Source: Rhodovastum atsumiense
GTDB lineage: Bacteria; Pseudomonadota; Alphaproteobacteria; Acetobacterales; Acetobacteraceae
Assembly (NCBI GenBank): GCA_026225115.1
Contig: JAMFSE010000104.1
Span: forward strand, 1 to 58,767
Direction of reading: 5' to 3'
Length of the DNA stretch: 58,767 nucleotides
Shown: positions 1 through 58,767 of the stretch, one piece after another
Numbering within the stretch: position 1 is the first letter of the stretch
Layout: each line of letters starts with the position of its first letter
Position numbers and translations under genes: made by a program
The notes under the pieces: model-generated
Database searches by the model: none
Told to the model about the DNA's origin: nothing
Seen by the model: the letters and a program-made list of their open reading frames with translations, nothing else

Positions 1-123
1 CAGCGCATGGGCACCATGAATGCCCGCAACAACCAGATCGATGACTGTGTCCAGAACGGCAACCCGAATAACCGCGCCGCTACCGGCAACCTGCCGGCCC
101 CGCAAATCACCGGCAATCCATAA
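1..123 (+). CDS. C-terminal end of an unidentified protein (5' truncated)
   Basis: The first frame is open from base 1 to a TAA at 121-123 and gives 40 residues rich in Asn, Gly and Pro, ending ITGNP. Codon use matches the neighbouring genes, and a RidA-like gene starts 24 bp downstream on the same strand. The start and the rest of the protein lie outside the window. No domain is recognisable, so no function is assigned. Confidence 0.5.
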   Translation, partial: QRMGTMNARNNQIDDCVQNGNPNNRAATGNLPAPQITGNP

Positions 124-147
124 CACCTAACCGAACGGAGCCCCCGC

Positions 148-498
148 ATGAGCCGCATTATCCGCACCGAAGCCAACAACATCCTCGCCAAGGCCGTCGA
201 GTATCACGGCTTCGTCTATTTGCAGGGGGTGGTCCCGTCCGACCCCAGCCTCGACATCACCGGCCAGACCAAGGACGTGCTGGCGCAGATCGACGCGCTG
301 CTCGAAATTCACGGCACGGACTCCACACGTCTGCTGCAGGCGCATATCTGGTTAAAGCATATCACAGACCGTGAAGCCTTGAATGCGGTCTGGTCAGCCT
401 GGCTGCCGGCCGACGGCGCCCCCGCCAGAGCCTGTGTGGAGGCCGTTTTGGCCGATCCGCGTTACCTGGTCGAAATCATGGTCACCGCCTGCAGATAA
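148..498 (+). CDS. RidA/YjgF/YER057c/UK114 family protein
   Basis: 116 aa, the usual length for this family of small trimeric proteins. Many members hydrolyse reactive enamine/imine intermediates of PLP enzymes; others have unknown roles. Visible marks are the N-terminal strand VYLQGVVPSD, the central helix TKDVLAQIDALLEIHG, and the C-terminal ARACVEAVLADP segment. The Arg before ACVEA is the conserved substrate carboxylate-binding residue of RidA. The protein belongs to a divergent subgroup (VEIMVTA near the end), so true imine deaminase activity is not certain. The ATG is preceded by an AACGGAG-type ribosome-binding site. Confidence 0.88.
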   Translation: MSRIIRTEANNILAKAVEYHGFVYLQGVVPSDPSLDITGQTKDVLAQIDALLEIHGTDSTRLLQAHIWLKHITDREALNAVWSAWLPADGAPARACVEAVLADPRYLVEIMVTACR

Positions 499-799
499 CC
501 AATCGTTAACGTGCGTCGGCTCCGATTCCACATCATTAACTTCTCGTTAAGGTTTGATATCGTTTATAATTTCGATTTCGAACCGTCCCGGAATCGCTCG
601 CCGGCGCACCGCGAATCTCGCGCCGGAATCTGACGAATAGGAAAGTTGTCATAAATTTTTCGTGTGGAGAGCGCCCAAAAAACGAATTTCTTGCAGTGTT
701 GTAATTTTACATCAATCTCGTGTTGCGAAAATCGCATTCCACCCGTAGCCCTTTCACATAGCATTGAACACGGGGCGATCTGGGAATGAGTTTCAAAGG
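499..799. other. AT-rich intergenic region upstream of the CHAP gene
   Basis: About 300 bp, clearly poorer in GC than the flanks, with no convincing gene on either strand. A TATAAT hexamer at 565-570 follows a TTAAC/GTTAA-rich stretch and may be a -10 element for the downstream gene, but the -35 match is weak. No strong hairpin was seen. Confidence 0.35.
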
Positions 800-1624
800 A
801 TGAAGGCTGGCATCGATCACGCCAGCGCGTTGAAAACTTGGGCCAAGGCACGGTTTTTAAATTTCGCTGTTTCACTCACCCTCGGATTTGGATCAATCGG
901 GTTTGCCGCTCCGGCCCTGGCGCACACCACCACGCATCATCATACCACCCACGTCGCCGCCACCTCGAAGCACCATTATCTGGCGTCTTCCAGCCATCAC
1001 CATTCCTACGCCGCCAATGCGCACCACCACGTGTACGCCGGCGTCTCCCACCACCGCTATACCACCTACGCGCAACGCCGGAGCGCCCAGCGCTACGCCC
1101 GCTACGCCGGTCACCACGGCACCCGCTACGCCAGCGCGCATTACAGCTACTCCTGGATCCAATGCGTCCCCTACGCCCGGGAAGTCTCGCATATCCAGCT
1201 TTCCGGCAACGCCTTCCTCTGGTGGGCCGAGGCCTCCGGCCGCTACGCCCGCGGCAATACGCCGGTTGAGGGCGCTGTGCTGAACTTCCGCTCCATCGGC
1301 CGCATGCCGCTCGGCCATGTCGCCGTCGTCACCAGCGTGATCGACAACCGCACCATCCTCGTCACCCAGGCCAACTGGGTCCACGGCTCCATCACCAACG
1401 ACGTCACCATGCAGGATGTCTCGCCCAACAACGACTGGACCGCCGTCCAGGTCGAGCTTGGCGACAGCAGCCATTGGGGTGCGGCTTACCCCACCTACGG
1501 CTTCATCTATAACCAGCCCGCCAACAGCACGGTCATCGCCGCCGCGGCGCCTGGCGAAGAAGTCGCCGAAGCCCCCCGCGCCGCGCCGATCTCCTCCGAA
1601 GCCCCCGACCGCAACCTGCAGTAA
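800..1624 (+). CDS. Secreted His-rich CHAP-domain protein (putative peptidoglycan amidase/peptidase)
   Basis: 274 aa from the ATG at 800. An upstream in-frame TTG at 764 is possible but has no ribosome-binding site. Residues 17-41 form a hydrophobic signal sequence ending APALA. Residues 42-115 are an unusual low-complexity region made of His, Tyr, Ala and Ser, with many HH and HHH clusters. Residues about 118-250 are a CHAP domain: the likely nucleophile is Cys122 in IQCVPYAREVS and the likely general base is His173 in LGHVAVV. CHAP domains cut peptidoglycan amide or peptide bonds. A Pro/Ala-rich tail follows. The His-rich part could bind metal or the wall; that is inference. A palindromic terminator-like repeat follows the stop. 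Confidence 0.82.
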   Translation: MKAGIDHASALKTWAKARFLNFAVSLTLGFGSIGFAAPALAHTTTHHHTTHVAATSKHHYLASSSHHHSYAANAHHHVYAGVSHHRYTTYAQRRSAQRYARYAGHHGTRYASAHYSYSWIQCVPYAREVSHIQLSGNAFLWWAEASGRYARGNTPVEGAVLNFRSIGRMPLGHVAVVTSVIDNRTILVTQANWVHGSITNDVTMQDVSPNNDWTAVQVELGDSSHWGAAYPTYGFIYNQPANSTVIAAAAPGEEVAEAPRAAPISSEAPDRNLQ

Positions 1625-1630
1625 GCAAGC

Positions 1631-1666
1631 GGTTCTTTTTTGAAAAAAAGAACCAAAAAACTTTTG
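1631..1666. terminator. Palindrome plus T/A-rich tail after the CHAP gene (dispersed repeat family)
   Basis: A 24-bp perfect inverted repeat lies at 1631-1654 with arms GGTTCTTTTTT and AAAAAAGAACC. AAAAAACTTTTG follows. It starts six bases after the stop codon. The same motif, with slight changes, follows several other genes here (16072, 40781, 51053, 53318), so it is both a probable terminator and a member of a dispersed repeat family. Confidence 0.6.
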
Positions 1667-1698
1667 TAATCTGGACCTCGGGCTTTCCCACCACCGAG

Positions 1699-1744
1699 TC
1701 ATTGCGAGCGAAGCGCGGCGGGGCCGCCCCGGCAATCCATCTTT
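1699..1744 (+). repeat. Dispersed REP-like repeat, copy 1
   Basis: Bases 1699-1718 (TCATTGCGAGCGAAGCGCGG) and 1731-1744 (GGCAATCCATCTTT) recur on the opposite strand at 19647-19678. This copy carries a 12-bp GC-rich insertion between the two halves. Similar intergenic repeats of the form TCATTGCGAG...GCAATCCA occur widely in bacterial genomes. It lies just upstream of mnmE. Confidence 0.6.
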
Positions 1745-1779
1745 CTACCTCCACCCCTGCGCCTCTGCTATAATCCGGC

Positions 1780-3045
1780 ATGAGCACGATTTTCGCGCCA
1801 ATCACCGGCCCTGGCGGCGCCGTCACCATCATCCGCTTATCCGGCCCATCCGCGCTTGAAATCACCGCCGCGCTGACCGGCCTGCCCGAACCCCGCCGCG
1901 CCGCCTTGCGAAAACTCCACCACAACGCCGAACTGCTCGACACGGCTTTGGTGACAATTTTCCCCGCCCCCAACAGCTTCACCGGCGAGGATTGCGTCGA
2001 ATTTTCGGTCCACGGCGGCCGCGCCGTCCGCGCCGCCGTCACCCACGCCCTCATCGCGCTCGGCGCCCGCCCGGCCGAACCCGGCGAATTTTCTCGTCGC
2101 GCATTCCTTAACAACCGCCTGGACCTGCTGCAGGCGGAGGCCACGGCCGATCTGATCGCCGCGGAAACCGAATCCCAACGCCGTCTCGCCATCGACGGCG
2201 CCGACCGCCTGCAAACCGCCTGCACCGCCTGGCGCGAATCGCTCCGCCAAATCATCGCCCAGCAGGAAGCCCTCATCGACTTCCCCGATGAAGACCTGCC
2301 GCCAGAAGTCGAAGCCCGCCTGATGACCGGCATCAAATCCCTGCACGCCGAAATGCAAACCGCACTCGCCGCCGCCCCCAATGCCGAGCGCCTGCGCGAG
2401 GGCCTGGAATTCGTCATCCTCGGCTGGCCCAACGCCGGCAAATCCACGCTACTGAATGCGCTGGCCGGCACCGACATCGCCATCGTCTCCGAAATCCCCG
2501 GCACCACCCGCGACGCCCTCAGCGTCAAACTCGACCTCGCCGGTATCCCGGTCCACATCACCGACACCGCCGGCCTGCGCGAAACCGCGGACCCGATCGA
2601 AGCCGAAGGGGTTCGCCGCGCCCACGCCCGCGCCGCCAATGCCGACCTTATCATCTACCTCGACGACGCCGGCCTCCAGCACCCCACCGCCCCCGGCATC
2701 GAGACCCTCCATATCCAGACCAAGGCAGACTTGCTGGCCGCCCCGCCAGCAAACGCCATCAGCGCTAAAACCGGCGCCGGCCTACCCGAACTCGTCGCTG
2801 AGCTCACCGCCATCGCCCAACGCCTGACCGACACCACCGGCGCCCCCGCCGCCGCCCGCCCCCGCCAGATCGCCTGCATCCGCGACACCGCCGACGCCCT
2901 GTCCCGCGCCCTTGCCAACCCCGAACCCGAACTCCGCGGCGAAGACCTGCGCACCGCCGCCACCGCTCTGGCCCGCCTGACCGGCACCATCGGCGTCGAA
3001 GCCATCCTGGACGCCGTCTTCAGCGGGTTCTGTATTGGCAAATAA
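1780..3045 (+). CDS. mnmE: tRNA uridine-5-carboxymethylaminomethyl(34) modification GTPase MnmE
   Basis: 421 aa, somewhat shorter than the roughly 450 aa usual. With MnmG it builds the cmnm5 or nm5 group on wobble uridine 34 of several tRNAs, in the cytoplasm. The N-terminal tetrahydrofolate-binding domain covers residues about 1-115 (SVHGG, EPGEFSRRAFLNN). A helical domain with an inserted G domain follows: G1 GWPNAGKS 215-222, G2 GTTRD 241-245, G3 DTAG 262-265. The G4 position reads TKAD (314-317) rather than the textbook NKxD. The protein ends with the conserved FCIGK, whose Cys is essential in the family. In many alphaproteobacteria mnmG follows directly; here about 10 kb of other genes intervene. 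Confidence 0.96.
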   Translation: MSTIFAPITGPGGAVTIIRLSGPSALEITAALTGLPEPRRAALRKLHHNAELLDTALVTIFPAPNSFTGEDCVEFSVHGGRAVRAAVTHALIALGARPAEPGEFSRRAFLNNRLDLLQAEATADLIAAETESQRRLAIDGADRLQTACTAWRESLRQIIAQQEALIDFPDEDLPPEVEARLMTGIKSLHAEMQTALAAAPNAERLREGLEFVILGWPNAGKSTLLNALAGTDIAIVSEIPGTTRDALSVKLDLAGIPVHITDTAGLRETADPIEAEGVRRAHARAANADLIIYLDDAGLQHPTAPGIETLHIQTKADLLAAPPANAISAKTGAGLPELVAELTAIAQRLTDTTGAPAAARPRQIACIRDTADALSRALANPEPELRGEDLRTAATALARLTGTIGVEAILDAVFSGFCIGK

Positions 3046-3051
3046 GCGGTC

Positions 3052-3067
3052 GCTTTTTAGAAAAAGC
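3052..3067 (+). terminator. Hairpin after mnmE
   Basis: GCTTTTT-AG-AAAAAGC forms a perfect 7-bp stem with a 2-base loop, seven bases after the mnmE stop, and is followed by GCAAAAACTTTTG. It resembles a decayed copy of the repeat seen at 1631 and elsewhere. Confidence 0.5.
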
Positions 3068-3213
3068 TCCGCAAAAACTTTTGCTGCTCTGGACCTGGGG
3101 CGCGACATGCACAGACGCCAACCACGTCAGCGCTTTCTCCAATGGCGGCCATTAAGCGGCCGCCCGGCGCCGCACCGTTGCATGTCAACCAGTAATTTTA
3201 TTATCTATCGAGA

Positions 3214-3729
3214 ATGAAAAATTACATCCGACTCTTGGGTTTTGCTTTGCTGTCAGTCCTCGCAGGTTGCAACGCGCCGCCACTCCCCGGCTACAACCCG
3301 CCAGGGCTGCTTACGCGATACAATTCCGGCAGCGTTGCCGGCTCGGTCACCGTCGACCCAAATCCCCTCATGGCAAATACCTATGTCTACCTTTCCGCCG
3401 TCGACAATTTGGAAACGACGATGGGCAAAAACAATGTGAAAACGCCCATTTTAGTGGCGCCCGGAATCCATCTCATGACCATAACGCTTTGCCCAGGCGT
3501 CGGAGTCTTCACCAATGAAGCCGCGGGAAATGTTACGGTGCTGGCAACCATCAAACCCGGCAATTCCTACACCCTCCATTCGACGGTTCCGACACGCGGA
3601 ATGGGTTTTTCGGCCGTTACCGCGACGGTATGGATCGAGGATGACAAAGGCACCGCAATCACAGCCCGAACAAAATTCAAATTGGATAAATACGGTAGCG
3701 TGCTGATTTTTGTTCCTGCTGCGCGTTGA
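3214..3729 (+). CDS. Putative lipoprotein of unknown function
   Basis: 171 aa. The N-terminus has a type II signal peptide, with lipobox LAGC around residues 17-20, so the mature protein should be lipid-anchored in the envelope. The rest is predicted to be beta-rich, with a segment of alternating hydrophobic residues (GNVTVLATIKPGNSYTLHST). No named domain is recognised. It stands alone, with a hairpin upstream and a REP palindrome directly after its stop. Confidence 0.7.
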   Translation: MKNYIRLLGFALLSVLAGCNAPPLPGYNPPGLLTRYNSGSVAGSVTVDPNPLMANTYVYLSAVDNLETTMGKNNVKTPILVAPGIHLMTITLCPGVGVFTNEAAGNVTVLATIKPGNSYTLHSTVPTRGMGFSAVTATVWIEDDKGTAITARTKFKLDKYGSVLIFVPAAR

Positions 3730-3730
3730 A

Positions 3731-3760
3731 GTAGGATGGGCATCGCTCGCGATGCCCATC
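3731..3760 (+). repeat. REP palindrome with GTAGG head (left flank of the RAYT remnant)
   Basis: The 12-bp arms GATGGGCATCGC (3735-3746) and GCGATGCCCATC (3749-3760) are perfect and are preceded by GTAG. The reverse complement of 4360-4389 matches this 30-bp element at 27 of 30 positions, so two copies in inverted orientation flank the transposase-like pseudogene. Confidence 0.8.
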
Positions 3761-3819
3761 ACTCAAACCCTCGCCAGTTTTGCATAACAGACATTTTCCG
3801 CTTATCATACGAAAGCGCA

Positions 3820-4346
3820 ATGACCGATTATCGCCGCAACCGCGTCCCAGGCGGCACATTCTTCTTCACGGTCAATCTTTACGATCGCCGAAGCCGATTG
3901 CTCGTGGAACATATCGATATCCTGCGTGAAGTGGTTCGAAATACCCTTCGCCGGGTACCTTTCCATGTCGATGCCTGGGTCGTGCTACCGGAGCACATGC
4001 ATTGCTTGTGGACGTTGCCAGAGGGCGAGGTGAACTATTCCCGCTGGCAAGCCGTCAAATTGGTCTTCTACCGTAACATTCCTCGCGGCGAACATCGGTC
4101 GTCAAGTCGCGCGGCGAAACGAGAGCGTGGCATCTGGCAGCGCCGATTTTGGGAACATGCTGTTCGGGATGAGCGGGATTATGCCGCGCATATGGATTAA
4201 TTCATTTCAATCCGGTGAAGCACGGTCTTGTGGCGCATGCAGCGGATTATCCGTACGCGTCGTTCCGGCGTACCGTGGCGAAGGGAATTTACCCGGCTGA
4301 TTGGGTGATGGATTCGGAAAATTTGGAGTCCATGGGAGCGGCCTGA
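3820..4346 (+). pseudogene. REP-associated tyrosine transposase (RAYT), frameshifted
   Basis: The reading frame from ATG 3820 encodes a Y1/IS200-like RAYT: RNRVPGGTFFFTVNLYDRR at the N-terminus, the HUH motif in LPEHMHCLWTLP, and IWQRRFWEHAVRDERDYAAHMDY toward the C-terminus. The frame stops at 4198-4200 (TAA). One base deleted between 4199 and 4200 restores the family-typical continuation IHFNPVKHGLVAHAADYP to a TGA at 4344-4346. The stop therefore results from a -1 frameshift. RAYTs are thought to mobilise REP palindromes; inverted REP copies flank this one. Loss of the final quarter probably inactivates it, unless the shift is a sequencing error. Confidence 0.85.
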
Positions 4347-4359
4347 CTCGCTATATTCT

Positions 4360-4389
4360 GATGCGCATCGCCAGCGATTCCCATCCTAC
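4360..4389 (-). repeat. REP palindrome, inverted copy (right flank of the RAYT remnant)
   Basis: Read on the minus strand this is GTAGGATGGG followed by AATCGCTGGCGATGCGCATC. It differs from 3731-3760 at three positions. The two copies bracket the RAYT pseudogene symmetrically, as in described REP/RAYT units. Confidence 0.75.
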
Positions 4390-4434
4390 TCTTGCTACTC
4401 TTGCTCGTATCTCCCCCCAAACGGACATTACGAA

Positions 4435-4463
4435 GTAGGGTGGGTTGCGCTTTGCAACCCACC
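4435..4463 (+). repeat. REP-like palindrome with GTAGGG head
   Basis: GTAGGG at 4435-4440 overlaps a perfect 10-bp stem, GGTGGGTTGC (4439-4448) and GCAACCCACC (4454-4463), with loop GCTTT. The head sequence matches the REPs that flank the RAYT gene, though the stem sequence is different. Confidence 0.65.
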
Positions 4464-4615
4464 GATGGCTCGTTCCACATATTGACAATCCTAGCGGCTT
4501 CTCGCGATTACCGCTTTGCGCCCAAGTCGGGCGTGTTGGCGATATTTCCAATTGCTTGAAAACGGACATGATTTATATTGAAACAGTGATTCGTTGGCGT
4601 TCGAGGATCCAATAG

Positions 4616-5197
4616 GTGCAATTATCTTGGGATGAGCATTTCCACCACATTGTCTTGCCCGCTTGGAGAGCCTACCTTGGCGCAGAACGTAAGCTCAGCG
4701 AAGCCGTCTGCAAACAGGATGAAACAAGCGTTGCGCGCGCGCGCTATGACGCTTTGCGGGAAGGCGCAGCTGCATGTTTTTTTATCCATCACTACGCCGA
4801 CCTCATCTTACGCGCCCGTCCGCCTTGGTTGCCTGATGAAATCGCAGATCTGAAAGGGCTGCGTATCTGGCTTTCAAAATATTGTATGATGTTGAGGACC
4901 AATAAATCTGCAGAAGATGTCGCGTTACTCGGTGATGTCGCAGATGCACTAAAGCACGCTATTCTAACAATGCGCCTTCACGAGCGAGATGTTTCTGCAA
5001 ATGATGCAGTTATAATCATTGGTACAGGGTACGGCGAGCTCGCCTTTGGTGAAGGTAAATACGGTGGAATTGAACAAGTTCTTGTAAAAGCAAAGTCACG
5101 CACGCGCGCGCTGAGTTGCGTAGTACAAAATGTAATTGACGCGTGGTGTCGGGCGGCCGGTATTAATTTGCCTGATATCCACATTGCGGAACGTTGA
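4616..5197 (+). CDS. Hypothetical protein, orphan, mostly helical
   Basis: 193 aa from GTG 4616, with GAGG about 10 bases upstream. No signal peptide or membrane segment is seen. The sequence looks alpha-helical and contains Trp- and Cys-bearing stretches (RLRIWLSKYCMML-like at its middle). No family was recognised. Its base composition is visibly lower in GC than the core genes, and it is flanked on both sides by REP palindromes, which together suggest acquired DNA. Confidence 0.6.
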   Translation: MQLSWDEHFHHIVLPAWRAYLGAERKLSEAVCKQDETSVARARYDALREGAAACFFIHHYADLILRARPPWLPDEIADLKGLRIWLSKYCMMLRTNKSAEDVALLGDVADALKHAILTMRLHERDVSANDAVIIIGTGYGELAFGEGKYGGIEQVLVKAKSRTRALSCVVQNVIDAWCRAAGINLPDIHIAER

Positions 5198-5202
5198 AGC
5201 AA

Positions 5203-5231
5203 GTAGGGTGCAATACCAACGGTATTGCACC
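5203..5231 (+). repeat. REP-like palindrome with GTAGGG head
   Basis: GTAGGG at 5203-5208 runs into a perfect 11-bp stem, GGTGCAATACC (5207-5217) and GGTATTGCACC (5221-5231), with loop AAC. It sits between the stop of the orphan gene and a convergent gene, so it may also act as a bidirectional terminator. Confidence 0.65.
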
Positions 5232-5316
5232 GAATGAAAGAACGACAAGCCGGACATATAAAGAAGCCCAATTGCCCTCCCAATCCTCAGCAACCAATAA
5301 TCCACTATATCAGGCG

Positions 5317-6102
5317 CTATTTCACGGGATCGTCCTCAGCTTGGACGGTTACATCCACATGAGCTTTCATCATTTCGAGATATTCGTGTGCCAATAAATC
5401 CACCCTCTCCACCGCGTCCGATCCGAGGATCGTACAAGCGCACACGAGAACTTGGACCAAACCAAAGCAGCCTAAAGCCAAGGTTTCGGCGAGCTCATGC
5501 TCGGCTGGTGCCGGGTCAAGGTCGATGTCGGAAATTGGCTGTCCAGCGATCGATACGACATGTCGATAGAGGGCGTGAAGCGTAGGATGCGCGTCCGTAG
5601 AAAGCAGATTGTAAAAGGTGTAAGCGTCTCGAATATCGGCATCCCGTGCCAATTGCTTGGGCGTGGTAGATTTTGCGGTTCGCCAGTCCTTATTTTCGCG
5701 CATCCACTGCCGAAGCTTTTTCTCCGCTTCATCCGGCAGTTCACCGCTTTCGAAAAGCGCCTGCCCTTGTAACCCTTTTCGGTTGCGGTCATCATCAATC
5801 ATGATTTGCCGGAATTTCTCCGGGTCACTCGCGTAGCCAGCGATCCAGAAGAAGTTTTCTTGTATGCAGCGGGCAAGCGTTCGAGCTTCAACGACCTGTT
5901 TTTCGCGGATCATCGTCAACGTACCGCGCATGTTGGAAAGACTCCGTGCAATGAGCAGCACGGCAATCAACCTTATGTCTCCTTGCCCATCATCATTATT
6001 TTGTATCGCTGGAGCCGAAGCCCCGGCGATTTCATAACCGATGTTGAGCAACCGCTGTGCCTGGGAATGCCACGCCGTCAGCGCATCAGCAACTGTTTCC
6101 AT
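5317..6102 (-). CDS. DUF5677-type protein
   Basis: 261 aa, cytosolic. It matches the pattern of the DUF5677 family: an N-terminal helical part, EARTLARCIQENFFWIAGYA, and a conserved STDAHPTLHAL segment. The function of this family is not established; members often sit in accessory regions. Codon use and GC content are atypical compared with the housekeeping genes around it. It is convergent with the orphan gene at 4616 and stands alone. The ATG at 6102 was taken as start because the coding signal begins there. Confidence 0.65.
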   Translation of the reverse strand: METVADALTAWHSQAQRLLNIGYEIAGASAPAIQNNDDGQGDIRLIAVLLIARSLSNMRGTLTMIREKQVVEARTLARCIQENFFWIAGYASDPEKFRQIMIDDDRNRKGLQGQALFESGELPDEAEKKLRQWMRENKDWRTAKSTTPKQLARDADIRDAYTFYNLLSTDAHPTLHALYRHVVSIAGQPISDIDLDPAPAEHELAETLALGCFGLVQVLVCACTILGSDAVERVDLLAHEYLEMMKAHVDVTVQAEDDPVK

Positions 6103-6404
6103 GTTAACCTTCTACGAAAGGGGCTGCCGACAGCAAAAAACGGCTCGCTAAGAATGCTCTGTAATTCAAGATTTATGCATCATATTCTACGCTGAAACTT
6201 TACAATTAATTAGACGGGGAATGTCTGCATTTAACGATTATCACTTGTAAGCAGACCTTCCGCTTCCGGCCCACCACAGCCGCAAACCTTCCACCACCAT
6301 CCACCGTTTCCACGTCGCAGACCCAACTTTGCCAATCACAGAATTCCCTTGACCATCGCACCCACCTCCCGTATTTAACTATCAGGTTACATAAAGCAGC
6401 TCCA
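6103..6404. other. AT-rich intergenic region with probable promoters
   Basis: About 300 bp between the divergent DUF5677 gene and arsR-like gene. It is AT-rich and contains no supported gene; a short minus-strand frame covers part of it without a recognisable product. The stretch TATTTAACTATCAGGTTACAT (6372-6392) just upstream of the ArsR gene is a likely place for its promoter and autorepression site, but no clear dyad was found. Confidence 0.35.
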
Positions 6405-6743
6405 ATGGACCCCCTCAGCGCTACTTTTTCGGCCTTGGCCGACCCCACCCGCCGCGCCATCCTCGCCCGCCTGGCGCTCGGCCAGACCAATGTCACCGAG
6501 CTTGCCGAACCCTTCGACATGTCGCTCCCCGCCATCTCCAAACATCTGAAGGTGCTTGAACGCGCCGGCCTCATCTCGCGCGGCCGCGAAGCCCAATGGC
6601 GCCCCTGCACATTGCAAGCCGCGCCAATGCAGGAAGTCTCCGGCTGGCTGGAAAGCTACCGCAAATTCTGGGAAGCCAGCCTCGACCGCCTGGACCTCTA
6701 TCTCCAAAACCTCAAAGCCGAGGAGACCGGCAATGACAAATGA
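6405..6743 (+). CDS. ArsR-family winged-helix transcriptional regulator
   Basis: 112 aa. The winged-helix DNA-binding domain begins DPLSATFSALADPTRRAILARL and includes the recognition region MSLPAISKHLKVLERAGLISRGREAQWRPC. No metal-binding CxC pair is evident, so it belongs to the non-metal group that is usually encoded with AHSA1/SRPBCC proteins. It overlaps the next gene by 11 bp and heads a four-gene operon (GST, SRPBCC, VOC), which it probably represses. Confidence 0.9.
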   Translation: MDPLSATFSALADPTRRAILARLALGQTNVTELAEPFDMSLPAISKHLKVLERAGLISRGREAQWRPCTLQAAPMQEVSGWLESYRKFWEASLDRLDLYLQNLKAEETGNDK

Positions 6744-7428
6744 CCCGTGCCTGACCCTCTACGCCCACCCGCTGTCGTCCTATTGCTGGAAAGTCCTGCT
6801 GGCGCTTTACGAAACCCACACCCCATTCGCCTTGGTTGAAATCCAGGGCAGACCAAAATCAGATCCCGCACTCTCCAGTTTCTGGCCCATCGGCAAAATG
6901 CCGCTGCTGTTCGACGCCGCGCGCAACGAATCCGTGCCGGAATCCTCCATCATCATCGAATATCTCCAGCAGCATTATGCAACCAAAGCCGCCCTGATCC
7001 CGCCATCCCCGGCCGCCAGCCTCGAGACCCGGCTATGGGACCGCTTTTTCGACCTCCATCTCCATAGCTGCATGCAAAAGCGCGTCAGCGACCGCCTGCG
7101 CCCGGACCATGAAAAAGATCCGACCGGCGTTGCCGACGCCAACGCCACGTTGGATACCGCCTACGCCATGCTGGAACAGCGCATGGCAACGCGGAAATTT
7201 GTCGCGGCGGAGCATTTCACCATGGCCGACTGCGCCGCCATGCCGGCGCTATTCTATGCCGATGCGATCCGTCCATTCAGCAACGCCCACCCCGCACTCG
7301 CCGCCTATTTCAAACGCCTGATCGCCCGCCCCGCCGGTCGCCGCATCATCCGTGAGGCGCAGCCCTTTTTCCAATATTTCCCATTCCAAGCCACGCTCGA
7401 TCCAGAATTCCAGAACCCAGATTTTTAA
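6733..7428 (+). CDS. Glutathione S-transferase family protein
   Basis: 231 aa. The N-terminal thioredoxin-like half (TLYAHPLSSYCWKVLLALYE, then GKMPLLFD and PESSIIIEYL) is the glutathione-binding domain; the VPESSIIIEYL segment holds the family's Glu-Ser pair. The C-terminal half is helical and includes FTMADCAAMPALFY. The start at 6733 was preferred to the longer frame because similarity to GSTs begins at MTNDPCLTLYAHP and translation would couple to arsR by overlap. Substrate unknown. Confidence 0.88.
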   Translation: MTNDPCLTLYAHPLSSYCWKVLLALYETHTPFALVEIQGRPKSDPALSSFWPIGKMPLLFDAARNESVPESSIIIEYLQQHYATKAALIPPSPAASLETRLWDRFFDLHLHSCMQKRVSDRLRPDHEKDPTGVADANATLDTAYAMLEQRMATRKFVAAEHFTMADCAAMPALFYADAIRPFSNAHPALAAYFKRLIARPAGRRIIREAQPFFQYFPFQATLDPEFQNPDF

Positions 7429-7441
7429 ATCCGGAGCGCGC

Positions 7442-7882
7442 ATGACCAACCCGCCCTTGGAAATCACCACCACCCGCATCTTCAGCGCCCCGCCCGAACT
7501 TGTCTGGCGCGCCTGGACCGACCCCGCGCATATCACGAACTGGTGGGGCCCAACCGGCTTCTCCACCACCATCCACAAAATGGATTTTGTCCCCGGCGGC
7601 GAATGGAATTTTGTCATGCACGGCCCGGACGGCACCGATTACGTCAACCGCAAAACCTTCCTCGAAATTTCTTTTCTCGAACGCATCGTCATGCAACATA
7701 ATGGTCACCCAAGACACCGCATGACCGTAACCTTCGAACCCTATGAAGGCGGCACCTTGCTCACGCTGCACCATCTATTCGCCGATCCCACCGAATACGA
7801 CATCGCCATCCGCCAACACGGCGCCATCGAAGGTGCCAGGGAAACACTCAATCGCTTCGCCGAAATCCTCGCAAAAATCTGA
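7442..7882 (+). CDS. SRPBCC/AHSA1-domain protein
   Basis: 146 aa. It has the typical ITTTRIFSAPPELVWRAWTDPAHITNWWGP opening, split here by the family's WW-G motif, then VPGGEWNFVMHGPDG and GTLLTLHHLF. This fold has a deep hydrophobic pocket and is related to the Hsp90 activator Aha1; bacterial members next to ArsR regulators are common and mostly uncharacterised. A GGAGCGC site precedes ATG 7442. Third gene of the arsR operon. Confidence 0.88.
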   Translation: MTNPPLEITTTRIFSAPPELVWRAWTDPAHITNWWGPTGFSTTIHKMDFVPGGEWNFVMHGPDGTDYVNRKTFLEISFLERIVMQHNGHPRHRMTVTFEPYEGGTLLTLHHLFADPTEYDIAIRQHGAIEGARETLNRFAEILAKI

Positions 7883-7894
7883 AAGGAGCATGCC

Positions 7895-8308
7895 ATGAAA
7901 ATCATCCCCTATCTCAGCTACAGCGGCAATTGTGCCGAGGCATTCAACTTCTATGCCGCCGCCGCCGGCGGTAAAATCGAAATGCTGATGACCTATGGGC
8001 AAGCCCCGCCGGGTGCGCCGGTGCCCCCCGACATGACGGACAAAGTCATGCACGCGACGCTGTCGATCGGCGATGCCGCCATCATGGGCGCCGACGCGCC
8101 GGTCCAGTTCGCCTCGAAACCCGCCGGGTTTTCCGTCTCCCTCAACGTGGAAACCCCGGAGGAAGCGGACCGCCTCTACGCTGCCCTTTCAGCCGGCGGC
8201 GACATCAAAATGCCAATCACCGAAACCTTCTGGGCCCAGCGCTTCGCGATGTTCATCGATAAATTCAGCATCCCCTGGATGATCAACTGCGAAAAACCAA
8301 CGGCGTAA
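7895..8308 (+). CDS. VOC-family protein, PhnB/3-demethylubiquinone methyltransferase-like
   Basis: 137 aa, a vicinal-oxygen-chelate fold protein. It opens with IIPYLSYSGNCAEAFNFY and shows DKVMHATLSIGDAAIMGAD, then FWAQRFAMFIDKFSIPWMIN, the PhnB-like signature. It has a strong AAAGGAG site and follows the SRPBCC gene by 12 bp. These small proteins are usually of unknown substrate despite older names. Last gene of the arsR-GST-AHSA1-VOC operon. Confidence 0.88.
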   Translation: MKIIPYLSYSGNCAEAFNFYAAAAGGKIEMLMTYGQAPPGAPVPPDMTDKVMHATLSIGDAAIMGADAPVQFASKPAGFSVSLNVETPEEADRLYAALSAGGDIKMPITETFWAQRFAMFIDKFSIPWMINCEKPTA

Positions 8309-8498
8309 GCAGTTCGTTTTCTGGGCAGCCTTGGAACGCCCGGCGCGAAAAGCCTTTTGACTCCAGCGCCGAGGGCCTCCACCCCATCCGTTAACGGACC
8401 TCCGGCGCGGCGGGGTACGATTATTCGTTCCTGATGAACAATGACTTGCGCCGCTGCGGGTAAGTTGCTTTAACCGCCTAATTCGATGGGAAAGCGAC

Positions 8499-9698
8499 AT
8501 GGTCTGCAAGATACTGTCCCTGGACGGCGGCGGTCCCTGGGCAATGATCCAGGCTTGCGTGCTGCAGGATCTTTATCCCGACTGGCCGGGTCGCCGCATT
8601 CTCGCCGAATTCGACCTCGCCATCGCCAATTCCGGCGGCGGCATCACGCTTGCCGGCCTGCTAAAAAACCTCACGCCCGCTGCCATACGGGATTTGTTCC
8701 TGGTGCAGGCCAATCGAGAGAAGATATTCGTAAGACGCAACTGGGCTGTTTACGAAATATGCAGGCTTCTCGGCGTCGGCCCGAAATGGGATGCCGCGGC
8801 AAAACTGCAAGGGTTGCGGACCCTCTTCAACGCCCCGCTGGCGCCGGGGGGTAGCCCGGATCCGATCGGCGATGTAACGCTCGATGCCCTGCCGGACCTG
8901 CCCGACAGGCTGCAAGTCATCATCGCTGCCTTCGATTACGACCAGAACCGTGAAGTGTTTTTCCGGCGCAAGCCATCCGTCCTGCAAGGCCAAACCCCCC
9001 CCTTCACCCCGAGCCTGGCTGGCGCCGTCCATGCCTCGAGCAACGCCCCGATCAATTACTTCAACGCGCCCGCCTTGCTCCCGGTTCATGGCGGCGTCGC
9101 ATCGCGCCGCTTCTGGGATGGCGGCGTTGGCGGCTTCAACAACCCGGTCCTGCGCGGCGTGATCGAGGTTTTGGCGAATGACCGGACCCTCGACCCTTCG
9201 GATATTTCTGCCTTGAGCCTCGGCACCGGCGGTAACTGGCAACCGGCCGGCACAGCCCCTTCGCCGGCCGAGAAGCTTCTGTTCGCACCGCCATGTGCGC
9301 CGGGACCAAGAACCGATTTGCTGAAAATGGCTACCGCCATTATCGACGATCCGCCGGATGCCGCATCTGTCGATGCCCATGTGATAACGCGGGCGCCTGA
9401 CGATGCCCCGCGCATCATCCGGCTAAGCCCGGTGATCGGCCCTGAACGGCAGGGAACCCATTGGGGATTGCCCGCCGGGTTTTCGTATTTTCCCGGTATC
9501 ACGCCGGCGGTGGCATTCACCACCTTGCTTAATATGCCGATGGATGCCGTCGCGCAGCAACAGGTGGACCTTATTCAAACGCTGGCCGCCGAGTGGATTG
9601 CCGGCCGGATCCCCAATCAGCCTATCCTGCGCAACCAGGAGGATGGGTCGATCATCATCGGTCACGGCCGATACGCGGATGGCAAGAACGCCTGGTGA
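8499..9698 (+). CDS. Patatin-like phospholipase
   Basis: 399 aa. Patatins are Ser-Asp acyl hydrolases that act on membrane lipids. The oxyanion glycine loop LDGGG is at residues 8-12, the likely nucleophile Ser45 lies in ANSGGG (a degenerate GxSxG), and the Asp of the DG[GA] motif is Asp207 in WDGGVGGFNNPV. It carries no signal peptide. The next gene, a multi-spanning membrane protein, begins 23 bp later, and the two appear co-transcribed. No nucleotidyltransferase gene is near, so a CBASS assignment is not supported. Confidence 0.85.
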   Translation: MVCKILSLDGGGPWAMIQACVLQDLYPDWPGRRILAEFDLAIANSGGGITLAGLLKNLTPAAIRDLFLVQANREKIFVRRNWAVYEICRLLGVGPKWDAAAKLQGLRTLFNAPLAPGGSPDPIGDVTLDALPDLPDRLQVIIAAFDYDQNREVFFRRKPSVLQGQTPPFTPSLAGAVHASSNAPINYFNAPALLPVHGGVASRRFWDGGVGGFNNPVLRGVIEVLANDRTLDPSDISALSLGTGGNWQPAGTAPSPAEKLLFAPPCAPGPRTDLLKMATAIIDDPPDAASVDAHVITRAPDDAPRIIRLSPVIGPERQGTHWGLPAGFSYFPGITPAVAFTTLLNMPMDAVAQQQVDLIQTLAAEWIAGRIPNQPILRNQEDGSIIIGHGRYADGKNAW

Positions 9699-9721
9699 CA
9701 GCCCTGCAGGAGACAATGACG

Positions 9722-11047
9722 ATGGCCGATGGATCAGTGTTGATGCAGCGTATCGTTGATGTTTACCGAAAACGTAAGACTGCGCCCAAGCGATGGAATG
9801 AGAAGTTTAACAGCTGGCGGCACGACCAGACCTGGTTCAGGCATGGCGGCTATTGGATAGGTTTAATCGGACTGGTCTGGGTGCTGGGCTATATCGTGGG
9901 CAGCCTTAAAACCGGCACCCAATCCGACAAAATCCTAGATTGGAAGATTTCGGCCCTCGGGATCGCGGCCCTCACGACATTCCTTGTTTCGGCGCCGTTT
10001 TTTCGCTTTCTGGCGAGCGGCTGGAATGCCCGCTATGACGAGTTTCGCAACCGCCTGACCGATACAATGCTGATCGCTTATCTTAAGCAATATTGGGAAC
10101 AGCGGCTCATCGAGAAAGGGCTGATGGAATGTCCGCAGGAACAGCGGTTTAAAGCTGCCGGCTTGCTCTTCCTTGGGATATATCGCGAGCAATACGGTCG
10201 GCCTGCATTTCGGATTCCGATCGTGCTGCTCGCCACCATCGTATTCGTCGAAACCTGCTGGCTGGTGCTTGCGAATGGCGGTTCTGCAGCGCTGTTTGAC
10301 AAAGCCAGCATCCAGGTCGCCACCGCTTCCATCGCCGGCGCCTATCTGTTCGCAGTCGGCGACAGTGTCCTCAGCGTCCGCCGCCGCAGCTTGAATGTGG
10401 CGGATGTGTATTGGTACGCATTGCGAATGCTGGTCGCCGTGCCGGTCGGCGCGGCGGTCGCAGCGCTGACGCCAGGCAAAAACCAGCCTGGCGCGCAGAT
10501 CGCGGCGCTGGCATTGGGGATGCTTCCGATCGGGGAATTTATCAAGACCTTGCGCCGCTTGCCCTATTGGGCACCGGGCGTTCCGCGTGGCGAGTTGGAC
10601 TCCGATCAGTTGACGAAGCTTGAGGGCGTTACGATCGGCATCTCCGATTTGTTGCGAGCCGAGGGCGTCACCTCGGTCGAACAATTGATCGGCATGGACC
10701 CAGTGCTGCTCTCCATCCGCACCGGTTTGCCCTTCGACCTGATCCTGAACCTCTCGTCGCAGGCCCTGGTGCGGCGCAGCTTCAGCGATTCGGCCGACCG
10801 GCTCGTGGATATCGGGCTTGCGGACGCGGAAGCGATCGAATCGCTCGTACGGCTGCTCGACGGAAAGGACGAGGACGCGAAACAGCGCGCCAACGCGATC
10901 GTCGATGACGCAACGGCAAGGCTGCAAACGAGCACAAATCCACCATCGCCCCGGCGTGAAAGCGTGGAATTTTGTTTCAGGATTATCGCCGCCTCGCCCT
11001 ACACGACCTTCTTTTGCTCCGCACGGGAAAACGAGGAAGCGGGCTAG
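9722..11047 (+). CDS. Membrane protein with about six TM helices and a C-terminal HhH-like domain
   Basis: 441 aa. The ATG at 9722 is favoured because AGGAGA (9708-9713) is eight bases upstream; ATG 9716 is the alternative. Hydrophobic segments begin near residues 37, 68, 160, 190, 220 and 250. The soluble C-terminal half carries two helix-hairpin-helix-like stretches, GVTIGISDLLRAEGVTSVEQL and VDIGLADAEAIESLVRLLDG, a pattern of DNA- or protein-binding repeats. No named family is recognised. It is coupled to the patatin gene, suggesting that the two proteins act together at the membrane. The last 35 residues look low in conservation. Confidence 0.7.
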   Translation: MADGSVLMQRIVDVYRKRKTAPKRWNEKFNSWRHDQTWFRHGGYWIGLIGLVWVLGYIVGSLKTGTQSDKILDWKISALGIAALTTFLVSAPFFRFLASGWNARYDEFRNRLTDTMLIAYLKQYWEQRLIEKGLMECPQEQRFKAAGLLFLGIYREQYGRPAFRIPIVLLATIVFVETCWLVLANGGSAALFDKASIQVATASIAGAYLFAVGDSVLSVRRRSLNVADVYWYALRMLVAVPVGAAVAALTPGKNQPGAQIAALALGMLPIGEFIKTLRRLPYWAPGVPRGELDSDQLTKLEGVTIGISDLLRAEGVTSVEQLIGMDPVLLSIRTGLPFDLILNLSSQALVRRSFSDSADRLVDIGLADAEAIESLVRLLDGKDEDAKQRANAIVDDATARLQTSTNPPSPRRESVEFCFRIIAASPYTTFFCSARENEEAG

Positions 11048-11132
11048 CCACGCTCCCATCTGCAAGCGGGCGTGCGCAGGCGCATCCCACCTTCCAACCG
11101 CACCCTAACAATCAAGCCCCCAGCCACAACTT

Positions 11133-11978
11133 TCAAATCAACGGCGCATCGCCCTGCTGCAAAAGCTGTCTTACCCGCGCCGCATCCACTGGCGTTGCCG
11201 GATTATAGATGATCATGCTGAGATCGGTCCGGCCTTCCACCGCGAACGATGAAAACTCGAAACAAATTTTCCCAAGCTCAGGATGGTTCAATCGTTTCGT
11301 CCCATCGCCGGAAGCACCCACATTGTTTTCCTGCCAGAGCGCGTCGAATTCGGGGCTCATCTGGCGAAGTTCCTCCACGAACTCGAGCACCTGCGTCGCG
11401 GCGCCGGCCCGTGCCGCATCCGCCCGGAACGCCGCCACCACATAGCGCGCAACGCTTTTCCAATCTTCCTGCGCGGCCTGGATACGTTCACTGCTGAACA
11501 TCATTTTCAAAATATTGCGCTGGTGGTGCTGCAATGTCGAATAATCGGTGAGTACGGCGGCAGCGGCGCGGTTCCACGCCACCACATCCCAGGTCGCCGT
11601 CCGCACCACCGCCGGGCTCACCTCCAGCGCATCCAGCACCCGCTGCAGCCGTGGCGATATCGCATCCGCCCCCCGGTAACGCGCTTCCGGCGGCCGGTTC
11701 AGCCCCAGCATATAAACATGCTCGCGCTCGACGTCGGTCAGCATCAAGGCGCGCGAAATCCGGTCCAGCACATCGGCGGAAGGCGCACCCCCGCGGCCCT
11801 GCTCCAGCCAGGTGTACCAGGTCGGGCTGATATTGGCCCTTGCGGCCACTTCTTCGCGCCGCAGCCCCGGCGTCCGCCGTCTGCTCCCGGATAGCCCGAA
11901 CGCGGCAGGATCCAGCCGGGTCCGCCGATCCTTCAAATAGGATCCAAGCAGCCCTTCATTGCCAACCGAAACGCTCAT
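11133..11978 (-). CDS. XRE-family regulator with MmyB-like ligand-binding domain
   Basis: 281 aa. Residues about 10-80 form a helix-turn-helix domain (GSYLKDRRTRLDPAAFGL, then TPGLRREEVAARANIS, WYTWLEQGRG). The remainder matches the MmyB-like ligand-binding domain (VVRTATWDVVAWNRAAAAV, ELGKICFEFSSFA). Members repress or activate an adjacent oxidoreductase gene. It is divergent from an SDR-type gene 91 bp away, the usual arrangement, with a dyad operator candidate between them. Confidence 0.9.
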   Translation of the reverse strand: MSVSVGNEGLLGSYLKDRRTRLDPAAFGLSGSRRRTPGLRREEVAARANISPTWYTWLEQGRGGAPSADVLDRISRALMLTDVEREHVYMLGLNRPPEARYRGADAISPRLQRVLDALEVSPAVVRTATWDVVAWNRAAAAVLTDYSTLQHHQRNILKMMFSSERIQAAQEDWKSVARYVVAAFRADAARAGAATQVLEFVEELRQMSPEFDALWQENNVGASGDGTKRLNHPELGKICFEFSSFAVEGRTDLSMIIYNPATPVDAARVRQLLQQGDAPLI

Positions 11979-12000
11979 CCCATTAGCCTTTATACCATGA

Positions 12001-12016
12001 TAAAGTCACTACTTTA
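12001..12016. promoter_or_regulatory. Dyad operator candidate between the XRE and SDR genes
   Basis: TAAAGT-CACT-ACTTTA is a perfect 6-bp inverted repeat with a 4-bp spacer, lying 22 bp upstream of the regulator start and 53 bp upstream of the SDR start. Its position suits autoregulation and control of the divergent gene. Binding is inferred from position and symmetry only. Confidence 0.5.
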
Positions 12017-12069
12017 ACAGGATACACCAGGCGCAGATATAAGTCTCCCACAAACTTGGAGTTTTCGTC

Positions 12070-12948
12070 ATGCGCGTATTCGTCACCGGCGCCACCGGCT
12101 TCATCGGCACCGCCCTTATCCCGGAACTGCTCGCAGCCGGCCACACGGTCCTCGGCATGACCCGCTCGGATGCGGGCGCCGCCGCCCTGACCAAAGCGGG
12201 GGCCGAAGTTCATTTCGGAACATTGGAGGACCCCGACAGCCTGACAAGCGGCGCCGCCAAAGCAGACGGCGTCATCCATCTGGCGTTCGACCATGATTTC
12301 TCGAATTTCCAGGCAAATTGCGACAAGGATGCCCGCGCCATCGAAGCGCTTGGCGCGCCCCTGATCGGCACCGACCGTCCACTCATCATAACCTCCGGCA
12401 CCGCCGCGGCGCTCGCGGTCGGCCGGCCCTCCACCGAGGAGGATCCGATCAATTCGATGATCCCGCGCGTTGCTTCGGAAACTGCGGCCAACGGCTTGCA
12501 GGCAAAGCGCGTGCGGATTGCCTCGATGCGGCTGCCGCAGGTCCATGATCCGGTCAAGCAAGGCCTCATCACCTACGCCGTTTCCATTGCCCGTGAAAAA
12601 ACCGTCTCGGCCTATATCGGCGAAGGGAAAAACCGCTGGCCGGCTGTACATGTTTTGGATGCGGCGCGGCTTTATGTGCTGGCGCTGGAAAACTGCGTCG
12701 CAGGCGCGCGCTATAACGCTGTCGGGGAAGAAGGCGTTTCGATGCGCGAAATCGCGGAATCCCTAGGGCGCGGTCTGAAGCTGCCCACCGTCTCCATCAC
12801 GCCGGAGCAAGCCGCGGCGCATTTCGGTTGGCTGGCCATGTTCGTCGGTCACGACATGCCGGCTTCCAGCGCGCTGACGCAAAGATGGCTTGGCTGGAAA
12901 CCGACCGGCCCCAGCCTGATTTCCGATCTCGATAAGGCGCAGTTCTAA
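12070..12948 (+). CDS. NAD(P)-dependent atypical SDR / epimerase-like oxidoreductase
   Basis: 292 aa. The N-terminal dinucleotide-binding motif is TGATGFIG (residues 6-13), followed by a short-chain dehydrogenase/epimerase-like fold (GVIHLAFDHDF, IITSGTAAAL, AVHVLDAARLYVLALE). The catalytic Tyr-Lys pair is not obvious, which is common among the atypical SDRs of this subgroup. It is the presumed target of the divergent XRE regulator. Substrate unknown. Confidence 0.85.
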   Translation: MRVFVTGATGFIGTALIPELLAAGHTVLGMTRSDAGAAALTKAGAEVHFGTLEDPDSLTSGAAKADGVIHLAFDHDFSNFQANCDKDARAIEALGAPLIGTDRPLIITSGTAAALAVGRPSTEEDPINSMIPRVASETAANGLQAKRVRIASMRLPQVHDPVKQGLITYAVSIAREKTVSAYIGEGKNRWPAVHVLDAARLYVLALENCVAGARYNAVGEEGVSMREIAESLGRGLKLPTVSITPEQAAAHFGWLAMFVGHDMPASSALTQRWLGWKPTGPSLISDLDKAQF

Positions 12949-12990
12949 CAAGCGCTTTCGCCCTCTCGTCTTTTTCGCTAAACCGCCGCC

Positions 12991-14709
12991 ATGAAGTTTG
13001 ACGTCATCATCATCGGCGGCGGTCACGCCGGCTGCGAGGCGGCGGCGGCATCCGCGCGCAGTGGCGCCGCGACGCTGCTGATCACGCAGCGCGCCGACCG
13101 GCTGGGTGAGATGTCGTGCAACCCCGCCATCGGCGGCATCGGCAAGGGCCATCTGGTCCGCGAGATCGACGCGCTGGACGGCATCATGGGCAAAGCAGCA
13201 GACGCCGCCTGCATCCATTTCAAACTTCTGAACCGCGGCAAGGGTCCGGCGGTGCGCGGGCCGCGCGCCCAGGCCGACCGCAAACTATACCGCAACGCCA
13301 TCCAGAGCCTGCTGGCAGCGGAGCAGAATCTCACCATCATCGAAGGCGAAGCCGCGGCGCTGGACCGCGATGCCTCCGGCCGCCTGGCCGCCGTGATTAC
13401 CGCAACCGGCGAAAAATTCCGCTGCGCCGCCGCGGTGCTCACCACCGGCACGTTTTTGCGCGGGGTTCTGCATTTCGGCGTGGTCACTGAAGCCGGCGGC
13501 CGCATCGGCGACGATGCCGCCGTCAGCCTGGCGGATTGCCTGCTCGGGCTCGGCCTGCCCTTGGGCCGGCTGAAAACCGGCACGCCGCCGCGGTTGGATA
13601 AAAACAGCATCGACTGGGATGGCCTCGCCGAAGATGCCGGCGAGAACCCGCCGGAGCCGTTCTCGGCGCTGACCGCCGCCGTCACCAACCCGCAAATTTC
13701 CTGCCGCATCACGGCCACCACGGCGGAGACGCATGAGATCATCCGCCAGAATATTCACAAATCCGCCGTCTATGGCGGCAACATTGCCGGCCGCGGACCC
13801 CGTTATTGCCCCTCGATCGAAGACAAGGTGGTTCGCTTCGCCGATAAAACCAGCCACCAGATTTTTCTGGAGCCCGAGGGCCTGGACGACGACACGATCT
13901 ATCCCAACGGCATCTCCACCTCGCTGCCGCAGGATGTGCAGGAACTGCTGGTCCGCTCGATCCCCGGCCTGTCGCACGCCAAGATCCTGCGCCCTGGCTA
14001 CGCGGTCGAATATGATTACGTCGACCCGCGCGCGCTCGATCACTCCCTGCAGTTGAAGGCCGTGCCCGGCCTGTATCTCGCTGGACAGATCAACGGCACC
14101 ACCGGTTACGAAGAGGCCGCCGCGCAAGGCTTGATGGCGGGGTTGAACGCGGCTCGCGTGGCGGGCGGGAAAGAAATGCCCGCGACTTTGTCGCGAGCAC
14201 AAGCCTATATCGGTGTGCTGATCGACGATCTGGTAACGCAAGGCGTGACCGAGCCGTACCGCATGTTCACCTCCCGCGCCGAATACCGGCTGTCACTGCG
14301 CGCCGATAACGCCGAGGTCCGCCTGACCCCGCTCGGCCTCGCCTGGGGCTGCGTCGGCGCCGAGCGCGAGGCCAGTTTCGCTGCGTTGCAGGCGGAGATC
14401 GCCGAATTCGCCGCCGCCCCGGACGATCGCATGAGCCGCGCCGCCGAAATCAGCCGCGCCGACACGCATTATTCCGGCTATCTCCGCCGCCAGGACGCCG
14501 AGATTAAAGCCCGTGAGAGCGATGAGGCCGTGCGAATCCCTGAGAATTTCGATTTCTCATCGCTCGCCGGTCTCTCGAATGAATTGCGGGAGAAAATGGC
14601 CCGGGTGAAACCGGAAAGCCTTGGCCAGGCCGGCCGAATTGAAGGCATGACCCCGGCGGCGCTGGGCGCCATCTTCGGCGCCCTCAAAAAGCAGCGCCGC
14701 GCCGCGTGA
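12991..14709 (+). CDS. mnmG: tRNA uridine-5-carboxymethylaminomethyl(34) synthesis enzyme MnmG
   Basis: 572 aa, at the short end of the family. It is the FAD- and NADH-dependent partner of MnmE in wobble uridine modification. The FAD-binding [10 protein letters not shown] is at residues 9-18. Family signatures follow: [46 protein letters not shown], and [15 protein letters not shown]. The C-terminal helical domain binds MnmE and tRNA. Its stop codon overlaps the GTG start of rsmG. It heads mnmG-rsmG-parA-(parB). Confidence 0.97.
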
Positions 14710-15261
14710 GCGGAGAAAAACTCCGGCAGTTTGCAGCGCTGGTCGTCAAATGGTCCGCGAAGATCAACCTGGTCAGCAAGCATGATCTGCCGGATCTCTG
14801 GGAACGCCATATCCAGGATAGCCTGGCGCTGATCCCCTATATCTCCGTCGGCACCCTGGCTGCCATCGACCTCGGCTCCGGCGCGGGATTTCCCGGTCTG
14901 GTGCTCGCGATCGAAACCGGCATCCCGTTCACGCTGATCGAATCCGATACCCGCAAAGCTGCATTTCTGACGGATGCCGCCCGCGAACTTGGCGCACCCG
15001 CCAAAGTCCTCAACACCCGCATCGAAGCGGCAAAAACCACTCCCGCACCCTTGGTCACCGCCCGCGCCCTCGCGCCGCTCGATAAATTGCTGGCGCTCGC
15101 GACCCCGCATCTGACCCCAAACGGCATCTGCCTGTTTCCGAAAGGCAAAAGCTATGAGGAAGAATTGAAAACCGCGCAGGAGCACTGGCGCATGAATGTC
15201 GAACGGTGCAAAAACCCGTTTAACGCCGAAGCGTGCATCCTTAAACTGGGTAACATTCACC

Positions 15262-15281
<20 letters not shown>
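14706..15281 (+). CDS. rsmG: 16S rRNA (guanine527-N7)-methyltransferase RsmG
   Basis: 191 aa. It methylates N7 of G527 in 16S rRNA using S-adenosylmethionine. Motifs seen: INLVSKHD, the HIQDSLAL segment, the SAM-binding [16 protein letters not shown], and [13 protein letters not shown]. It starts with GTG inside the mnmG stop (4-base overlap), and its end overlaps parA by 20 bp, so the three genes should be translationally coupled. Confidence 0.95.
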
Positions 15282-16059
<778 letters not shown>

Positions 16060-16071
16060 AGCCAGGAAGCA

Positions 16072-16190
16072 CTTCTTTTTCTGAAGAAAAAGAAGCAAAA
16101 AGACTTTTTATGCTGGGCGTGGGCGTTGGCGCGCTAACGCCCACGCCCAGAGTATTAGAAGTTTTTTGGTTCTTTTTTGCGAAAAAGAAC
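16072..16190. repeat. Composite nested inverted repeat between parA and parB
   Basis: Three hairpins follow each other. The first has arms CTTCTTTTTCT (16072-16082) and AGAAAAAGAAG (16085-16095). The second has arms CTGGGCGTGGGCGTT (16113-16127) and AACGCCCACGCCCAG (16136-16150). The third is GTTCTTTTT (16169-16177) with AAAAAGAAC (16182-16190). AAAGACTTTTT and AGAAGTTTTTT flank the middle one, so the whole unit is roughly palindromic. Related units lie at 40781, 51053 and 53318. As transcription would run through it from parA to parB, it may attenuate parB expression or have been inserted there. Confidence 0.75.
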
Positions 16191-16221
16191 TGCTTGTCTT
16201 TTCTGCTTTTAGGAATCTTCG

Positions 16222-17109
16222 ATGTCTTCAAAAGAACAACCGAAACGTCTGGGTCGCGGGCTTGCTGCTTTGCTGGGAGATTCCGCGGCGCCTGCTTCGG
16301 TTTCGGCGCCTGGCGTGCAGAGCCTGGGGGTTGAGCAATTGGAGCCGGGGCCATTCCAGCCGCGCTATTCAATGAACGAAGTGGCGCTGGAGGAGCTGGC
16401 GGCATCGATTGCCGAGCGCGGAATTTTGCAGCCGCTTTTGGTTCGCCCGCACCCGGAGAAATCCGGCGCGTATCAGATCATCGCCGGCGAGCGGCGCTGG
16501 CGAGCCGCCCAGAAAGCACAATTGCACGAAGTTCCGGTGCTGGTACGGGAGCTATCGGATATCGATGCGATGGCGGCCGGACTGGTGGAAAACCTGCAGC
16601 GTGCCGACCTTAATCCGATCGAGGAAGCTCTGGGTTATCGCCGTCTGCTGGAGGAGTTTAAGTTGACCCAGGAGCGTTTGGCGGCGGCGATTGGCAAGAG
16701 CCGCGCCCATATCGCCCAGTCCCTGCGGATGCTGAGCTTGCCGGCCAACGTGCTTCAATTTGTACGGGATGGCGCGCTATCCGTCGGCCACGCGCGCGCG
16801 CTCATCGGCACGCGCAGTCCTGAATTAGTCGCCAAACGGATTCTCGACGGCAACCTTACCGTCCGGCAAACCGAAGAAATTGTGAACAGGCTTGCCAAGG
16901 GTTTACCCGGGGGCACCCCGCCGGTGCGCAGAAAGGCGGATGGTCCAGCTGAAACGACGCTGTCAGAGACGGAAAGTGTCGGGCGCGCGTTGAGTGAAAA
17001 GCTTGGTCTAACCGTTAAACTGACCTTCAACGGCAATGGCGGCGCGATGACTTTAAATTATAAAACCCTCGATCAGCTGGATGAGCTCTTGGCGTTGCTG
17101 AACGCCTGA
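16222..17109 (+). CDS. parB: Chromosome partitioning protein ParB (CTPase, parS-binding)
   Basis: 295 aa. ParB binds parS, spreads as a CTP-dependent clamp and stimulates ParA. The N-terminal basic KRLGRGLAALLGD segment (residues 8-20) is the ParA-interacting region. CTP-binding motifs are GERRWRA (89-95) and ENLQRADLNPIEEA (123-136). The helix-turn-helix lies at about 148-172 (ERLAAAIGKSRAHIAQSLRM). The C-terminal dimerisation domain ends at LALLNA. An AGGA site precedes ATG 16222. A perfect palindrome with a CACGTG centre begins at its last codon, and two more follow. Confidence 0.96.
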   Translation: MSSKEQPKRLGRGLAALLGDSAAPASVSAPGVQSLGVEQLEPGPFQPRYSMNEVALEELAASIAERGILQPLLVRPHPEKSGAYQIIAGERRWRAAQKAQLHEVPVLVRELSDIDAMAAGLVENLQRADLNPIEEALGYRRLLEEFKLTQERLAAAIGKSRAHIAQSLRMLSLPANVLQFVRDGALSVGHARALIGTRSPELVAKRILDGNLTVRQTEEIVNRLAKGLPGGTPPVRRKADGPAETTLSETESVGRALSEKLGLTVKLTFNGNGGAMTLNYKTLDQLDELLALLNA

Positions 17110-17130
17110 ATTGTCACACGTGTGACAATT
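17109..17130. promoter_or_regulatory. parS-like palindrome, copy 1
   Basis: A 22-bp perfect palindrome overlapping the parB stop, with core TGTCACACGTGTGACA at 17112-17127. The classical bacterial parS is TGTTTCACGTGAAACA: length, symmetry and the CACGTG centre agree, and two positions per arm differ. The location next to parAB supports the centromere reading. There is no T-run, so it is not a normal terminator. Confidence 0.65.
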
Positions 17131-17239
17131 TGGACTTAAGCCATTGATGTACATAAAGAATTTGGGATTTTCACAGCGGCCACGGGCGGAGGAACTGAGA
17201 TCGGGTGACTGTCCACCTGATATGCGACGGTTTCCGGGA

Positions 17240-17263
17240 AAATTGTCACACGTGTGACAATTT
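17240..17263. promoter_or_regulatory. parS-like palindrome, copy 2
   Basis: A 24-bp perfect palindrome with the same 16-bp core at 17244-17259. Its centre is 132 bp from that of copy 1. Both copies are followed by related sequence (CAATTTGG, then TAAAG/ACATAAAG and AAAGAATTTG), so the two are parts of a partly decayed direct repeat covering about 17109-17163 and 17240-17303. Confidence 0.65.
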
Positions 17264-17328
17264 GGGCCTAAAGCTCTGGTCACATTAAAGAATTTGAACT
17301 TTATCGATAGGTTGAAGGGACTGGTTCG

Positions 17329-18516
17329 TTGAATATTGATGTGAAGCCGAGCGCCGTTGACGGCAAAAGCTGGTCGCATCTGGAGCCTGGACGCAATGGC
17401 GAGTTGGAAGTGCTGCGCACCATCGCCATTCTCATGGTGCTCCTTCAGCATCTGCCCATGAACCTGATGTTCTGGCCGACGCCGGTAACCGAGCCCATGG
17501 TCAATCTCGGCACTTGGTGTGGCGTGGATCTGTTTTTCGCGGTCTCCGGCTTCGTGATTGCCCGCAGCCTGATCCCGCAGCTGCAAGGGGTTAGGGATGT
17601 CCGAAGGTTTGCGCATATCACGGTGACGTTCTGGATCCGCCGGGCCTGGCGATTATGGCCCTCGGCCTGGCTATGGCTGGCATTGCCTTTGGTGCTTTGC
17701 CTCACCTTCAATAATTCCCATGCCTACGGCAGTTTTGTGGCGAATTGGTGCATGGCGATGGCGGGCATCGCCAATGTCGCGAATTTCTATCTCATCTACC
17801 ATTATGGCCAACCGGGCGGGGTCGGCACCGCCTTCGCGCAATGGAGCTTGTCGCTTGAGGAGCAATTCTATTTTGCTTTGCCCTTCGCGATCTTCGTCTT
17901 TCGGCGTTACCTGCCGGCGCTGATGGGCTTTTTGCTATTTCTGGCATTTTATCTGGTGCCTTTCGTTTTCGCGAATAACACCCGCAGCGGCGCCATCGCC
18001 GCCGGCGTTTTGCTGGCGATTGCCAGCCGGCATCGTCTCTACGCCGATTGCGCGCCGGTGTTTTTGAACGGGAGCCGTCTCGCGCGTATCTGTGTCGTCT
18101 TCGGCGGCGTCGCTTTGCTGGTCAGCTTTGGGGATTGGGATTGGCGAATCGTCAGTTTCATCCACGGGCCGATCGCGATTATCTCCGGCCTGATGGTCTG
18201 GGTGGCGTCCTACAACGCGGGGTTTTTATGGCGGCCGGGCCGCTCCCGGCAGGTGATGGAGATCGTCGCGGCCCGGACCTATTCGATCTATCTCGTGCAC
18301 ATCCCGGTCTATGCCGGGATGCATGAGGCCTGGTACCGGATGGACAAAACCCACCCGCCGGCCGGACTTCAGATCGCGGCCTATTTCGCGATAGCGGCGC
18401 TGCTCATTGCGCTATTTGCGGAATTGAACCATCGCCTGCTGGAGCGGCCTTTGCGCGAGCACGGTAAACGGGTTGCCCAGCGCTATGCCCTGCGGATGCG
18501 CGAAGCTTCCGTATAA
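17329..18516 (+). CDS. Acyltransferase family 3 membrane protein
   Basis: 395 aa with about ten hydrophobic segments. Acyltransferase-3 proteins transfer acetyl or other acyl groups to sugars of surface polysaccharides in the inner membrane. Signatures: ELEVLRTIAILMVLLQHL near residue 25, WCGVDLFFAVSGFVIARSL, FWIRRAWRLWPS, and SLEEQFYFALP. The start is TTG 17329, with GAAGGGA eight bases upstream. It sits between parS-like copies 2 and 3, away from any sugar cluster, so its substrate is unknown. Confidence 0.85.
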   Translation: MNIDVKPSAVDGKSWSHLEPGRNGELEVLRTIAILMVLLQHLPMNLMFWPTPVTEPMVNLGTWCGVDLFFAVSGFVIARSLIPQLQGVRDVRRFAHITVTFWIRRAWRLWPSAWLWLALPLVLCLTFNNSHAYGSFVANWCMAMAGIANVANFYLIYHYGQPGGVGTAFAQWSLSLEEQFYFALPFAIFVFRRYLPALMGFLLFLAFYLVPFVFANNTRSGAIAAGVLLAIASRHRLYADCAPVFLNGSRLARICVVFGGVALLVSFGDWDWRIVSFIHGPIAIISGLMVWVASYNAGFLWRPGRSRQVMEIVAARTYSIYLVHIPVYAGMHEAWYRMDKTHPPAGLQIAAYFAIAALLIALFAELNHRLLERPLREHGKRVAQRYALRMREASV

Positions 18517-18522
18517 GGGTCC

Positions 18523-18552
18523 GGCAAATTGTCACACGTGTGACAATTTGCC
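18523..18552. promoter_or_regulatory. parS-like palindrome, copy 3
   Basis: A 30-bp perfect palindrome, the longest of the three, with the identical 16-bp core at 18530-18545. It lies between the acyltransferase stop and the convergent holA stop. It could also terminate both genes, but it shares its core exactly with the two copies beside parB, which argues for a protein-binding site. Confidence 0.65.
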
Positions 18553-18586
18553 ATTAAATGCTTGTTTTTGAACAGGAATTTCGAGG

Positions 18587-18595
18587 TTATCCACA
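18587..18595 (+). promoter_or_regulatory. Consensus DnaA box
   Basis: TTATCCACA matches the consensus DnaA-binding 9-mer exactly. It lies 35 bp from parS-like copy 3 in a short AT-richer gap. Only one perfect box was noticed, so this alone does not define an origin. Confidence 0.4.
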
Positions 18596-18609
18596 GCTGG
18601 CCGGCGGAG

Positions 18610-19617
18610 TTACCTTCGGGCGGCGTTGCGGGCCCGGGACGCCAGGCCGAGCAGCATCTGCCGGCAATAGGCCTGGTCCGGCGTGTGGGTGGATTTGCAG
18701 GCGGCTTCGGCGGTCAGGGCGGCGCGGACCGCGTCCGTCAGCGCGGCCGGCGGCCATAGGCTTAGTGCCCGGGTAAAGGTTGGGATGCGCCGGAAAAACA
18801 CCGGCGGTCGCAGGCTGCCGACGACGTCCTGTACCGAGGTACCGGGACCGATCTGGGATGCCGCGACGCGCAGGCGCATCAGTTCACCCAGCAGCATGCG
18901 CAGGATCGCAACCGGCGAGACCCCTTCGTCATAGGCGAGGCTGATGGCGCGGTCGGCGGCCGGCGGGTTGCCGGTGAGCGTGGCGTCGATCGCATCCTGG
19001 ATCGAGGTCTCGCCGCCGTCCGGGAGTGCCGCGGCCACATCGGCGAGCGACAGGCTGCCGGTGGGCCCGGCGTAGAGATGCAGGATCTCGACCGCCTGGC
19101 GGATGGCGCCTTCCTCACCGGCGATATTATTCGCGACCCAGGTGGCGGCCTCGGACTCGATGCTGATTTTTTCAGCCCGCAGGCGCTCGGCGATGATGCG
19201 GGGAAGTTTTGCGGCATCCACCGCGTAGCAGGCGATGGCGGCGGCGTTCTGGTGTTTCTCCGCCAGTGCCCGCAGCTTGGATTTCGGCGTCAGCTCGCCG
19301 GCTTCCAGGATGACCATCGCATCGGGTGGATTTTTGAGTAAAGCCTCCGCCGGTTTTGCAGCACTTTCAGCGGCGTCGCGCAGCCGGATGACGCGGCGGC
19401 CGCCGGTCAGCGAAGCGGCGGTGGCCTCTTCCAAAAGCCGCGAAGAATCATGGATTTCGGCGTAACGAAACGGATCATCAGCGCTGCCGAGTACGGATTT
19501 AACAAGGCTAAGCGCGCGTTCGTGGACGAGGCCGGAGTCGGGCCCGTAGATTAAAATTATGTTGGTGTTTCCTGGGTTTTTTAGAAACCCATCAATACGG
19601 CCCGCGTCTATTTTCAT
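18610..19617 (-). CDS. holA: DNA polymerase III subunit delta (HolA)
   Basis: 335 aa. The delta subunit opens the beta sliding clamp within the clamp-loader complex. The N-terminal part ILIYGPDSGLVHERAL is a degenerate nucleotide-binding fold; downstream DPFRYAEIHDSSRLLEEATAASL is interrupted by family-typical LTGGRRVIRLRDA. The C-terminal helical collar domain ends QMLLGLASRARNAARR. It is the last gene of the leuS-lptE-holA group, with about 200 bp of repeat-containing sequence before it. Confidence 0.93.
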   Translation of the reverse strand: MKIDAGRIDGFLKNPGNTNIILIYGPDSGLVHERALSLVKSVLGSADDPFRYAEIHDSSRLLEEATAASLTGGRRVIRLRDAAESAAKPAEALLKNPPDAMVILEAGELTPKSKLRALAEKHQNAAAIACYAVDAAKLPRIIAERLRAEKISIESEAATWVANNIAGEEGAIRQAVEILHLYAGPTGSLSLADVAAALPDGGETSIQDAIDATLTGNPPAADRAISLAYDEGVSPVAILRMLLGELMRLRVAASQIGPGTSVQDVVGSLRPPVFFRRIPTFTRALSLWPPAALTDAVRAALTAEAACKSTHTPDQAYCRQMLLGLASRARNAARR

Positions 19618-19646
19618 TGTGATGCCGTTCGATGGGTTGGCAGCAA

Positions 19647-19678
19647 AAAGATGGATTGCCGCGCTTTGCTCGCAATGA
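19647..19678 (-). repeat. Dispersed REP-like repeat, copy 2
   Basis: On the minus strand this reads TCATTGCGAGC, AAAGCGCGGCAATCCAT, then CTTT, matching copy 1 at 1699-1744 without the 12-bp insertion. It lies in the lptE-holA gap. The same gap also has AAAAAGTCTTTTTTGTTC (19715-19732) and AGAAAAAGAAC (19796-19806), which resemble arms of the composite repeats. Confidence 0.55.
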
Positions 19679-19819
19679 CGGCGGGAGGGGGCCAGCGCCC
19701 CTGGTCCAGATTCAAAAAGTCTTTTTTGTTCCTGCGTTCCGATGACGGAGCGGCGTGGCCGCGAAGTCTGAGTCGGACCGCGCGGAATACGCTCAGAAAA
19801 AGAACGGCTTCCCCTGCCC

Positions 19820-20350
19820 TCACCCAGCGCCTGGATGGGTTTTGAAATAGGCTGCCACCTGGGCCGAGATTTGCGCGGCGATTTCGTCGGCCAGCTGTTT
19901 GTTGATGGTGTTGGTCTCGAGCGTGATCGCGAAATATTGCTGGTCGATGATGTTGAGCGCGTCTTCGGTGCTGGCGAGGCCTTTGGCGAGCGGTTTTTTC
20001 GGGTTGCCGATGGGCGCCAGCGACCAGGAGGCGGTAGCGGTGAAGCGTTGGCGGGTGGAGGAGGTGTCTTGCTGGATGCCGATGCTTTCGGCGTAGATAT
20101 TATAGTCGACCGTCAGCAGGTAGGTTTCCTGCGTTGGCGCGCCGGCAACCTGCAATTGGTCCTGCAGGGACTGGCGGAGCAGCTGGCCGGTGCGGTTTGG
20201 GATGATGCCGACTGAGACTTCGTCCATCTGCTGTTGGACGGAGGCGGCGCTGGTGCCACTGTCGCCGTAAAGCGGCGTGAAGCCACAGGCGCTTAAGGTC
20301 CAGAGGCTGGCCAGGACGGCAAGCGCCTTGAGGTTACGGCTTGACGACAA
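19820..20350 (-). CDS. lptE: LPS-assembly lipoprotein LptE
   Basis: 176 aa. LptE plugs the LptD barrel and helps insert lipopolysaccharide into the outer leaflet. The signal peptide ends at lipobox [10 protein letters not shown], the hallmark of the family (residues 20-29). The gene starts with TTG 20350 inside the leuS end (17-bp overlap), and the leuS-lptE-holA order is standard in proteobacteria. An alternative start is not evident. Confidence 0.92.
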
Positions 20351-22970
20351 AGTTCACGATCCGGTCCGGCACATAGATTTCCTTGACGATTTCTGCCCCG
20401 ATCAATGCGCCGGATACCGCTTGTTTGGCAATTGCAAGATTCTGCTCCTTGCCGCCGCCGGCGGGGACCATAATGGTGCCGCGCAGTTTGCCATTGACCT
20501 GGACGGCGATCGTCACCTCGTCCTGCACCAGCAAGGCCGGGTCGGCTTTTGGCCAGGGTTGGGTGGCGACGAGCGGGCTGCCGGGGTTGAGGGTGTGGTT
20601 GATGGTTTCGGCCACATGCGGGACCATGGGCGCGATCAGCAATGCCAGGGTTTCGATTGCTTCCAGGCGGGCGGCGAGCAGGCTGGGGTCGATTGGGCTT
20701 TCGCCGGGGGCCGGCCCGCCGGTGAGTGCGCCGACGAGTTCATAGGCGCGGGCGACGGCGAGGTTGCAGGCGAAGGTGTCGAGCGCGGTGGTGATGGCCT
20801 CGATGGTGTGGTGGGTCAGGCGGCGGAGTTTTTTTGCCTCCGGGCTCATCGTTGTGTTGCGCTCGGCGCGCGGCTCGGCGGCGATGACTTCGGCCAGGCG
20901 GGCGACGCGCAGGACGAAGCGGAAGGCGCCTTGGGCGCCGGTCTCGGTCCATTCGACATCGCGCTCGGGCGGGTTGTCGGAGAGGACGAACCAGCGGGCG
21001 GTGTCGGCGCCGAATCGTTCGATGATGACGCCGGGATCCACGGTGTTTCGTTTCGACTTCGACATTTTTTCGATGCGGCCGACGGTGACGGGGGCGCCAT
21101 CGGTTGTGGTGACGCTGCCGTCCGGATTCTTGGTTATCTGTTCCGGATAGAGCCAGTTACCGTCTGCATCTTTGTAAGATTCATGGGTCACCATCCCTTG
21201 CGTGAACAGGCCGGCGAAGGGCTCGTTCAGATCCAGATGACCGGTCTTGCGCATGGCGCGGGTAAAGAAGCGGGCATAGAGCAGATGCAGGATCGCGTGC
21301 TCGATGCCGCCGACATATTGGTCCACCGGCAGCCAATGTTTCGCGGCTTCCCGATTGGTCGGGCGCTCCGCGTGCGGGGAGCAAAAACGGGCGAAATACC
21401 AGGAGCTGTCGATGAAGGTGTCGAAAGTGTCGGTTTCGCGGGTGGCGGGTTTGCCGCAGGACGGGCAAGCCGTGTGTTTCCACGTCGGGTGATGGTCGAG
21501 CGGGTTGCCCGGACGCTCGAAGGTGACGTCGGAGGGCAGGCGGATGGGTAGGGTATCCAGCGGTGCGGGCTGCGGGCCGCAGGCTTCGCAATGGATGACC
21601 GGGATCGGGCAGCCCCAATAGCGCTGGCGGGAAATGCCCCAGTCGCGCAGGCGCCAGTTGACGACGCCCTTCCCTGCCCCGTTTTCTTCGAGCTTTGCGA
21701 TGGCGGTGGATTTGGCCTCGGTGGTGGAAAGGCCGGTGAGGAAACCGGAATTGACGATGAAGCCGTCGCCGTCCAGGGCCTTGTTGCCGATTTCCGGGAT
21801 TTCGTCGGGCTTGGGCGCGACGACGATTGGGACGGGGAGCGCGTATTTGCGCGCGAAGTCGAGATCGCGCTGGTCGCCGCAGGGGCAGCCGAAGATGGCG
21901 CCAGTGCCGTATTCCATCAGCACGAAATTGGCGATCCAGATCGGGAATTTCTGATCCGGGATGAACGGGTGGTGGACAGTGGCGCCGGTGAAGAACCCCT
22001 TTTTCTCGGCGGTTTCGATGGCGGCTTCCGAGGTGCCCTGGCTCTGGCATTCGGCGATGAAGGCTGCGGCATTCGCATTGGTCGTGGCGATGTGGCGGGA
22101 GAATGGGTGTTCCGGCGCAAGTGCGATGAAGGAGATGCCGAACAGCGTGTCCGGGCGGGTGGTGTAGACGGTGATGCCGGTGAGACCCTCCATCGGGGTT
22201 TCCAACGGGAAGGTGACTTCGGCGCCTTCGGAGCGGCCGATCCAGTTTTCCTGCATCAGCTTTACCCGTTCCGGCCAGCGCGGCAGTTCGGAAAGGCCTT
22301 CGAGCAGGTCCGGGGCGAAATCGGTGATTTTGAGGAACCATTGGGAGAGGTTCTTCTTCTCGACCAAGGCGCCGGAGAGCCAGCCGCGGCCGTCGATCAC
22401 CTGCTCATTGGCGAGCACGGTGTTGTCCACCGGGTCCCAGTTGACGGCGGAAAGCCGGCGTTCGACCAGGCCGGCGGCCCAGAAATCCAGGAAGAGTTTT
22501 TGCTGCTGGCCGTAATATTCCGGGTCGCAGGTGGCGAATTCGCGCGACCAATCGAAGGACAGCCCCATGCGTTTGAATTCCTCCCGCATTGTGGCGATGT
22601 TGTCATAGGTCCATTTGGCGGGGTCGATATTGCGCTGCCGTGCGGCGTTTTCCGCCGGCAGGCCAAAGGCGTCCCAGCCGATCGGGTGCAAAACGTCGTA
22701 GCCGCGGGCGCGCTTGTAGCGGGCGACGACGTCGCCCAAAGTGTAGTTGCGGACGTGGCCCATGTGGATTTTCCCGGATGGGTAGGGGAACATTTCCAGC
22801 ACGGAGTATTTTTCGGCGCCGCCGGCGGGGACGTCCTCGGCCTTGAAGCAGCCGGCCGCTTCCCAGGCCGCCTGCCAATAGGGCTCGGCCGTCGAAAAGT
22901 CATATTTCTGACCTGGATCGGGCGCAGTGCGGGCGTCTGTTGGGTCGGTCACTGGATACTCATCATGCAA
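20334..22970 (-). CDS. leuS: Leucyl-tRNA synthetase
   Basis: 878 aa, class I synthetase charging tRNA-Leu. The HIGH motif appears as HMGH (residues 69-72) in [19 protein letters not shown]. The CP1 editing domain contains TTRPDTLFG. The KMSKS motif lies at about 634-638 in [12 protein letters not shown]. Zinc-type Cys pairs are seen (HCEACGPQP and CPSCGKPA). The anticodon-binding and C-terminal domains are complete. It heads the leuS-lptE-holA operon. Confidence 0.97.
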
Positions 22971-23066
22971 TTCTCAAAGCATGGGCTGTTTAGCCGCCCA
23001 GCCTAACCATTTGCAATGCGCGGGTAATTTGAAGTTTGGCCGCCACGTAACGACTTGGGTAATGAT

Positions 23067-24368
23067 ATGGATACAATCGCGGCAAAAAGCATTGAGGCCG
23101 GCTTGAAAGGCCAGACGGCGGAGAAAACCAGCAAGCTGGTGCCGCTGGAGGGGTTGCGCGGCATCGCCGCGGCAATTGTGGTGATGTATCATCTGGTGCT
23201 CGGCTTTACGCAAAAGGGCGTGGGCGCCGTGCCGCACGGCCATGGCGGCTGGGATGTGGTTTACCAGTTCGGGCTGGGCATGCTGAATGGCAGCGCCGCG
23301 GTGGCGGTGTTTTTCGTGCTGTCCGGCTTTATCCTCAGCCTGCCGTTCTCCAAGGATCGCAGTATCGGCCGGATCGCGGTTGCCATGCTGAAACGCTGGC
23401 CGCGGCTGGCGATGCTCACCACCATCGCCTGCCTTTTCGCCTGGGCGCTGATCTGGGTCAGCCAAGATAATTATAAGGCCGCCGCGCATGTGATCGGCAC
23501 CAAATGGATGGCGACGCACGGTAATTCGCCGATCGCGGGTCATCCCGACCTGACCTGGTTCGAGGCTTTGCGCGAAGGCCTGTACAAGGTGTTCCTGTTC
23601 GGCGATGTGCATTTCGACTCGCCGCTCTGGACCATGCGGATCGAGCTGTTCGGCAGTTTCGCAATCTTCCTGGCGGCACCGCTGCTTTTTGCAATCAAGA
23701 GCTGGCATGTTCGGCTCTCGCTGATTGCGCTGGTGATGGTATGGGCGGGCGGTACCTACCCGATTACCTATATCAGCGATTTTCTCGTCGGCATCGTTAT
23801 GGCCATGCTGTTCGCCGAGAACAGAATGCCGAATTTTCGGAATTGGCAGGCGGCGCTTTTGGGGATCGTCGCGATCTATCTGTTCAGCTTCACCTATGAA
23901 CAGAAATTGCTGATCCACGCGCCGATCAAGGCGCTGCTGCCGTCCGGCGATACCGGGCATTTCGTTTGGGACGCCAGTGCGGCGCTGATGATCATGGTGC
24001 TGCTCGGCAATCCGCTGCTGCGGCGGGTATTCTCCAAAACCTGGGCGGTGTGGCTGGGGCTGCTGTCGTTCCCGATCTATTTGCTGCATGGGCCGATCAT
24101 GCTGTCCGCCGGCGCCAGCAGCTTTAACGGCGCCATGACGATGTTAGGGAAAACCAATAGCGCGCTGATGGCGGCGGCGGTGAGCGTGCTGCTGACATTG
24201 GCCTGCGCGGTGCCGCTGGTCTGGGTGGATAAAACCTGGACCCGGGTGCTGGGGCGGGTGACGAAGCCGCTGTTGAAACGGCGAGAAGCAAGGTCAGGGC
24301 GCCGCCCTGAACCCGCTGGGGCCGGGAGGCCCCAGACCCCGATTAATTTAGCAGGTGCAGGTGATTGA
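23067..24368 (+). CDS. Acyltransferase family 3 membrane protein (second copy)
   Basis: 433 aa from ATG 23067; an in-frame TTG at 23055 is possible. It opens with KLVPLEGLRGIAAAIVVMYH, the acyltransferase-3 signature, followed by VAVFFVLSGFILSLPFSK and about ten membrane segments. The last 25 residues (after LLKRREARSG) are encoded by GC-rich hairpins, so the gene probably lost its original stop and now runs into a terminator-like repeat and 26 bp into the convergent murI. It likely modifies a surface sugar. Confidence 0.83.
   Translation: MDTIAAKSIEAGLKGQTAEKTSKLVPLEGLRGIAAAIVVMYHLVLGFTQKGVGAVPHGHGGWDVVYQFGLGMLNGSAAVAVFFVLSGFILSLPFSKDRSIGRIAVAMLKRWPRLAMLTTIACLFAWALIWVSQDNYKAAAHVIGTKWMATHGNSPIAGHPDLTWFEALREGLYKVFLFGDVHFDSPLWTMRIELFGSFAIFLAAPLLFAIKSWHVRLSLIALVMVWAGGTYPITYISDFLVGIVMAMLFAENRMPNFRNWQAALLGIVAIYLFSFTYEQKLLIHAPIKALLPSGDTGHFVWDASAALMIMVLLGNPLLRRVFSKTWAVWLGLLSFPIYLLHGPIMLSAGASSFNGAMTMLGKTNSALMAAAVSVLLTLACAVPLVWVDKTWTRVLGRVTKPLLKRREARSGRRPEPAGAGRPQTPINLAGAGD
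24294..24335. terminator. Two adjacent GC-rich hairpins at the acyltransferase/murI convergent end
   Basis: TCAGGGC-GCC-GCCCTGA lies at 24294-24310. CTGGGGCC-GGGA-GGCCCCAG lies at 24316-24335. They fall between convergent genes but inside the acyltransferase reading frame. No long T-run follows. Confidence 0.5.
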
Positions 24369-25143
24369 AGCCGTACCCTGATAGGCTGACCCGCATTTCA
24401 GCGAAGTCTGGGAGCGCTTCTGTAAAGAAAGCCGCATTAACAAAAGAAGGCGGTTCCAAAGCAGTGAGGCCGTCAGTAACGGCGGCGGTTTGGCGGGCGA
24501 CGGCGCCGGCGGGGTCGAACCATTTTATGCCGGGGTGGATGGCATCGAGTTCGTCCAGAAGGAACGTGTAATGGGTGCAGCCCAAAGCGATGGTGTCGAT
24601 CTGCTCGGCGCCGGGCTGGTCGAACAGCGGGGCGATGGCGGCTTTGAGATCGGCGAGGTTTATCGCCTGGCCGCGAAATTTGGCTTCGGCGAGATCGGCC
24701 AGGATGGCGGTGCCATGGCTGTGCAGGGTGCAATCACCGGCGAATTTTTGTACCAGATCGGCGAGGTAGGGGCGGCGGATGGTGGCGGCGGTGGCGAGCA
24801 GGCCGATGTGGCGGGTGCGGCTGGCCGCGGCGGCGGGTTTGATGGGCGGGACGCAGCCGATGAAGGGCAGCGCGATGGCTTCCCGTAAATGCCCCAGCGC
24901 CACGGTGCTGGCGGTGTTGCAGGCAATCACCACCGCATCCGGTTTGGTAAGTTCTATCGCCTGCCCTATCACTTTTAGAATTCGCGCGATCAGCACGCCG
25001 TCGGGTTTCTCGCCATAGGGATAGAAACTGTTGTCCGCGAGATAGATGATATTCGCCTGCGGCTGTAGAAGACGGATCTGCCGGACCACGCCGAGGCCGC
25101 CGATGCCGGAATCGAAAACCAGGAGGTTGACCGGGCGCGCCAA
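24343..25143 (-). CDS. murI: Glutamate racemase
   Basis: 266 aa. It converts L- to D-glutamate for peptidoglycan synthesis in the cytoplasm, without cofactor. Family motifs are FDSGIGGLGVVRQI (residues 9-22), VIACNTAST (first catalytic Cys), and IALGCTHYTFLL (second catalytic Cys). It starts with TTG four bases after the stop of the ferredoxin gene, so the two are co-transcribed. Confidence 0.95.
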   Translation of the reverse strand: MARPVNLLVFDSGIGGLGVVRQIRLLQPQANIIYLADNSFYPYGEKPDGVLIARILKVIGQAIELTKPDAVVIACNTASTVALGHLREAIALPFIGCVPPIKPAAAASRTRHIGLLATAATIRRPYLADLVQKFAGDCTLHSHGTAILADLAEAKFRGQAINLADLKAAIAPLFDQPGAEQIDTIALGCTHYTFLLDELDAIHPGIKWFDPAGAVARQTAAVTDGLTALEPPSFVNAAFFTEALPDFAEMRVSLSGYGFNHLHLLN

Positions 25144-25146
25144 AGC

Positions 25147-25491
25147 CTATTCCGGTTTGTCGATCATCAGCTCCGGCACGCGGCTCTGATTTTCGATGTG
25201 CTTCTCGATCACAAGGTCGACCGCCTGGCGGGAATCCAGCCGGTACCAGACGCCTTCCGGATAGATGACGGCGCAGGGGCCGAGCTCGCAGCGGTCCAGG
25301 CAGGCGGCGGCGTTGATGCGGATGTTTGGGATTTTTTCCTCCTTGGCGCGGACTTTCATATAGTCCTTGATCTTCTCGGAGCCTTTTGAGGCGCAGCAGC
25401 CGCGCTCATGGCCGTCGGGCCGGCGATTGGTGCAGATGAAGACATGGGTCTCGTAGAAAAGCGGCGGATCATTCGGCAAGCTCGCGCCCAT
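25147..25491 (-). CDS. Thioredoxin-like (2Fe-2S) ferredoxin
   Basis: 114 aa. The four cluster ligands are probably Cys20 (FICTNRRPDG), the Cys pair CC near residue 32, and Cys64/Cys68 in AACLDRCELGPCAVIYPEG. This is the thioredoxin-like 2Fe-2S fold of the small soluble ferredoxins. Its partner is unknown. A GGAGAA site precedes ATG 25491. It lies directly upstream of murI. Confidence 0.88.
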   Translation of the reverse strand: MGASLPNDPPLFYETHVFICTNRRPDGHERGCCASKGSEKIKDYMKVRAKEEKIPNIRINAAACLDRCELGPCAVIYPEGVWYRLDSRQAVDLVIEKHIENQSRVPELMIDKPE

Positions 25492-25615
25492 GGTGGTTCT
25501 CCAAGCGGTTTGACCCTATCTAATCAGTGGGAGACTGTTTGAATACGCTGCTATGCGGACATCTGAGGCCCGTTTTGAAGCAGTCTCACCCGGGTTGCCG
25601 CGAGGAGTGAACACC

Positions 25616-26122
25616 ATGACCAGCCGGAGAAAAGCGGTACTGTTGGGCTCGGCGGCGGTGGTGCTAGGGGTGGGCGCGCGAATGGCGCGGCAGATGCGGC
25701 CGGCATATGCCTCGGCGCAGGTGTTTGAGGTCGCTCATAGCGACGCCGAGTGGCAAAGAATTCTGACCCCGGCGCAGTATAACATTCTGCGTCAGCAGGG
25801 TACGGAGCCGCCCTTCAGCAGCCCGTTGTTGAATCAACATGGCAAGGGCGTTTTCAACTGTGCCGGCTGCGGGCTGCCGCTGTTCTCGTCGGCGACGAAA
25901 TTCGACAGCGGGACCGGTTGGCCGAGCTTCTGGCAGCCGCTGCCGCAGGCGGTGCTGACCTCAGTTGATGATTCCGGCGAGGAGGAGCGCACCGAAGTGC
26001 ATTGCCGGCGCTGCGGCGGGCATCTGGGACATGTGTTTCCCGACGGGCCGCAGCCGACGGGGTTGCGCTATTGCATGGACGGCCTGGCGCTGACGTTCAC
26101 GCCGGCTGGAGCCGCAGGCTGA
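25616..26122 (+). CDS. msrB: Peptide-methionine (R)-S-oxide reductase, probably Tat-exported
   Basis: 168 aa from ATG 25616, with GAGGAG eight bases upstream; the longer frame from 25553 lacks one. The N-terminus MTSRRKAVLLGS resembles a twin-arginine signal, with cleavage likely after AYASA. The MsrB domain has zinc Cys pairs Cys82/85 and Cys130/133 and the catalytic Cys153 in RYCMDGLAL. Most family members read RYC-x-N at this site; here it is Asp. It reduces methionine-R-sulfoxide, here presumably in the periplasm. Confidence 0.9.
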   Translation: MTSRRKAVLLGSAAVVLGVGARMARQMRPAYASAQVFEVAHSDAEWQRILTPAQYNILRQQGTEPPFSSPLLNQHGKGVFNCAGCGLPLFSSATKFDSGTGWPSFWQPLPQAVLTSVDDSGEEERTEVHCRRCGGHLGHVFPDGPQPTGLRYCMDGLALTFTPAGAAG

Positions 26123-26183
26123 CGATGACAAGGCTTACGAAAAATGCCAGTCTTCTCGCGATAAACAATTTTGGGGAACCGAC

Positions 26184-26729
26184 ATGACGCAAGAAGTTTA
26201 CGATATTCCGTTGCAGACGATCGATGGCAAGGCCGCGACTTTGGCTGAATATAAGGGCAAGGTGCTGCTGGTGGTGAATGTGGCTTCCAAATGCGGGCTG
26301 ACGCCGCAATATGAAGGTCTGGAAAAACTCTACAAGGAAAAGCATGGCGAGGGGCTGGAAGTGCTGGGTTTTCCGGCGAATAATTTCGCCGGCCAGGAAC
26401 CCGGAACGGAAGATGAAATCAAGGACTTCTGCAGCACGAAATATGACGTGACATTTCCCCTGTTCAGCAAGATTTCGGTCGCTGGCGATGATAAGCATCC
26501 GCTGTACCAGGCGCTGATTGCAGCGCAGCCGGAGGCGGCCGGCGGCGACGCCATGCGCAAAAACCTTGAAGGCTACGGCATGAAGCCGAACCCGGCGCCG
26601 GAGGTGCTGTGGAATTTTGAAAAATTCCTGATCGGCAAGGATGGCAAAGTGGTGGGCCGTTTCACGCCGGACACGACCGCGGATAATCCGAATCTGGTCG
26701 CCGCTCTCGACGCAGCACTGGCAGCTTAA
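26184..26729 (+). CDS. Glutathione peroxidase family protein
   Basis: 181 aa. It reduces hydroperoxides with thiols. The peroxidatic Cys37 is in NVASKCGLTPQY, and the Trp of the active site is in LWNFEKFLI. The usual FPCNQF block is FPANNF (residues 63-68), so the resolving Cys common in thioredoxin-dependent members is absent there and the Gln is Asn. Such variants are common in alphaproteobacteria. It follows msrB by 61 bp, consistent with a shared oxidative-stress role. Confidence 0.9.
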   Translation: MTQEVYDIPLQTIDGKAATLAEYKGKVLLVVNVASKCGLTPQYEGLEKLYKEKHGEGLEVLGFPANNFAGQEPGTEDEIKDFCSTKYDVTFPLFSKISVAGDDKHPLYQALIAAQPEAAGGDAMRKNLEGYGMKPNPAPEVLWNFEKFLIGKDGKVVGRFTPDTTADNPNLVAALDAALAA

Positions 26730-26734
26730 CGACG

Positions 26735-26767
26735 CACATGGGCTTCGGCGCCGCCGAAGCCCATGTG
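26735..26767 (+). terminator. Long perfect hairpin after the glutathione peroxidase gene
   Basis: The arms CACATGGGCTTCGGCG (26735-26750) and CGCCGAAGCCCATGTG (26752-26767) pair over 16 bp with a one-base loop. It starts five bases after the stop codon. No T-run follows, so it may stabilise the transcript's 3' end instead of terminating on its own. Confidence 0.6.
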
Positions 26768-26789
26768 ACGGGTCACCGGAATCTTTGGT

Positions 26790-27167
26790 TTGCGCGCGGC
26801 CAGCCTCTTTAAAAAAACCGCGACTCGCAGCCGTGGCCGATCGCAATCACTATCGCTACTGATAGCCGATACAATCCGTTCTGCTGAAGCAGGAGGAGCC
26901 CGGGGTGCCACCGGCTGGCGTTACCCCGAACTCGCACGGATCTTTGATCAATCCGGCATGCGCGTCATCCGCCGCCGGATCGCAGCAATTCTAGCGGCCG
27001 GCGGACTCGACGCCGGGGGGACAATGCCCATCGCCGGAGAGGTGGTGGCGATCGCTTTGGGCGATGCGTATCAGCTTGCCGTACTCGGCATTGCGGATGC
27101 CGGGCAAAGCGATGCGTTTGCCGCGCAAATTGACGCGGCGGTAAAATACGGGCTCAGCCGAACCTGA
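26790..27167 (+). CDS. Doubtful small open frame
   Basis: An open frame of 125 codons from a TTG, with no convincing start or ribosome-binding site. The second half (RVIRRRIAAILAAGGLDAGGT, starting near 26960) has codon use similar to real genes and an Ala/Gly-rich sequence; the first half does not. It may be a gene remnant or spurious. No family recognised. Beyond it, 27168-27227 holds nothing clear. Confidence 0.25.
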   Translation: MRAASLFKKTATRSRGRSQSLSLLIADTIRSAEAGGARGATGWRYPELARIFDQSGMRVIRRRIAAILAAGGLDAGGTMPIAGEVVAIALGDAYQLAVLGIADAGQSDAFAAQIDAAVKYGLSRT

Positions 27168-27227
27168 ACCGCAACGCCGGACAATCAGCTGCGCCAGGCG
27201 AATGAGCGACCGGAAGATACCAGGCCC

Positions 27228-28016
27228 TCAAACCCCGAAGCGGGCCAGACATTCGGACAGCCACTCCACCGCCCGCAAAATCGCCGGCTCATAGCCTTCC
27301 GCCTCAATATGCGGCCCCAGAATTTCGATATCGAAAAGCCCGGCATACCCGGAATCCAGCAACTCCCCGATCAGCCACTCCAGCGGCAAATCCCCGTCGC
27401 CGGGCACGCGGCGGTTCATCCGCATTTCCTCGCCGAACGTAAAGTCGCTGACCTGGGCTATGAAAATTCTGCTCAGGTTCTGCCGGAACAATTCAGGCAG
27501 CCGGCGCTCCTTCCAGATATTCTGCATCTCGAGCACGATATCGATATCCACCTCTTTCGCCAGATCGGCCGCATCCGCGAAGCTGTGAACAAAGCCGATG
27601 CCGCGCGATGCGACGCTGTTATGCTCTATTCCAACGCGCACCCCCACTTGCGCGGCATAGGCGGCAACGGGCTGCAACGCCGCAACCAAAGCGGCGAACG
27701 CCTGGTCGGTGGACATACCCGCCGGCGCCGGCCCCGATACGGTGTACACGCCAGGCGCGCCCAGCGCCCGCGCCGCGTCGATCGCGCCGCGCATGCTCTC
27801 AATCCCGCCGATCAGCCCGCCAGCCCCGCCGCCCGCAATCAGCACCGGCTTCAGCCCGGACCCTGCCAGCATCCGCCCCGCTTCAGCCACGTCCCGCTCA
27901 ACCTTGCCAAACGGAATGGTAATCGAATGCGCCCCAATCCGCCGCGCCAGCGCCAGATCCTGCTCAAACGTCCAGTTGAAGGACGACAAACCGTCGAAGC
28001 TGATACGCGGATGCAT
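27228..28016 (-). CDS. Sugar phosphate isomerase/epimerase family protein (TIM barrel)
   Basis: 262 aa from ATG 28016, preceded by GGAGGGG at the right distance; the longer frame has no such site. The AP-endonuclease-2-like TIM barrel is suggested by SFDGLSSFNWTFEQDL, GVRVGIEHNS, IVLEMQN, and FIAQVSDFTFG, with acidic and His metal ligands in each. Members act on sugars or inositol derivatives. The substrate cannot be read from sequence. It is monocistronic. Confidence 0.8.
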   Translation of the reverse strand: MHPRISFDGLSSFNWTFEQDLALARRIGAHSITIPFGKVERDVAEAGRMLAGSGLKPVLIAGGGAGGLIGGIESMRGAIDAARALGAPGVYTVSGPAPAGMSTDQAFAALVAALQPVAAYAAQVGVRVGIEHNSVASRGIGFVHSFADAADLAKEVDIDIVLEMQNIWKERRLPELFRQNLSRIFIAQVSDFTFGEEMRMNRRVPGDGDLPLEWLIGELLDSGYAGLFDIEILGPHIEAEGYEPAILRAVEWLSECLARFGV

Positions 28017-28228
28017 GGATTTCCCCTCCGATTTTTGGTCTTTTCTCAGCCGCCGCTCGGCGCGCGTCAACTTTCGGTCAACGGTCCCTCGACCGCGCGC
28101 CGCCCAACCACGTAACCCCCATCTTTGTTTTATTTTCTTGACAATTTCCCGCACCCGCTTCCGCTCAAAACCCGTTTTGCTAAAATGCAACCAGGTCAGC
28201 ACGGCTGCCTGAGGTCTCGCGACTTCTG

Positions 28229-28345
28229 ATGAACGTGCAGTTTGCCGGTGACTCCGCCTGGCGCCTCGCCGCCGATTGGGACGGCCAGTTCGGCAGCGCC
28301 ACCGCCACCAAAAGTTTCGCCCTGCAAGCCGGCACCAAATGGTAG
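28229..28345 (+). pseudogene. Relic of an outer-membrane beta-barrel C-terminus
   Basis: A 38-codon frame ends with alternating hydrophobic/polar residues (WRLAADWDGQFG, then KSFALQAGTKW) and a terminal Trp. This resembles the last strands of autotransporter or porin barrels. No ribosome-binding site or upstream barrel is present, so only the 3' end survives. The preceding bases 28017-28228 hold no supported gene. Confidence 0.4.
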
Positions 28346-28402
28346 AACGCTTTACATGACCGCCGCATCGGATATCCTGCCCGCTAACAAGGTGAGGAAA
28401 CA

Positions 28403-28747
28403 ATGCGCTCGAAAATCACGCTGGCCGGCCTGCTCTTATTGCTTCCCGCCTTCCCGGCCGCGGCCGGGGTGCCCGGCTCCATCACCGGCCTGTTCGGCAA
28501 TGATATCGGTTTCTTCCTGGCGCAGAGCGATCTATGTCAATGGCACATGGATGCCAAAATCCATTCCACCTATGAGTCCGCATTCACCCGGATCGGCATG
28601 ACAGCGGCACAGCAGGCCGAGGTATGGCAGGACGTGGCAACCCGCCGCAAAATTATCGAAGGCCTGCCGGCGCCCGCCATCGCCAGAATGAAAACCGAGT
28701 GTACCCCTGCCACCCAAACGCGAATTGAAAACCTGCTCGGCAGCTAG
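28403..28747 (+). CDS. Small exported protein of unknown function
   Basis: 114 aa. Residues 1-21 are a signal peptide (ITLAGLLLLLPAFPAAAG). The mature part is helical and has two Cys (DLCQWH and TECTPATQ) that could form a disulfide. No family recognised. GTGAGGAAA precedes ATG 28403. It is convergent with the sugar porter gene. Confidence 0.65.
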   Translation: MRSKITLAGLLLLLPAFPAAAGVPGSITGLFGNDIGFFLAQSDLCQWHMDAKIHSTYESAFTRIGMTAAQQAEVWQDVATRRKIIEGLPAPAIARMKTECTPATQTRIENLLGS

Positions 28748-28828
28748 CGCCAATTCTGCGACGCATAAACGGCAATATCGGAATCCGCTGCGCCAGCGCC
28801 GGTGTACAGCCGGAGTCAATTCGCCCCG

Positions 28829-30151
28829 CTAACCCCACAGCCGCTCAATCTCTTCCAAACTGCGCCCCTTGGTTTCCGGCACCAGCCGCCACGCAAACAC
28901 CAGCGCCGCCACGCTCAATATTGCATAGCCTAGAAAAACCCCGCTCCGACCCAGCACATTCACCAAATCCAGAAACGTCAGCGCCACGACCAGGTTCGCC
29001 CCCCAATTGGCAATCGTCGCCTGCGACATTCCGCGGCCGCGCACCGCCAGCGGAAATATCTCCGAAATCAGCAGCCAGAACACCGGCCCCAGCCCGATCG
29101 CAAAGCAGCCCACATAGGCCGCCAGCCCGGCCGCGGTCACCCAACCCAGCATCGCGCCATGGCCAAGCGCAAAACCCCCAGCCAGCACGCACAGGCTGAC
29201 CGTCATGCCGCCCAGCCCGGCCAGCAGCAGCACCCGCCGCCCAACCCGGTCCACCAGCCAGATCGCCACCCCCGTCATCGCCACATTCACCACCCCGATC
29301 CCGGCCGTCGCCAGAATCGCGGCCGAGGCCGAGGACAGGCCGGAGGCCTGAAAAATCTGCGGTGCGAAATAAATCACGGTATTGATACCGGTCACCTGCT
29401 GAAACACCGCCAGCCCAACGCCCACGATCAACGGCAGCCGCGCCGTGGCGTGACCAAGCTTGTTTTCCGGCCGGGCCTTTGCCTCAGCCTGCAAATCCGC
29501 CCGCAGCGCCGCAAGCTCCGGCGCAATCTCGTGCGGCCCCCTGCCCAATCTATGCAACGCGGCCTCGGCGGCCGCAGTTCGGCCGTGCCCTGCAAGCCAG
29601 CGCGGGGTTTCCGGCAGCAGCAGCATCCCGAGCCCGAGGATCACCCCCGGCACCGCCCCCAGCCCCAGCATCCACCGCCAGGCGCCGGATGCGGCCAATA
29701 CGTAACCCACGAGATAGGAGACCAGAATGCCGAGCGTCAGCGCCAGCTGGTTGAACGACACCAACGCCCCACGCTGGCGCGCCGGCGCAATTTCCGCCAG
29801 GTACAGCGGCGTCAGCATCGACGCGCCGCCGATGCCTACCCCCACCAGCAACCGCCCCGCAAGCAGCATCGGCAGGTTCACGGCAAAAGCCGAAACCAGC
29901 GCGCCCGCCACAAATATCGCCGCCGTCACCAACAGGATCGGCCGCCGCCCAAACCGGTCCGCCAGCACCCCGGCCACCGAAGCACCCAAAGTCGCACCCG
30001 CCAGCGCAATACTGGTCACCACCCCCTGCATCAGCGCCGAGAGATGAAACGCCACCCGCAGAAACAGCAGCGCCCCGGAAATGACACCGGTATCGTAGCC
30101 AAACAACAAGCCGCCGAGGGCTGCCGTCGCGGCGATCATGCCGAGCATCAT
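28829..30151 (-). CDS. MFS sugar porter (sugar:proton symporter)
   Basis: 440 aa with 12 predicted membrane helices. Sugar-porter signatures: GYDTGVISGALLFL (residues 18-31), DRFGRRP, GVGIGGASMLTPLYLAEIAP, LLPETPRWLAGHGR, FQQVTGINTVIYFAP, and the C-terminal VPETKGRSLEEIE. It imports a hexose or pentose with protons. It begins 26 bp after the stop of the channel-fusion gene upstream, with an AGGAAC site, so the two are probably one transcript. Confidence 0.92.
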   Translation of the reverse strand: MMLGMIAATAALGGLLFGYDTGVISGALLFLRVAFHLSALMQGVVTSIALAGATLGASVAGVLADRFGRRPILLVTAAIFVAGALVSAFAVNLPMLLAGRLLVGVGIGGASMLTPLYLAEIAPARQRGALVSFNQLALTLGILVSYLVGYVLAASGAWRWMLGLGAVPGVILGLGMLLLPETPRWLAGHGRTAAAEAALHRLGRGPHEIAPELAALRADLQAEAKARPENKLGHATARLPLIVGVGLAVFQQVTGINTVIYFAPQIFQASGLSSASAAILATAGIGVVNVAMTGVAIWLVDRVGRRVLLLAGLGGMTVSLCVLAGGFALGHGAMLGWVTAAGLAAYVGCFAIGLGPVFWLLISEIFPLAVRGRGMSQATIANWGANLVVALTFLDLVNVLGRSGVFLGYAILSVAALVFAWRLVPETKGRSLEEIERLWG

Positions 30152-30177
30152 TGATTGTTCCTAAAATGCGGAGGGAT

Positions 30178-32472
30178 CTACCAGTTCTGCGACCCATACA
30201 CGGCAACACCGGTAGCCACGACAATAAACGCAAACATCACGCGGGAGGCAATTTCGGTCCGCACCGCCGCCTTGCCATCGCCCGCGGAACGGTACCGCTC
30301 CGCAACGAGCACGGAAACGATACACAGCAGGCTGAGTGCGAAATAAACGTAGAAAATATCATCAATCACCATCGAGTACCCGACCGCGCCCAGCTGCGTA
30401 TTCAGCGACGTCTGCAATACAACGCCGGACAGCGCGCCGGTGACAGCGACAGTCACTTTTTCCTTCACCAGCAGCGGCGCGAAATAAAGCGAGGAGAACA
30501 TGATCAGCGTTATCAGCGCCAGCGGTAGCAGCGATTTCGACAGCGCCGTGAACATTCTACGTTCCACATCCACGCTGAGCGCGAAGCCCGAAAGCTCACG
30601 CTGCCGCTCCTGCCCCACCAGCACCGGATCGCCCAGCGCTGATAACGTCACGAGATTACTTCTAACCTCCTGAACCGATCGCGGATTCCATTGGGTGAGA
30701 TCGCGGAACGCATCGGGTGCTGCCTCCAGCACGAATTTCGAAGGCGGCGGCGCAAACGCCGCTTTCGGTTCCGCCGCCTCGGCATCGCCCGCGTTCTCCG
30801 TTGGCGGCGCCGCCATGCCAGAAATTTCAGGAAAGGATTGCCGGTCCAGCACATATACAATGCGGCTGGAATCCGCGGTTGCGTTGAACAGCCGGATGAT
30901 CAGCCGCTGCCGGTCGAACGGGTAGCGATGCAGGTCAAAATCATTCTTGAAACTGCCCCGCACATGCCAGAGTTTGTAGACCGAACCATCCGCCAGGCTG
31001 CGCGCCGCCACCGGCGCCCCCGGATTGAACGTCCCGCTCACCAGATCGGGAAAACTGATCTGCGACGGGTCCTGGCCTCCGATATTCTGCGCCGGCGCAT
31101 AGCGCAGCCAGAGATAAAAATCCGCGGTGAAACTGTTCGCCGCAATATCCAGCCGCTGCACCTCGTTCAGATACATGCCGGCGTAAACCACCTGCTGAAT
31201 CCGCGCATAGCCATGGCCGACATGCCGCAGTTCGCCGGATTTGATTTGGGCGGCGTCCGGCTGTGCCACCGGCACCAGCTGCAACGGCGCCGATACGAAA
31301 AGCCCGCCCTGAAAGCTGCCGATCCGCAAAGGTTGCTCCCGGCCACGGCCGGTCGTGAACCATATGGGCGCGGCCACACCCGGATACGCATTGTCAGCGC
31401 TGTTCAGCGTCGCGAGATATGCCAGCGCCGCCTGCCGGCGCAGGGCGATCGGCGCGTTGGAACCGGAGCGCGCCGCATCGCGCACCGCGGCGATGGCGAG
31501 CATGGTCGCATCATAGCTTTGCATGGCGGCCCAGGCCGGCGCGTGACCGAACCGCGCGTGAAAGCGCTGCGCAAAAGCCAGCGTCGCTGCATCCGCGCTG
31601 TCAAATATCATCGGCGCCGCGGCGTACAGATTGTTCGTGAAAAATCCGGGGTCGGCCTGCTCCTCCTCGGTGCTGGCGAACAGTTTCGCAAAATTATCAT
31701 CGGCGATGGTATTGCTGCTGAGAATCGGGCCCATGAACCCGCCGCGCCGCAGCGCCTCGATAACCGTCACCGCCTCGCCAGGCTGCATTCCCAGCACAAT
31801 GGCCGGATAGCATGCACTGGCGGCGGCGATCTGCATTGCCGAAGCGACCGCGCCGTCGCGTCCGGCATCGTCGACAAAAGGGTAGGAATTCACGGCAATA
31901 TGCAGGCGCCCTGCGGCCTTGGCGAAGCCGCCGTCGATCGGCTGGCCATGCGCGTCATTCTGGTACAGCACCGCGGCGCATTGCCCGTGCAGCACATAGG
32001 CCAGGTAATTGCCAAGGGCGATACCCATCGCGCTGGCGTTGAAAATCGCCTGATAGGTGGTCCCGGCCAAGGGGACCGCATCGCCGGTCGCGGTGGGGTC
32101 AATCGCCGCCAGCCCGGCTTTGGCAAAAACCGGCCCCGTGGCCATGGCCGCCACCGTAATAATCGGCCCCACCTCGGCCACCGCGCCGGACGCCGCAATC
32201 TCCTTTGCCACGGCGATGGCATGCGCGGGCGAGCTTTTATCATCCGTCACCGAAATCTGCACCGGCACTTCGCCCGCATCCCGGTTCGCCTCCGCCACCG
32301 CCAGCCGGGCCCCTTCTACCGACGGCAGCCCGTTGAATGCGCCAGCCCCCGTCAGCGACATTTCAAGCGCGATGGTCTGGGTAACGGGTTGCGCCAGCGC
32401 CGCGCCGGCGCCCCCCAGGGCGGATAGTAAAGCCAGGCTAAGGGCCCGAACGAAACTGGAAACTGTTCGCAT
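30178..32472 (-). CDS. Fusion of a type-1 periplasmic binding protein with a pentameric ligand-gated ion channel
   Basis: 764 aa from ATG 32472, whose signal peptide ends AGAALA at residue 27; a longer frame upstream is unlikely. Residues about 30-390 resemble the Leu/Ile/Val-type binding proteins (IALEMSLTGAGAFNG, EVGPIITVAAMATGP, ILSSNTIADDNF). Residues about 410-640 resemble a Cys-loop-receptor-type extracellular domain: YAGMYLNEVQRLD and the Pro-loop HRYPFDRQRL near 514, with an Ala/Pro-rich insert near 560-580. Four membrane helices follow: M1 (SLLPLALITLIMF, about 647-667), M2 (VTVAVTGALSGVVLQTSLN), M3 (DDIFYVYFALSLLCIVSVLV) and M4 at the C-terminus. KEKVT just before M2 has a Glu compatible with cation selectivity. 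It heads an apparent operon with the sugar porter. The ligand is unknown. Confidence 0.88.
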   Translation of the reverse strand: MRTVSSFVRALSLALLSALGGAGAALAQPVTQTIALEMSLTGAGAFNGLPSVEGARLAVAEANRDAGEVPVQISVTDDKSSPAHAIAVAKEIAASGAVAEVGPIITVAAMATGPVFAKAGLAAIDPTATGDAVPLAGTTYQAIFNASAMGIALGNYLAYVLHGQCAAVLYQNDAHGQPIDGGFAKAAGRLHIAVNSYPFVDDAGRDGAVASAMQIAAASACYPAIVLGMQPGEAVTVIEALRRGGFMGPILSSNTIADDNFAKLFASTEEEQADPGFFTNNLYAAAPMIFDSADAATLAFAQRFHARFGHAPAWAAMQSYDATMLAIAAVRDAARSGSNAPIALRRQAALAYLATLNSADNAYPGVAAPIWFTTGRGREQPLRIGSFQGGLFVSAPLQLVPVAQPDAAQIKSGELRHVGHGYARIQQVVYAGMYLNEVQRLDIAANSFTADFYLWLRYAPAQNIGGQDPSQISFPDLVSGTFNPGAPVAARSLADGSVYKLWHVRGSFKNDFDLHRYPFDRQRLIIRLFNATADSSRIVYVLDRQSFPEISGMAAPPTENAGDAEAAEPKAAFAPPPSKFVLEAAPDAFRDLTQWNPRSVQEVRSNLVTLSALGDPVLVGQERQRELSGFALSVDVERRMFTALSKSLLPLALITLIMFSSLYFAPLLVKEKVTVAVTGALSGVVLQTSLNTQLGAVGYSMVIDDIFYVYFALSLLCIVSVLVAERYRSAGDGKAAVRTEIASRVMFAFIVVATGVAVYGSQNW

Positions 32473-32586
32473 GTCCGTCCAATGCAAAGGCCGATGCAAC
32501 CTGCAATACGTACACCGCTTGGCGCCGGCAAGGGTCATCCTGTATATCGTTCGAAAAAACCGAATGAACCGCAAAGGGAGTTTGTC

Positions 32587-33390
32587 ATGACAATAGAACT
32601 AACCGGCAAGGCCGCCATGATAACAGGCGCGGCGCAAGGCATCGGCGAAGCCTCGGCCCGCATCATGGCCGGCCGGGGTGCGGCCGTCATGCTGACGGAC
32701 ATCAACGAGGCTGGGGTCAAAGCAGCAGCAGCCGCCATCACCGCCGCCGGCGGCCGGGCCATCGGCATGGCCATGGACGCGCGGGACGAGGCCTCCATCC
32801 GCGCCGCGCTGGACGCCAGCTGTGCCGCCTTCGGCCGGCTCGACATTCTGCACAACAACGCCGGCGGCACCGATCCGGCGCGCGATGCCCAGGCGCTCGA
32901 GATGACGAATGAAACCTGGCGCGAGGTTTTCGCCTTCAACATGGACAGCATCCACTGGGGCTGCAAACACGCGATCCCCTTGATGATCGCAGGCGGCGGC
33001 GGCGCCATCGTCAACACCGTCTCCGGCGCGGCACTGGTCGGCATGTCGAACCAGATCGCCTATGGCTCCGCGAAGGCGGCGGCGGCCAGCTACACCCGCT
33101 ATATCGCCGTGCAATACGGCCATAAAAATATCCGCTGCAACGCCATCGCCCCCGGCCTTATCATGACGCCGAACGCGCTGGAGGTGCTGCCGGCAAATAT
33201 CGTCAAGGCGCTCACCAAGCACAACACGCTGCCGCGCAATGGCCGGCCGGAGGATATCGGCGAGCTGGCGGCGTTTCTCGCCTCCGATGCCGCCGGCTAC
33301 ATCAACGGCCAGCTCATCCGCGTGGATGGCGGCAGCGGCATCCGTTCGGCGCATGACGCCGATAACCGCGACATCATGGGCCTTGGCTAA
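32587..33390 (+). CDS. Short-chain dehydrogenase/reductase (classical SDR)
   Basis: 267 aa from ATG 32587, with AAGGGAG upstream; the longer frame lacks a site. NAD(P)-binding TGAAQGIG is at about 13-20, the NNAG motif appears as HNNAGG, the catalytic Ser is in NTVSGAA, and YGSAK holds the Tyr/Lys pair. It oxidises or reduces a hydroxyl/keto group. It is followed by two acyl-CoA dehydrogenase genes and divergent from the channel gene. Confidence 0.92.
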   Translation: MTIELTGKAAMITGAAQGIGEASARIMAGRGAAVMLTDINEAGVKAAAAAITAAGGRAIGMAMDARDEASIRAALDASCAAFGRLDILHNNAGGTDPARDAQALEMTNETWREVFAFNMDSIHWGCKHAIPLMIAGGGGAIVNTVSGAALVGMSNQIAYGSAKAAAASYTRYIAVQYGHKNIRCNAIAPGLIMTPNALEVLPANIVKALTKHNTLPRNGRPEDIGELAAFLASDAAGYINGQLIRVDGGSGIRSAHDADNRDIMGLG

Positions 33391-33476
33391 CCCAGCAACG
33401 CTGTTTGACTCGCACCGGCCGGTGATTTCAGATGGACCAGCAAGCAACCAACGATAAAGATAGGAACCGGACTTCC

Positions 33477-34613
33477 ATGTGGCATACGATCGATTCGGAC
33501 CAGGAGCTGTTGCGCGATACCACGATGCGCTACCTCGCTGAAAAAGTGCCCCTGGCCCGGCAACGCAAGGATCGCGATGATCCCGCCGGCTTCGATGCCG
33601 ATTACTGGGCCGCCGGCGCCGAGCTCGGCTGGACCTCGCTGCTGGTCACCGAAGCCGACGGCGGCGGCAGCGTCAGCGGCAAGGGTGCCGTGGACCTGGC
33701 GCTGATCGCCTATGCCTTCGGCCGCCATGCCGCACCCGGCCCGCTGGTCGATTGCAACGTCACCGCAGCAGCCCTTTCAGGCCAGGCAGGCGAGCTGCAA
33801 AGCGCCGCCTTGGCGGATCTCATCTCCGGCGCCGGCATCGCCGCCTGCTGCCTCGGCGCCGCCCCCTGGCAGCAGCCCGGCGAGGCCGCAATCAGCATCG
33901 GCAAAGACGGCGGCGATATCCTGATCAACGGTTCGATCCGCCCCGTCGAATCCGCCGGTCAGGCAAAATATTTCCTCGTCACCGGCCGCAGCGATGCCGG
34001 GTTCACCCAGGTCCTGCTGCCTGCGGATGCCCCGGGCATAACCATCAAACCCCTGAAAGCGCTGGACGTCTCCCGCAAATTCGCCAGCGTCACTTTTGAG
34101 AATGTGCGCGCCCCGGCCGCCGCCCTGCTCGGCGCGTTCGGCCGGGCCGCCGAACCGCTGGCGCGCCAGATCCAGAACGCCGCCGTCATCCTGGCCGCGG
34201 AATCCGTCGGCGCCATGGACGCCGCTTTCGACATGACGCTCGACTGGGCCTTCCAACGCTACACCTTTGGCCGGGCGCTCGCTTCCTACCAGGCGCTGAA
34301 ACACCGCTTCGCGGATATGAAACACTGGCTGGAAGCAAGCCATGCTCTGGCCGACGCCGCCGCGGATGCCGTGGCCGCGCAAAGCCTGCTCGCCGCCGAC
34401 ACCACCAGCGCCGCGAAATCCTATATCGGCCAATACGGTGTGGAGCTGGTGCAGGATTGCGTGCAGATGTTCGGCGGCATCGGCGTTACTTACGAGCATG
34501 ACCTACATTTTTTTCTGCGGCGGGTTACCCTGAACAGCCGCCTTTACGGCACGCCGGCGGAGCATCGCCGCCTGCTTGCCGCAACCCAGATCGAACAGGA
34601 GCAAGCGGCATGA
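33477..34613 (+). CDS. Acyl-CoA dehydrogenase family protein, subunit 1
   Basis: 378 aa from ATG 33477, where family similarity starts (DQELLRDTTMRYLAEKV); ATG 33432 would add 15 residues without a ribosome-binding site. FAD-dependent acyl-CoA dehydrogenase fold with FAD contacts WAFQRYTFGRALASYQALKH and VQMFGGIGVTYEHDLHFFLRR. Its stop overlaps the start of a second, larger acyl-CoA dehydrogenase (ATGA). Paired genes like this usually form alpha2beta2 heterotetramers, as in the FadE pairs that oxidise steroid side chains. Confidence 0.88.
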   Translation: MWHTIDSDQELLRDTTMRYLAEKVPLARQRKDRDDPAGFDADYWAAGAELGWTSLLVTEADGGGSVSGKGAVDLALIAYAFGRHAAPGPLVDCNVTAAALSGQAGELQSAALADLISGAGIAACCLGAAPWQQPGEAAISIGKDGGDILINGSIRPVESAGQAKYFLVTGRSDAGFTQVLLPADAPGITIKPLKALDVSRKFASVTFENVRAPAAALLGAFGRAAEPLARQIQNAAVILAAESVGAMDAAFDMTLDWAFQRYTFGRALASYQALKHRFADMKHWLEASHALADAAADAVAAQSLLAADTTSAAKSYIGQYGVELVQDCVQMFGGIGVTYEHDLHFFLRRVTLNSRLYGTPAEHRRLLAATQIEQEQAA

Positions 34614-35875
34614 GCGAAACCATGGATCTGATTGAATCCGTCGAGGAATTCCGCGGCCGCGCGCGCGACTGGATCGCCGCCAATCTCGGCCCCATCCAAC
34701 CCTGGGACCTGTCCCAGCATTGCGAAAACGACGCGGTGGAGCTGGTGGCCGTGGCGCGCGACCGGGCGCTGCAGCGCCAGCTTTACGACGGCGGCTTCGC
34801 CGGCATCTGCGTGCCACCCGATCTGGATGGACAGGGACTTACCCCCGCCCATCAACGCGCCTTTAATGAGGAACTGGCCGGGTACGAATTTCCGTCCCGC
34901 TTCCAGGTGCCGACCTTTAATCCCTGCCTCGCGGTGCTGCTGGAATTCGCCACGCCGGCGCAGAAGAAAAAGCACATCCCCGCCATCCTGAAAGGCGAGG
35001 AGGTCTGGGTGCAGATGCTCTCCGAGCCCGGCGGCGGCTCGGACGTTGCCGGCGCCTCCACCGGCGCCGTGCGCGACGGCGATGACTGGCTGCTGAACGG
35101 CTCGAAAGTCTGGACCTCGCGCGCCTGGTGGGCGGATTGGGGCCTCTGCCTCGCGCGCACCAATTGGAACGTGCCAAAACACCAAGGGCTCACGGTTTTC
35201 CTGGTGCCGCTGCGCACGCCGGGCATGGAAATCCATCGCATCGAACGGCTGAGCGGCGAGACCGAAGCCTGCCAGGAATTCCTGACCGACGTTCGCATCC
35301 CCGACAGCTACCGCGTCGGCGAGATCGATGCCGGCTGGTCCATAGGCACCCGCTGGATGTATTACGAGCGCATCGGCCACAACTCCCCGTTCGTCACCCA
35401 TCCCATCGGCCTGACCAAAAAAACCGCCGAAGGGCCTACAATTATCCAAATCGCCCGCAAGGCCGGCCGGCTGGACGACCCGGCCACGCGGGAACTCATC
35501 GGCGAGTCCCGCACGCTCGATATTGTCACGCATGAACTGCAGCGCCGGCTGGCGGCAGCGGCGGCATCGGGCAAGGGCAATACCGACCTCTCCTCGATCG
35601 ACCGCCTGGCACGCGGCATGGCGGGCGCGCGCAAGGCAAGCATTGCCTTCGAACTTGCCGGCTCAACCGCCGCCGCCTGGACCGAGGAGGAGGATGTCGG
35701 CTACGGCCCGCCGGGCATGCAGTTCCTGATGCGGCAGGTCTCCTGCATCGGCGGCGGCACCACGGAAATCTCCCGCAACGTCATCGCCGAGCGCGTGCTC
35801 GGCATGCCGCGCGAGCCCTCGGGCGACCGCAACGTCGCCTATCGCGACATTCCGCGCGGCCCCAAACGCGGCTGA
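34610..35875 (+). CDS. Acyl-CoA dehydrogenase family protein, subunit 2
   Basis: 421 aa. FAD-binding marks: VQMLSEPGGGSDVAGAST, LNGSKVWTSRAWWADWGLCL, and the C-terminal CIGGGTTEISRNVIAERVLG. The YEG-type catalytic Glu of single-gene acyl-CoA dehydrogenases is absent at this last motif, as in heteromeric FadE subunits. Translationally coupled to subunit 1. Electrons would pass to ETF, whose alpha subunit is encoded at the end of the window. The substrate is unknown: fatty acyl, bile acid or steroid side chain. Confidence 0.9.
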   Translation: MSETMDLIESVEEFRGRARDWIAANLGPIQPWDLSQHCENDAVELVAVARDRALQRQLYDGGFAGICVPPDLDGQGLTPAHQRAFNEELAGYEFPSRFQVPTFNPCLAVLLEFATPAQKKKHIPAILKGEEVWVQMLSEPGGGSDVAGASTGAVRDGDDWLLNGSKVWTSRAWWADWGLCLARTNWNVPKHQGLTVFLVPLRTPGMEIHRIERLSGETEACQEFLTDVRIPDSYRVGEIDAGWSIGTRWMYYERIGHNSPFVTHPIGLTKKTAEGPTIIQIARKAGRLDDPATRELIGESRTLDIVTHELQRRLAAAAASGKGNTDLSSIDRLARGMAGARKASIAFELAGSTAAAWTEEEDVGYGPPGMQFLMRQVSCIGGGTTEISRNVIAERVLGMPREPSGDRNVAYRDIPRGPKRG

Positions 35876-35888
35876 CCGGCCCTACACC

Positions 35889-36767
35889 TTAGCGAAAGGT
35901 CCAGCGTAGCAGCTCTGCTACGCCTAAGGTTCCCGCTCGCACCAACGGAACCGTCGGCAACGGCGTGTGCAGCCCATGCATCTGCCGCGCCCAGTACGGC
36001 AGCAGGTCGATGCCGGCATGAATGGTCATGGCCCGCAACGGCTCGGCCAAAACCATCGACGCCGGCTGCTTCAACACCAGCCGCGCCACCTCCCGCGTCC
36101 GGGCATCGCATTTCAGCGAAGGCCGCATCGCCTTGATCAGCCGGTCCGCTTGCGCAACCGATGCCGGAACCGGATCGGCGCCGAGCGCGCGCGCCACCTG
36201 CGCCATCTCGGCAAAATACCGGTTCTGGTCAGCCAGCGAGATTCCGGGCTCGGCATATCGCCGCCAGGCGGCAAGGAAAGATTTTGCCTCCGTCACATGC
36301 ACCCAGGCAAGTGCTGCCGGATCATTCGCGGAATATGGCGTGCCGTCCTGCAGCACGCCGGAAACCCGCGCATGGATCGCCTGCACCCGCGCCATCACCG
36401 CCTCTGCCTCATCGCGGCTGCCGTAGGTCGTGAGCGCGATGAACCGCGCCGTCCGCCGCAGCCTTCCATGCATGTCGGCCCGGAAATTGGAATGGTCCCA
36501 CACCCCCGCCAGCACCGCCGGATGCAGCATCTGCAGCAGCAGCCCGGCAATCCCGCCCACCATCATCGAGGTGACATCCCCATGTACCCGCCAGGCGACG
36601 GAACGCGGCCCGAACAACCCATCCGGCCGCCGTACCACCGGCGCCTCGCCGCGCGCCTTGTCGTTGAACATGGCGACCACCTGCCCGGCGAGAAGCTGTT
36701 TCAGGGGTCTGCTCAAAACCGCCATCGGGGACGCCCTGGCATTTGACGAATTCTTCGATTGATACAC
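35889..36767 (-). CDS. Oxygenase MpaB family protein (DUF2236)
   Basis: 292 aa from GTG 36767, which has AAGGA seven bases upstream; ATG 36806 is the longer alternative without a site. The DUF2236 fold binds a heme and includes latex-clearing rubber oxygenase and fungal MpaB. Marks: RVHGDVTSMMVGGIAGLLLQMLHP is split by GG, then DHSNFRADMHGRLRRTARFI and ALAWVHVTEAKSFLAAW. It is convergent with the acyl-CoA dehydrogenase operon. The substrate is unknown. Confidence 0.85.
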   Translation of the reverse strand: MYQSKNSSNARASPMAVLSRPLKQLLAGQVVAMFNDKARGEAPVVRRPDGLFGPRSVAWRVHGDVTSMMVGGIAGLLLQMLHPAVLAGVWDHSNFRADMHGRLRRTARFIALTTYGSRDEAEAVMARVQAIHARVSGVLQDGTPYSANDPAALAWVHVTEAKSFLAAWRRYAEPGISLADQNRYFAEMAQVARALGADPVPASVAQADRLIKAMRPSLKCDARTREVARLVLKQPASMVLAEPLRAMTIHAGIDLLPYWARQMHGLHTPLPTVPLVRAGTLGVAELLRWTFR

Positions 36768-36855
36768 GGCAACTTCCTTAACGCTCACCGGCGCGGCGCA
36801 TGCCATTAGAGTTGCGTTACAGTGCCGCCTTTACAAGCGGCAAGTGAACTTGTGC

Positions 36856-37683
36856 TCAGGGCGGCGCAGAAGTTTTCGCTGGCGTGACAACCGGCGCGGC
36901 AGGCGCGGCCTGTGCGGCAGGCGCGGCCTGTGCGGCAGGCGCGGCCTGTGCGGCAGGCGCGGCCGGCCCAGGCTCAGCTGGCGATGCTGCAGGTGTTGAA
37001 GTTGCCGCGGCGGGGCTCTCCGGCGTTGGCGCCGCACCGGGCGCTACCTGCAAATCCTCCCCTACAGCTTCCGCCGCCGGCATCGGGCCGATGTGAATCT
37101 CGCTATTGCTCGAATTGATCGGCGCCACGGGCGCCGGCGGCGCCACCACCGTCACGGTATAATCCGGCACAATCCGCGCCTGCTGCGCATCCGAAATCAC
37201 CAGCACATGCTGCCCGATGGCAAGCGGCGTCTTGCTGGTCTGGGTCACCGAAACCAGCTTGTCGCCGCTCTCCTGCACGATATATTCCCAGCCCTTGGTA
37301 TTGGCCACGGCCTGCGCCGCCGCGGTCCCGCCAATGCCGCCCACCAGCGTGCCGCCAATCGCGCCAAGCGCCGTACCCACCGGTCCGCCAGCAACCTGCG
37401 AGCCGGCAACACCGCCGGCCGCACCCCCCGTCGCCGCACCTACCGTGCCGCTCGCGGTGATCATCACCTGCCGCACGCCGATAATCATCCCGCGCTGCAC
37501 GGCAGCCTCCTCCTGCGCGGCCGTGGCGGCATAGGTATTGGGAGAATAAGCCGGTTTGCACCCGGCCAGGGCAATCATCAGCCCGGAAAACAGAAAAAGA
37601 GGCAAAGCCAGGCGGCGCAATAGGACGGGTCCGTTTTCTTGCAGACAGAGCCTCAGTATATGCGCAGCGCCGCGGGCTGTCAC
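36856..37683 (-). CDS. Glycine-zipper outer-membrane lipoprotein with tandem-repeat tail
   Basis: 275 aa from GTG 37683; TTG 37620 would give a shorter, more typical signal peptide. Lipobox LAGC is near residue 40. A glycine-zipper region (VGAATGGAAGGVAGSQ, then GGTLVGGIGG) resembles SlyB/17-kDa antigen proteins that insert in the membrane, followed by WEYIVQESGDKLVSVTQ. The C-terminal third is Ala/Pro-rich and contains tandem APAAQA units coded by 18-bp DNA repeats. It starts nine bases after the permease gene. Confidence 0.8.
   Translation of the reverse strand: MTARGAAHILRLCLQENGPVLLRRLALPLFLFSGLMIALAGCKPAYSPNTYAATAAQEEAAVQRGMIIGVRQVMITASGTVGAATGGAAGGVAGSQVAGGPVGTALGAIGGTLVGGIGGTAAAQAVANTKGWEYIVQESGDKLVSVTQTSKTPLAIGQHVLVISDAQQARIVPDYTVTVVAPPAPVAPINSSNSEIHIGPMPAAEAVGEDLQVAPGAAPTPESPAAATSTPAASPAEPGPAAPAAQAAPAAQAAPAAQAAPAAPVVTPAKTSAPP
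36890..36964 (-). repeat. Tandem 18-bp repeats coding APAAQA units
   Basis: Read on the plus strand, GCGGCAGGCGCGGCCTGT recurs in tandem about four times within the 3' part of the lipoprotein gene. The units are nearly identical, so copy number could vary by slippage and would change the tail length in steps of six residues without breaking the frame. Confidence 0.7.
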
Positions 37684-37692
37684 GCTCGCCCG

Positions 37693-39135
37693 CTAGTCAT
37701 TTTGTAACGCAGTGTGAAGCTCCACCAGCGCCAGCCGCGCATATCGAAGCGGCCGCGCCTGGCGCAGCCAGATGCTGTAAAACAGCCCCGCAATCAAAGT
37801 GAAAACATACAGGCTGGGCAGCCAGGCCACGAACGTCGTGCTCACCGTCGAGAGCATCGTGAAATTGCTGCACACAATGGCCAGCGCCACGGCCAACCCA
37901 ACGGCAGCACATAGCGAGGCAAACAGCACCGCAACACCCGCCTCCTGCCGGCGCCGGATAACATAGAAAACAATCGCGATCGCAGCCGCGGCCTGCAGCG
38001 CGATGATCCCCAATGTTCCCATGCCGATCAGCACCGGGATGATCGCCGCATACGGATCGGTCCCCGCCCAAGCGATTCCCGCCAGACAGAATCCCGTCGC
38101 AACCGAAATGAAAAGCGTCGCCGCAACCGGCACGTTTTTAGCATCATCAAACCGCGCCAGCGCCCCCGGCAGCAAGCGCTCGCGGGCCAGCGCAAACACA
38201 TAGCGGGACGCCGCCGCATGAATGGCAATATAGGTCGCCAGCATCGAGGTGCACAGCAGCACCCCCGCAACATCGGATGCGATTACGCCATCGTATTGCG
38301 TAATTAGGTCCAGCATCAGCGTACTGCCGTGCGCCAACGCCGTCCTCTTCGCAGCCCCCGCCCCTATCGCCCCAATCGTGATCCACGCCGTGACCAGATA
38401 AAACGCACCGATCAATATCACCGAAACATAGCTCGCCAGCGGAATGCTGCGCACCGGATCCGCCGCCTCCTTGGAATACAGCGCGCCCGATTCAAATCCG
38501 ACAAAACAGGTGAACGCCACCATCAGCGAAACCCCAACGCCCGGCTCGAACCACTGCCCCGGCGCGAACGACGCCAGCGGAAACGCCCCCCACCCCTTCG
38601 CGGCAATGACGCTGCCGTCGAACACGACCAGCACAGCCGTCTCAACCGCGATGATCACCGCCAGCAGCTTGGATGAGGCATCCATCGAGCGGTAATTCAA
38701 TATCCCCGTCAGCACCGCGGAGACCGCCGCACAGATCGTCCAACTGACTTTCAAACCTACCGCCAGAAACACCTGAGAATCGAAATATCCGCAGGCGGCC
38801 GCAAGCCCCAATGCAAAACTGCCGTAGGAGATGATGGCGCAATACGCGGTCCCGACGCCCAAAGGTTTGCCCAGACCCTCCGCCACATAGGTGTAGAACG
38901 CGCCGGTACTCACCACCCGCCGGCCGATGAACGCATAGCCGGTGGTGAAGGCGATCAAAATAAGTCCGGCGATCAGAAACGCCACCGGCACATTGGCGCC
39001 GGAACCCCGCGCGATCGCAATCGGCAGATTGCCGATCATCGACGCCAAAGGTGCTGCCGCCGCGATCACCAGAAAAACAATATATTGCGTAGAAAGCTGA
39101 TGCCGGCGCGGCGGCAGATCGGCGTTACGGCTCAC
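37693..39135 (-). CDS. APC-family amino acid permease
   Basis: 480 aa with 12 predicted membrane helices. APC superfamily marks: IAAAAPLASMIGNLP, the FYTYVAEGLGKPLG helix, VAFTCFVGFESGALYSKEA (residues about 205-223), and ASRYVFALARERLLPG. GTG 39135 was chosen as start because GGAGG lies five bases upstream; the TTG at 39147 falls inside that ribosome-binding site. It imports an amino acid or amine; the specificity is unknown. Confidence 0.88.
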   Translation of the reverse strand: MSRNADLPPRRHQLSTQYIVFLVIAAAAPLASMIGNLPIAIARGSGANVPVAFLIAGLILIAFTTGYAFIGRRVVSTGAFYTYVAEGLGKPLGVGTAYCAIISYGSFALGLAAACGYFDSQVFLAVGLKVSWTICAAVSAVLTGILNYRSMDASSKLLAVIIAVETAVLVVFDGSVIAAKGWGAFPLASFAPGQWFEPGVGVSLMVAFTCFVGFESGALYSKEAADPVRSIPLASYVSVILIGAFYLVTAWITIGAIGAGAAKRTALAHGSTLMLDLITQYDGVIASDVAGVLLCTSMLATYIAIHAAASRYVFALARERLLPGALARFDDAKNVPVAATLFISVATGFCLAGIAWAGTDPYAAIIPVLIGMGTLGIIALQAAAAIAIVFYVIRRRQEAGVAVLFASLCAAVGLAVALAIVCSNFTMLSTVSTTFVAWLPSLYVFTLIAGLFYSIWLRQARPLRYARLALVELHTALQND

Positions 39136-39165
39136 GCGCACCTCCAATAATTCAGCAGGGTTCGC

Positions 39166-39351
39166 TCAGCGCCGGCTGTACAAAATAAACGCCACGCCGA
39201 CCAGCGCCAACCCCACCCCGCGAATAGCCCATGGCCGATGATCGATCATGAAACTGCTGGCCGGCCAGTTCACCACCCCGGTGCCCTGGCCGATCCAAAG
39301 CAAACCGCCGAGCAGCAGCACGACGCCAATCAGGAGGAGGACAATCTTCAT
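39166..39351 (-). CDS. Small two-helix membrane protein
   Basis: 61 aa from ATG 39351, preceded by GGGAGAA. Two hydrophobic helices (VLLLIGVVLLLGGLLWIGQ and GVGLALVGVAFILY) flank a short loop with NWPASSF and a WAIRG motif. The same pattern is found in small conserved membrane proteins of unknown role. It lies between the permease and toxin genes. Confidence 0.7.
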   Translation of the reverse strand: MKIVLLLIGVVLLLGGLLWIGQGTGVVNWPASSFMIDHRPWAIRGVGLALVGVAFILYSRR

Positions 39352-39385
39352 AGCGGTTCTCCCAACAATGGCATCGCCGCGCCGT

Positions 39386-39772
39386 TCACCATAATCGCCT
39401 GACGGCATAATCATCGAACAGCTTCTCATTCGATACCAAAATCATTTCTTCGACTTGCGCTTGCGCGATCAACAACCGGTCAAACGGGTCCTTATGCGTG
39501 ATGTTCATCGCGCCGGCCACGGCGGCATGGCGGAAGGTGATGGCAAGCTCCGCAAAACCTTGCGACCGGACAATCGGTTCGAAATCACGCGCGAGCAATT
39601 CAGCCTGGGCCAGCTTGCCCAGGCGAAATTTCGTGCTGATCTCCATCGCCGACGCCGCGCTCACAGCGACCGTATTTCCCATATCCCCGATCGCTTCGCG
39701 CGCCAGAATGCTCAGCGCCTCGTCTCCCCCAAGCCACCAGATCAGCGCATGCGTATCGAGAAGCAGGTTCAA
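39386..39772 (-). CDS. PIN-domain toxin (VapC type)
   Basis: 128 aa, the standard PIN length. Acidic residues expected for Mg-dependent RNA cleavage are visible: Asp6 in LLLDTHALIWW, Glu44 in AMEISTKF, and Asp95/Asp98 in KDPFDRLLIAQA. It overlaps the antitoxin gene by four bases (ATGA), the usual coupling. Such toxins cleave tRNA or rRNA. Confidence 0.9.
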   Translation of the reverse strand: MNLLLDTHALIWWLGGDEALSILAREAIGDMGNTVAVSAASAMEISTKFRLGKLAQAELLARDFEPIVRSQGFAELAITFRHAAVAGAMNITHKDPFDRLLIAQAQVEEMILVSNEKLFDDYAVRRLW

Positions 39773-39999
39773 GAATTCCAGCCATCCATCTCGTCAGCGG
39801 GCAAAGGATCATCAAAGCTGGCGTCAATCGAGATTTGGCCCCGAAGCGCCCCAAAGCGGCGGCGGACGGCGGGCGCTACAGGCACCAGGCGAACGACCGG
39901 AACCGAGCCCCGGGCGATGACCACATCGCCACCCTCGATGGCTTCGGCGATCAACTTGGACAGGTTGGTTTTGGCTTCATGGACCGAGAACTGCGTCAT
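39769..39999 (-). CDS. Phd/YefM-type antitoxin
   Basis: 76 aa from ATG 39999 (AAGGAG-type site upstream); the longer frame reaches into the promoter. The Phd/YefM DNA-binding fold is shown by FSVHEAKTNLSKLIAEAIEGG and VVIARGSVPVVRLVP. The C-terminus would wrap and block the PIN toxin. It probably represses its own promoter through the repeats at 40010-40029. Confidence 0.9.
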   Translation of the reverse strand: MTQFSVHEAKTNLSKLIAEAIEGGDVVIARGSVPVVRLVPVAPAVRRRFGALRGQISIDASFDDPLPADEMDGWNS

Positions 40000-40009
40000 C
40001 ACAAACTCC

Positions 40010-40029
40010 TTAGCTAAAAGCTTAGCTAA
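40010..40029. promoter_or_regulatory. Antitoxin operator candidate: twin TTAGCTAA palindromes
   Basis: TTAGCTAA occurs at 40010-40017 and again at 40022-40029. Each is self-complementary, and they lie 12 bp apart (centre to centre), just upstream of the antitoxin start. Two adjacent operators one helical turn apart are typical for autoregulated antitoxins. Confidence 0.6.
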
Positions 40030-40179
40030 GTTCGAAACAATTAACAACCATTTTCCGTTATTGGTAACCCGGGGCAAGGGTGACCATATCTTATTTGCGA
40101 GAAACTGCCCTCAAGGCTGTTTCTGACTTCAGGAAATCAGTTATCTTAAACGCATTTTCAGCTGCAGAGGATCACGCCA

Positions 40180-40770
40180 TTGACCACCGAAAACCCCCGA
40201 ATCGCCGACCACCCGATCGAACAGGTCTTCCTCGACCGCTGGTCGCCGCGCGCCTTCACCGGCGAACCGATCCCGCAATCGGTGCTGTACACCCTGTTCG
40301 AAGCCGCCCGCTGGGCACCGTCCTCCTATAATTCCCAGCCCTGGCGCTTTCTCTACGCCACCAACGGCAACGCGCATTGGGACAAATTCCTGAACCTGCT
40401 CATCCCCTTCAACCAGAGCTGGGCCAAAACCGCCTCCGCGCTGGTCTTCGCAGTCTCCGAAACAACCATGGCGCAACAAGGCAAGGACGCCCGAATCCCC
40501 TCCCACAGCCATTCCTTCGACGCCGGCGCCGCCTGGGGCTACCTCGCCCTGCAGGCAACCTATCTCGGCTGGCACACCCACGGCATGGTCGGCGTCGATT
40601 TCGACCGCGTCCGCACCGAACTCAAAGTCCCCGATGAAGTCCGCATCGAAGCCGCCATCGCCATCGGCAAAATCGGCCCCAAAACCCTTCTGCCCGAAGC
40701 TTTGCAGGCCCGCGAATTCCCCAGCCCCCGCAAGCCGGTCGCCGAAATCGCCCTCGAAGGCGGGTATTAG
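40180..40770 (+). CDS. Nitroreductase family protein
   Basis: 196 aa from TTG 40180, with AGAGG nine bases upstream. FMN-dependent nitroreductase fold: LDRWSPRAFTGEPIP near residue 18, then AARWAPSSYNSQPWRFLYA (residues 42-60), and the central GAAWGYLALQATYLGWHTHG. It reduces nitro or quinone compounds with NAD(P)H. It stands alone and is followed by a composite inverted repeat. Confidence 0.9.
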   Translation: MTTENPRIADHPIEQVFLDRWSPRAFTGEPIPQSVLYTLFEAARWAPSSYNSQPWRFLYATNGNAHWDKFLNLLIPFNQSWAKTASALVFAVSETTMAQQGKDARIPSHSHSFDAGAAWGYLALQATYLGWHTHGMVGVDFDRVRTELKVPDEVRIEAAIAIGKIGPKTLLPEALQAREFPSPRKPVAEIALEGGY

Positions 40771-40780
40771 GAAACCAGCA

Positions 40781-40879
40781 GTTCTTTTTTGAAAAAAAGA
40801 ACCAAAAAACTTTTGATAATCTGGGGCATGGGCTCTGGCAGCGCCAACGCCCATGCCCCAGATTCAAAAAAGTTTTTGC
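40781..40879. repeat. Composite nested inverted repeat after the nitroreductase gene
   Basis: GTTCTTTTTT (40781-40790) pairs with AAAAAAGAAC (40793-40802). CTGGGGCATGGGC (40821-40833) pairs with GCCCATGCCCCAG (40849-40861), with an inner TGGC-AGC-GCCA. Outer flanks AAAAACTTTT and AAAAGTTTTT pair around the second stem. The same middle arms occur at 51094-51134. It begins 10 bases after the stop. Confidence 0.75.
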
Positions 40880-40880
40880 T

Positions 40881-40935
40881 TTAAGCCGCCTTCAGCGACG
40901 CCATATCGATCGAGAATCGATATTTAATATCGCTC
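40881..40935 (-). pseudogene. Duplicated 3' end of the zinc alcohol dehydrogenase gene
   Basis: The minus strand reads [16 protein letters not shown] and a TAA, almost the same as the last codons of the complete gene ending at 41424. The rest of that gene copy is missing. It adjoins the composite repeat, so a recombination event is likely. Confidence 0.65.
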
Positions 40936-40998
40936 TTCATTCTCGACCCCGACGGCCACAATATCGAGGCCGTCTGCCTTTTCATAAAGGACCGAAAA
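40936..40998 (+). pseudogene. Relic of a VOC-family gene C-terminus
   Basis: The plus strand reads [21 protein letters not shown], interrupted only by the next gene's ATG: the [11 protein letters not shown] motif is the usual end of VOC (glyoxalase-like) proteins. It stays open in frame with the cupin gene that starts at 40999. Only the tail of the domain survives. Confidence 0.55.
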
Positions 40999-41394
40999 AT
41001 GGTGCAAGTCATTCGCGTCGGATCGCAGCCCTCCACCAAGGGTCCGGCAGACTGGTTTACCGGCACCGTCCGGGTCGACCCGCTGTTCGGGCCGGATCCG
41101 GACCGCGTCGCCGGCAGCCTGGTCACCTTCGAACCCGGCGCCAGGACCGCCTGGCACACGCACCCGCTCGGCCAGACGCTCGTGGTCACATCCGGCCTCG
41201 GCTGGGTTCAGCACGAAAACGGACCGATCGAGGAAATCCGCCCGGGCGACGTCGTCTGGATTCCCGCCGGTGAACGCCATTGGCACGGCGCCACCCCAAC
41301 CACCGCCATGACCCATATCGCCATTCAGGAAAAACTGAACGGCATCGTGGTGGAATGGATGGAACATGTTACCGACGTCCAATACCTCGCCTGA
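40999..41394 (+). CDS. Cupin-domain protein
   Basis: 131 aa, a single conserved beta-barrel. Metal-ligand motifs are visible: [19 protein letters not shown] (cupin motif 1, His52/His54) and [18 protein letters not shown] (motif 2). Such proteins often accompany carboxymuconolactone decarboxylases or alcohol dehydrogenases. An AAGGA site precedes ATG 40999. Convergent with the zinc alcohol dehydrogenase gene; the reaction is unknown. Confidence 0.88.
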
Positions 41395-41423
41395 CGAAGG
41401 CGAGCGCCCGCCTTCGTCAGGTT

Positions 41424-42476
41424 TCAAGCAGCCTTCAGCGAAGCCATATCGATTGAGAAACGATATTTGACATCGCTTTTCAACATCCGCTCATAGGCCT
41501 CGTTGATTTTCTGAATCGGAATCACCTCGACATCCGCGGTCAGTCTATGCGCGGCGCAGAAATCCAGCATCTCCTGCGTCTCTGCAATCCCGCCGATGGC
41601 CGAGCCGGTCAGGCTTCTGCGTTTCATCAGCAATGGGAACACCGGCACCGGCAGCGGATGCTCGGGTGCGCCGACCTGCACCAGCGCGCCGTCGCGCTTG
41701 ATCAGCTCCAGGAACACCGAAATATCCATGGCCGCGGAGACCGTGTTGATGATGAAATCAAAACTTTCCGTATGTTTCTCCATCTCGGCGGTATCGCTCG
41801 AGATCACCACCAGATCGGCGCCAAGCCGCTTGCCGTCTTCCACCTTCGAAGGCGAGGTGGTGAACAGCACGGTGGTGGCACCCATCGCATGCGCCAGCTT
41901 CACGCCCATATGACCAAGCCCGCCGAGACCGATAATGCCGATTTTTTTGCCCGGTCCCGCACCCCAATGCCGCAGCGGCGAATACAGCGTAATCCCGGCG
42001 CACAGCAGCGGCGCTGCCGCCGCCAGATCCATCCCCTCCGGAACCCGCAAAACAAAATCCTGGTCGACGACAATGCTGTCCGAATAGCCGCCGAACGTCG
42101 GCCCGCCGATCACCGGCTCGGTGCCGCCATAGGTGCCGACCTGGCCCTTGATGCAATATTGCTCCAGCCCTTCGACGCAGGCCGGACAGACCCGGCAGCT
42201 ATCCACCAGGCAGCCTACCCCAACCTTGTCCCCAACCTTGAATTTCGTGACCTCGGCGCCGGCCTTCACGACCTTGCCGACGATCTCATGCCCCGGACAG
42301 GCCGGATACTCGGTGAAATTCCACTCATTGCGGGCAAAATGCAGATCCGAATGACAGACCCCGCAGAACAGAATCTCGATCTGAACGTCCTTGGCCCCGA
42401 CGTCGCGCCGGTTGAAACTGATTTTTCCTAACGGTTCGGTAGCGCTCGGTGCTGCAAATCCAGTGCAAACCAACAT
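41424..42476 (-). CDS. Zinc-dependent NAD(P) alcohol dehydrogenase, cinnamyl-alcohol/YahK type
   Basis: 350 aa from ATG 42476, with CGGAGAAG upstream. Medium-chain dehydrogenase fold. Catalytic zinc ligands: Cys in FCGVCHSDLH and the GHE segment PACPGHEIVGKV. Structural zinc Cys cluster: CLVDSCRVCPACVEGLEQYC. The coenzyme-binding motif is GLGGLGHMGVKLAHAMGA. It probably interconverts aldehydes and alcohols. Its 3' end is duplicated at 40881. Confidence 0.93.
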   Translation of the reverse strand: MLVCTGFAAPSATEPLGKISFNRRDVGAKDVQIEILFCGVCHSDLHFARNEWNFTEYPACPGHEIVGKVVKAGAEVTKFKVGDKVGVGCLVDSCRVCPACVEGLEQYCIKGQVGTYGGTEPVIGGPTFGGYSDSIVVDQDFVLRVPEGMDLAAAAPLLCAGITLYSPLRHWGAGPGKKIGIIGLGGLGHMGVKLAHAMGATTVLFTTSPSKVEDGKRLGADLVVISSDTAEMEKHTESFDFIINTVSAAMDISVFLELIKRDGALVQVGAPEHPLPVPVFPLLMKRRSLTGSAIGGIAETQEMLDFCAAHRLTADVEVIPIQKINEAYERMLKSDVKYRFSIDMASLKAA

Positions 42477-42583
42477 GTGTAACTTCTCCGTTAAGTGATT
42501 TTCATAAATTGGGTGGCCGGCCGCCGCTGTAAACCCCAAAAACCGATTTGCCCCGGCTCGGCCTAATGAAGTATCTATGAACG

Positions 42584-44419
42584 ATGCCCGTAGAAGTTGC
42601 AGCCCGGCCTACCCTGTACAACCCGGCGCCGGATGCGCCTACCCTGCTGCACAATGTCTTCGGCCTGCCAGGCTTCCGCGGTGAGCAGGAAGCCATCATC
42701 TCCCATGTCATCGACGGCAACGACGCCATCGTCCTCATGCCGACCGGCGGCGGCAAATCCTTGTGCTACCAGCTCCCCTCGCTTTGCCGCGACGGCGTCG
42801 GCATCGTCGTCTCGCCGCTGATCGCGCTGATGCGCAACCAGGTCGCCGCCTTGCGCCAGCTCGGCATCAACGCCGCCGCGCTGAATTCCAGCCTGGAGCC
42901 TGCCGAGCGCGCCGCCGTGCGCGCCGACCTGCGCGCCGGCCGTCTCGATTTGCTCTACGTCGCTCCTGAGCGGCTGATGATGCCCGATTTCCTGGAGCTG
43001 CTGGATGGCGCCAACATCGCGCTGTTCGCCATCGACGAAGCCCATTGCGTCAGCCAATGGGGTCACGACTTCCGCCCCGAATATCTGCAACTGGCGGAAC
43101 TCGCCGAGCGCTTCCCGAACGTGCCCCGCATCGCGCTCACCGCCACCGCCGACACGCAATCGCGCGAAGACATCCGCCGCCGCCTGCGTTTAGGGGATGC
43201 CCGGCTGTTCCTCGCCAGCTTCGACCGTCCGAACATCCGCTACGCCATTGTCCCCAAAGCCTCGCCGCTCCGCCAGCTGCAAACCTTTCTGGCGGCCCAT
43301 GCGGGTGAATCCGGTATCGTCTATTGCCTCAGCCGCGCCACGGTCGACGATACCGCCGCCGCGCTGAATGCCGCCGGCGTCAAAGCCCTGCCCTATCACG
43401 CCGGGCTCGGCGCCCAAATCCGCTCGCGCAACCAGGATGCGTTCCTGGCCGAGGAAGGCATGGTGCTGGTCGCCACCGTCGCCTTCGGCATGGGCATCGA
43501 CAAGCCGGACATCCGCTTCGTCGTGCATCATGACCTGCCCGGCAGCCTGGAAGCCTTCTACCAGGAAACCGGCCGCGCCGGGCGCGACGGCGCCCCGGCC
43601 GAAGCTCTGCTGCTGTATGGCATGCAGGATATCGTCTTCCGCCGCCACATGATCGAACAATCCGCCTCCCCGCCGGAGATCAAGCGCATCGAGCGCGGCA
43701 AGCTCGACTCCCTGCTCGGCGTCTGTGAGACCGCCGGCTGCCGCCGCCAGGCCATCCTCGCCCATTTCGGTGAGACCCTGCCGGCCCCCTGCGGCAATTG
43801 CGACACCTGCAACACCCCAGCATCCACCTGGGACGCTACCACCGCCGCCCGCAAAGCCCTCTCCGCCATCCTGCGCACTGGGCAGCGCTTCGGCATCGGC
43901 CATCTGGTCGACCTCCTGCTCGGCACCGCCACCGATAAAATCACCCGTTTCGCGCATGACAAGCTGCCCACCTTCGGCGTCGGCACCGAACTCGACCGCA
44001 AGGGCTGGAGCTCGGTATTCCGCCAGTTGATCGTCCACGGCGCCGTCGAAGTGGATCACGACGCTTACGGCGCGCTCAGAATCACCAATTTGGCCAAGCC
44101 CATCCTGCAAGGCGGCGAAGAAATCCACTTCCGCCACGACCAGGCCGCCACCGCCGCCGCCATCCGCCAGAAAAAGGACCGCGTTGCCCTGCCGCCGGCC
44201 GCCAACGCCTTGTTCGAGGCATTGCGCGCCGAGCGCACCAAACTCGCCCGGGAGCAGAACGTCCCGAGCTACGTCATCTTCCACGACGCCACGCTGATCG
44301 CCATCGCCACTGCCCGCCCTGCTTCGCTGGCGGCGCTGGCGGATATTCCGGGCATGGGTAAATCCAAACTCGACCGCTACGGCGCTACCGTCCTCGCAAC
44401 CGTCGCCGCCGCCGGCTAG
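42584..44419 (+). CDS. recQ: ATP-dependent DNA helicase RecQ
   Basis: 611 aa, full length. Walker A PTGGGKS is at 53-59 and the DEAH box at 151-154. The SF2 helicase core is followed by the RecQ zinc-binding Cys set (CETAGCRRQ and PCGNCDTC), the winged-helix RQC domain and a C-terminal HRDC domain ([15 protein letters not shown]). It unwinds DNA 3'-5' in RecF-type repair. Monocistronic and divergent from the alcohol dehydrogenase. Confidence 0.96.
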
Positions 44420-44516
44420 GCCGACACGGGTCGAATGCCCCCGGCCAGCCTATCGTTAAGAGATCATGTCAATTTACTGCCGGACCGCACGGCATGCCCG
44501 GCTTTGAAATTGATCC

Positions 44517-44600
44517 AGCCGCGCAAGGTTGACCTGACCTGCCCGCTATCCGCAATGTGACGCTATCGCATCGTCGATGCTGGTAGCGAGCGGGGTAGCA
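44517..44600 (+). promoter_or_regulatory. Duplicated upstream region of glycosyltransferase 1
   Basis: The 84 bp before ATG 44601 match the 83 bp before the paralogous gene (46777-46859) over most of their length: AGCCGC-CAAGGTTGACCT, CCCGCTATCCGC-ATGT, GCATCGTC-ATGC. TTGACC at 44529-44534 is a -35-like hexamer in both. This suggests a promoter copied along with the gene. Confidence 0.6.
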
Positions 44601-46685
44601 ATGTTCGGGCGGCTTACAAAATCCAAACGCGCGCGCGTCGCGCGGCTTGAAGCAGCGCTCCAGGAAACCCGTCAAGCCATCCTGCCCGCGCAGGGCCAGG
44701 CGTTAGCCGGGCATGCCGAAACCTTGGCCGCCGATGCGGCCTGGCTATCATCCCTGCAACGGGGCCTGGATGATCTGCGATCCGCGCATTCGGCGCAATT
44801 GCAGGATCTCGGCCGCTGGATGAGCGCCACCACCCAGGCAGTTACCGCGATGAGCAGCGTTCCTGTTATCCCCTCGCCCGAGCTGCAAGCGATTGGCCCG
44901 TTGGCCAGACGCGTGGATGACCAGCACGCGGCCAGCCGCGCATTGCAAATCCGGACCGTCATGGGCTGGCTCGCGCAAGCCAATTTTGAAGCCGATCTGC
45001 TGATCTCCGTCATCGTGCCGACGCGCAACCGGCGTCATTACCTGGCGCGCGCCATCGCCTCCATCCTCGCGCAAAGCTATCCGAATTTTGAAATCGTCAT
45101 CATCGACGACGCCAGCACCGACGACACGCCGGAATTTCTCGACAGCATCACAGATCCCCGCATCCGCCGCCTGCGCGGCGCCGGAACCGGCGCTTCGAAT
45201 GCGCGCAATCTTGGCCTGCAGGCCGCGCGAGGCGACATCATCACGCATCTCGACGATGACAATCTGATGGACCCGCATTGGCTGCGCGGCGTCGCCTGGG
45301 GCTTTTCACGCTGGCCCAAAACGGAGATTCTCTACGGCGCCCGCATCATCGAGGACGGCGCCGCGCGCGACCGCATCGCCTCCGGCGCCATGCCGGCCTT
45401 GGATTGGCAGCCCTTCGATCGCGCCCGATTGGAGAGCTCGAATTATATCGACATGAACGTCATCGCCCACCGCGCCAACTTGCCGGGGGCGCATTTCAAC
45501 CCGGACCGGCAGGCACCGATCGAATGGGAGATGGTACTGCGGCTGACCGTCAGAAAAGCGCCGCTTGAACTGCCGGTCATCGCTTGCCTGTACGCGAACT
45601 TCGCGCCGGGCCGGCTCAGCGACAGTCCATCCTATGTTCAGGAAAACCGGCTGGTTCGCGCGCAGGTGCATGAAACACGGCAAATGCGCGTGCTCTCCTA
45701 CAACGCCTTGTTTCCGCTGATGTCCGAAACCTATATCGAGGAAGAGATGCTGGCGCTGGAATCGGCGGGCGCCCAAATCGCCTTCGCCTCATTCGCGCAA
45801 TCCGCCTCACCCTATCCCATACGTCACGAATTATACGCGACGCTCGATGCCGCCGTAGCGGCGTATAATCCCGACGTTATCGTCGTCTACTGGACCACGC
45901 ACGCGCTTGGCGCGCTCGATCATCTGGCGCGCATCGGCCGGCCTTTCGCGCTCCGCGTTCATTCGTTTGATTTCAGCATCGACGCCGTCACGCGCGTGGC
46001 TGACCATCCCGGCTGCATCGGCGTCTGGGCGTTCCCGCATCATGCAAAATTGATCCCCGGCGCGCATGCGCGCGCACCAATTTTCATGACGCATGGCGCA
46101 ATTCCCGATGCCGGCGCAGACCGAACCATGATCACATCGGTCTCCGCTGGATTGCCAAAGAAAGATTGGCCGCTGCTGCTGGACGCGATGAACCAGCTCG
46201 CCGAATTCAGCCGCCGCATCGTCATGGCCCGGACCAACGGTTTCGAAGCGCTGCCGGACGAGGTCGCACGGCTTGCCGCGGAACTGCCAAATCCCGTCGA
46301 GGTCAACATCAACCTGCCGCGCAATCAGGTGTTCGAGCTGCTCTCTCACACTTCCGTGATGCTTTACACGGTGGTCCCCGGCATCGCCTTGGGAATGCCC
46401 ATGTCGATCATTGAGGCATTGCGCGCCGGCGCCTGCGTCATCACACCCGACGCGCCGGAAATGCAGGCGCTTTGCGGCACCGGCTTCCGGCCCTATCGTG
46501 ACGCCGCCGATATCGTCCGTCACGCCAGGGAAGTTATGGCCGGCGGCGCGGCGATCGACGCCGAACGCAAAGCCAACCGCAATTGGGCTTTGCAGCAGTT
46601 TTGCGAGCCGGCCGAGGCCCGGATCTTTCACGATCAGCTTTCCGCGGCTTTGACCGGCTGGCGCACCCGGCGCCAAAATGTCTGA
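44601..46685 (+). CDS. Two-domain glycosyltransferase (GT2 plus GT-B)
   Basis: 694 aa from ATG 44601; ATG 44577 is in frame but the aligned position in the paralogue at 46860 opens at this point. A coiled-coil-like N-terminus precedes a GT2 domain starting near residue 138 (ISVIVPTRNRRHYLARAI, the acidic IIDDASTDDTP, and THLDDDNLMD with its DxD). From about residue 380 a GT-B domain follows (VYWTTHALGALDHLARIG, SVSAGLPKKDWPLLLDAM, GIALGMPMSIIEALRAGA). Such enzymes build surface polysaccharide. The paralogue immediately downstream lacks the second domain. Confidence 0.85.
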   Translation: MFGRLTKSKRARVARLEAALQETRQAILPAQGQALAGHAETLAADAAWLSSLQRGLDDLRSAHSAQLQDLGRWMSATTQAVTAMSSVPVIPSPELQAIGPLARRVDDQHAASRALQIRTVMGWLAQANFEADLLISVIVPTRNRRHYLARAIASILAQSYPNFEIVIIDDASTDDTPEFLDSITDPRIRRLRGAGTGASNARNLGLQAARGDIITHLDDDNLMDPHWLRGVAWGFSRWPKTEILYGARIIEDGAARDRIASGAMPALDWQPFDRARLESSNYIDMNVIAHRANLPGAHFNPDRQAPIEWEMVLRLTVRKAPLELPVIACLYANFAPGRLSDSPSYVQENRLVRAQVHETRQMRVLSYNALFPLMSETYIEEEMLALESAGAQIAFASFAQSASPYPIRHELYATLDAAVAAYNPDVIVVYWTTHALGALDHLARIGRPFALRVHSFDFSIDAVTRVADHPGCIGVWAFPHHAKLIPGAHARAPIFMTHGAIPDAGADRTMITSVSAGLPKKDWPLLLDAMNQLAEFSRRIVMARTNGFEALPDEVARLAAELPNPVEVNINLPRNQVFELLSHTSVMLYTVVPGIALGMPMSIIEALRAGACVITPDAPEMQALCGTGFRPYRDAADIVRHAREVMAGGAAIDAERKANRNWALQQFCEPAEARIFHDQLSAALTGWRTRRQNV

Positions 46686-46776
46686 GCCTCGAACCGGGGC
46701 AAGTGCTCGCCTGCGGGCGATCGCGCCATCCGGCTCCAGCCAGGCGGCCGGCCCCAGACCGCTTAACGCTTGAATT

Positions 46777-46859
46777 AGCCGCCCAAGGTTGACCTACCCT
46801 ACCCGCTATCCGCTATGTAGCGCCGACGCATCGTCAATGCCGTTAGTATCAGGGTTACA
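46777..46859 (+). promoter_or_regulatory. Duplicated upstream region of glycosyltransferase 2
   Basis: A second copy of the 44517-44600 segment, ending at ATG 46860, with TTGACC at 46789-46794. In this copy the upstream ATG of the first gene is out of frame and soon stopped, supporting the internal ATG as the true start of both genes. Confidence 0.6.
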
Positions 46860-48383
46860 ATGTTTAGTTGGCTGAAAAAACCAGACCTCGAAACGCGCAT
46901 TGCACAACTCGAAGCCGACCTCCAGGAAGCCCGCCAGGGTGTTCTGCCCGCGCATGGCGAAGCTTTGTCCGGCCACGCCGAGACTTTGGCCGGACATGCG
47001 GCCTGGATGAAGGCCCTCAATCAGGGTCTTGCCGAGCTGAATTCGGCCCATTCCGCGCAATTGCTCGACCTCCATCGCTGGATGAGCTCGACCACCCAGG
47101 TCGTCACCGCCATGAGCAGCGTGCCCGTCATCGCCTCGCCGGAGCTGCAGGCCATCGGCCCGCAGGCACGACTGGTCGACGACCGGGTCGCCACCTCCCG
47201 GATGCTGCAAATCTGGACCGTCATGCGCTGGCTGGCGCAGGCCCATGTCACTTCCGAGATTTTCATCTCCGTCGTCATGCCGACGCGCGACCGGCGGGAC
47301 TATCTGGCCCGCGCCATCGCCTCGATTCTCGCGCAGACGCACAGCAATTTCGAACTCGTCATCGTCGATGACGGCAGCACCGACGATACGCCGGCATTGC
47401 TGGCATCCATTGAGGATAAACGCGTCCGGCATTTCCGCACCACCGGCCTTGGCGCCGCCTCGGCCCGCAACATCGGCCTCGATGCGGCGCAGGGCGAAAT
47501 CATCACCCATTTCGACGACGACAATCTGATGGACCCCAATTGGCTGCGCAGCGTTTCCTGGGGTTTTTCCCGTTGGCCGGACACCGAAATCCTGTACGGC
47601 GCCCGCATCGTCGAAGATCCGCCGGCGCAGAACGGCGTGCCGTCCGGCGCCCCGCCGGCCATGGAATTTCAGCCCTTCGACCGCGCCCGGCTGGAAATCG
47701 GCGGTTATATCGATATGAACGTGATCGCCCACCGCGCCGGCCTGCCGGAAGCCCGATTTGATACGACATTGCCGTCCAGCATGGATTGGGATTTTATATT
47801 GCGCCTTACCGCCAAGCGAACGCCGCTGGAATTGCCGGCGATTGCCTGCCTGTATTCGAATTACGCGCCGAACCGGATCAGCGACCGCAAAAACCGCTTG
47901 CGGGAAAACCAGTTCGTCCGCGCCCGCGTGCACACCACGCGGCCGATGCGCGTGCTCGCCTGCAATGCTGCCTCACCGCTGCCCGAAGCCTTGCTTGAGA
48001 CGGAGATGCTGGCGCTGGAAGCGGCCGGCGCGGAAATTTCCTTCGCGTTATTCGCAGCGCTCGACGAAGCCGTTGCAGAACAGAACCCCGACGTTATCAT
48101 CGCCTACGCCGGTTCCCTCGCATCGACTGAACGCGATCATCTGGAACGCATCGGCCGGCCTTTCGCGCTCCGCGCCGAATCGTACGATCCGGGCACCCTG
48201 AGCGATCCCTGCTGCATCGGCATCTGGGCCGCCGGCGCGGAGCCCGCCGGCGCGGAGCCCGCCGGCGCGGAGCCCGCCGGCGCGGAGCCGGGCACCGGCG
48301 TCCAGAGCCTCACGCTGGCGGATTTTCACGACGAGATTTCGGCTGCCCTGGTCGCCTGGCGAGTGCAGCGTCAAGATGTCTGA
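46860..48383 (+). CDS. GT2 glycosyltransferase, paralogue lacking the GT-B domain
   Basis: 507 aa. It aligns with the preceding protein from MFSWLKKPDLETR through the GT2 domain (ISVVMPTRDRRDYLARAIAS, FDDDNLMDPNWLR) and to IERIGRPFALR-like sequence. The GT-B part, over 200 residues, is missing and replaced by four copies of a five-residue AGAEP unit, then the shared tail FHDEISAALVAWRVQRQDV. The DxD catalytic motif is intact, so the GT2 activity may be retained. Its stop overlaps the next gene by eight bases. Confidence 0.85.
   Translation: MFSWLKKPDLETRIAQLEADLQEARQGVLPAHGEALSGHAETLAGHAAWMKALNQGLAELNSAHSAQLLDLHRWMSSTTQVVTAMSSVPVIASPELQAIGPQARLVDDRVATSRMLQIWTVMRWLAQAHVTSEIFISVVMPTRDRRDYLARAIASILAQTHSNFELVIVDDGSTDDTPALLASIEDKRVRHFRTTGLGAASARNIGLDAAQGEIITHFDDDNLMDPNWLRSVSWGFSRWPDTEILYGARIVEDPPAQNGVPSGAPPAMEFQPFDRARLEIGGYIDMNVIAHRAGLPEARFDTTLPSSMDWDFILRLTAKRTPLELPAIACLYSNYAPNRISDRKNRLRENQFVRARVHTTRPMRVLACNAASPLPEALLETEMLALEAAGAEISFALFAALDEAVAEQNPDVIIAYAGSLASTERDHLERIGRPFALRAESYDPGTLSDPCCIGIWAAGAEPAGAEPAGAEPAGAEPGTGVQSLTLADFHDEISAALVAWRVQRQDV
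48232..48291 (+). repeat. Tandem 15-bp minisatellite in the glycosyltransferase paralogue
   Basis: GCCGGCGCGGAGCCC is repeated four times (48232-48246, 48247-48261, 48262-48276, 48277-48291, the last ending CCG). Each copy encodes AGAEP. It sits exactly where the paralogue has lost its second domain. Copy number could change in frame. Confidence 0.85.
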
Positions 48384-50046
48384 GGGCAAGACCGCACCGC
48401 CAATGGAACTTCCCGGCCACAAACCCGGCGAGGCTTTGCCCGATTTCGCAAACAGCGAGGCGCCCCCGCTGGCTTATCCGTCCGCAGCGACACCGGCCGA
48501 CGCGGCACCGGCCGACGCGGCACCGGTTGCCAATTCCGAACTGTTGCGGGCAGCCTCGCCGGCGATCGCATTGTGGTTAAGCCGGCGGCTCACCTTGATC
48601 GGGCTGGCGCGCCGCACCGGCGACGAGCGCTATAAACTCGTCCGCATTTTTGCAGCCGATATCCAGATCAACCACGTCCTGCCCGATAGCCTGCTGCATG
48701 TCCTGTTGCGGCGCCGGATGCTGCTCGGCCTGCTCCGCCGGACCTCGGCGAGCGCGTCGCGCATCGTCGAACAGATCATCCGGTATTCGCTGCCCGCCGG
48801 CGAACGCGATCTGCCACCGGCAAGTTTGCGTTCGAATAAAAGCAAGTTCGACGCCGCGCGCGAAAATATATTGCTGGTCGTGCACCAGACATCGCGTACC
48901 GGGGCACCCGTGCTCGGCTGGAACATCGTCCGGCATCTTTCGAAACATTATAATGTTTTCACGGTAACGCTTGGCGGCGGCCCGTTGCTGCAGGATTTCG
49001 TGGCGCTGAGCGTCGAGACCCACGGGCCGTTCGGCTATAACAGCACGAACACGGCCACCATCGATCTGGCGCTGCGCAAATTATTCAACGGCCATTTATT
49101 CAAATACGCGATCATCAACAGCACCGAATCGCGGTTGCTGCTAGAACCCTGTGCGGCGCGCGGCATTCCTACGGTTTTTCTGGTTCACGAATTCGCCTCT
49201 TATGTCTATGCGCGCGACGAGCTGCGCGCCGCCTTCGACCTGGCAAGCGAGATCGTTTTCCCCGCCAGGCTGGTCGCGGATTCTTCGCTGAAAATCTATC
49301 CCGAATTAAGCGCGCGCCCGCTGCGCATATTGCCGCAAGGCATGTCGGTGCTGCCGGAAGCCGGCAGAACCCTGGCGACCACTTTGCATCCCGCATTGCA
49401 GGAACTGGCTGCCGCCCGCGCTGCGGGCGCCATGGTCGTGCTCGGCGCCGGCACCGTGGAATTCCGAAAAGGCGTGGATCTGTTTCTCATCACAGCGATG
49501 CGCGTCTGCCGCGAGAACGATAACTTCCGTTTCATCTGGGTCGGCCATGGCTACAAGCCCGATGAGGACATGGCGTACTCCGTCTATCTGCGCGAACAGT
49601 TGGAGCGCGCCGGCCTCGGCGAACGGATGATCTTTCTGGACCAGCAGCCGGACCTCGAACCGGTCTACGCGCTTACCGACATGTTCATGCTGGCATCCCG
49701 GCTCGACCCGATGCCCAATGTCACGATCGATGCCGTCCATCGCGGCATTCCCGTCATCTGCTTCGACCAGGCAAGCGGCATGGCCGATGTTCTGAAATCC
49801 GATCCGCTCACCGCCGGCTGCGTCGTCGACTATCTGGATACCGCCATGGCCGCCGAGGTGATCCTGGCGCTCGGCAGCGATCGGGTTGGCCTCGACAGGG
49901 TCGCCGCCGCCACCCTGCAGCTGGCCGCCTCGGTCTTCGACATGACGAAATATGTCGATGCGCTTGACAGTCTCGGCACCAGCGCCGCCGCCGCCGTATC
50001 CGCGCCCGAGACAGCAAGGCTGCCGGCCTATTCGGGTGACGAATGA
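48376..50046 (+). CDS. GT-B family glycosyltransferase
   Basis: 556 aa. The first 150 residues are Ala/Pro-rich and helical. The rest is a GT-B fold: ILLVVHQTSRTGAPVLGW near residue 165, VFLVHEFASYVYARDEL, then the C-terminal GT1/GT4-like part VVLGAGTVEFRKGVDLFL, FIWVGHGYKPDE, and MLASRLDPMPNVTIDAVHRGIPVI containing the sugar-nucleotide-binding acidic residue. It starts inside the previous gene and ends inside the next (ATGA), so these genes are translated as a unit. Confidence 0.88.
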   Translation: MSEGKTAPPMELPGHKPGEALPDFANSEAPPLAYPSAATPADAAPADAAPVANSELLRAASPAIALWLSRRLTLIGLARRTGDERYKLVRIFAADIQINHVLPDSLLHVLLRRRMLLGLLRRTSASASRIVEQIIRYSLPAGERDLPPASLRSNKSKFDAARENILLVVHQTSRTGAPVLGWNIVRHLSKHYNVFTVTLGGGPLLQDFVALSVETHGPFGYNSTNTATIDLALRKLFNGHLFKYAIINSTESRLLLEPCAARGIPTVFLVHEFASYVYARDELRAAFDLASEIVFPARLVADSSLKIYPELSARPLRILPQGMSVLPEAGRTLATTLHPALQELAAARAAGAMVVLGAGTVEFRKGVDLFLITAMRVCRENDNFRFIWVGHGYKPDEDMAYSVYLREQLERAGLGERMIFLDQQPDLEPVYALTDMFMLASRLDPMPNVTIDAVHRGIPVICFDQASGMADVLKSDPLTAGCVVDYLDTAMAAEVILALGSDRVGLDRVAAATLQLAASVFDMTKYVDALDSLGTSAAAAVSAPETARLPAYSGDE

Positions 50047-51047
50047 ACCCACCCAGCCAGCATCATCTGATCCTGGGCGGCACCGGCTTCATCGGCCGCC
50101 ACGTGGCGCTGCTGCTGGCGCGCGCCGGCTTCACCGTCACCATCACCGGCCGCAAGCAGCCGGATTTCGATTTTCCCGCCGAGATCGCGGACCGTATCCA
50201 TTTCCGGCAACTGGACATCGCCTCACCCGACTGGGACCGCCTGGTCGCCACCGCGGATGTCGTTCACCATTACCTCTGGACCTCCATCCCCGGCCGTGAG
50301 GCCGCCAACCCGGCGGACGGGTTGATGGCCAATGTCGGCGCTACCATCGGCCTGCTGGAAGCCCTGAAGCGCCGCGGCGACGGCCGAATACTGTTCATCT
50401 CCTCCGGCGGCACCATCTATGGCAAGCTGCACCGCATCCCGGCCGATGAAGACCACCCCGTTGAGCCCATCACCGCCTACGGCGCGGAAAAGGCGGTGGC
50501 CGAGCTCTACCTCCGGCACTACAGGGCGATCAGCGATCTCGACGTCCGTATCGCCCGCGTCGCCAATGTCTACGGCGCCGGCCAGGACCCGGCCCGCGGC
50601 CTCGGCGCCGTCACCACCTTCATCGACCACGCGCTGGCCGGCCGCAAAATCTCGATCTTCGGCGACGGCTCGGTCATCCGTGACTATGTCCATATCTCCG
50701 ACGTCGCATCGCTGCTGGCCACGCTCAGCATCGTCCCCGCGCCCAAGGATTTCATCTTCAACGTCGGCAACGGCACCGGCACCAGCCTGAACGATATCGT
50801 CGCCATACTGGAAGCCCACCTGGCCCGCCCGCTCGACGTCGGCCGCACCAAAGCCCGCTCATTCGACGTCCCGGTCAGTGTGCTCGCAATCGCCCGCGCC
50901 CATACGCAGCTCAACTGGTCCCCGCGACTCAGCGTTCTCGCCGGCGCCGCCCGCACCATCGAAGACCTCGGCGCCGGCCACGCATTCTCCACAATAGATC
51001 CCTGGAAACCCTCAGCCGAAATCCTGCCGCTGCGCGCTTCAGTCTGA
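50043..51047 (+). CDS. NAD-dependent epimerase/dehydratase (UDP-sugar epimerase-like)
   Basis: 334 aa. Extended SDR: NAD-binding GGTGFIG (residues 12-18), catalytic Tyr and Lys in YGAEKAVAELY, Ser in FISSGGTIYG, and the C-terminal IFGDGSVIRDYVHISDVAS. Many relatives act on UDP-glucose or similar sugars, matching the glycosyltransferases upstream. It overlaps the GT gene by four bases and ends the cluster with a composite repeat. Confidence 0.9.
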   Translation: MNPPSQHHLILGGTGFIGRHVALLLARAGFTVTITGRKQPDFDFPAEIADRIHFRQLDIASPDWDRLVATADVVHHYLWTSIPGREAANPADGLMANVGATIGLLEALKRRGDGRILFISSGGTIYGKLHRIPADEDHPVEPITAYGAEKAVAELYLRHYRAISDLDVRIARVANVYGAGQDPARGLGAVTTFIDHALAGRKISIFGDGSVIRDYVHISDVASLLATLSIVPAPKDFIFNVGNGTGTSLNDIVAILEAHLARPLDVGRTKARSFDVPVSVLAIARAHTQLNWSPRLSVLAGAARTIEDLGAGHAFSTIDPWKPSAEILPLRASV

Positions 51048-51052
51048 AGAAA

Positions 51053-51173
51053 CTTCTTTTTGTGAACAAAAAGAAGCAAAAAAACTTTTTTTGCTGGGGC
51101 ATGGGCCGTGGCGCCCCCAACGCCCATGCCCCAGAGTAATAAAGTTTTTTGCGCAGCTTTTTTCAAAAAAGCT
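51053..51173. repeat. Composite nested inverted repeat between convergent genes
   Basis: CTTCTTTTTGT (51053-51063) pairs with ACAAAAAGAAG (51066-51076). CTGGGGCATGGGC (51094-51106) pairs with GCCCATGCCCCAG (51122-51134). AGCTTTTTT (51155-51163) pairs with AAAAAAGCT (51165-51173). It lies between the epimerase stop and the FKBP stop, so it should terminate both. Confidence 0.75.
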
Positions 51174-51190
51174 GCTGCTTTACTTAGCTT

Positions 51191-51556
51191 TTACTTGAAT
51201 CCGAAAAGTTCCACATCGAAAATCAACGTGGCGCCCGGCGGGATCAAGCCGCCGGCGCCGCGCTGGCCGTAGCCGTGTTCGGCGGGGAGCACCAAGGTGC
51301 GTTTGCCGCCCACCTGCATCGTGGAAACGCCGATATCCCAGCCGGAGATCACCTGGCCGACGCCGAGCTTGAACTGGAACGGCTGGCCGCGGTCGACGGA
51401 GGAATCGAATTTCTTGCCCTTGGCGCCCTTATCGTCGAGCCAACCCGTATAATGAACCGTCACGGTCTGGCCCTTTTTCGGAAACTCGCCGGTGCCGATC
51501 ACGTGGTCTTCATATTGAATCCCGTTTTCCAGGGTAATGACATTTGTTTCGGCCAT
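51191..51556 (-). CDS. FKBP-type peptidyl-prolyl isomerase
   Basis: 121 aa from ATG 51556, preceded by AGGAGC. FKBP core: GQTVTVHYTGWL (residues about 29-40), KFDSSVDRGQPFQFKLG, VISGWDIGVSTMQVGGKR, and the C-terminal IPPGATLIFDVELF. No signal peptide, so cytoplasmic. It accelerates prolyl isomerisation. Confidence 0.94.
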   Translation of the reverse strand: MAETNVITLENGIQYEDHVIGTGEFPKKGQTVTVHYTGWLDDKGAKGKKFDSSVDRGQPFQFKLGVGQVISGWDIGVSTMQVGGKRTLVLPAEHGYGQRGAGGLIPPGATLIFDVELFGFK

Positions 51557-51627
51557 TTGAACTGCGCTCCTCAAGCGATGATTTTCGCCGCCTGGGTAGC
51601 CAATAAGGGGGTTCGACGCAAATAGCC

Positions 51628-51951
51628 CTATCGCTTGGACGCGTGATAGCCAAAGGCGGCCGCGTCTTTTTCGCAAACAAAAGCGCCGTGTTTGGTCTTG
51701 CCGTAATATTTTGAACCCTCCGTGTGATAGACATGGCTGGAGGAGAAGCTTGACCAGACCACAACATCATTTGGACAATGCGCAGCGGCGAGCGCGGTTG
51801 TTTTAAATTTATCCGATTCCGGCACCTTCTTCGCGCTCTGCTTAACCGGCGCCTTCGCACTCGCCGCCACCGGCGTCTGCGCCAAAGCATGGGACGCCGC
51901 AAAGCCAAATAGAACCGCCGGCAATAGCCGGACTAAGCGAGATCTCCGCAT
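51628..51951 (-). CDS. Small exported protein with a YYGKTK-type motif
   Basis: 107 aa from ATG 51951, with GAGGAG upstream. Residues 1-25 are a signal peptide (LLPAVLFGFAASHALAQ). The C-terminal half carries HVYHTEGSKYYGKTKHGAF, a pattern shared by small exported proteins of unknown role in many proteobacteria. Two Cys (AAHCPND and FVCEKD) may bind each other or a metal. Precedes the FKBP gene on the same strand. Confidence 0.7.
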   Translation of the reverse strand: MRRSRLVRLLPAVLFGFAASHALAQTPVAASAKAPVKQSAKKVPESDKFKTTALAAAHCPNDVVVWSSFSSSHVYHTEGSKYYGKTKHGAFVCEKDAAAFGYHASKR

Positions 51952-51988
51952 TCTGCAAAGCTCCTCGAAACCTAAAGTAGTACTATGA

Positions 51989-53317
<1,329 letters not shown>

Positions 53318-53396
53318 CTTCTTTTTCTGAAGAAAAAGAAGCAAAAAGACTTTTATTATTCTGGGTCTGGGGCTTGGACTATTCGAAGCCCCAGAC
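53318..53396. repeat. Composite inverted repeat between convergent genes
   Basis: CTTCTTTTTCT (53318-53328) and AGAAAAAGAAG (53331-53341) form the first stem. GTCTGGGGCTT (53365-53375) pairs with AAGCCCCAGAC (53386-53396). It lies between the aminotransferase stop and the ahpD stop, as a bidirectional terminator would. Confidence 0.7.
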
Positions 53397-53404
53397 AACA
53401 AATT

Positions 53405-53938
53405 TTACAAGCCGGAAAGCGCGTCCTCGCCATCCAGCGTTGCCGCGACGGCGTGTACCACGGCGGCAATCCGCACCGCGGTCTGCACCTGCTCCTGGCT
53501 CAGCCCAGCATCGCGCACGACTTTCTCATGCGCCGTCAGGCACATGCCGCAGCCATTCACGGCGGACACCGCCAGCGACCAAAGCTCAAAATCCACTTTT
53601 TCCACACCCGGCTTGCCGATGACATTCATCCGCAGCCGCGCCGGCAGCCGCTCATAATCGCCGCCCACCAGATGCACGAAGCGATAGTAGACATTATTCA
53701 TGCCCATGATCGACGCCGCGGCCTTTGCCGCGGCCAGCGCTTCCGGCGATAACTGCGCGCCAAACTCACTAACAACGGCCCGGGTGACTTCCGCATTCCT
53801 CGAAGCCAGCGCACTGGCCACAAACGCCCCAGCCCGCTGCTGCGCCGTCAATGTTGGATCCGCCGCCAACGACCCAAGGTTTAACTTGATATCCTTGGCA
53901 TATTCCGGAAGCCGTTCTTTCAACGCTTCAATACTCAT
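53405..53938 (-). CDS. ahpD: Alkylhydroperoxidase AhpD
   Basis: 177 aa from ATG 53938, with GGAGGTT upstream. The peroxidase motif CGMC (Cys130, Cys133) with His137 matches the AhpD/CMD family ([16 protein letters not shown]). AhpD recycles AhpC. It lies about 120 bp downstream of ahpC on the same strand, consistent with one operon. Confidence 0.94.
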
Positions 53939-54060
53939 CTCGAACCTCCATAAAAAAACACCGGGCGTCACCACCCGGCGCTCTCAAAAAATCTAACACA
54001 CAGCTACAGCCTATCGAATTCGCTGTGGTGAGTCAGCCTCAGCTGGCCGCCACGGCGGAT

Positions 54061-54615
54061 TTAGGCTGCGGGCTTGAGGAATTCTTCGCCTTTCTGCCAG
54101 TTGCAGGGGCAAAGCTCATCTGATTGAAGACCATCCAGCACGCGAATAACTTCCTGCGGGTTACGGCCAACATCGAGATCGTTAACCGAAACAAACCGAA
54201 TCACATTGTCGGGATCGACAATGAACGTCGCCCGCAGCGCCACGCCGGCAGATTTGGAAATAATGCCCAAAGCTTCGGAGAGTTCACGCTTGGTATCGGC
54301 CAGCATCGGGATCGCAAGACCCTTCAGGTCTTCATGATGCAAACGCCAGTTCAGATGTACGAATTCGGTATCGGTCGAAGCGCCGTACACGACAGTGTCA
54401 CGATCCGCGAATTCGCCCTTCAGCTTGCCGAAAGCAACGATTTCAGTCGGGCAGATGAAGGTGAAATCCTTCGGCCAGAAGAAGAAAACCTTCCACTTGC
54501 CCGCATCGCTCTTCTCGGTGATGTCGACGAATGCGGTGTCCAGCTTCAGCCCGGCAGGGCCGCCCTGGACAGCTTGAACGTTAAAGCTTGGGAATTGATC
54601 GCCAATGGTCAGCAT
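54061..54615 (-). CDS. ahpC: Alkyl hydroperoxide reductase AhpC (2-Cys peroxiredoxin)
   Basis: 184 aa from ATG 54615, with AAGGAAA upstream. The peroxidatic Cys55 lies in DFTFICPTEIVAF, and the C-terminal DELCPCNWQKG carries the resolving Cys, with a CxC arrangement seen in AhpD-linked AhpC. It reduces organic peroxides. Divergent from oxyR, its likely activator; ahpD follows. Confidence 0.96.
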   Translation of the reverse strand: MLTIGDQFPSFNVQAVQGGPAGLKLDTAFVDITEKSDAGKWKVFFFWPKDFTFICPTEIVAFGKLKGEFADRDTVVYGASTDTEFVHLNWRLHHEDLKGLAIPMLADTKRELSEALGIISKSAGVALRATFIVDPDNVIRFVSVNDLDVGRNPQEVIRVLDGLQSDELCPCNWQKGEEFLKPAA

Positions 54616-54653
54616 GCAGAGTTTCCTTCGGTTGTTAACGGGTTTGCCAAGCC

Positions 54654-54683
54654 TATATGTGCGAACCGGCGATATTATGCCAA
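54654..54683 (-). promoter_or_regulatory. Possible ahpC promoter in the ahpC/oxyR gap
   Basis: On the minus strand, TTGGCA (54683-54678) and CATATA (54659-54654) are 18 bp apart, a plausible -35/-10 pair upstream of ahpC. No clear full OxyR site (ATAG-N7-CTAT repeats) was found by eye in the 113-bp gap. Confidence 0.3.
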
Positions 54684-54728
54684 TGAATAATTCAAGGCAA
54701 CTTGATCGAAAAAACCGATGATGAAACC

Positions 54729-55640
54729 ATGACCCCATTACCCACGCCACAACAGCTCCGCTACCTCGTCGCATTGGCGGAAACCGGCCATTTCGGCCGC
54801 GCCGCCTCGGCCTGCGCCGTCTCGCAATCGACCCTTTCCGCCGGCCTGCTGGTGCTGGAACGCCAGTTGCAGGCGCAAATTCTCGATCGAACCGCCGGCA
54901 AGCACGTGGTTTTCACCACTTTGGGCCACGAACTCGTGGCCAAAGCCCGGCAGGCCCTGGCGGCTTTGGGCGCAGTGGCGGAAGCGGCGGACGCCGCCCG
55001 CGCCCCGATGACCGGTCCACTGCGCCTCGGCATCATCCCCACCATCGGCCCGTTCCTGCTGCCACGTCTGATGCCGCAGCTGCGCGCGCATTACCCGGCG
55101 CTGCAACTCTTCCTGCGCGAAGACCAGACCGAGCACCTGCTGGACCAGCTCGGCGCCGGTCAGCTGGATGTGCTGCTCCTGGCCGAACCCTGCGCCTGCG
55201 GCAGCGTCGAAACCCTGGCGGTGATGCGCGACGAATTCCTCGCAGCAATCCCCAAAAACCACCCGCTGGCCCTGCGCGACAGCGTCCCAATGCCGGCGCT
55301 CACCGCCGAGCGCCTGCTGCTGTTGGAAGATGGCCATTGCCTGCGCGACCAGGTGCTCGCCGTCTGCGGCCCAGGCGCCGCCCGCTCCGCCGATTTCGCC
55401 GCCACCTCGCTGCACACCCTGATCCAGATGGTCGCCGGCGGTCTCGGCGTCACGCTGGTTCCCAAACTTGCAGTCGCCGCCGGCATCACCGCCGGCACGG
55501 ATGTCGAGCTCCGAAAACTCGAAGGGGCAGGGGGCTGGCGCACCATTTCGCTCGCCTGGCGTCCCAACTCGCCGCGCGCCAAGGAATACCGTGCGCTGTG
55601 GCCGTTGATCGCCGCCGCGGCTACGCCGGATGTAAATTAA
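54729..55640 (+). CDS. oxyR: Hydrogen peroxide-sensing LysR regulator OxyR
   Basis: 303 aa from ATG 54729; ATG/TTG upstream give short extensions. The LysR helix-turn-helix is at about 5-65 (LRYLVALAETGHFGRAASACAV, SQSTLSAGL). Two redox cysteines, Cys204 and Cys213, lie nine apart in GHCLRDQVLAVCG, the exact OxyR pattern. Divergent from ahpC-ahpD, which it should activate under peroxide stress. Confidence 0.94.
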   Translation: MTPLPTPQQLRYLVALAETGHFGRAASACAVSQSTLSAGLLVLERQLQAQILDRTAGKHVVFTTLGHELVAKARQALAALGAVAEAADAARAPMTGPLRLGIIPTIGPFLLPRLMPQLRAHYPALQLFLREDQTEHLLDQLGAGQLDVLLLAEPCACGSVETLAVMRDEFLAAIPKNHPLALRDSVPMPALTAERLLLLEDGHCLRDQVLAVCGPGAARSADFAATSLHTLIQMVAGGLGVTLVPKLAVAAGITAGTDVELRKLEGAGGWRTISLAWRPNSPRAKEYRALWPLIAAAATPDVN

Positions 55641-55723
55641 GCAGGCGCTTTTTGAAAGGGCTGGCCGCCCGCGCAGCCGCAAAAACTTCTATAACCCGAG
55701 CCGGGATTGATCACGCAACGGGC

Positions 55724-56635
55724 TTATAGTTTCGAAATCACTTCGTCGCCGAAGCGCTGCACATTCTCGCAATATTCCGCGCGCGTATTGCCCGTCATAT
55801 GCACCGACCCAGCGGTCGCGCCCAGCTTGCTGAATTCGCCAATCAAATCGACCAACGCCTGCGGCGAACCTCTTTCAGCAAAGGCATCGATCCCGCTGAC
55901 GTCGATCGCCGGCATCTCCGCCCGGCCGATCTTCTCGCAATGCTGCTTCAAATAATCGATGCCCACCTGCAGATCCGCAGCATTCTCCATGCCAGCGGTT
56001 CGCGAGGTATTCGCCAAGGCGCCGCCGCTGGGCGCAAAAAACGGATTCCAGCCATCGGCCAGCTCCGCCACCCGGCGGATCGCACGCTTGCTGTTGCCGC
56101 CGACAAACAGCGGCACCGGCTGTTGCACCGGCGGCGGTAGAATCCGGCTGCCGAACACCTTGTACCCGGTGCCGTCGAAGGAAAATTCTTCCCCGGTCAG
56201 CGACACCCGCAGCGCCTGCATATATTCATCCGTCAGCTCGTTGCGCTGCTCGAAATCAACCCCCAGCGCCCGATACTCACCCTTCAAATACCCGGCGCCG
56301 ACGCTCAACGTCACGCGCCCGCCGGAAAACCGGTCGAGTGTGGCCACATCGCGCGCCACGATAAACGGGTTGCGATACGGCAGTACCAGAATGCCGGTGT
56401 GCAGCCGTAGCTTGCTTGTCACCGCCGCCAGCAGCCCCAGCAGCACGAACGGCCCCTGCGCGTGGTGCCCGCCGGCATCCAGCCAGCGGCCGGTAGGGCA
56501 GGGGTGGTCGGTGACCGCCGCCCCGCTGAAGCCGGCTTTCTCGACCGCCTGGCCAACCTCGGTGACCGCCTGCATCGTGGTGAATTCATCAACCGGCGTA
56601 ATCCGGTCGAACGGCAGCTGAACAGAAAGCTTCAT
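55724..56635 (-). CDS. LLM-class (luciferase-like) flavin-dependent oxidoreductase
   Basis: 303 aa. Luciferase-like monooxygenase TIM barrel: AVTDHPCPTGRWLDAGGHH, LRLHTGILVLPYRNPFIVARD (split by the family's IL-PYRNP pattern), GRVTLSVGAGYLKGEYRALG, PVPLFVGGNSKRAIRRVAEL. The F420 or FMN dependence cannot be decided from sequence. Convergent with oxyR; function unknown. Confidence 0.87.
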   Translation of the reverse strand: MKLSVQLPFDRITPVDEFTTMQAVTEVGQAVEKAGFSGAAVTDHPCPTGRWLDAGGHHAQGPFVLLGLLAAVTSKLRLHTGILVLPYRNPFIVARDVATLDRFSGGRVTLSVGAGYLKGEYRALGVDFEQRNELTDEYMQALRVSLTGEEFSFDGTGYKVFGSRILPPPVQQPVPLFVGGNSKRAIRRVAELADGWNPFFAPSGGALANTSRTAGMENAADLQVGIDYLKQHCEKIGRAEMPAIDVSGIDAFAERGSPQALVDLIGEFSKLGATAGSVHMTGNTRAEYCENVQRFGDEVISKL

Positions 56636-56770
56636 CGCGACGTTTCCTTCATTGAGCTATCGAGCCGGATTATATCTCTTCCGCTTTCAGCGCTATCCCA
56701 ACCCTCAGGCCAGGGTGATTTTCCGCCAGTACGATACGGCCATCATGCAACGCCATGGCAGCCACCCTGT

Positions 56771-57262
56771 CTAGAAGACGCCCAATGCAAGGCCGGAGGC
56801 CAGTGCGGCGCCGGTTTCGTGGCAGCGGGATAGGTCGGCCGAAGGGATTGTTTTGCGTGCCAGGATGGCCTCCGGGGTTTGGGCGTAGGTCAGGATGATG
56901 ATGGGGTCGGCGATTTGTTTCAGGCGCCAGCCGGTGGTTATGCGGGTTAGTTGGCGGAGCGCGTTCTGGCCGTCGCTGCCGGCGCAGATCAGGGCGGCGA
57001 AGGGGCGGGCGTTGAGGCGGTCGAGGCAGGGGTAGTAGCAGCGGTCGAAGAAGTCTTTCATCAGGCCGGACATGGCGGCGAGGTTTTCGGGGAAGGCGAA
57101 GATGTAGGCGCCGGCGGTTAGGACTTCTTCGGGGTGGGTGTCCTGGGCGCGTTTCAAGACGGTGGTTATGGCGGGTTCGGTGGTGGCACCCGCGGCGGCG
57201 GCTTCTGCCATTTGGCGGGTGCCGTCGGTAACGGAGTGGTAGACGACCAGGAGGGTTTTCAT
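56771..57262 (-). CDS. Flavodoxin-like NAD(P)H:quinone-type protein
   Basis: 163 aa from ATG 57262. The flavodoxin fold's FMN-phosphate loop is YHSVTDGTRQMAEAAA (near residue 8). Further marks: AGAYIFAFPENLAAMSGLMKDFFDRCYYP and PFAALICAGSDGQNALRQL. It may reduce a quinone or another small electron acceptor. It lies downstream of the hydroxyacyl-CoA dehydrogenase gene, separated by a REP palindrome. Confidence 0.85.
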   Translation of the reverse strand: MKTLLVVYHSVTDGTRQMAEAAAAGATTEPAITTVLKRAQDTHPEEVLTAGAYIFAFPENLAAMSGLMKDFFDRCYYPCLDRLNARPFAALICAGSDGQNALRQLTRITTGWRLKQIADPIIILTYAQTPEAILARKTIPSADLSRCHETGAALASGLALGVF

Positions 57263-57282
57263 GTCGCGTGCTCGTGAGGAGA

Positions 57283-57322
57283 GGGTGGGGTAGCGCGGCT
57301 TTGCCACACTACCCCACCCTAC
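57283..57322 (-). repeat. REP-like palindrome with GTAGGG head, minus orientation
   Basis: The stem arms GGGTGGGGTAG (57283-57293) and CTACCCCACCC (57309-57319) are perfect, and GTAGGG heads the element on the minus strand (57322). It resembles the REPs near the RAYT remnant, 53 kb away in the window. It lies between the flavodoxin-like and dehydrogenase genes. Confidence 0.65.
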
Positions 57323-57324
57323 GA

Positions 57325-58212
57325 TTAGCGGCTGGGTTTGGGTGGGGTGGTGCTGTAGTCGTAAAAACCCTTGCCGGATTTGCGGCCGTACCAGCCGGCT
57401 TCTACGTATTTTACCAGCAGGGGGCTTGGGCGGTATTTGGACTCTCCCAGGCCCTCGTGCAAGACGCGCATGACGGAGAGGAGTGTGTCCAGGCCGACGA
57501 AATCGGCGAGTTCCAGCGGGCCCATGGGGTGGTTGGCACCGAGTTTCATGCCGGCGTCGATGGACTCCACCGTGCCGGTGCCTTCATGCAAAGTGAAAAT
57601 CGCCTCGTTGATCATCGGGCAGAGGATGCGGTTGACGATGAAGCCCGGCGAGTCCTCGGCGGTGGCGATGGTTTTGCCGAGTTTGGTCGCGACTTCGTGG
57701 ACCGCGTTGTAGGTGGCCTCGGAGGTGGCGATGCCGCGGATCAGCTCGACCAGTTTCATCATCGGCACCGGATTGAAGAAATGCATGCCGATGAACTTTT
57801 CCGCCCGGCCGGTAAGGGATGCGAGTTTGGTAATGGAGATGGACGAGGTGTTGGAGGCCAGGATGGTTTCCGGCTTCAGCAGCGGTTGCAGCTTTTCGTA
57901 GATGTCTTTTTTGACGTGCAGCAGTTCCGGCACGGCTTCGATGATGAAATCGGCATCGGCCAACGGCGCGTAGTCGCCGCTGGTCGTCAGGCGGGCCAGC
58001 GCCGCGTCCTTGTCGGCGAGAGAAAAACTGCCCTTGGCAACCTGCCGGTCCATGTTTTTCGTCATGGTGGCGATGGCCTTGGGGATCGCGCCCTCGAAGC
58101 TGTCCACCAGGATCACTTCATAACCGGCGACGATGGCGGCATGGGCAATGCCGTTGCCCATGAGTCCGGCGCCGACGACGCCGATTTTTTGGATGCTTCC
58201 AGGGGCGCTCAT
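57325..58212 (-). CDS. 3-hydroxyacyl-CoA (3-hydroxybutyryl-CoA) dehydrogenase
   Basis: 295 aa. NAD-binding [13 protein letters not shown] is at residues 11-23. Catalytic marks: [40 protein letters not shown], and [19 protein letters not shown]. The C-terminal domain is family-typical ([18 protein letters not shown]). It oxidises 3-hydroxybutyryl-CoA. It overlaps etfA by four bases. Confidence 0.95.
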
Positions 58213-58767
58213 AGACCTTTTTCGAGCTCCGGCAGGATGGTGAACAAATCGCCGACCAGGCCGTAATCGGCGACCTGGAAGATCGGAGCGTCTTCATCCT
58301 TGTTGATGGCGACGATAACCTTGCTGTCCTTCATGCCGGCGAGATGCTGGATGGCGCCGGAAATGCCGACGGCGATGTAGAGTTCCGGGGCGACGATCTT
58401 GCCGGTCTGGCCGACCTGATAGTCGTTGGGCACGAAGCCGGCATCGACGGCGGCGCGCGAGGCGCCGATGGCCGCGCCGATCTTGTCGGCGACCGCTTCC
58501 AGCAGCTTGAAGTTCTCGCCGTTCTGCATGCCGCGGCCGCCCGAGATGACGCGGCGGGCGGAGGTCAGTTCCGGACGTTCGGACTTGGACAGTTCCTGGC
58601 CGACGAAGGTCGATAGCCCGGCATCGCCCTTGGAGCCGATCTTTTCGATTGCGGCCGAACCACCTTCCGCCGGGGCGGGATCGAAGGCGGTACCGCGAAC
58701 GGTGATCACCTTGATCTTGTCGGCGGTCTGCACCGTGGCGATGGCGTTGCCGGCATAGATCGGACGC
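58209..58767 (-). CDS. etfA: Electron transfer flavoprotein alpha subunit (5' truncated by the window end)
   Basis: 186 residues of the C-terminal domain are present; the N-terminal part lies beyond the window. FAD-binding marks of ETF alpha: [43 protein letters not shown], and [18 protein letters not shown], ending [22 protein letters not shown]. With the beta subunit it takes electrons from acyl-CoA dehydrogenases. Coupled to the 3-hydroxyacyl-CoA dehydrogenase gene. Confidence 0.94.

Follow-up and report, generated by a model that had tools for sequence, protein, structure and literature searches.

The window, i.e. the whole 58,767-nucleotide stretch of Rhodovastum atsumiense DNA analysed here, carries on its minus strand a single gene in which a type-1 periplasmic binding protein (PBP-I) is fused to a pentameric ligand-gated ion channel (pLGIC) (Table 1). 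Open-frame reading placed the ATG at 32472 and the TAG at 30180-30178, with 764 codons and no internal stop, and the limits given in a preliminary description of this DNA (30178-32472, one polypeptide) were exact. That description named no strand. Two full-length homologues (P0002 and P0003) are 44% and 47% identical to the window protein. The same description had listed a signal peptide and four C-terminal membrane helices, and both could be retraced: the former ends, by eye, in ALAQP (residues 25-29), and the four helices were predicted from a low-confidence model.

Immediately downstream lies a gene for a sugar-porter MFS transporter, which is a possible operon partner of the channel gene. 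No match to it was found in the other eight PBP-pLGIC regions, some of which are short (L067 stops just past the channel gene, and L101 begins near it). The MFS gene and an SDR neighbour had best matches of only 59% and 44% identity in the 37 other genomes of the genus. Promoter and terminator scans gave nothing better than shuffles. In two other regions (L003 and L066) the PBP-pLGIC gene has an EF-G-like gene as its divergent neighbour, which is not so in the window.

Table 1. Channel gene, its parts and the downstream transporter gene (positions in the window; residues of the encoded protein).
Feature	Positions	Strand	Basis
Whole gene, PBP-I / Pro-loop ligand-gated channel fusion, 764 aa	30178..32472	-	Open frame, full-length homologues
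Signal peptide, residues 1-27 (ALA before QP)	32392..32472	-	Sequence; putative cleavage site, by eye
Periplasmic binding domain, residues 32-385	31318..32379	-	Pfam PF13458, profile match to 4gnr
PBP-to-sandwich junction, residues 404-432, VVYAG at its end	31177..31263	-	Similar junction in MscS-pore relatives
pLGIC extracellular beta-sandwich, residues 426-639	30556..31197	-	phmmer, profile, hhalign, Foldseek
Pro-loop RYPFDRQ, residues 516-522; Cys-loop cysteines absent	30907..30927	-	Sequence
Ala/Pro-rich stretch, residues 551-587	30712..30822	-	Alignment: ~20 residues longer than in L004 and L025
Predicted M1 helix, residues 641-661	30490..30552	-	AlphaFold2 model secondary structure, low confidence
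Predicted M2 pore helix, residues 669-693	30394..30468	-	AlphaFold2 model, low confidence; alignment
Predicted M3 helix, residues 700-729	30286..30375	-	AlphaFold2 model secondary structure, low confidence
Predicted M4 helix, residues 733-763	30184..30276	-	AlphaFold2 model secondary structure, low confidence
Sugar-porter MFS transporter, 26 bases downstream of the channel gene	28829..30151	-	Pfam Sugar_tr E 1e-119, TIGR00879

Binding half and channel half

The N-terminal half had been described as a type-1 periplasmic binding protein over residues 30-390, and Pfam Peripla_BP_6 (PF13458) indeed matched residues 32-385 with E 4.7e-28 (99.3 bits against a cut-off of 31.7). A profile of this part matched PDB entry 4gnr (E 3.4e-23), and most of its relatives with solved structures carry names of binding proteins for Leu/Ile/Val or other amino acids. 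At E<=1e-5 the PDB yielded 34 matching sequences, none of which spans both halves of the window protein.

Residue conservation was counted in the window protein and six homologues (n=7). An acidic residue occupies position 233 in 6/7, with E233 aligned to a glutamate of 4gnr and 3ip5, and serine or threonine occurs at position 106 in five of the six sequences that possess the position; these are residues whose LivJ counterparts we take to hold the amino and carboxyl groups of the ligand. Conservation of the pocket is only partial: A128 is conserved but the residue that follows it varies, a commonly found tyrosine is H175 in the window protein, and one homologue (L077) has neither the S/T at 106 nor the acid at 233. 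The ligand is probably an amino acid or a close analogue.

With regard to the channel half, it is homologous to pLGICs, as several searches agree. NCBIfam LGIC_1 matched with E 2.6e-9 (36.9 bits, far under the curated cut-off of 500), and phmmer against the PDB returned an ELIC-GLIC chimera (4yeu, E 1.1e-6) and chains of GLIC (2.3e-5 and weaker). A three-sequence profile reached a GLIC-GLRA1 chimera (4x5t, E 1.4e-9), and hhalign aligned the sandwich and membrane part to six plain bacterial pLGICs with a probability of 99.6 (E 1.8e-23). Foldseek, run with an AlphaFold2 model of the channel half, had GLIC 6zgk as its top match (E 2.5e-10, with TM of only 0.48/0.54 and rmsd 9.2). This model and another one, built from three-sequence alignments, are of low confidence (mean pLDDT 57.9 and 47.8), so their details were left unused. 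The preliminary description had expected Pfam to recognise residues 410-764 as Neur_chan_LBD and Neur_chan_memb. That part did not stand, with no match to either model at E<=1 in the window protein and weak Neur_chan_memb matches in two homologues (E 0.21 and 0.035), whereas pLGIC homology was upheld by the searches above, as was the Cys-loop-type beta-sandwich with its YPFD motif (residues 517-520).

The features found are a sandwich of GLIC/ELIC type, the proline and aspartate of the Pro-loop, a basic residue before M1 and four predicted helices; beta-sandwich, Pro-loop and four helices are thus held in common with GLIC and ELIC. Cysteines occur only at 165, 221 and 717, and the disulphide pair of animal Cys-loop receptors is absent. 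Specifically, W455, P518, D520 and the pre-M1 arginine R638 are invariant (7/7). In M2, with prime numbers taken from an alignment to plain pLGICs (duplicates L005, L024 and L058 excluded), the window protein has E671 at -1', K672 at 0', T674 at 2', T678 at 6', L681 at 9' and V685 at 13'. T at 6', L at 9' and V at 13' are conserved in 7/7 and T at 2' in 6/7. Glutamate at -1' stands next to K or R in five of the seven, with S and A in the other two. Since glutamate followed by R/K ahead of M2 is given as a cation-channel motif in passages of Tasneem et al. (PMC549065), the pore is probably cation-selective; with the -1' glutamate replaced in two of the seven, selectivity may therefore vary inside the group.

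A likeness to ionotropic glutamate receptors had also been suggested. It holds for the layout, a PBP-I fold N-terminal to a channel in both, but not for the channel: Pfam gave neither a glutamate-receptor channel nor a PBP-II domain at E<=1 in the window protein, and membership of that receptor family was ruled out. The channel of ionotropic glutamate receptors consists of a split PBP-II domain and an inverted potassium-channel pore.

Distribution and published counterparts

The same domain order was found in six close homologues from other genomes (L003, 44%; L004, 47%, which is one gene with L005; L025; L075; L076; L077), and the fusion is thus conserved in relatives. Because such homologues occur in other genomes, the fusion is real, and an assembly error or frameshift joining two genes was ruled out. 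Of these, L075 is interrupted by one in-frame stop in the PBP part (same gene at L099 7051-9339). More distant PBP-pLGIC proteins were obtained from the phylum outside the class (L056 and L059-L065; only the end of the PBP of L065 lies within the open piece).

The gene is rare. In the class, the channel profile matched 11 of 385 sampled genomes, namely two with PBP-pLGIC (the window's own and G368), one with PBP-MscS and eight with plain or incomplete pLGICs. At the level of the order, 11 of 395 genomes matched, comprising five with PBP-pLGIC (own, G057, G1015, G1083 and G1113), two with PBP-MscS and four with plain channels. Within the genus, 37 further genomes, several of which are incomplete, gave no full-length match; the matches there were PBPs alone. 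A viral origin was rejected after a scan of viral contigs, in which 97 stretches fitted a pattern and none was confirmed as a relative.

The window protein is a member of an already-published PBP-I/channel architecture. Passages of Tasneem et al. 2005 (PMC549065) describe channels of this kind with a fused PBP-I in Magnetospirillum magnetotacticum and Bradyrhizobium japonicum, both alphaproteobacteria like the host of the window, and predict that they are chemoreceptors. By that description, their order of signal peptide, PBP-I, beta-sandwich and four helices is the one seen here. An excerpt of a 2022 review (PMC9221113) likewise notes, for many of the N-terminal domains on prokaryotic pLGICs, a resemblance to periplasmic binding proteins, and the survey mention given in the preliminary description is thus in print. 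In the text of Jaiteh et al. 2016 (PMC4795631) drawn on here, terminal domains were left out and such associations were known at genome level only. The corresponding text of a 2025 paper (PMC12664993) reports that little is known on N-terminal domains and that DeCLIC is the sole pLGIC with a partly characterised one. DeCLIC, which was a Foldseek match of our full model, resembles the window protein in having an extra periplasmic domain before the pLGIC core, but that domain is built of two jelly-roll lobes according to part of a further paper (PMC9897478), whereas ours is a PBP. The preliminary description knew of no functional study, and we found none in the open-access literature. Nor did that literature yield, for any PBP-type pLGIC, a structure, a recorded current or a ligand established by measurement, an absence that carries little weight. 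The PBP-channel architecture is therefore not new, having been published in 2005, and the stronger novelty is its sibling with an MscS pore.

Relatives with an MscS-type pore

After its own group, the next matches to the full protein were two proteins (L006 and L007) with a PBP, a sandwich-like middle part and an MscS end (Pfam MS_channel_2nd, E 2.3e-10 and 2.3e-18). A third PBP-sandwich-MscS protein (L028) additionally has the start of a cyclic-nucleotide-binding domain. When the middle part of the three was used as the query, 41 of 398 sampled genomes of the phylum matched, a few families being dominant, and the window's own protein was recovered with E 6.7e-14. Thirty loci were taken from this search: 18 PBP-sandwich-MscS proteins, nine PBP-pLGICs (one being the window), two incomplete ones and one with MscS only. 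With the three above and two more from the order (L081 and L082), PBP-sandwich-MscS proteins totalled 23 (L006, L007, L028, L036-L046, L049-L055, L081 and L082), some of them cut by contig ends.

The middle domains of 21 MscS forms were compared with pLGIC sandwiches using hhalign (duplicate loci L005, L024 and L058 excluded from the sandwich sets). Against eight plain pLGIC sandwiches the probability was 98.2 (E 4.5e-14), and the best of 20 column-shuffled controls reached 1.3 (E 0.039); column shuffles are a mild control, and the borders of the MscS-form domains were set with an HMM containing pLGICs. Against the PBP-pLGIC sandwiches the values were 99.8 and 1.1e-27, and against six full plain pLGICs 96.6 and 5.8e-10. 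A first comparison, with three MscS forms and borders set by eye, gave 95.6 and 1.2e-8. The link of the MscS-form sandwich to pLGICs is distant and confined to the profile-profile level, because the 21-sequence profile, when searched directly against the PDB, had no match at E<=1.

Compared with the window protein, these proteins thus have a related PBP, a homologous sandwich and a similar junction motif, but an MscS pore replaces the Cys-loop-type one and the aspartate of the Pro-loop is absent (kept, by eye, in 0/21 aligned MscS forms). The junction motif, VVYTG-like and situated where the PBP ends and the sandwich starts, is common to both pore types, with L006 deviating. A further difference is that the MscS forms often adjoin type I secretion genes. 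Among ten MscS-type regions, picked from the 23 proteins before their context was known, seven carry all three genes, for ABC exporter, HlyD adaptor and TolC-like protein, next to the MscS-form gene (L068, L069, L070, L102, L105, L107 and L108). Of the remaining three, L106 has HlyD and a TolC-like protein, L104 a weak ABC match near the contig end, and L103 none of these. In L070 and L102 the HlyD protein scored above the cut-off of NCBIfam type_I_hlyD; under the cut-off, the best model was type_I_sec_LssB for the ABC protein and type_I_sec_TolC for the TolC-like protein. No ABC exporter, HlyD or TolC-like gene was found in the nine PBP-pLGIC regions, of which L067 ends just past the gene and some others are short. 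The open-access literature held no report of a PBP-sandwich-MscS protein or of its tie to type I secretion, which is only a weak absence. Two PBP-sandwich-MscS genes stand in L106, and its genome (G575) gave eight matches in the phylum search; the family can therefore expand.

In an unrooted tree of the PBP part, a branch (99/97) separates eight stand-alone PBPs from the two fused types, which are interleaved. Six PBP-pLGIC rows from outside the class adjoin the stand-alone PBPs (98/94). The eight stand-alone PBPs are a small set, collected for their similarity to the window protein and kept by length and score filters. L042 and L065 were omitted (PBP <200 aa), and L075-L077, L081 and L082 are absent from this tree and from a PBP-plus-sandwich tree, which additionally omits the incomplete L047 and L048. 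Only with a root among the stand-alone PBPs would the tree favour one origin for the fusion. Although the PBP tree interleaves the two types, a single MscS clade was not rejected in the PBP-plus-sandwich tree (AU p 0.457), and we therefore claim only at least one change of pore.

We claim from these comparisons that the two pore types share a PBP-sandwich cassette. The occurrence of the same pair, with a similar junction, on an MscS pore makes PBP and sandwich look like a single unit and suggests one gating cassette. We lean slightly towards a broader reading, in which PBP-I and sandwich would form a portable ligand-sensing cassette placed on unrelated Cys-loop-type and MscS-type pores, the MscS form possibly being ligand-gated and controlling or supporting secretion. 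If this reading is true, movement of the sandwich would open five-fold pores and, if the other pore is MscS-like in this respect, seven-fold ones. The MscS relatives offer a natural experiment, with a related sensor and sandwich on another pore, for separating the roles of sandwich and pore in gating.

Proposed gating and alternatives

We consider it reasonably probable that the window gene encodes a PBP-I-gated, homopentameric Pro-loop channel in the inner membrane that opens once an amino-acid-like ligand has closed the PBP. The domains, the single gene, the conserved fusion and the homology of the channel half to pLGICs were established computationally; we infer the pentamer, the kind of ligand, which way the coupling runs, the selectivity and the location. 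The periplasmic LivJ-type domain would bind a small solute, probably an amino acid or close analogue, in its cleft. The short conserved junction (...VVYAG) would transmit closure of the PBP to the beta-sandwich, and the Pro-loop and pre-M1 arginine would relay it to M2. The probably cation-selective pore would then open, with its gate near L681 (9'), so that a nutrient or signal level would be turned into a membrane current. A PBP-type pLGIC is a good test case for such gating, because binding assays on the isolated domain give ligands to try on the channel.

The most serious alternative, which we regard as rather unlikely, is that the PBP is a modulator or assembly domain, comparable to the amino-terminal domain of glutamate receptors or the N-terminal domain of DeCLIC, and that the agonist (protons, amines or loss of calcium) acts at the sandwich. 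Plain pLGICs without a PBP are present in the same class and order, and GLIC and ELIC function without a PBP and have no N-terminal sensor domain. The only partial conservation of the PBP pocket would also be consistent with modulation. For DeCLIC, parts of two papers report that calcium binds both periplasmic domains and that the N-terminal domain affects gating kinetics (PMC9897478, PMC12664993); the latter text has it that gating speed appears to be altered and that no agonist binding was shown. On the other hand, PBP and sandwich travel together onto the MscS pore, where the Pro-loop aspartate is absent. This fits a signal supplied by the PBP and is not decisive.

Gating by PBP closure also differs from an improbable scheme in which the PBP captures or concentrates the ligand and passes it to the channel's own site, the resulting current steering motility. 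Passages of Tasneem et al. 2005 (PMC549065) propose both the hand-over and a role in motility. With 12 MCP-domain matches and one flagellin match in its genome, the host is probably motile and chemotactic, which would be compatible with a motility role of the channel. However, 0/12 of the MCP matches are on the window's contig, and the hand-over step requires a second binding site.

Finally, a degenerate or non-conducting receptor is very improbable: its patchy spread, with the genus result given above, and the stop in the PBP part of L075 would agree with decay, but the 764-codon frame of the window gene is intact, and conservation extends over its pore, Pro-loop and pre-M1 positions.
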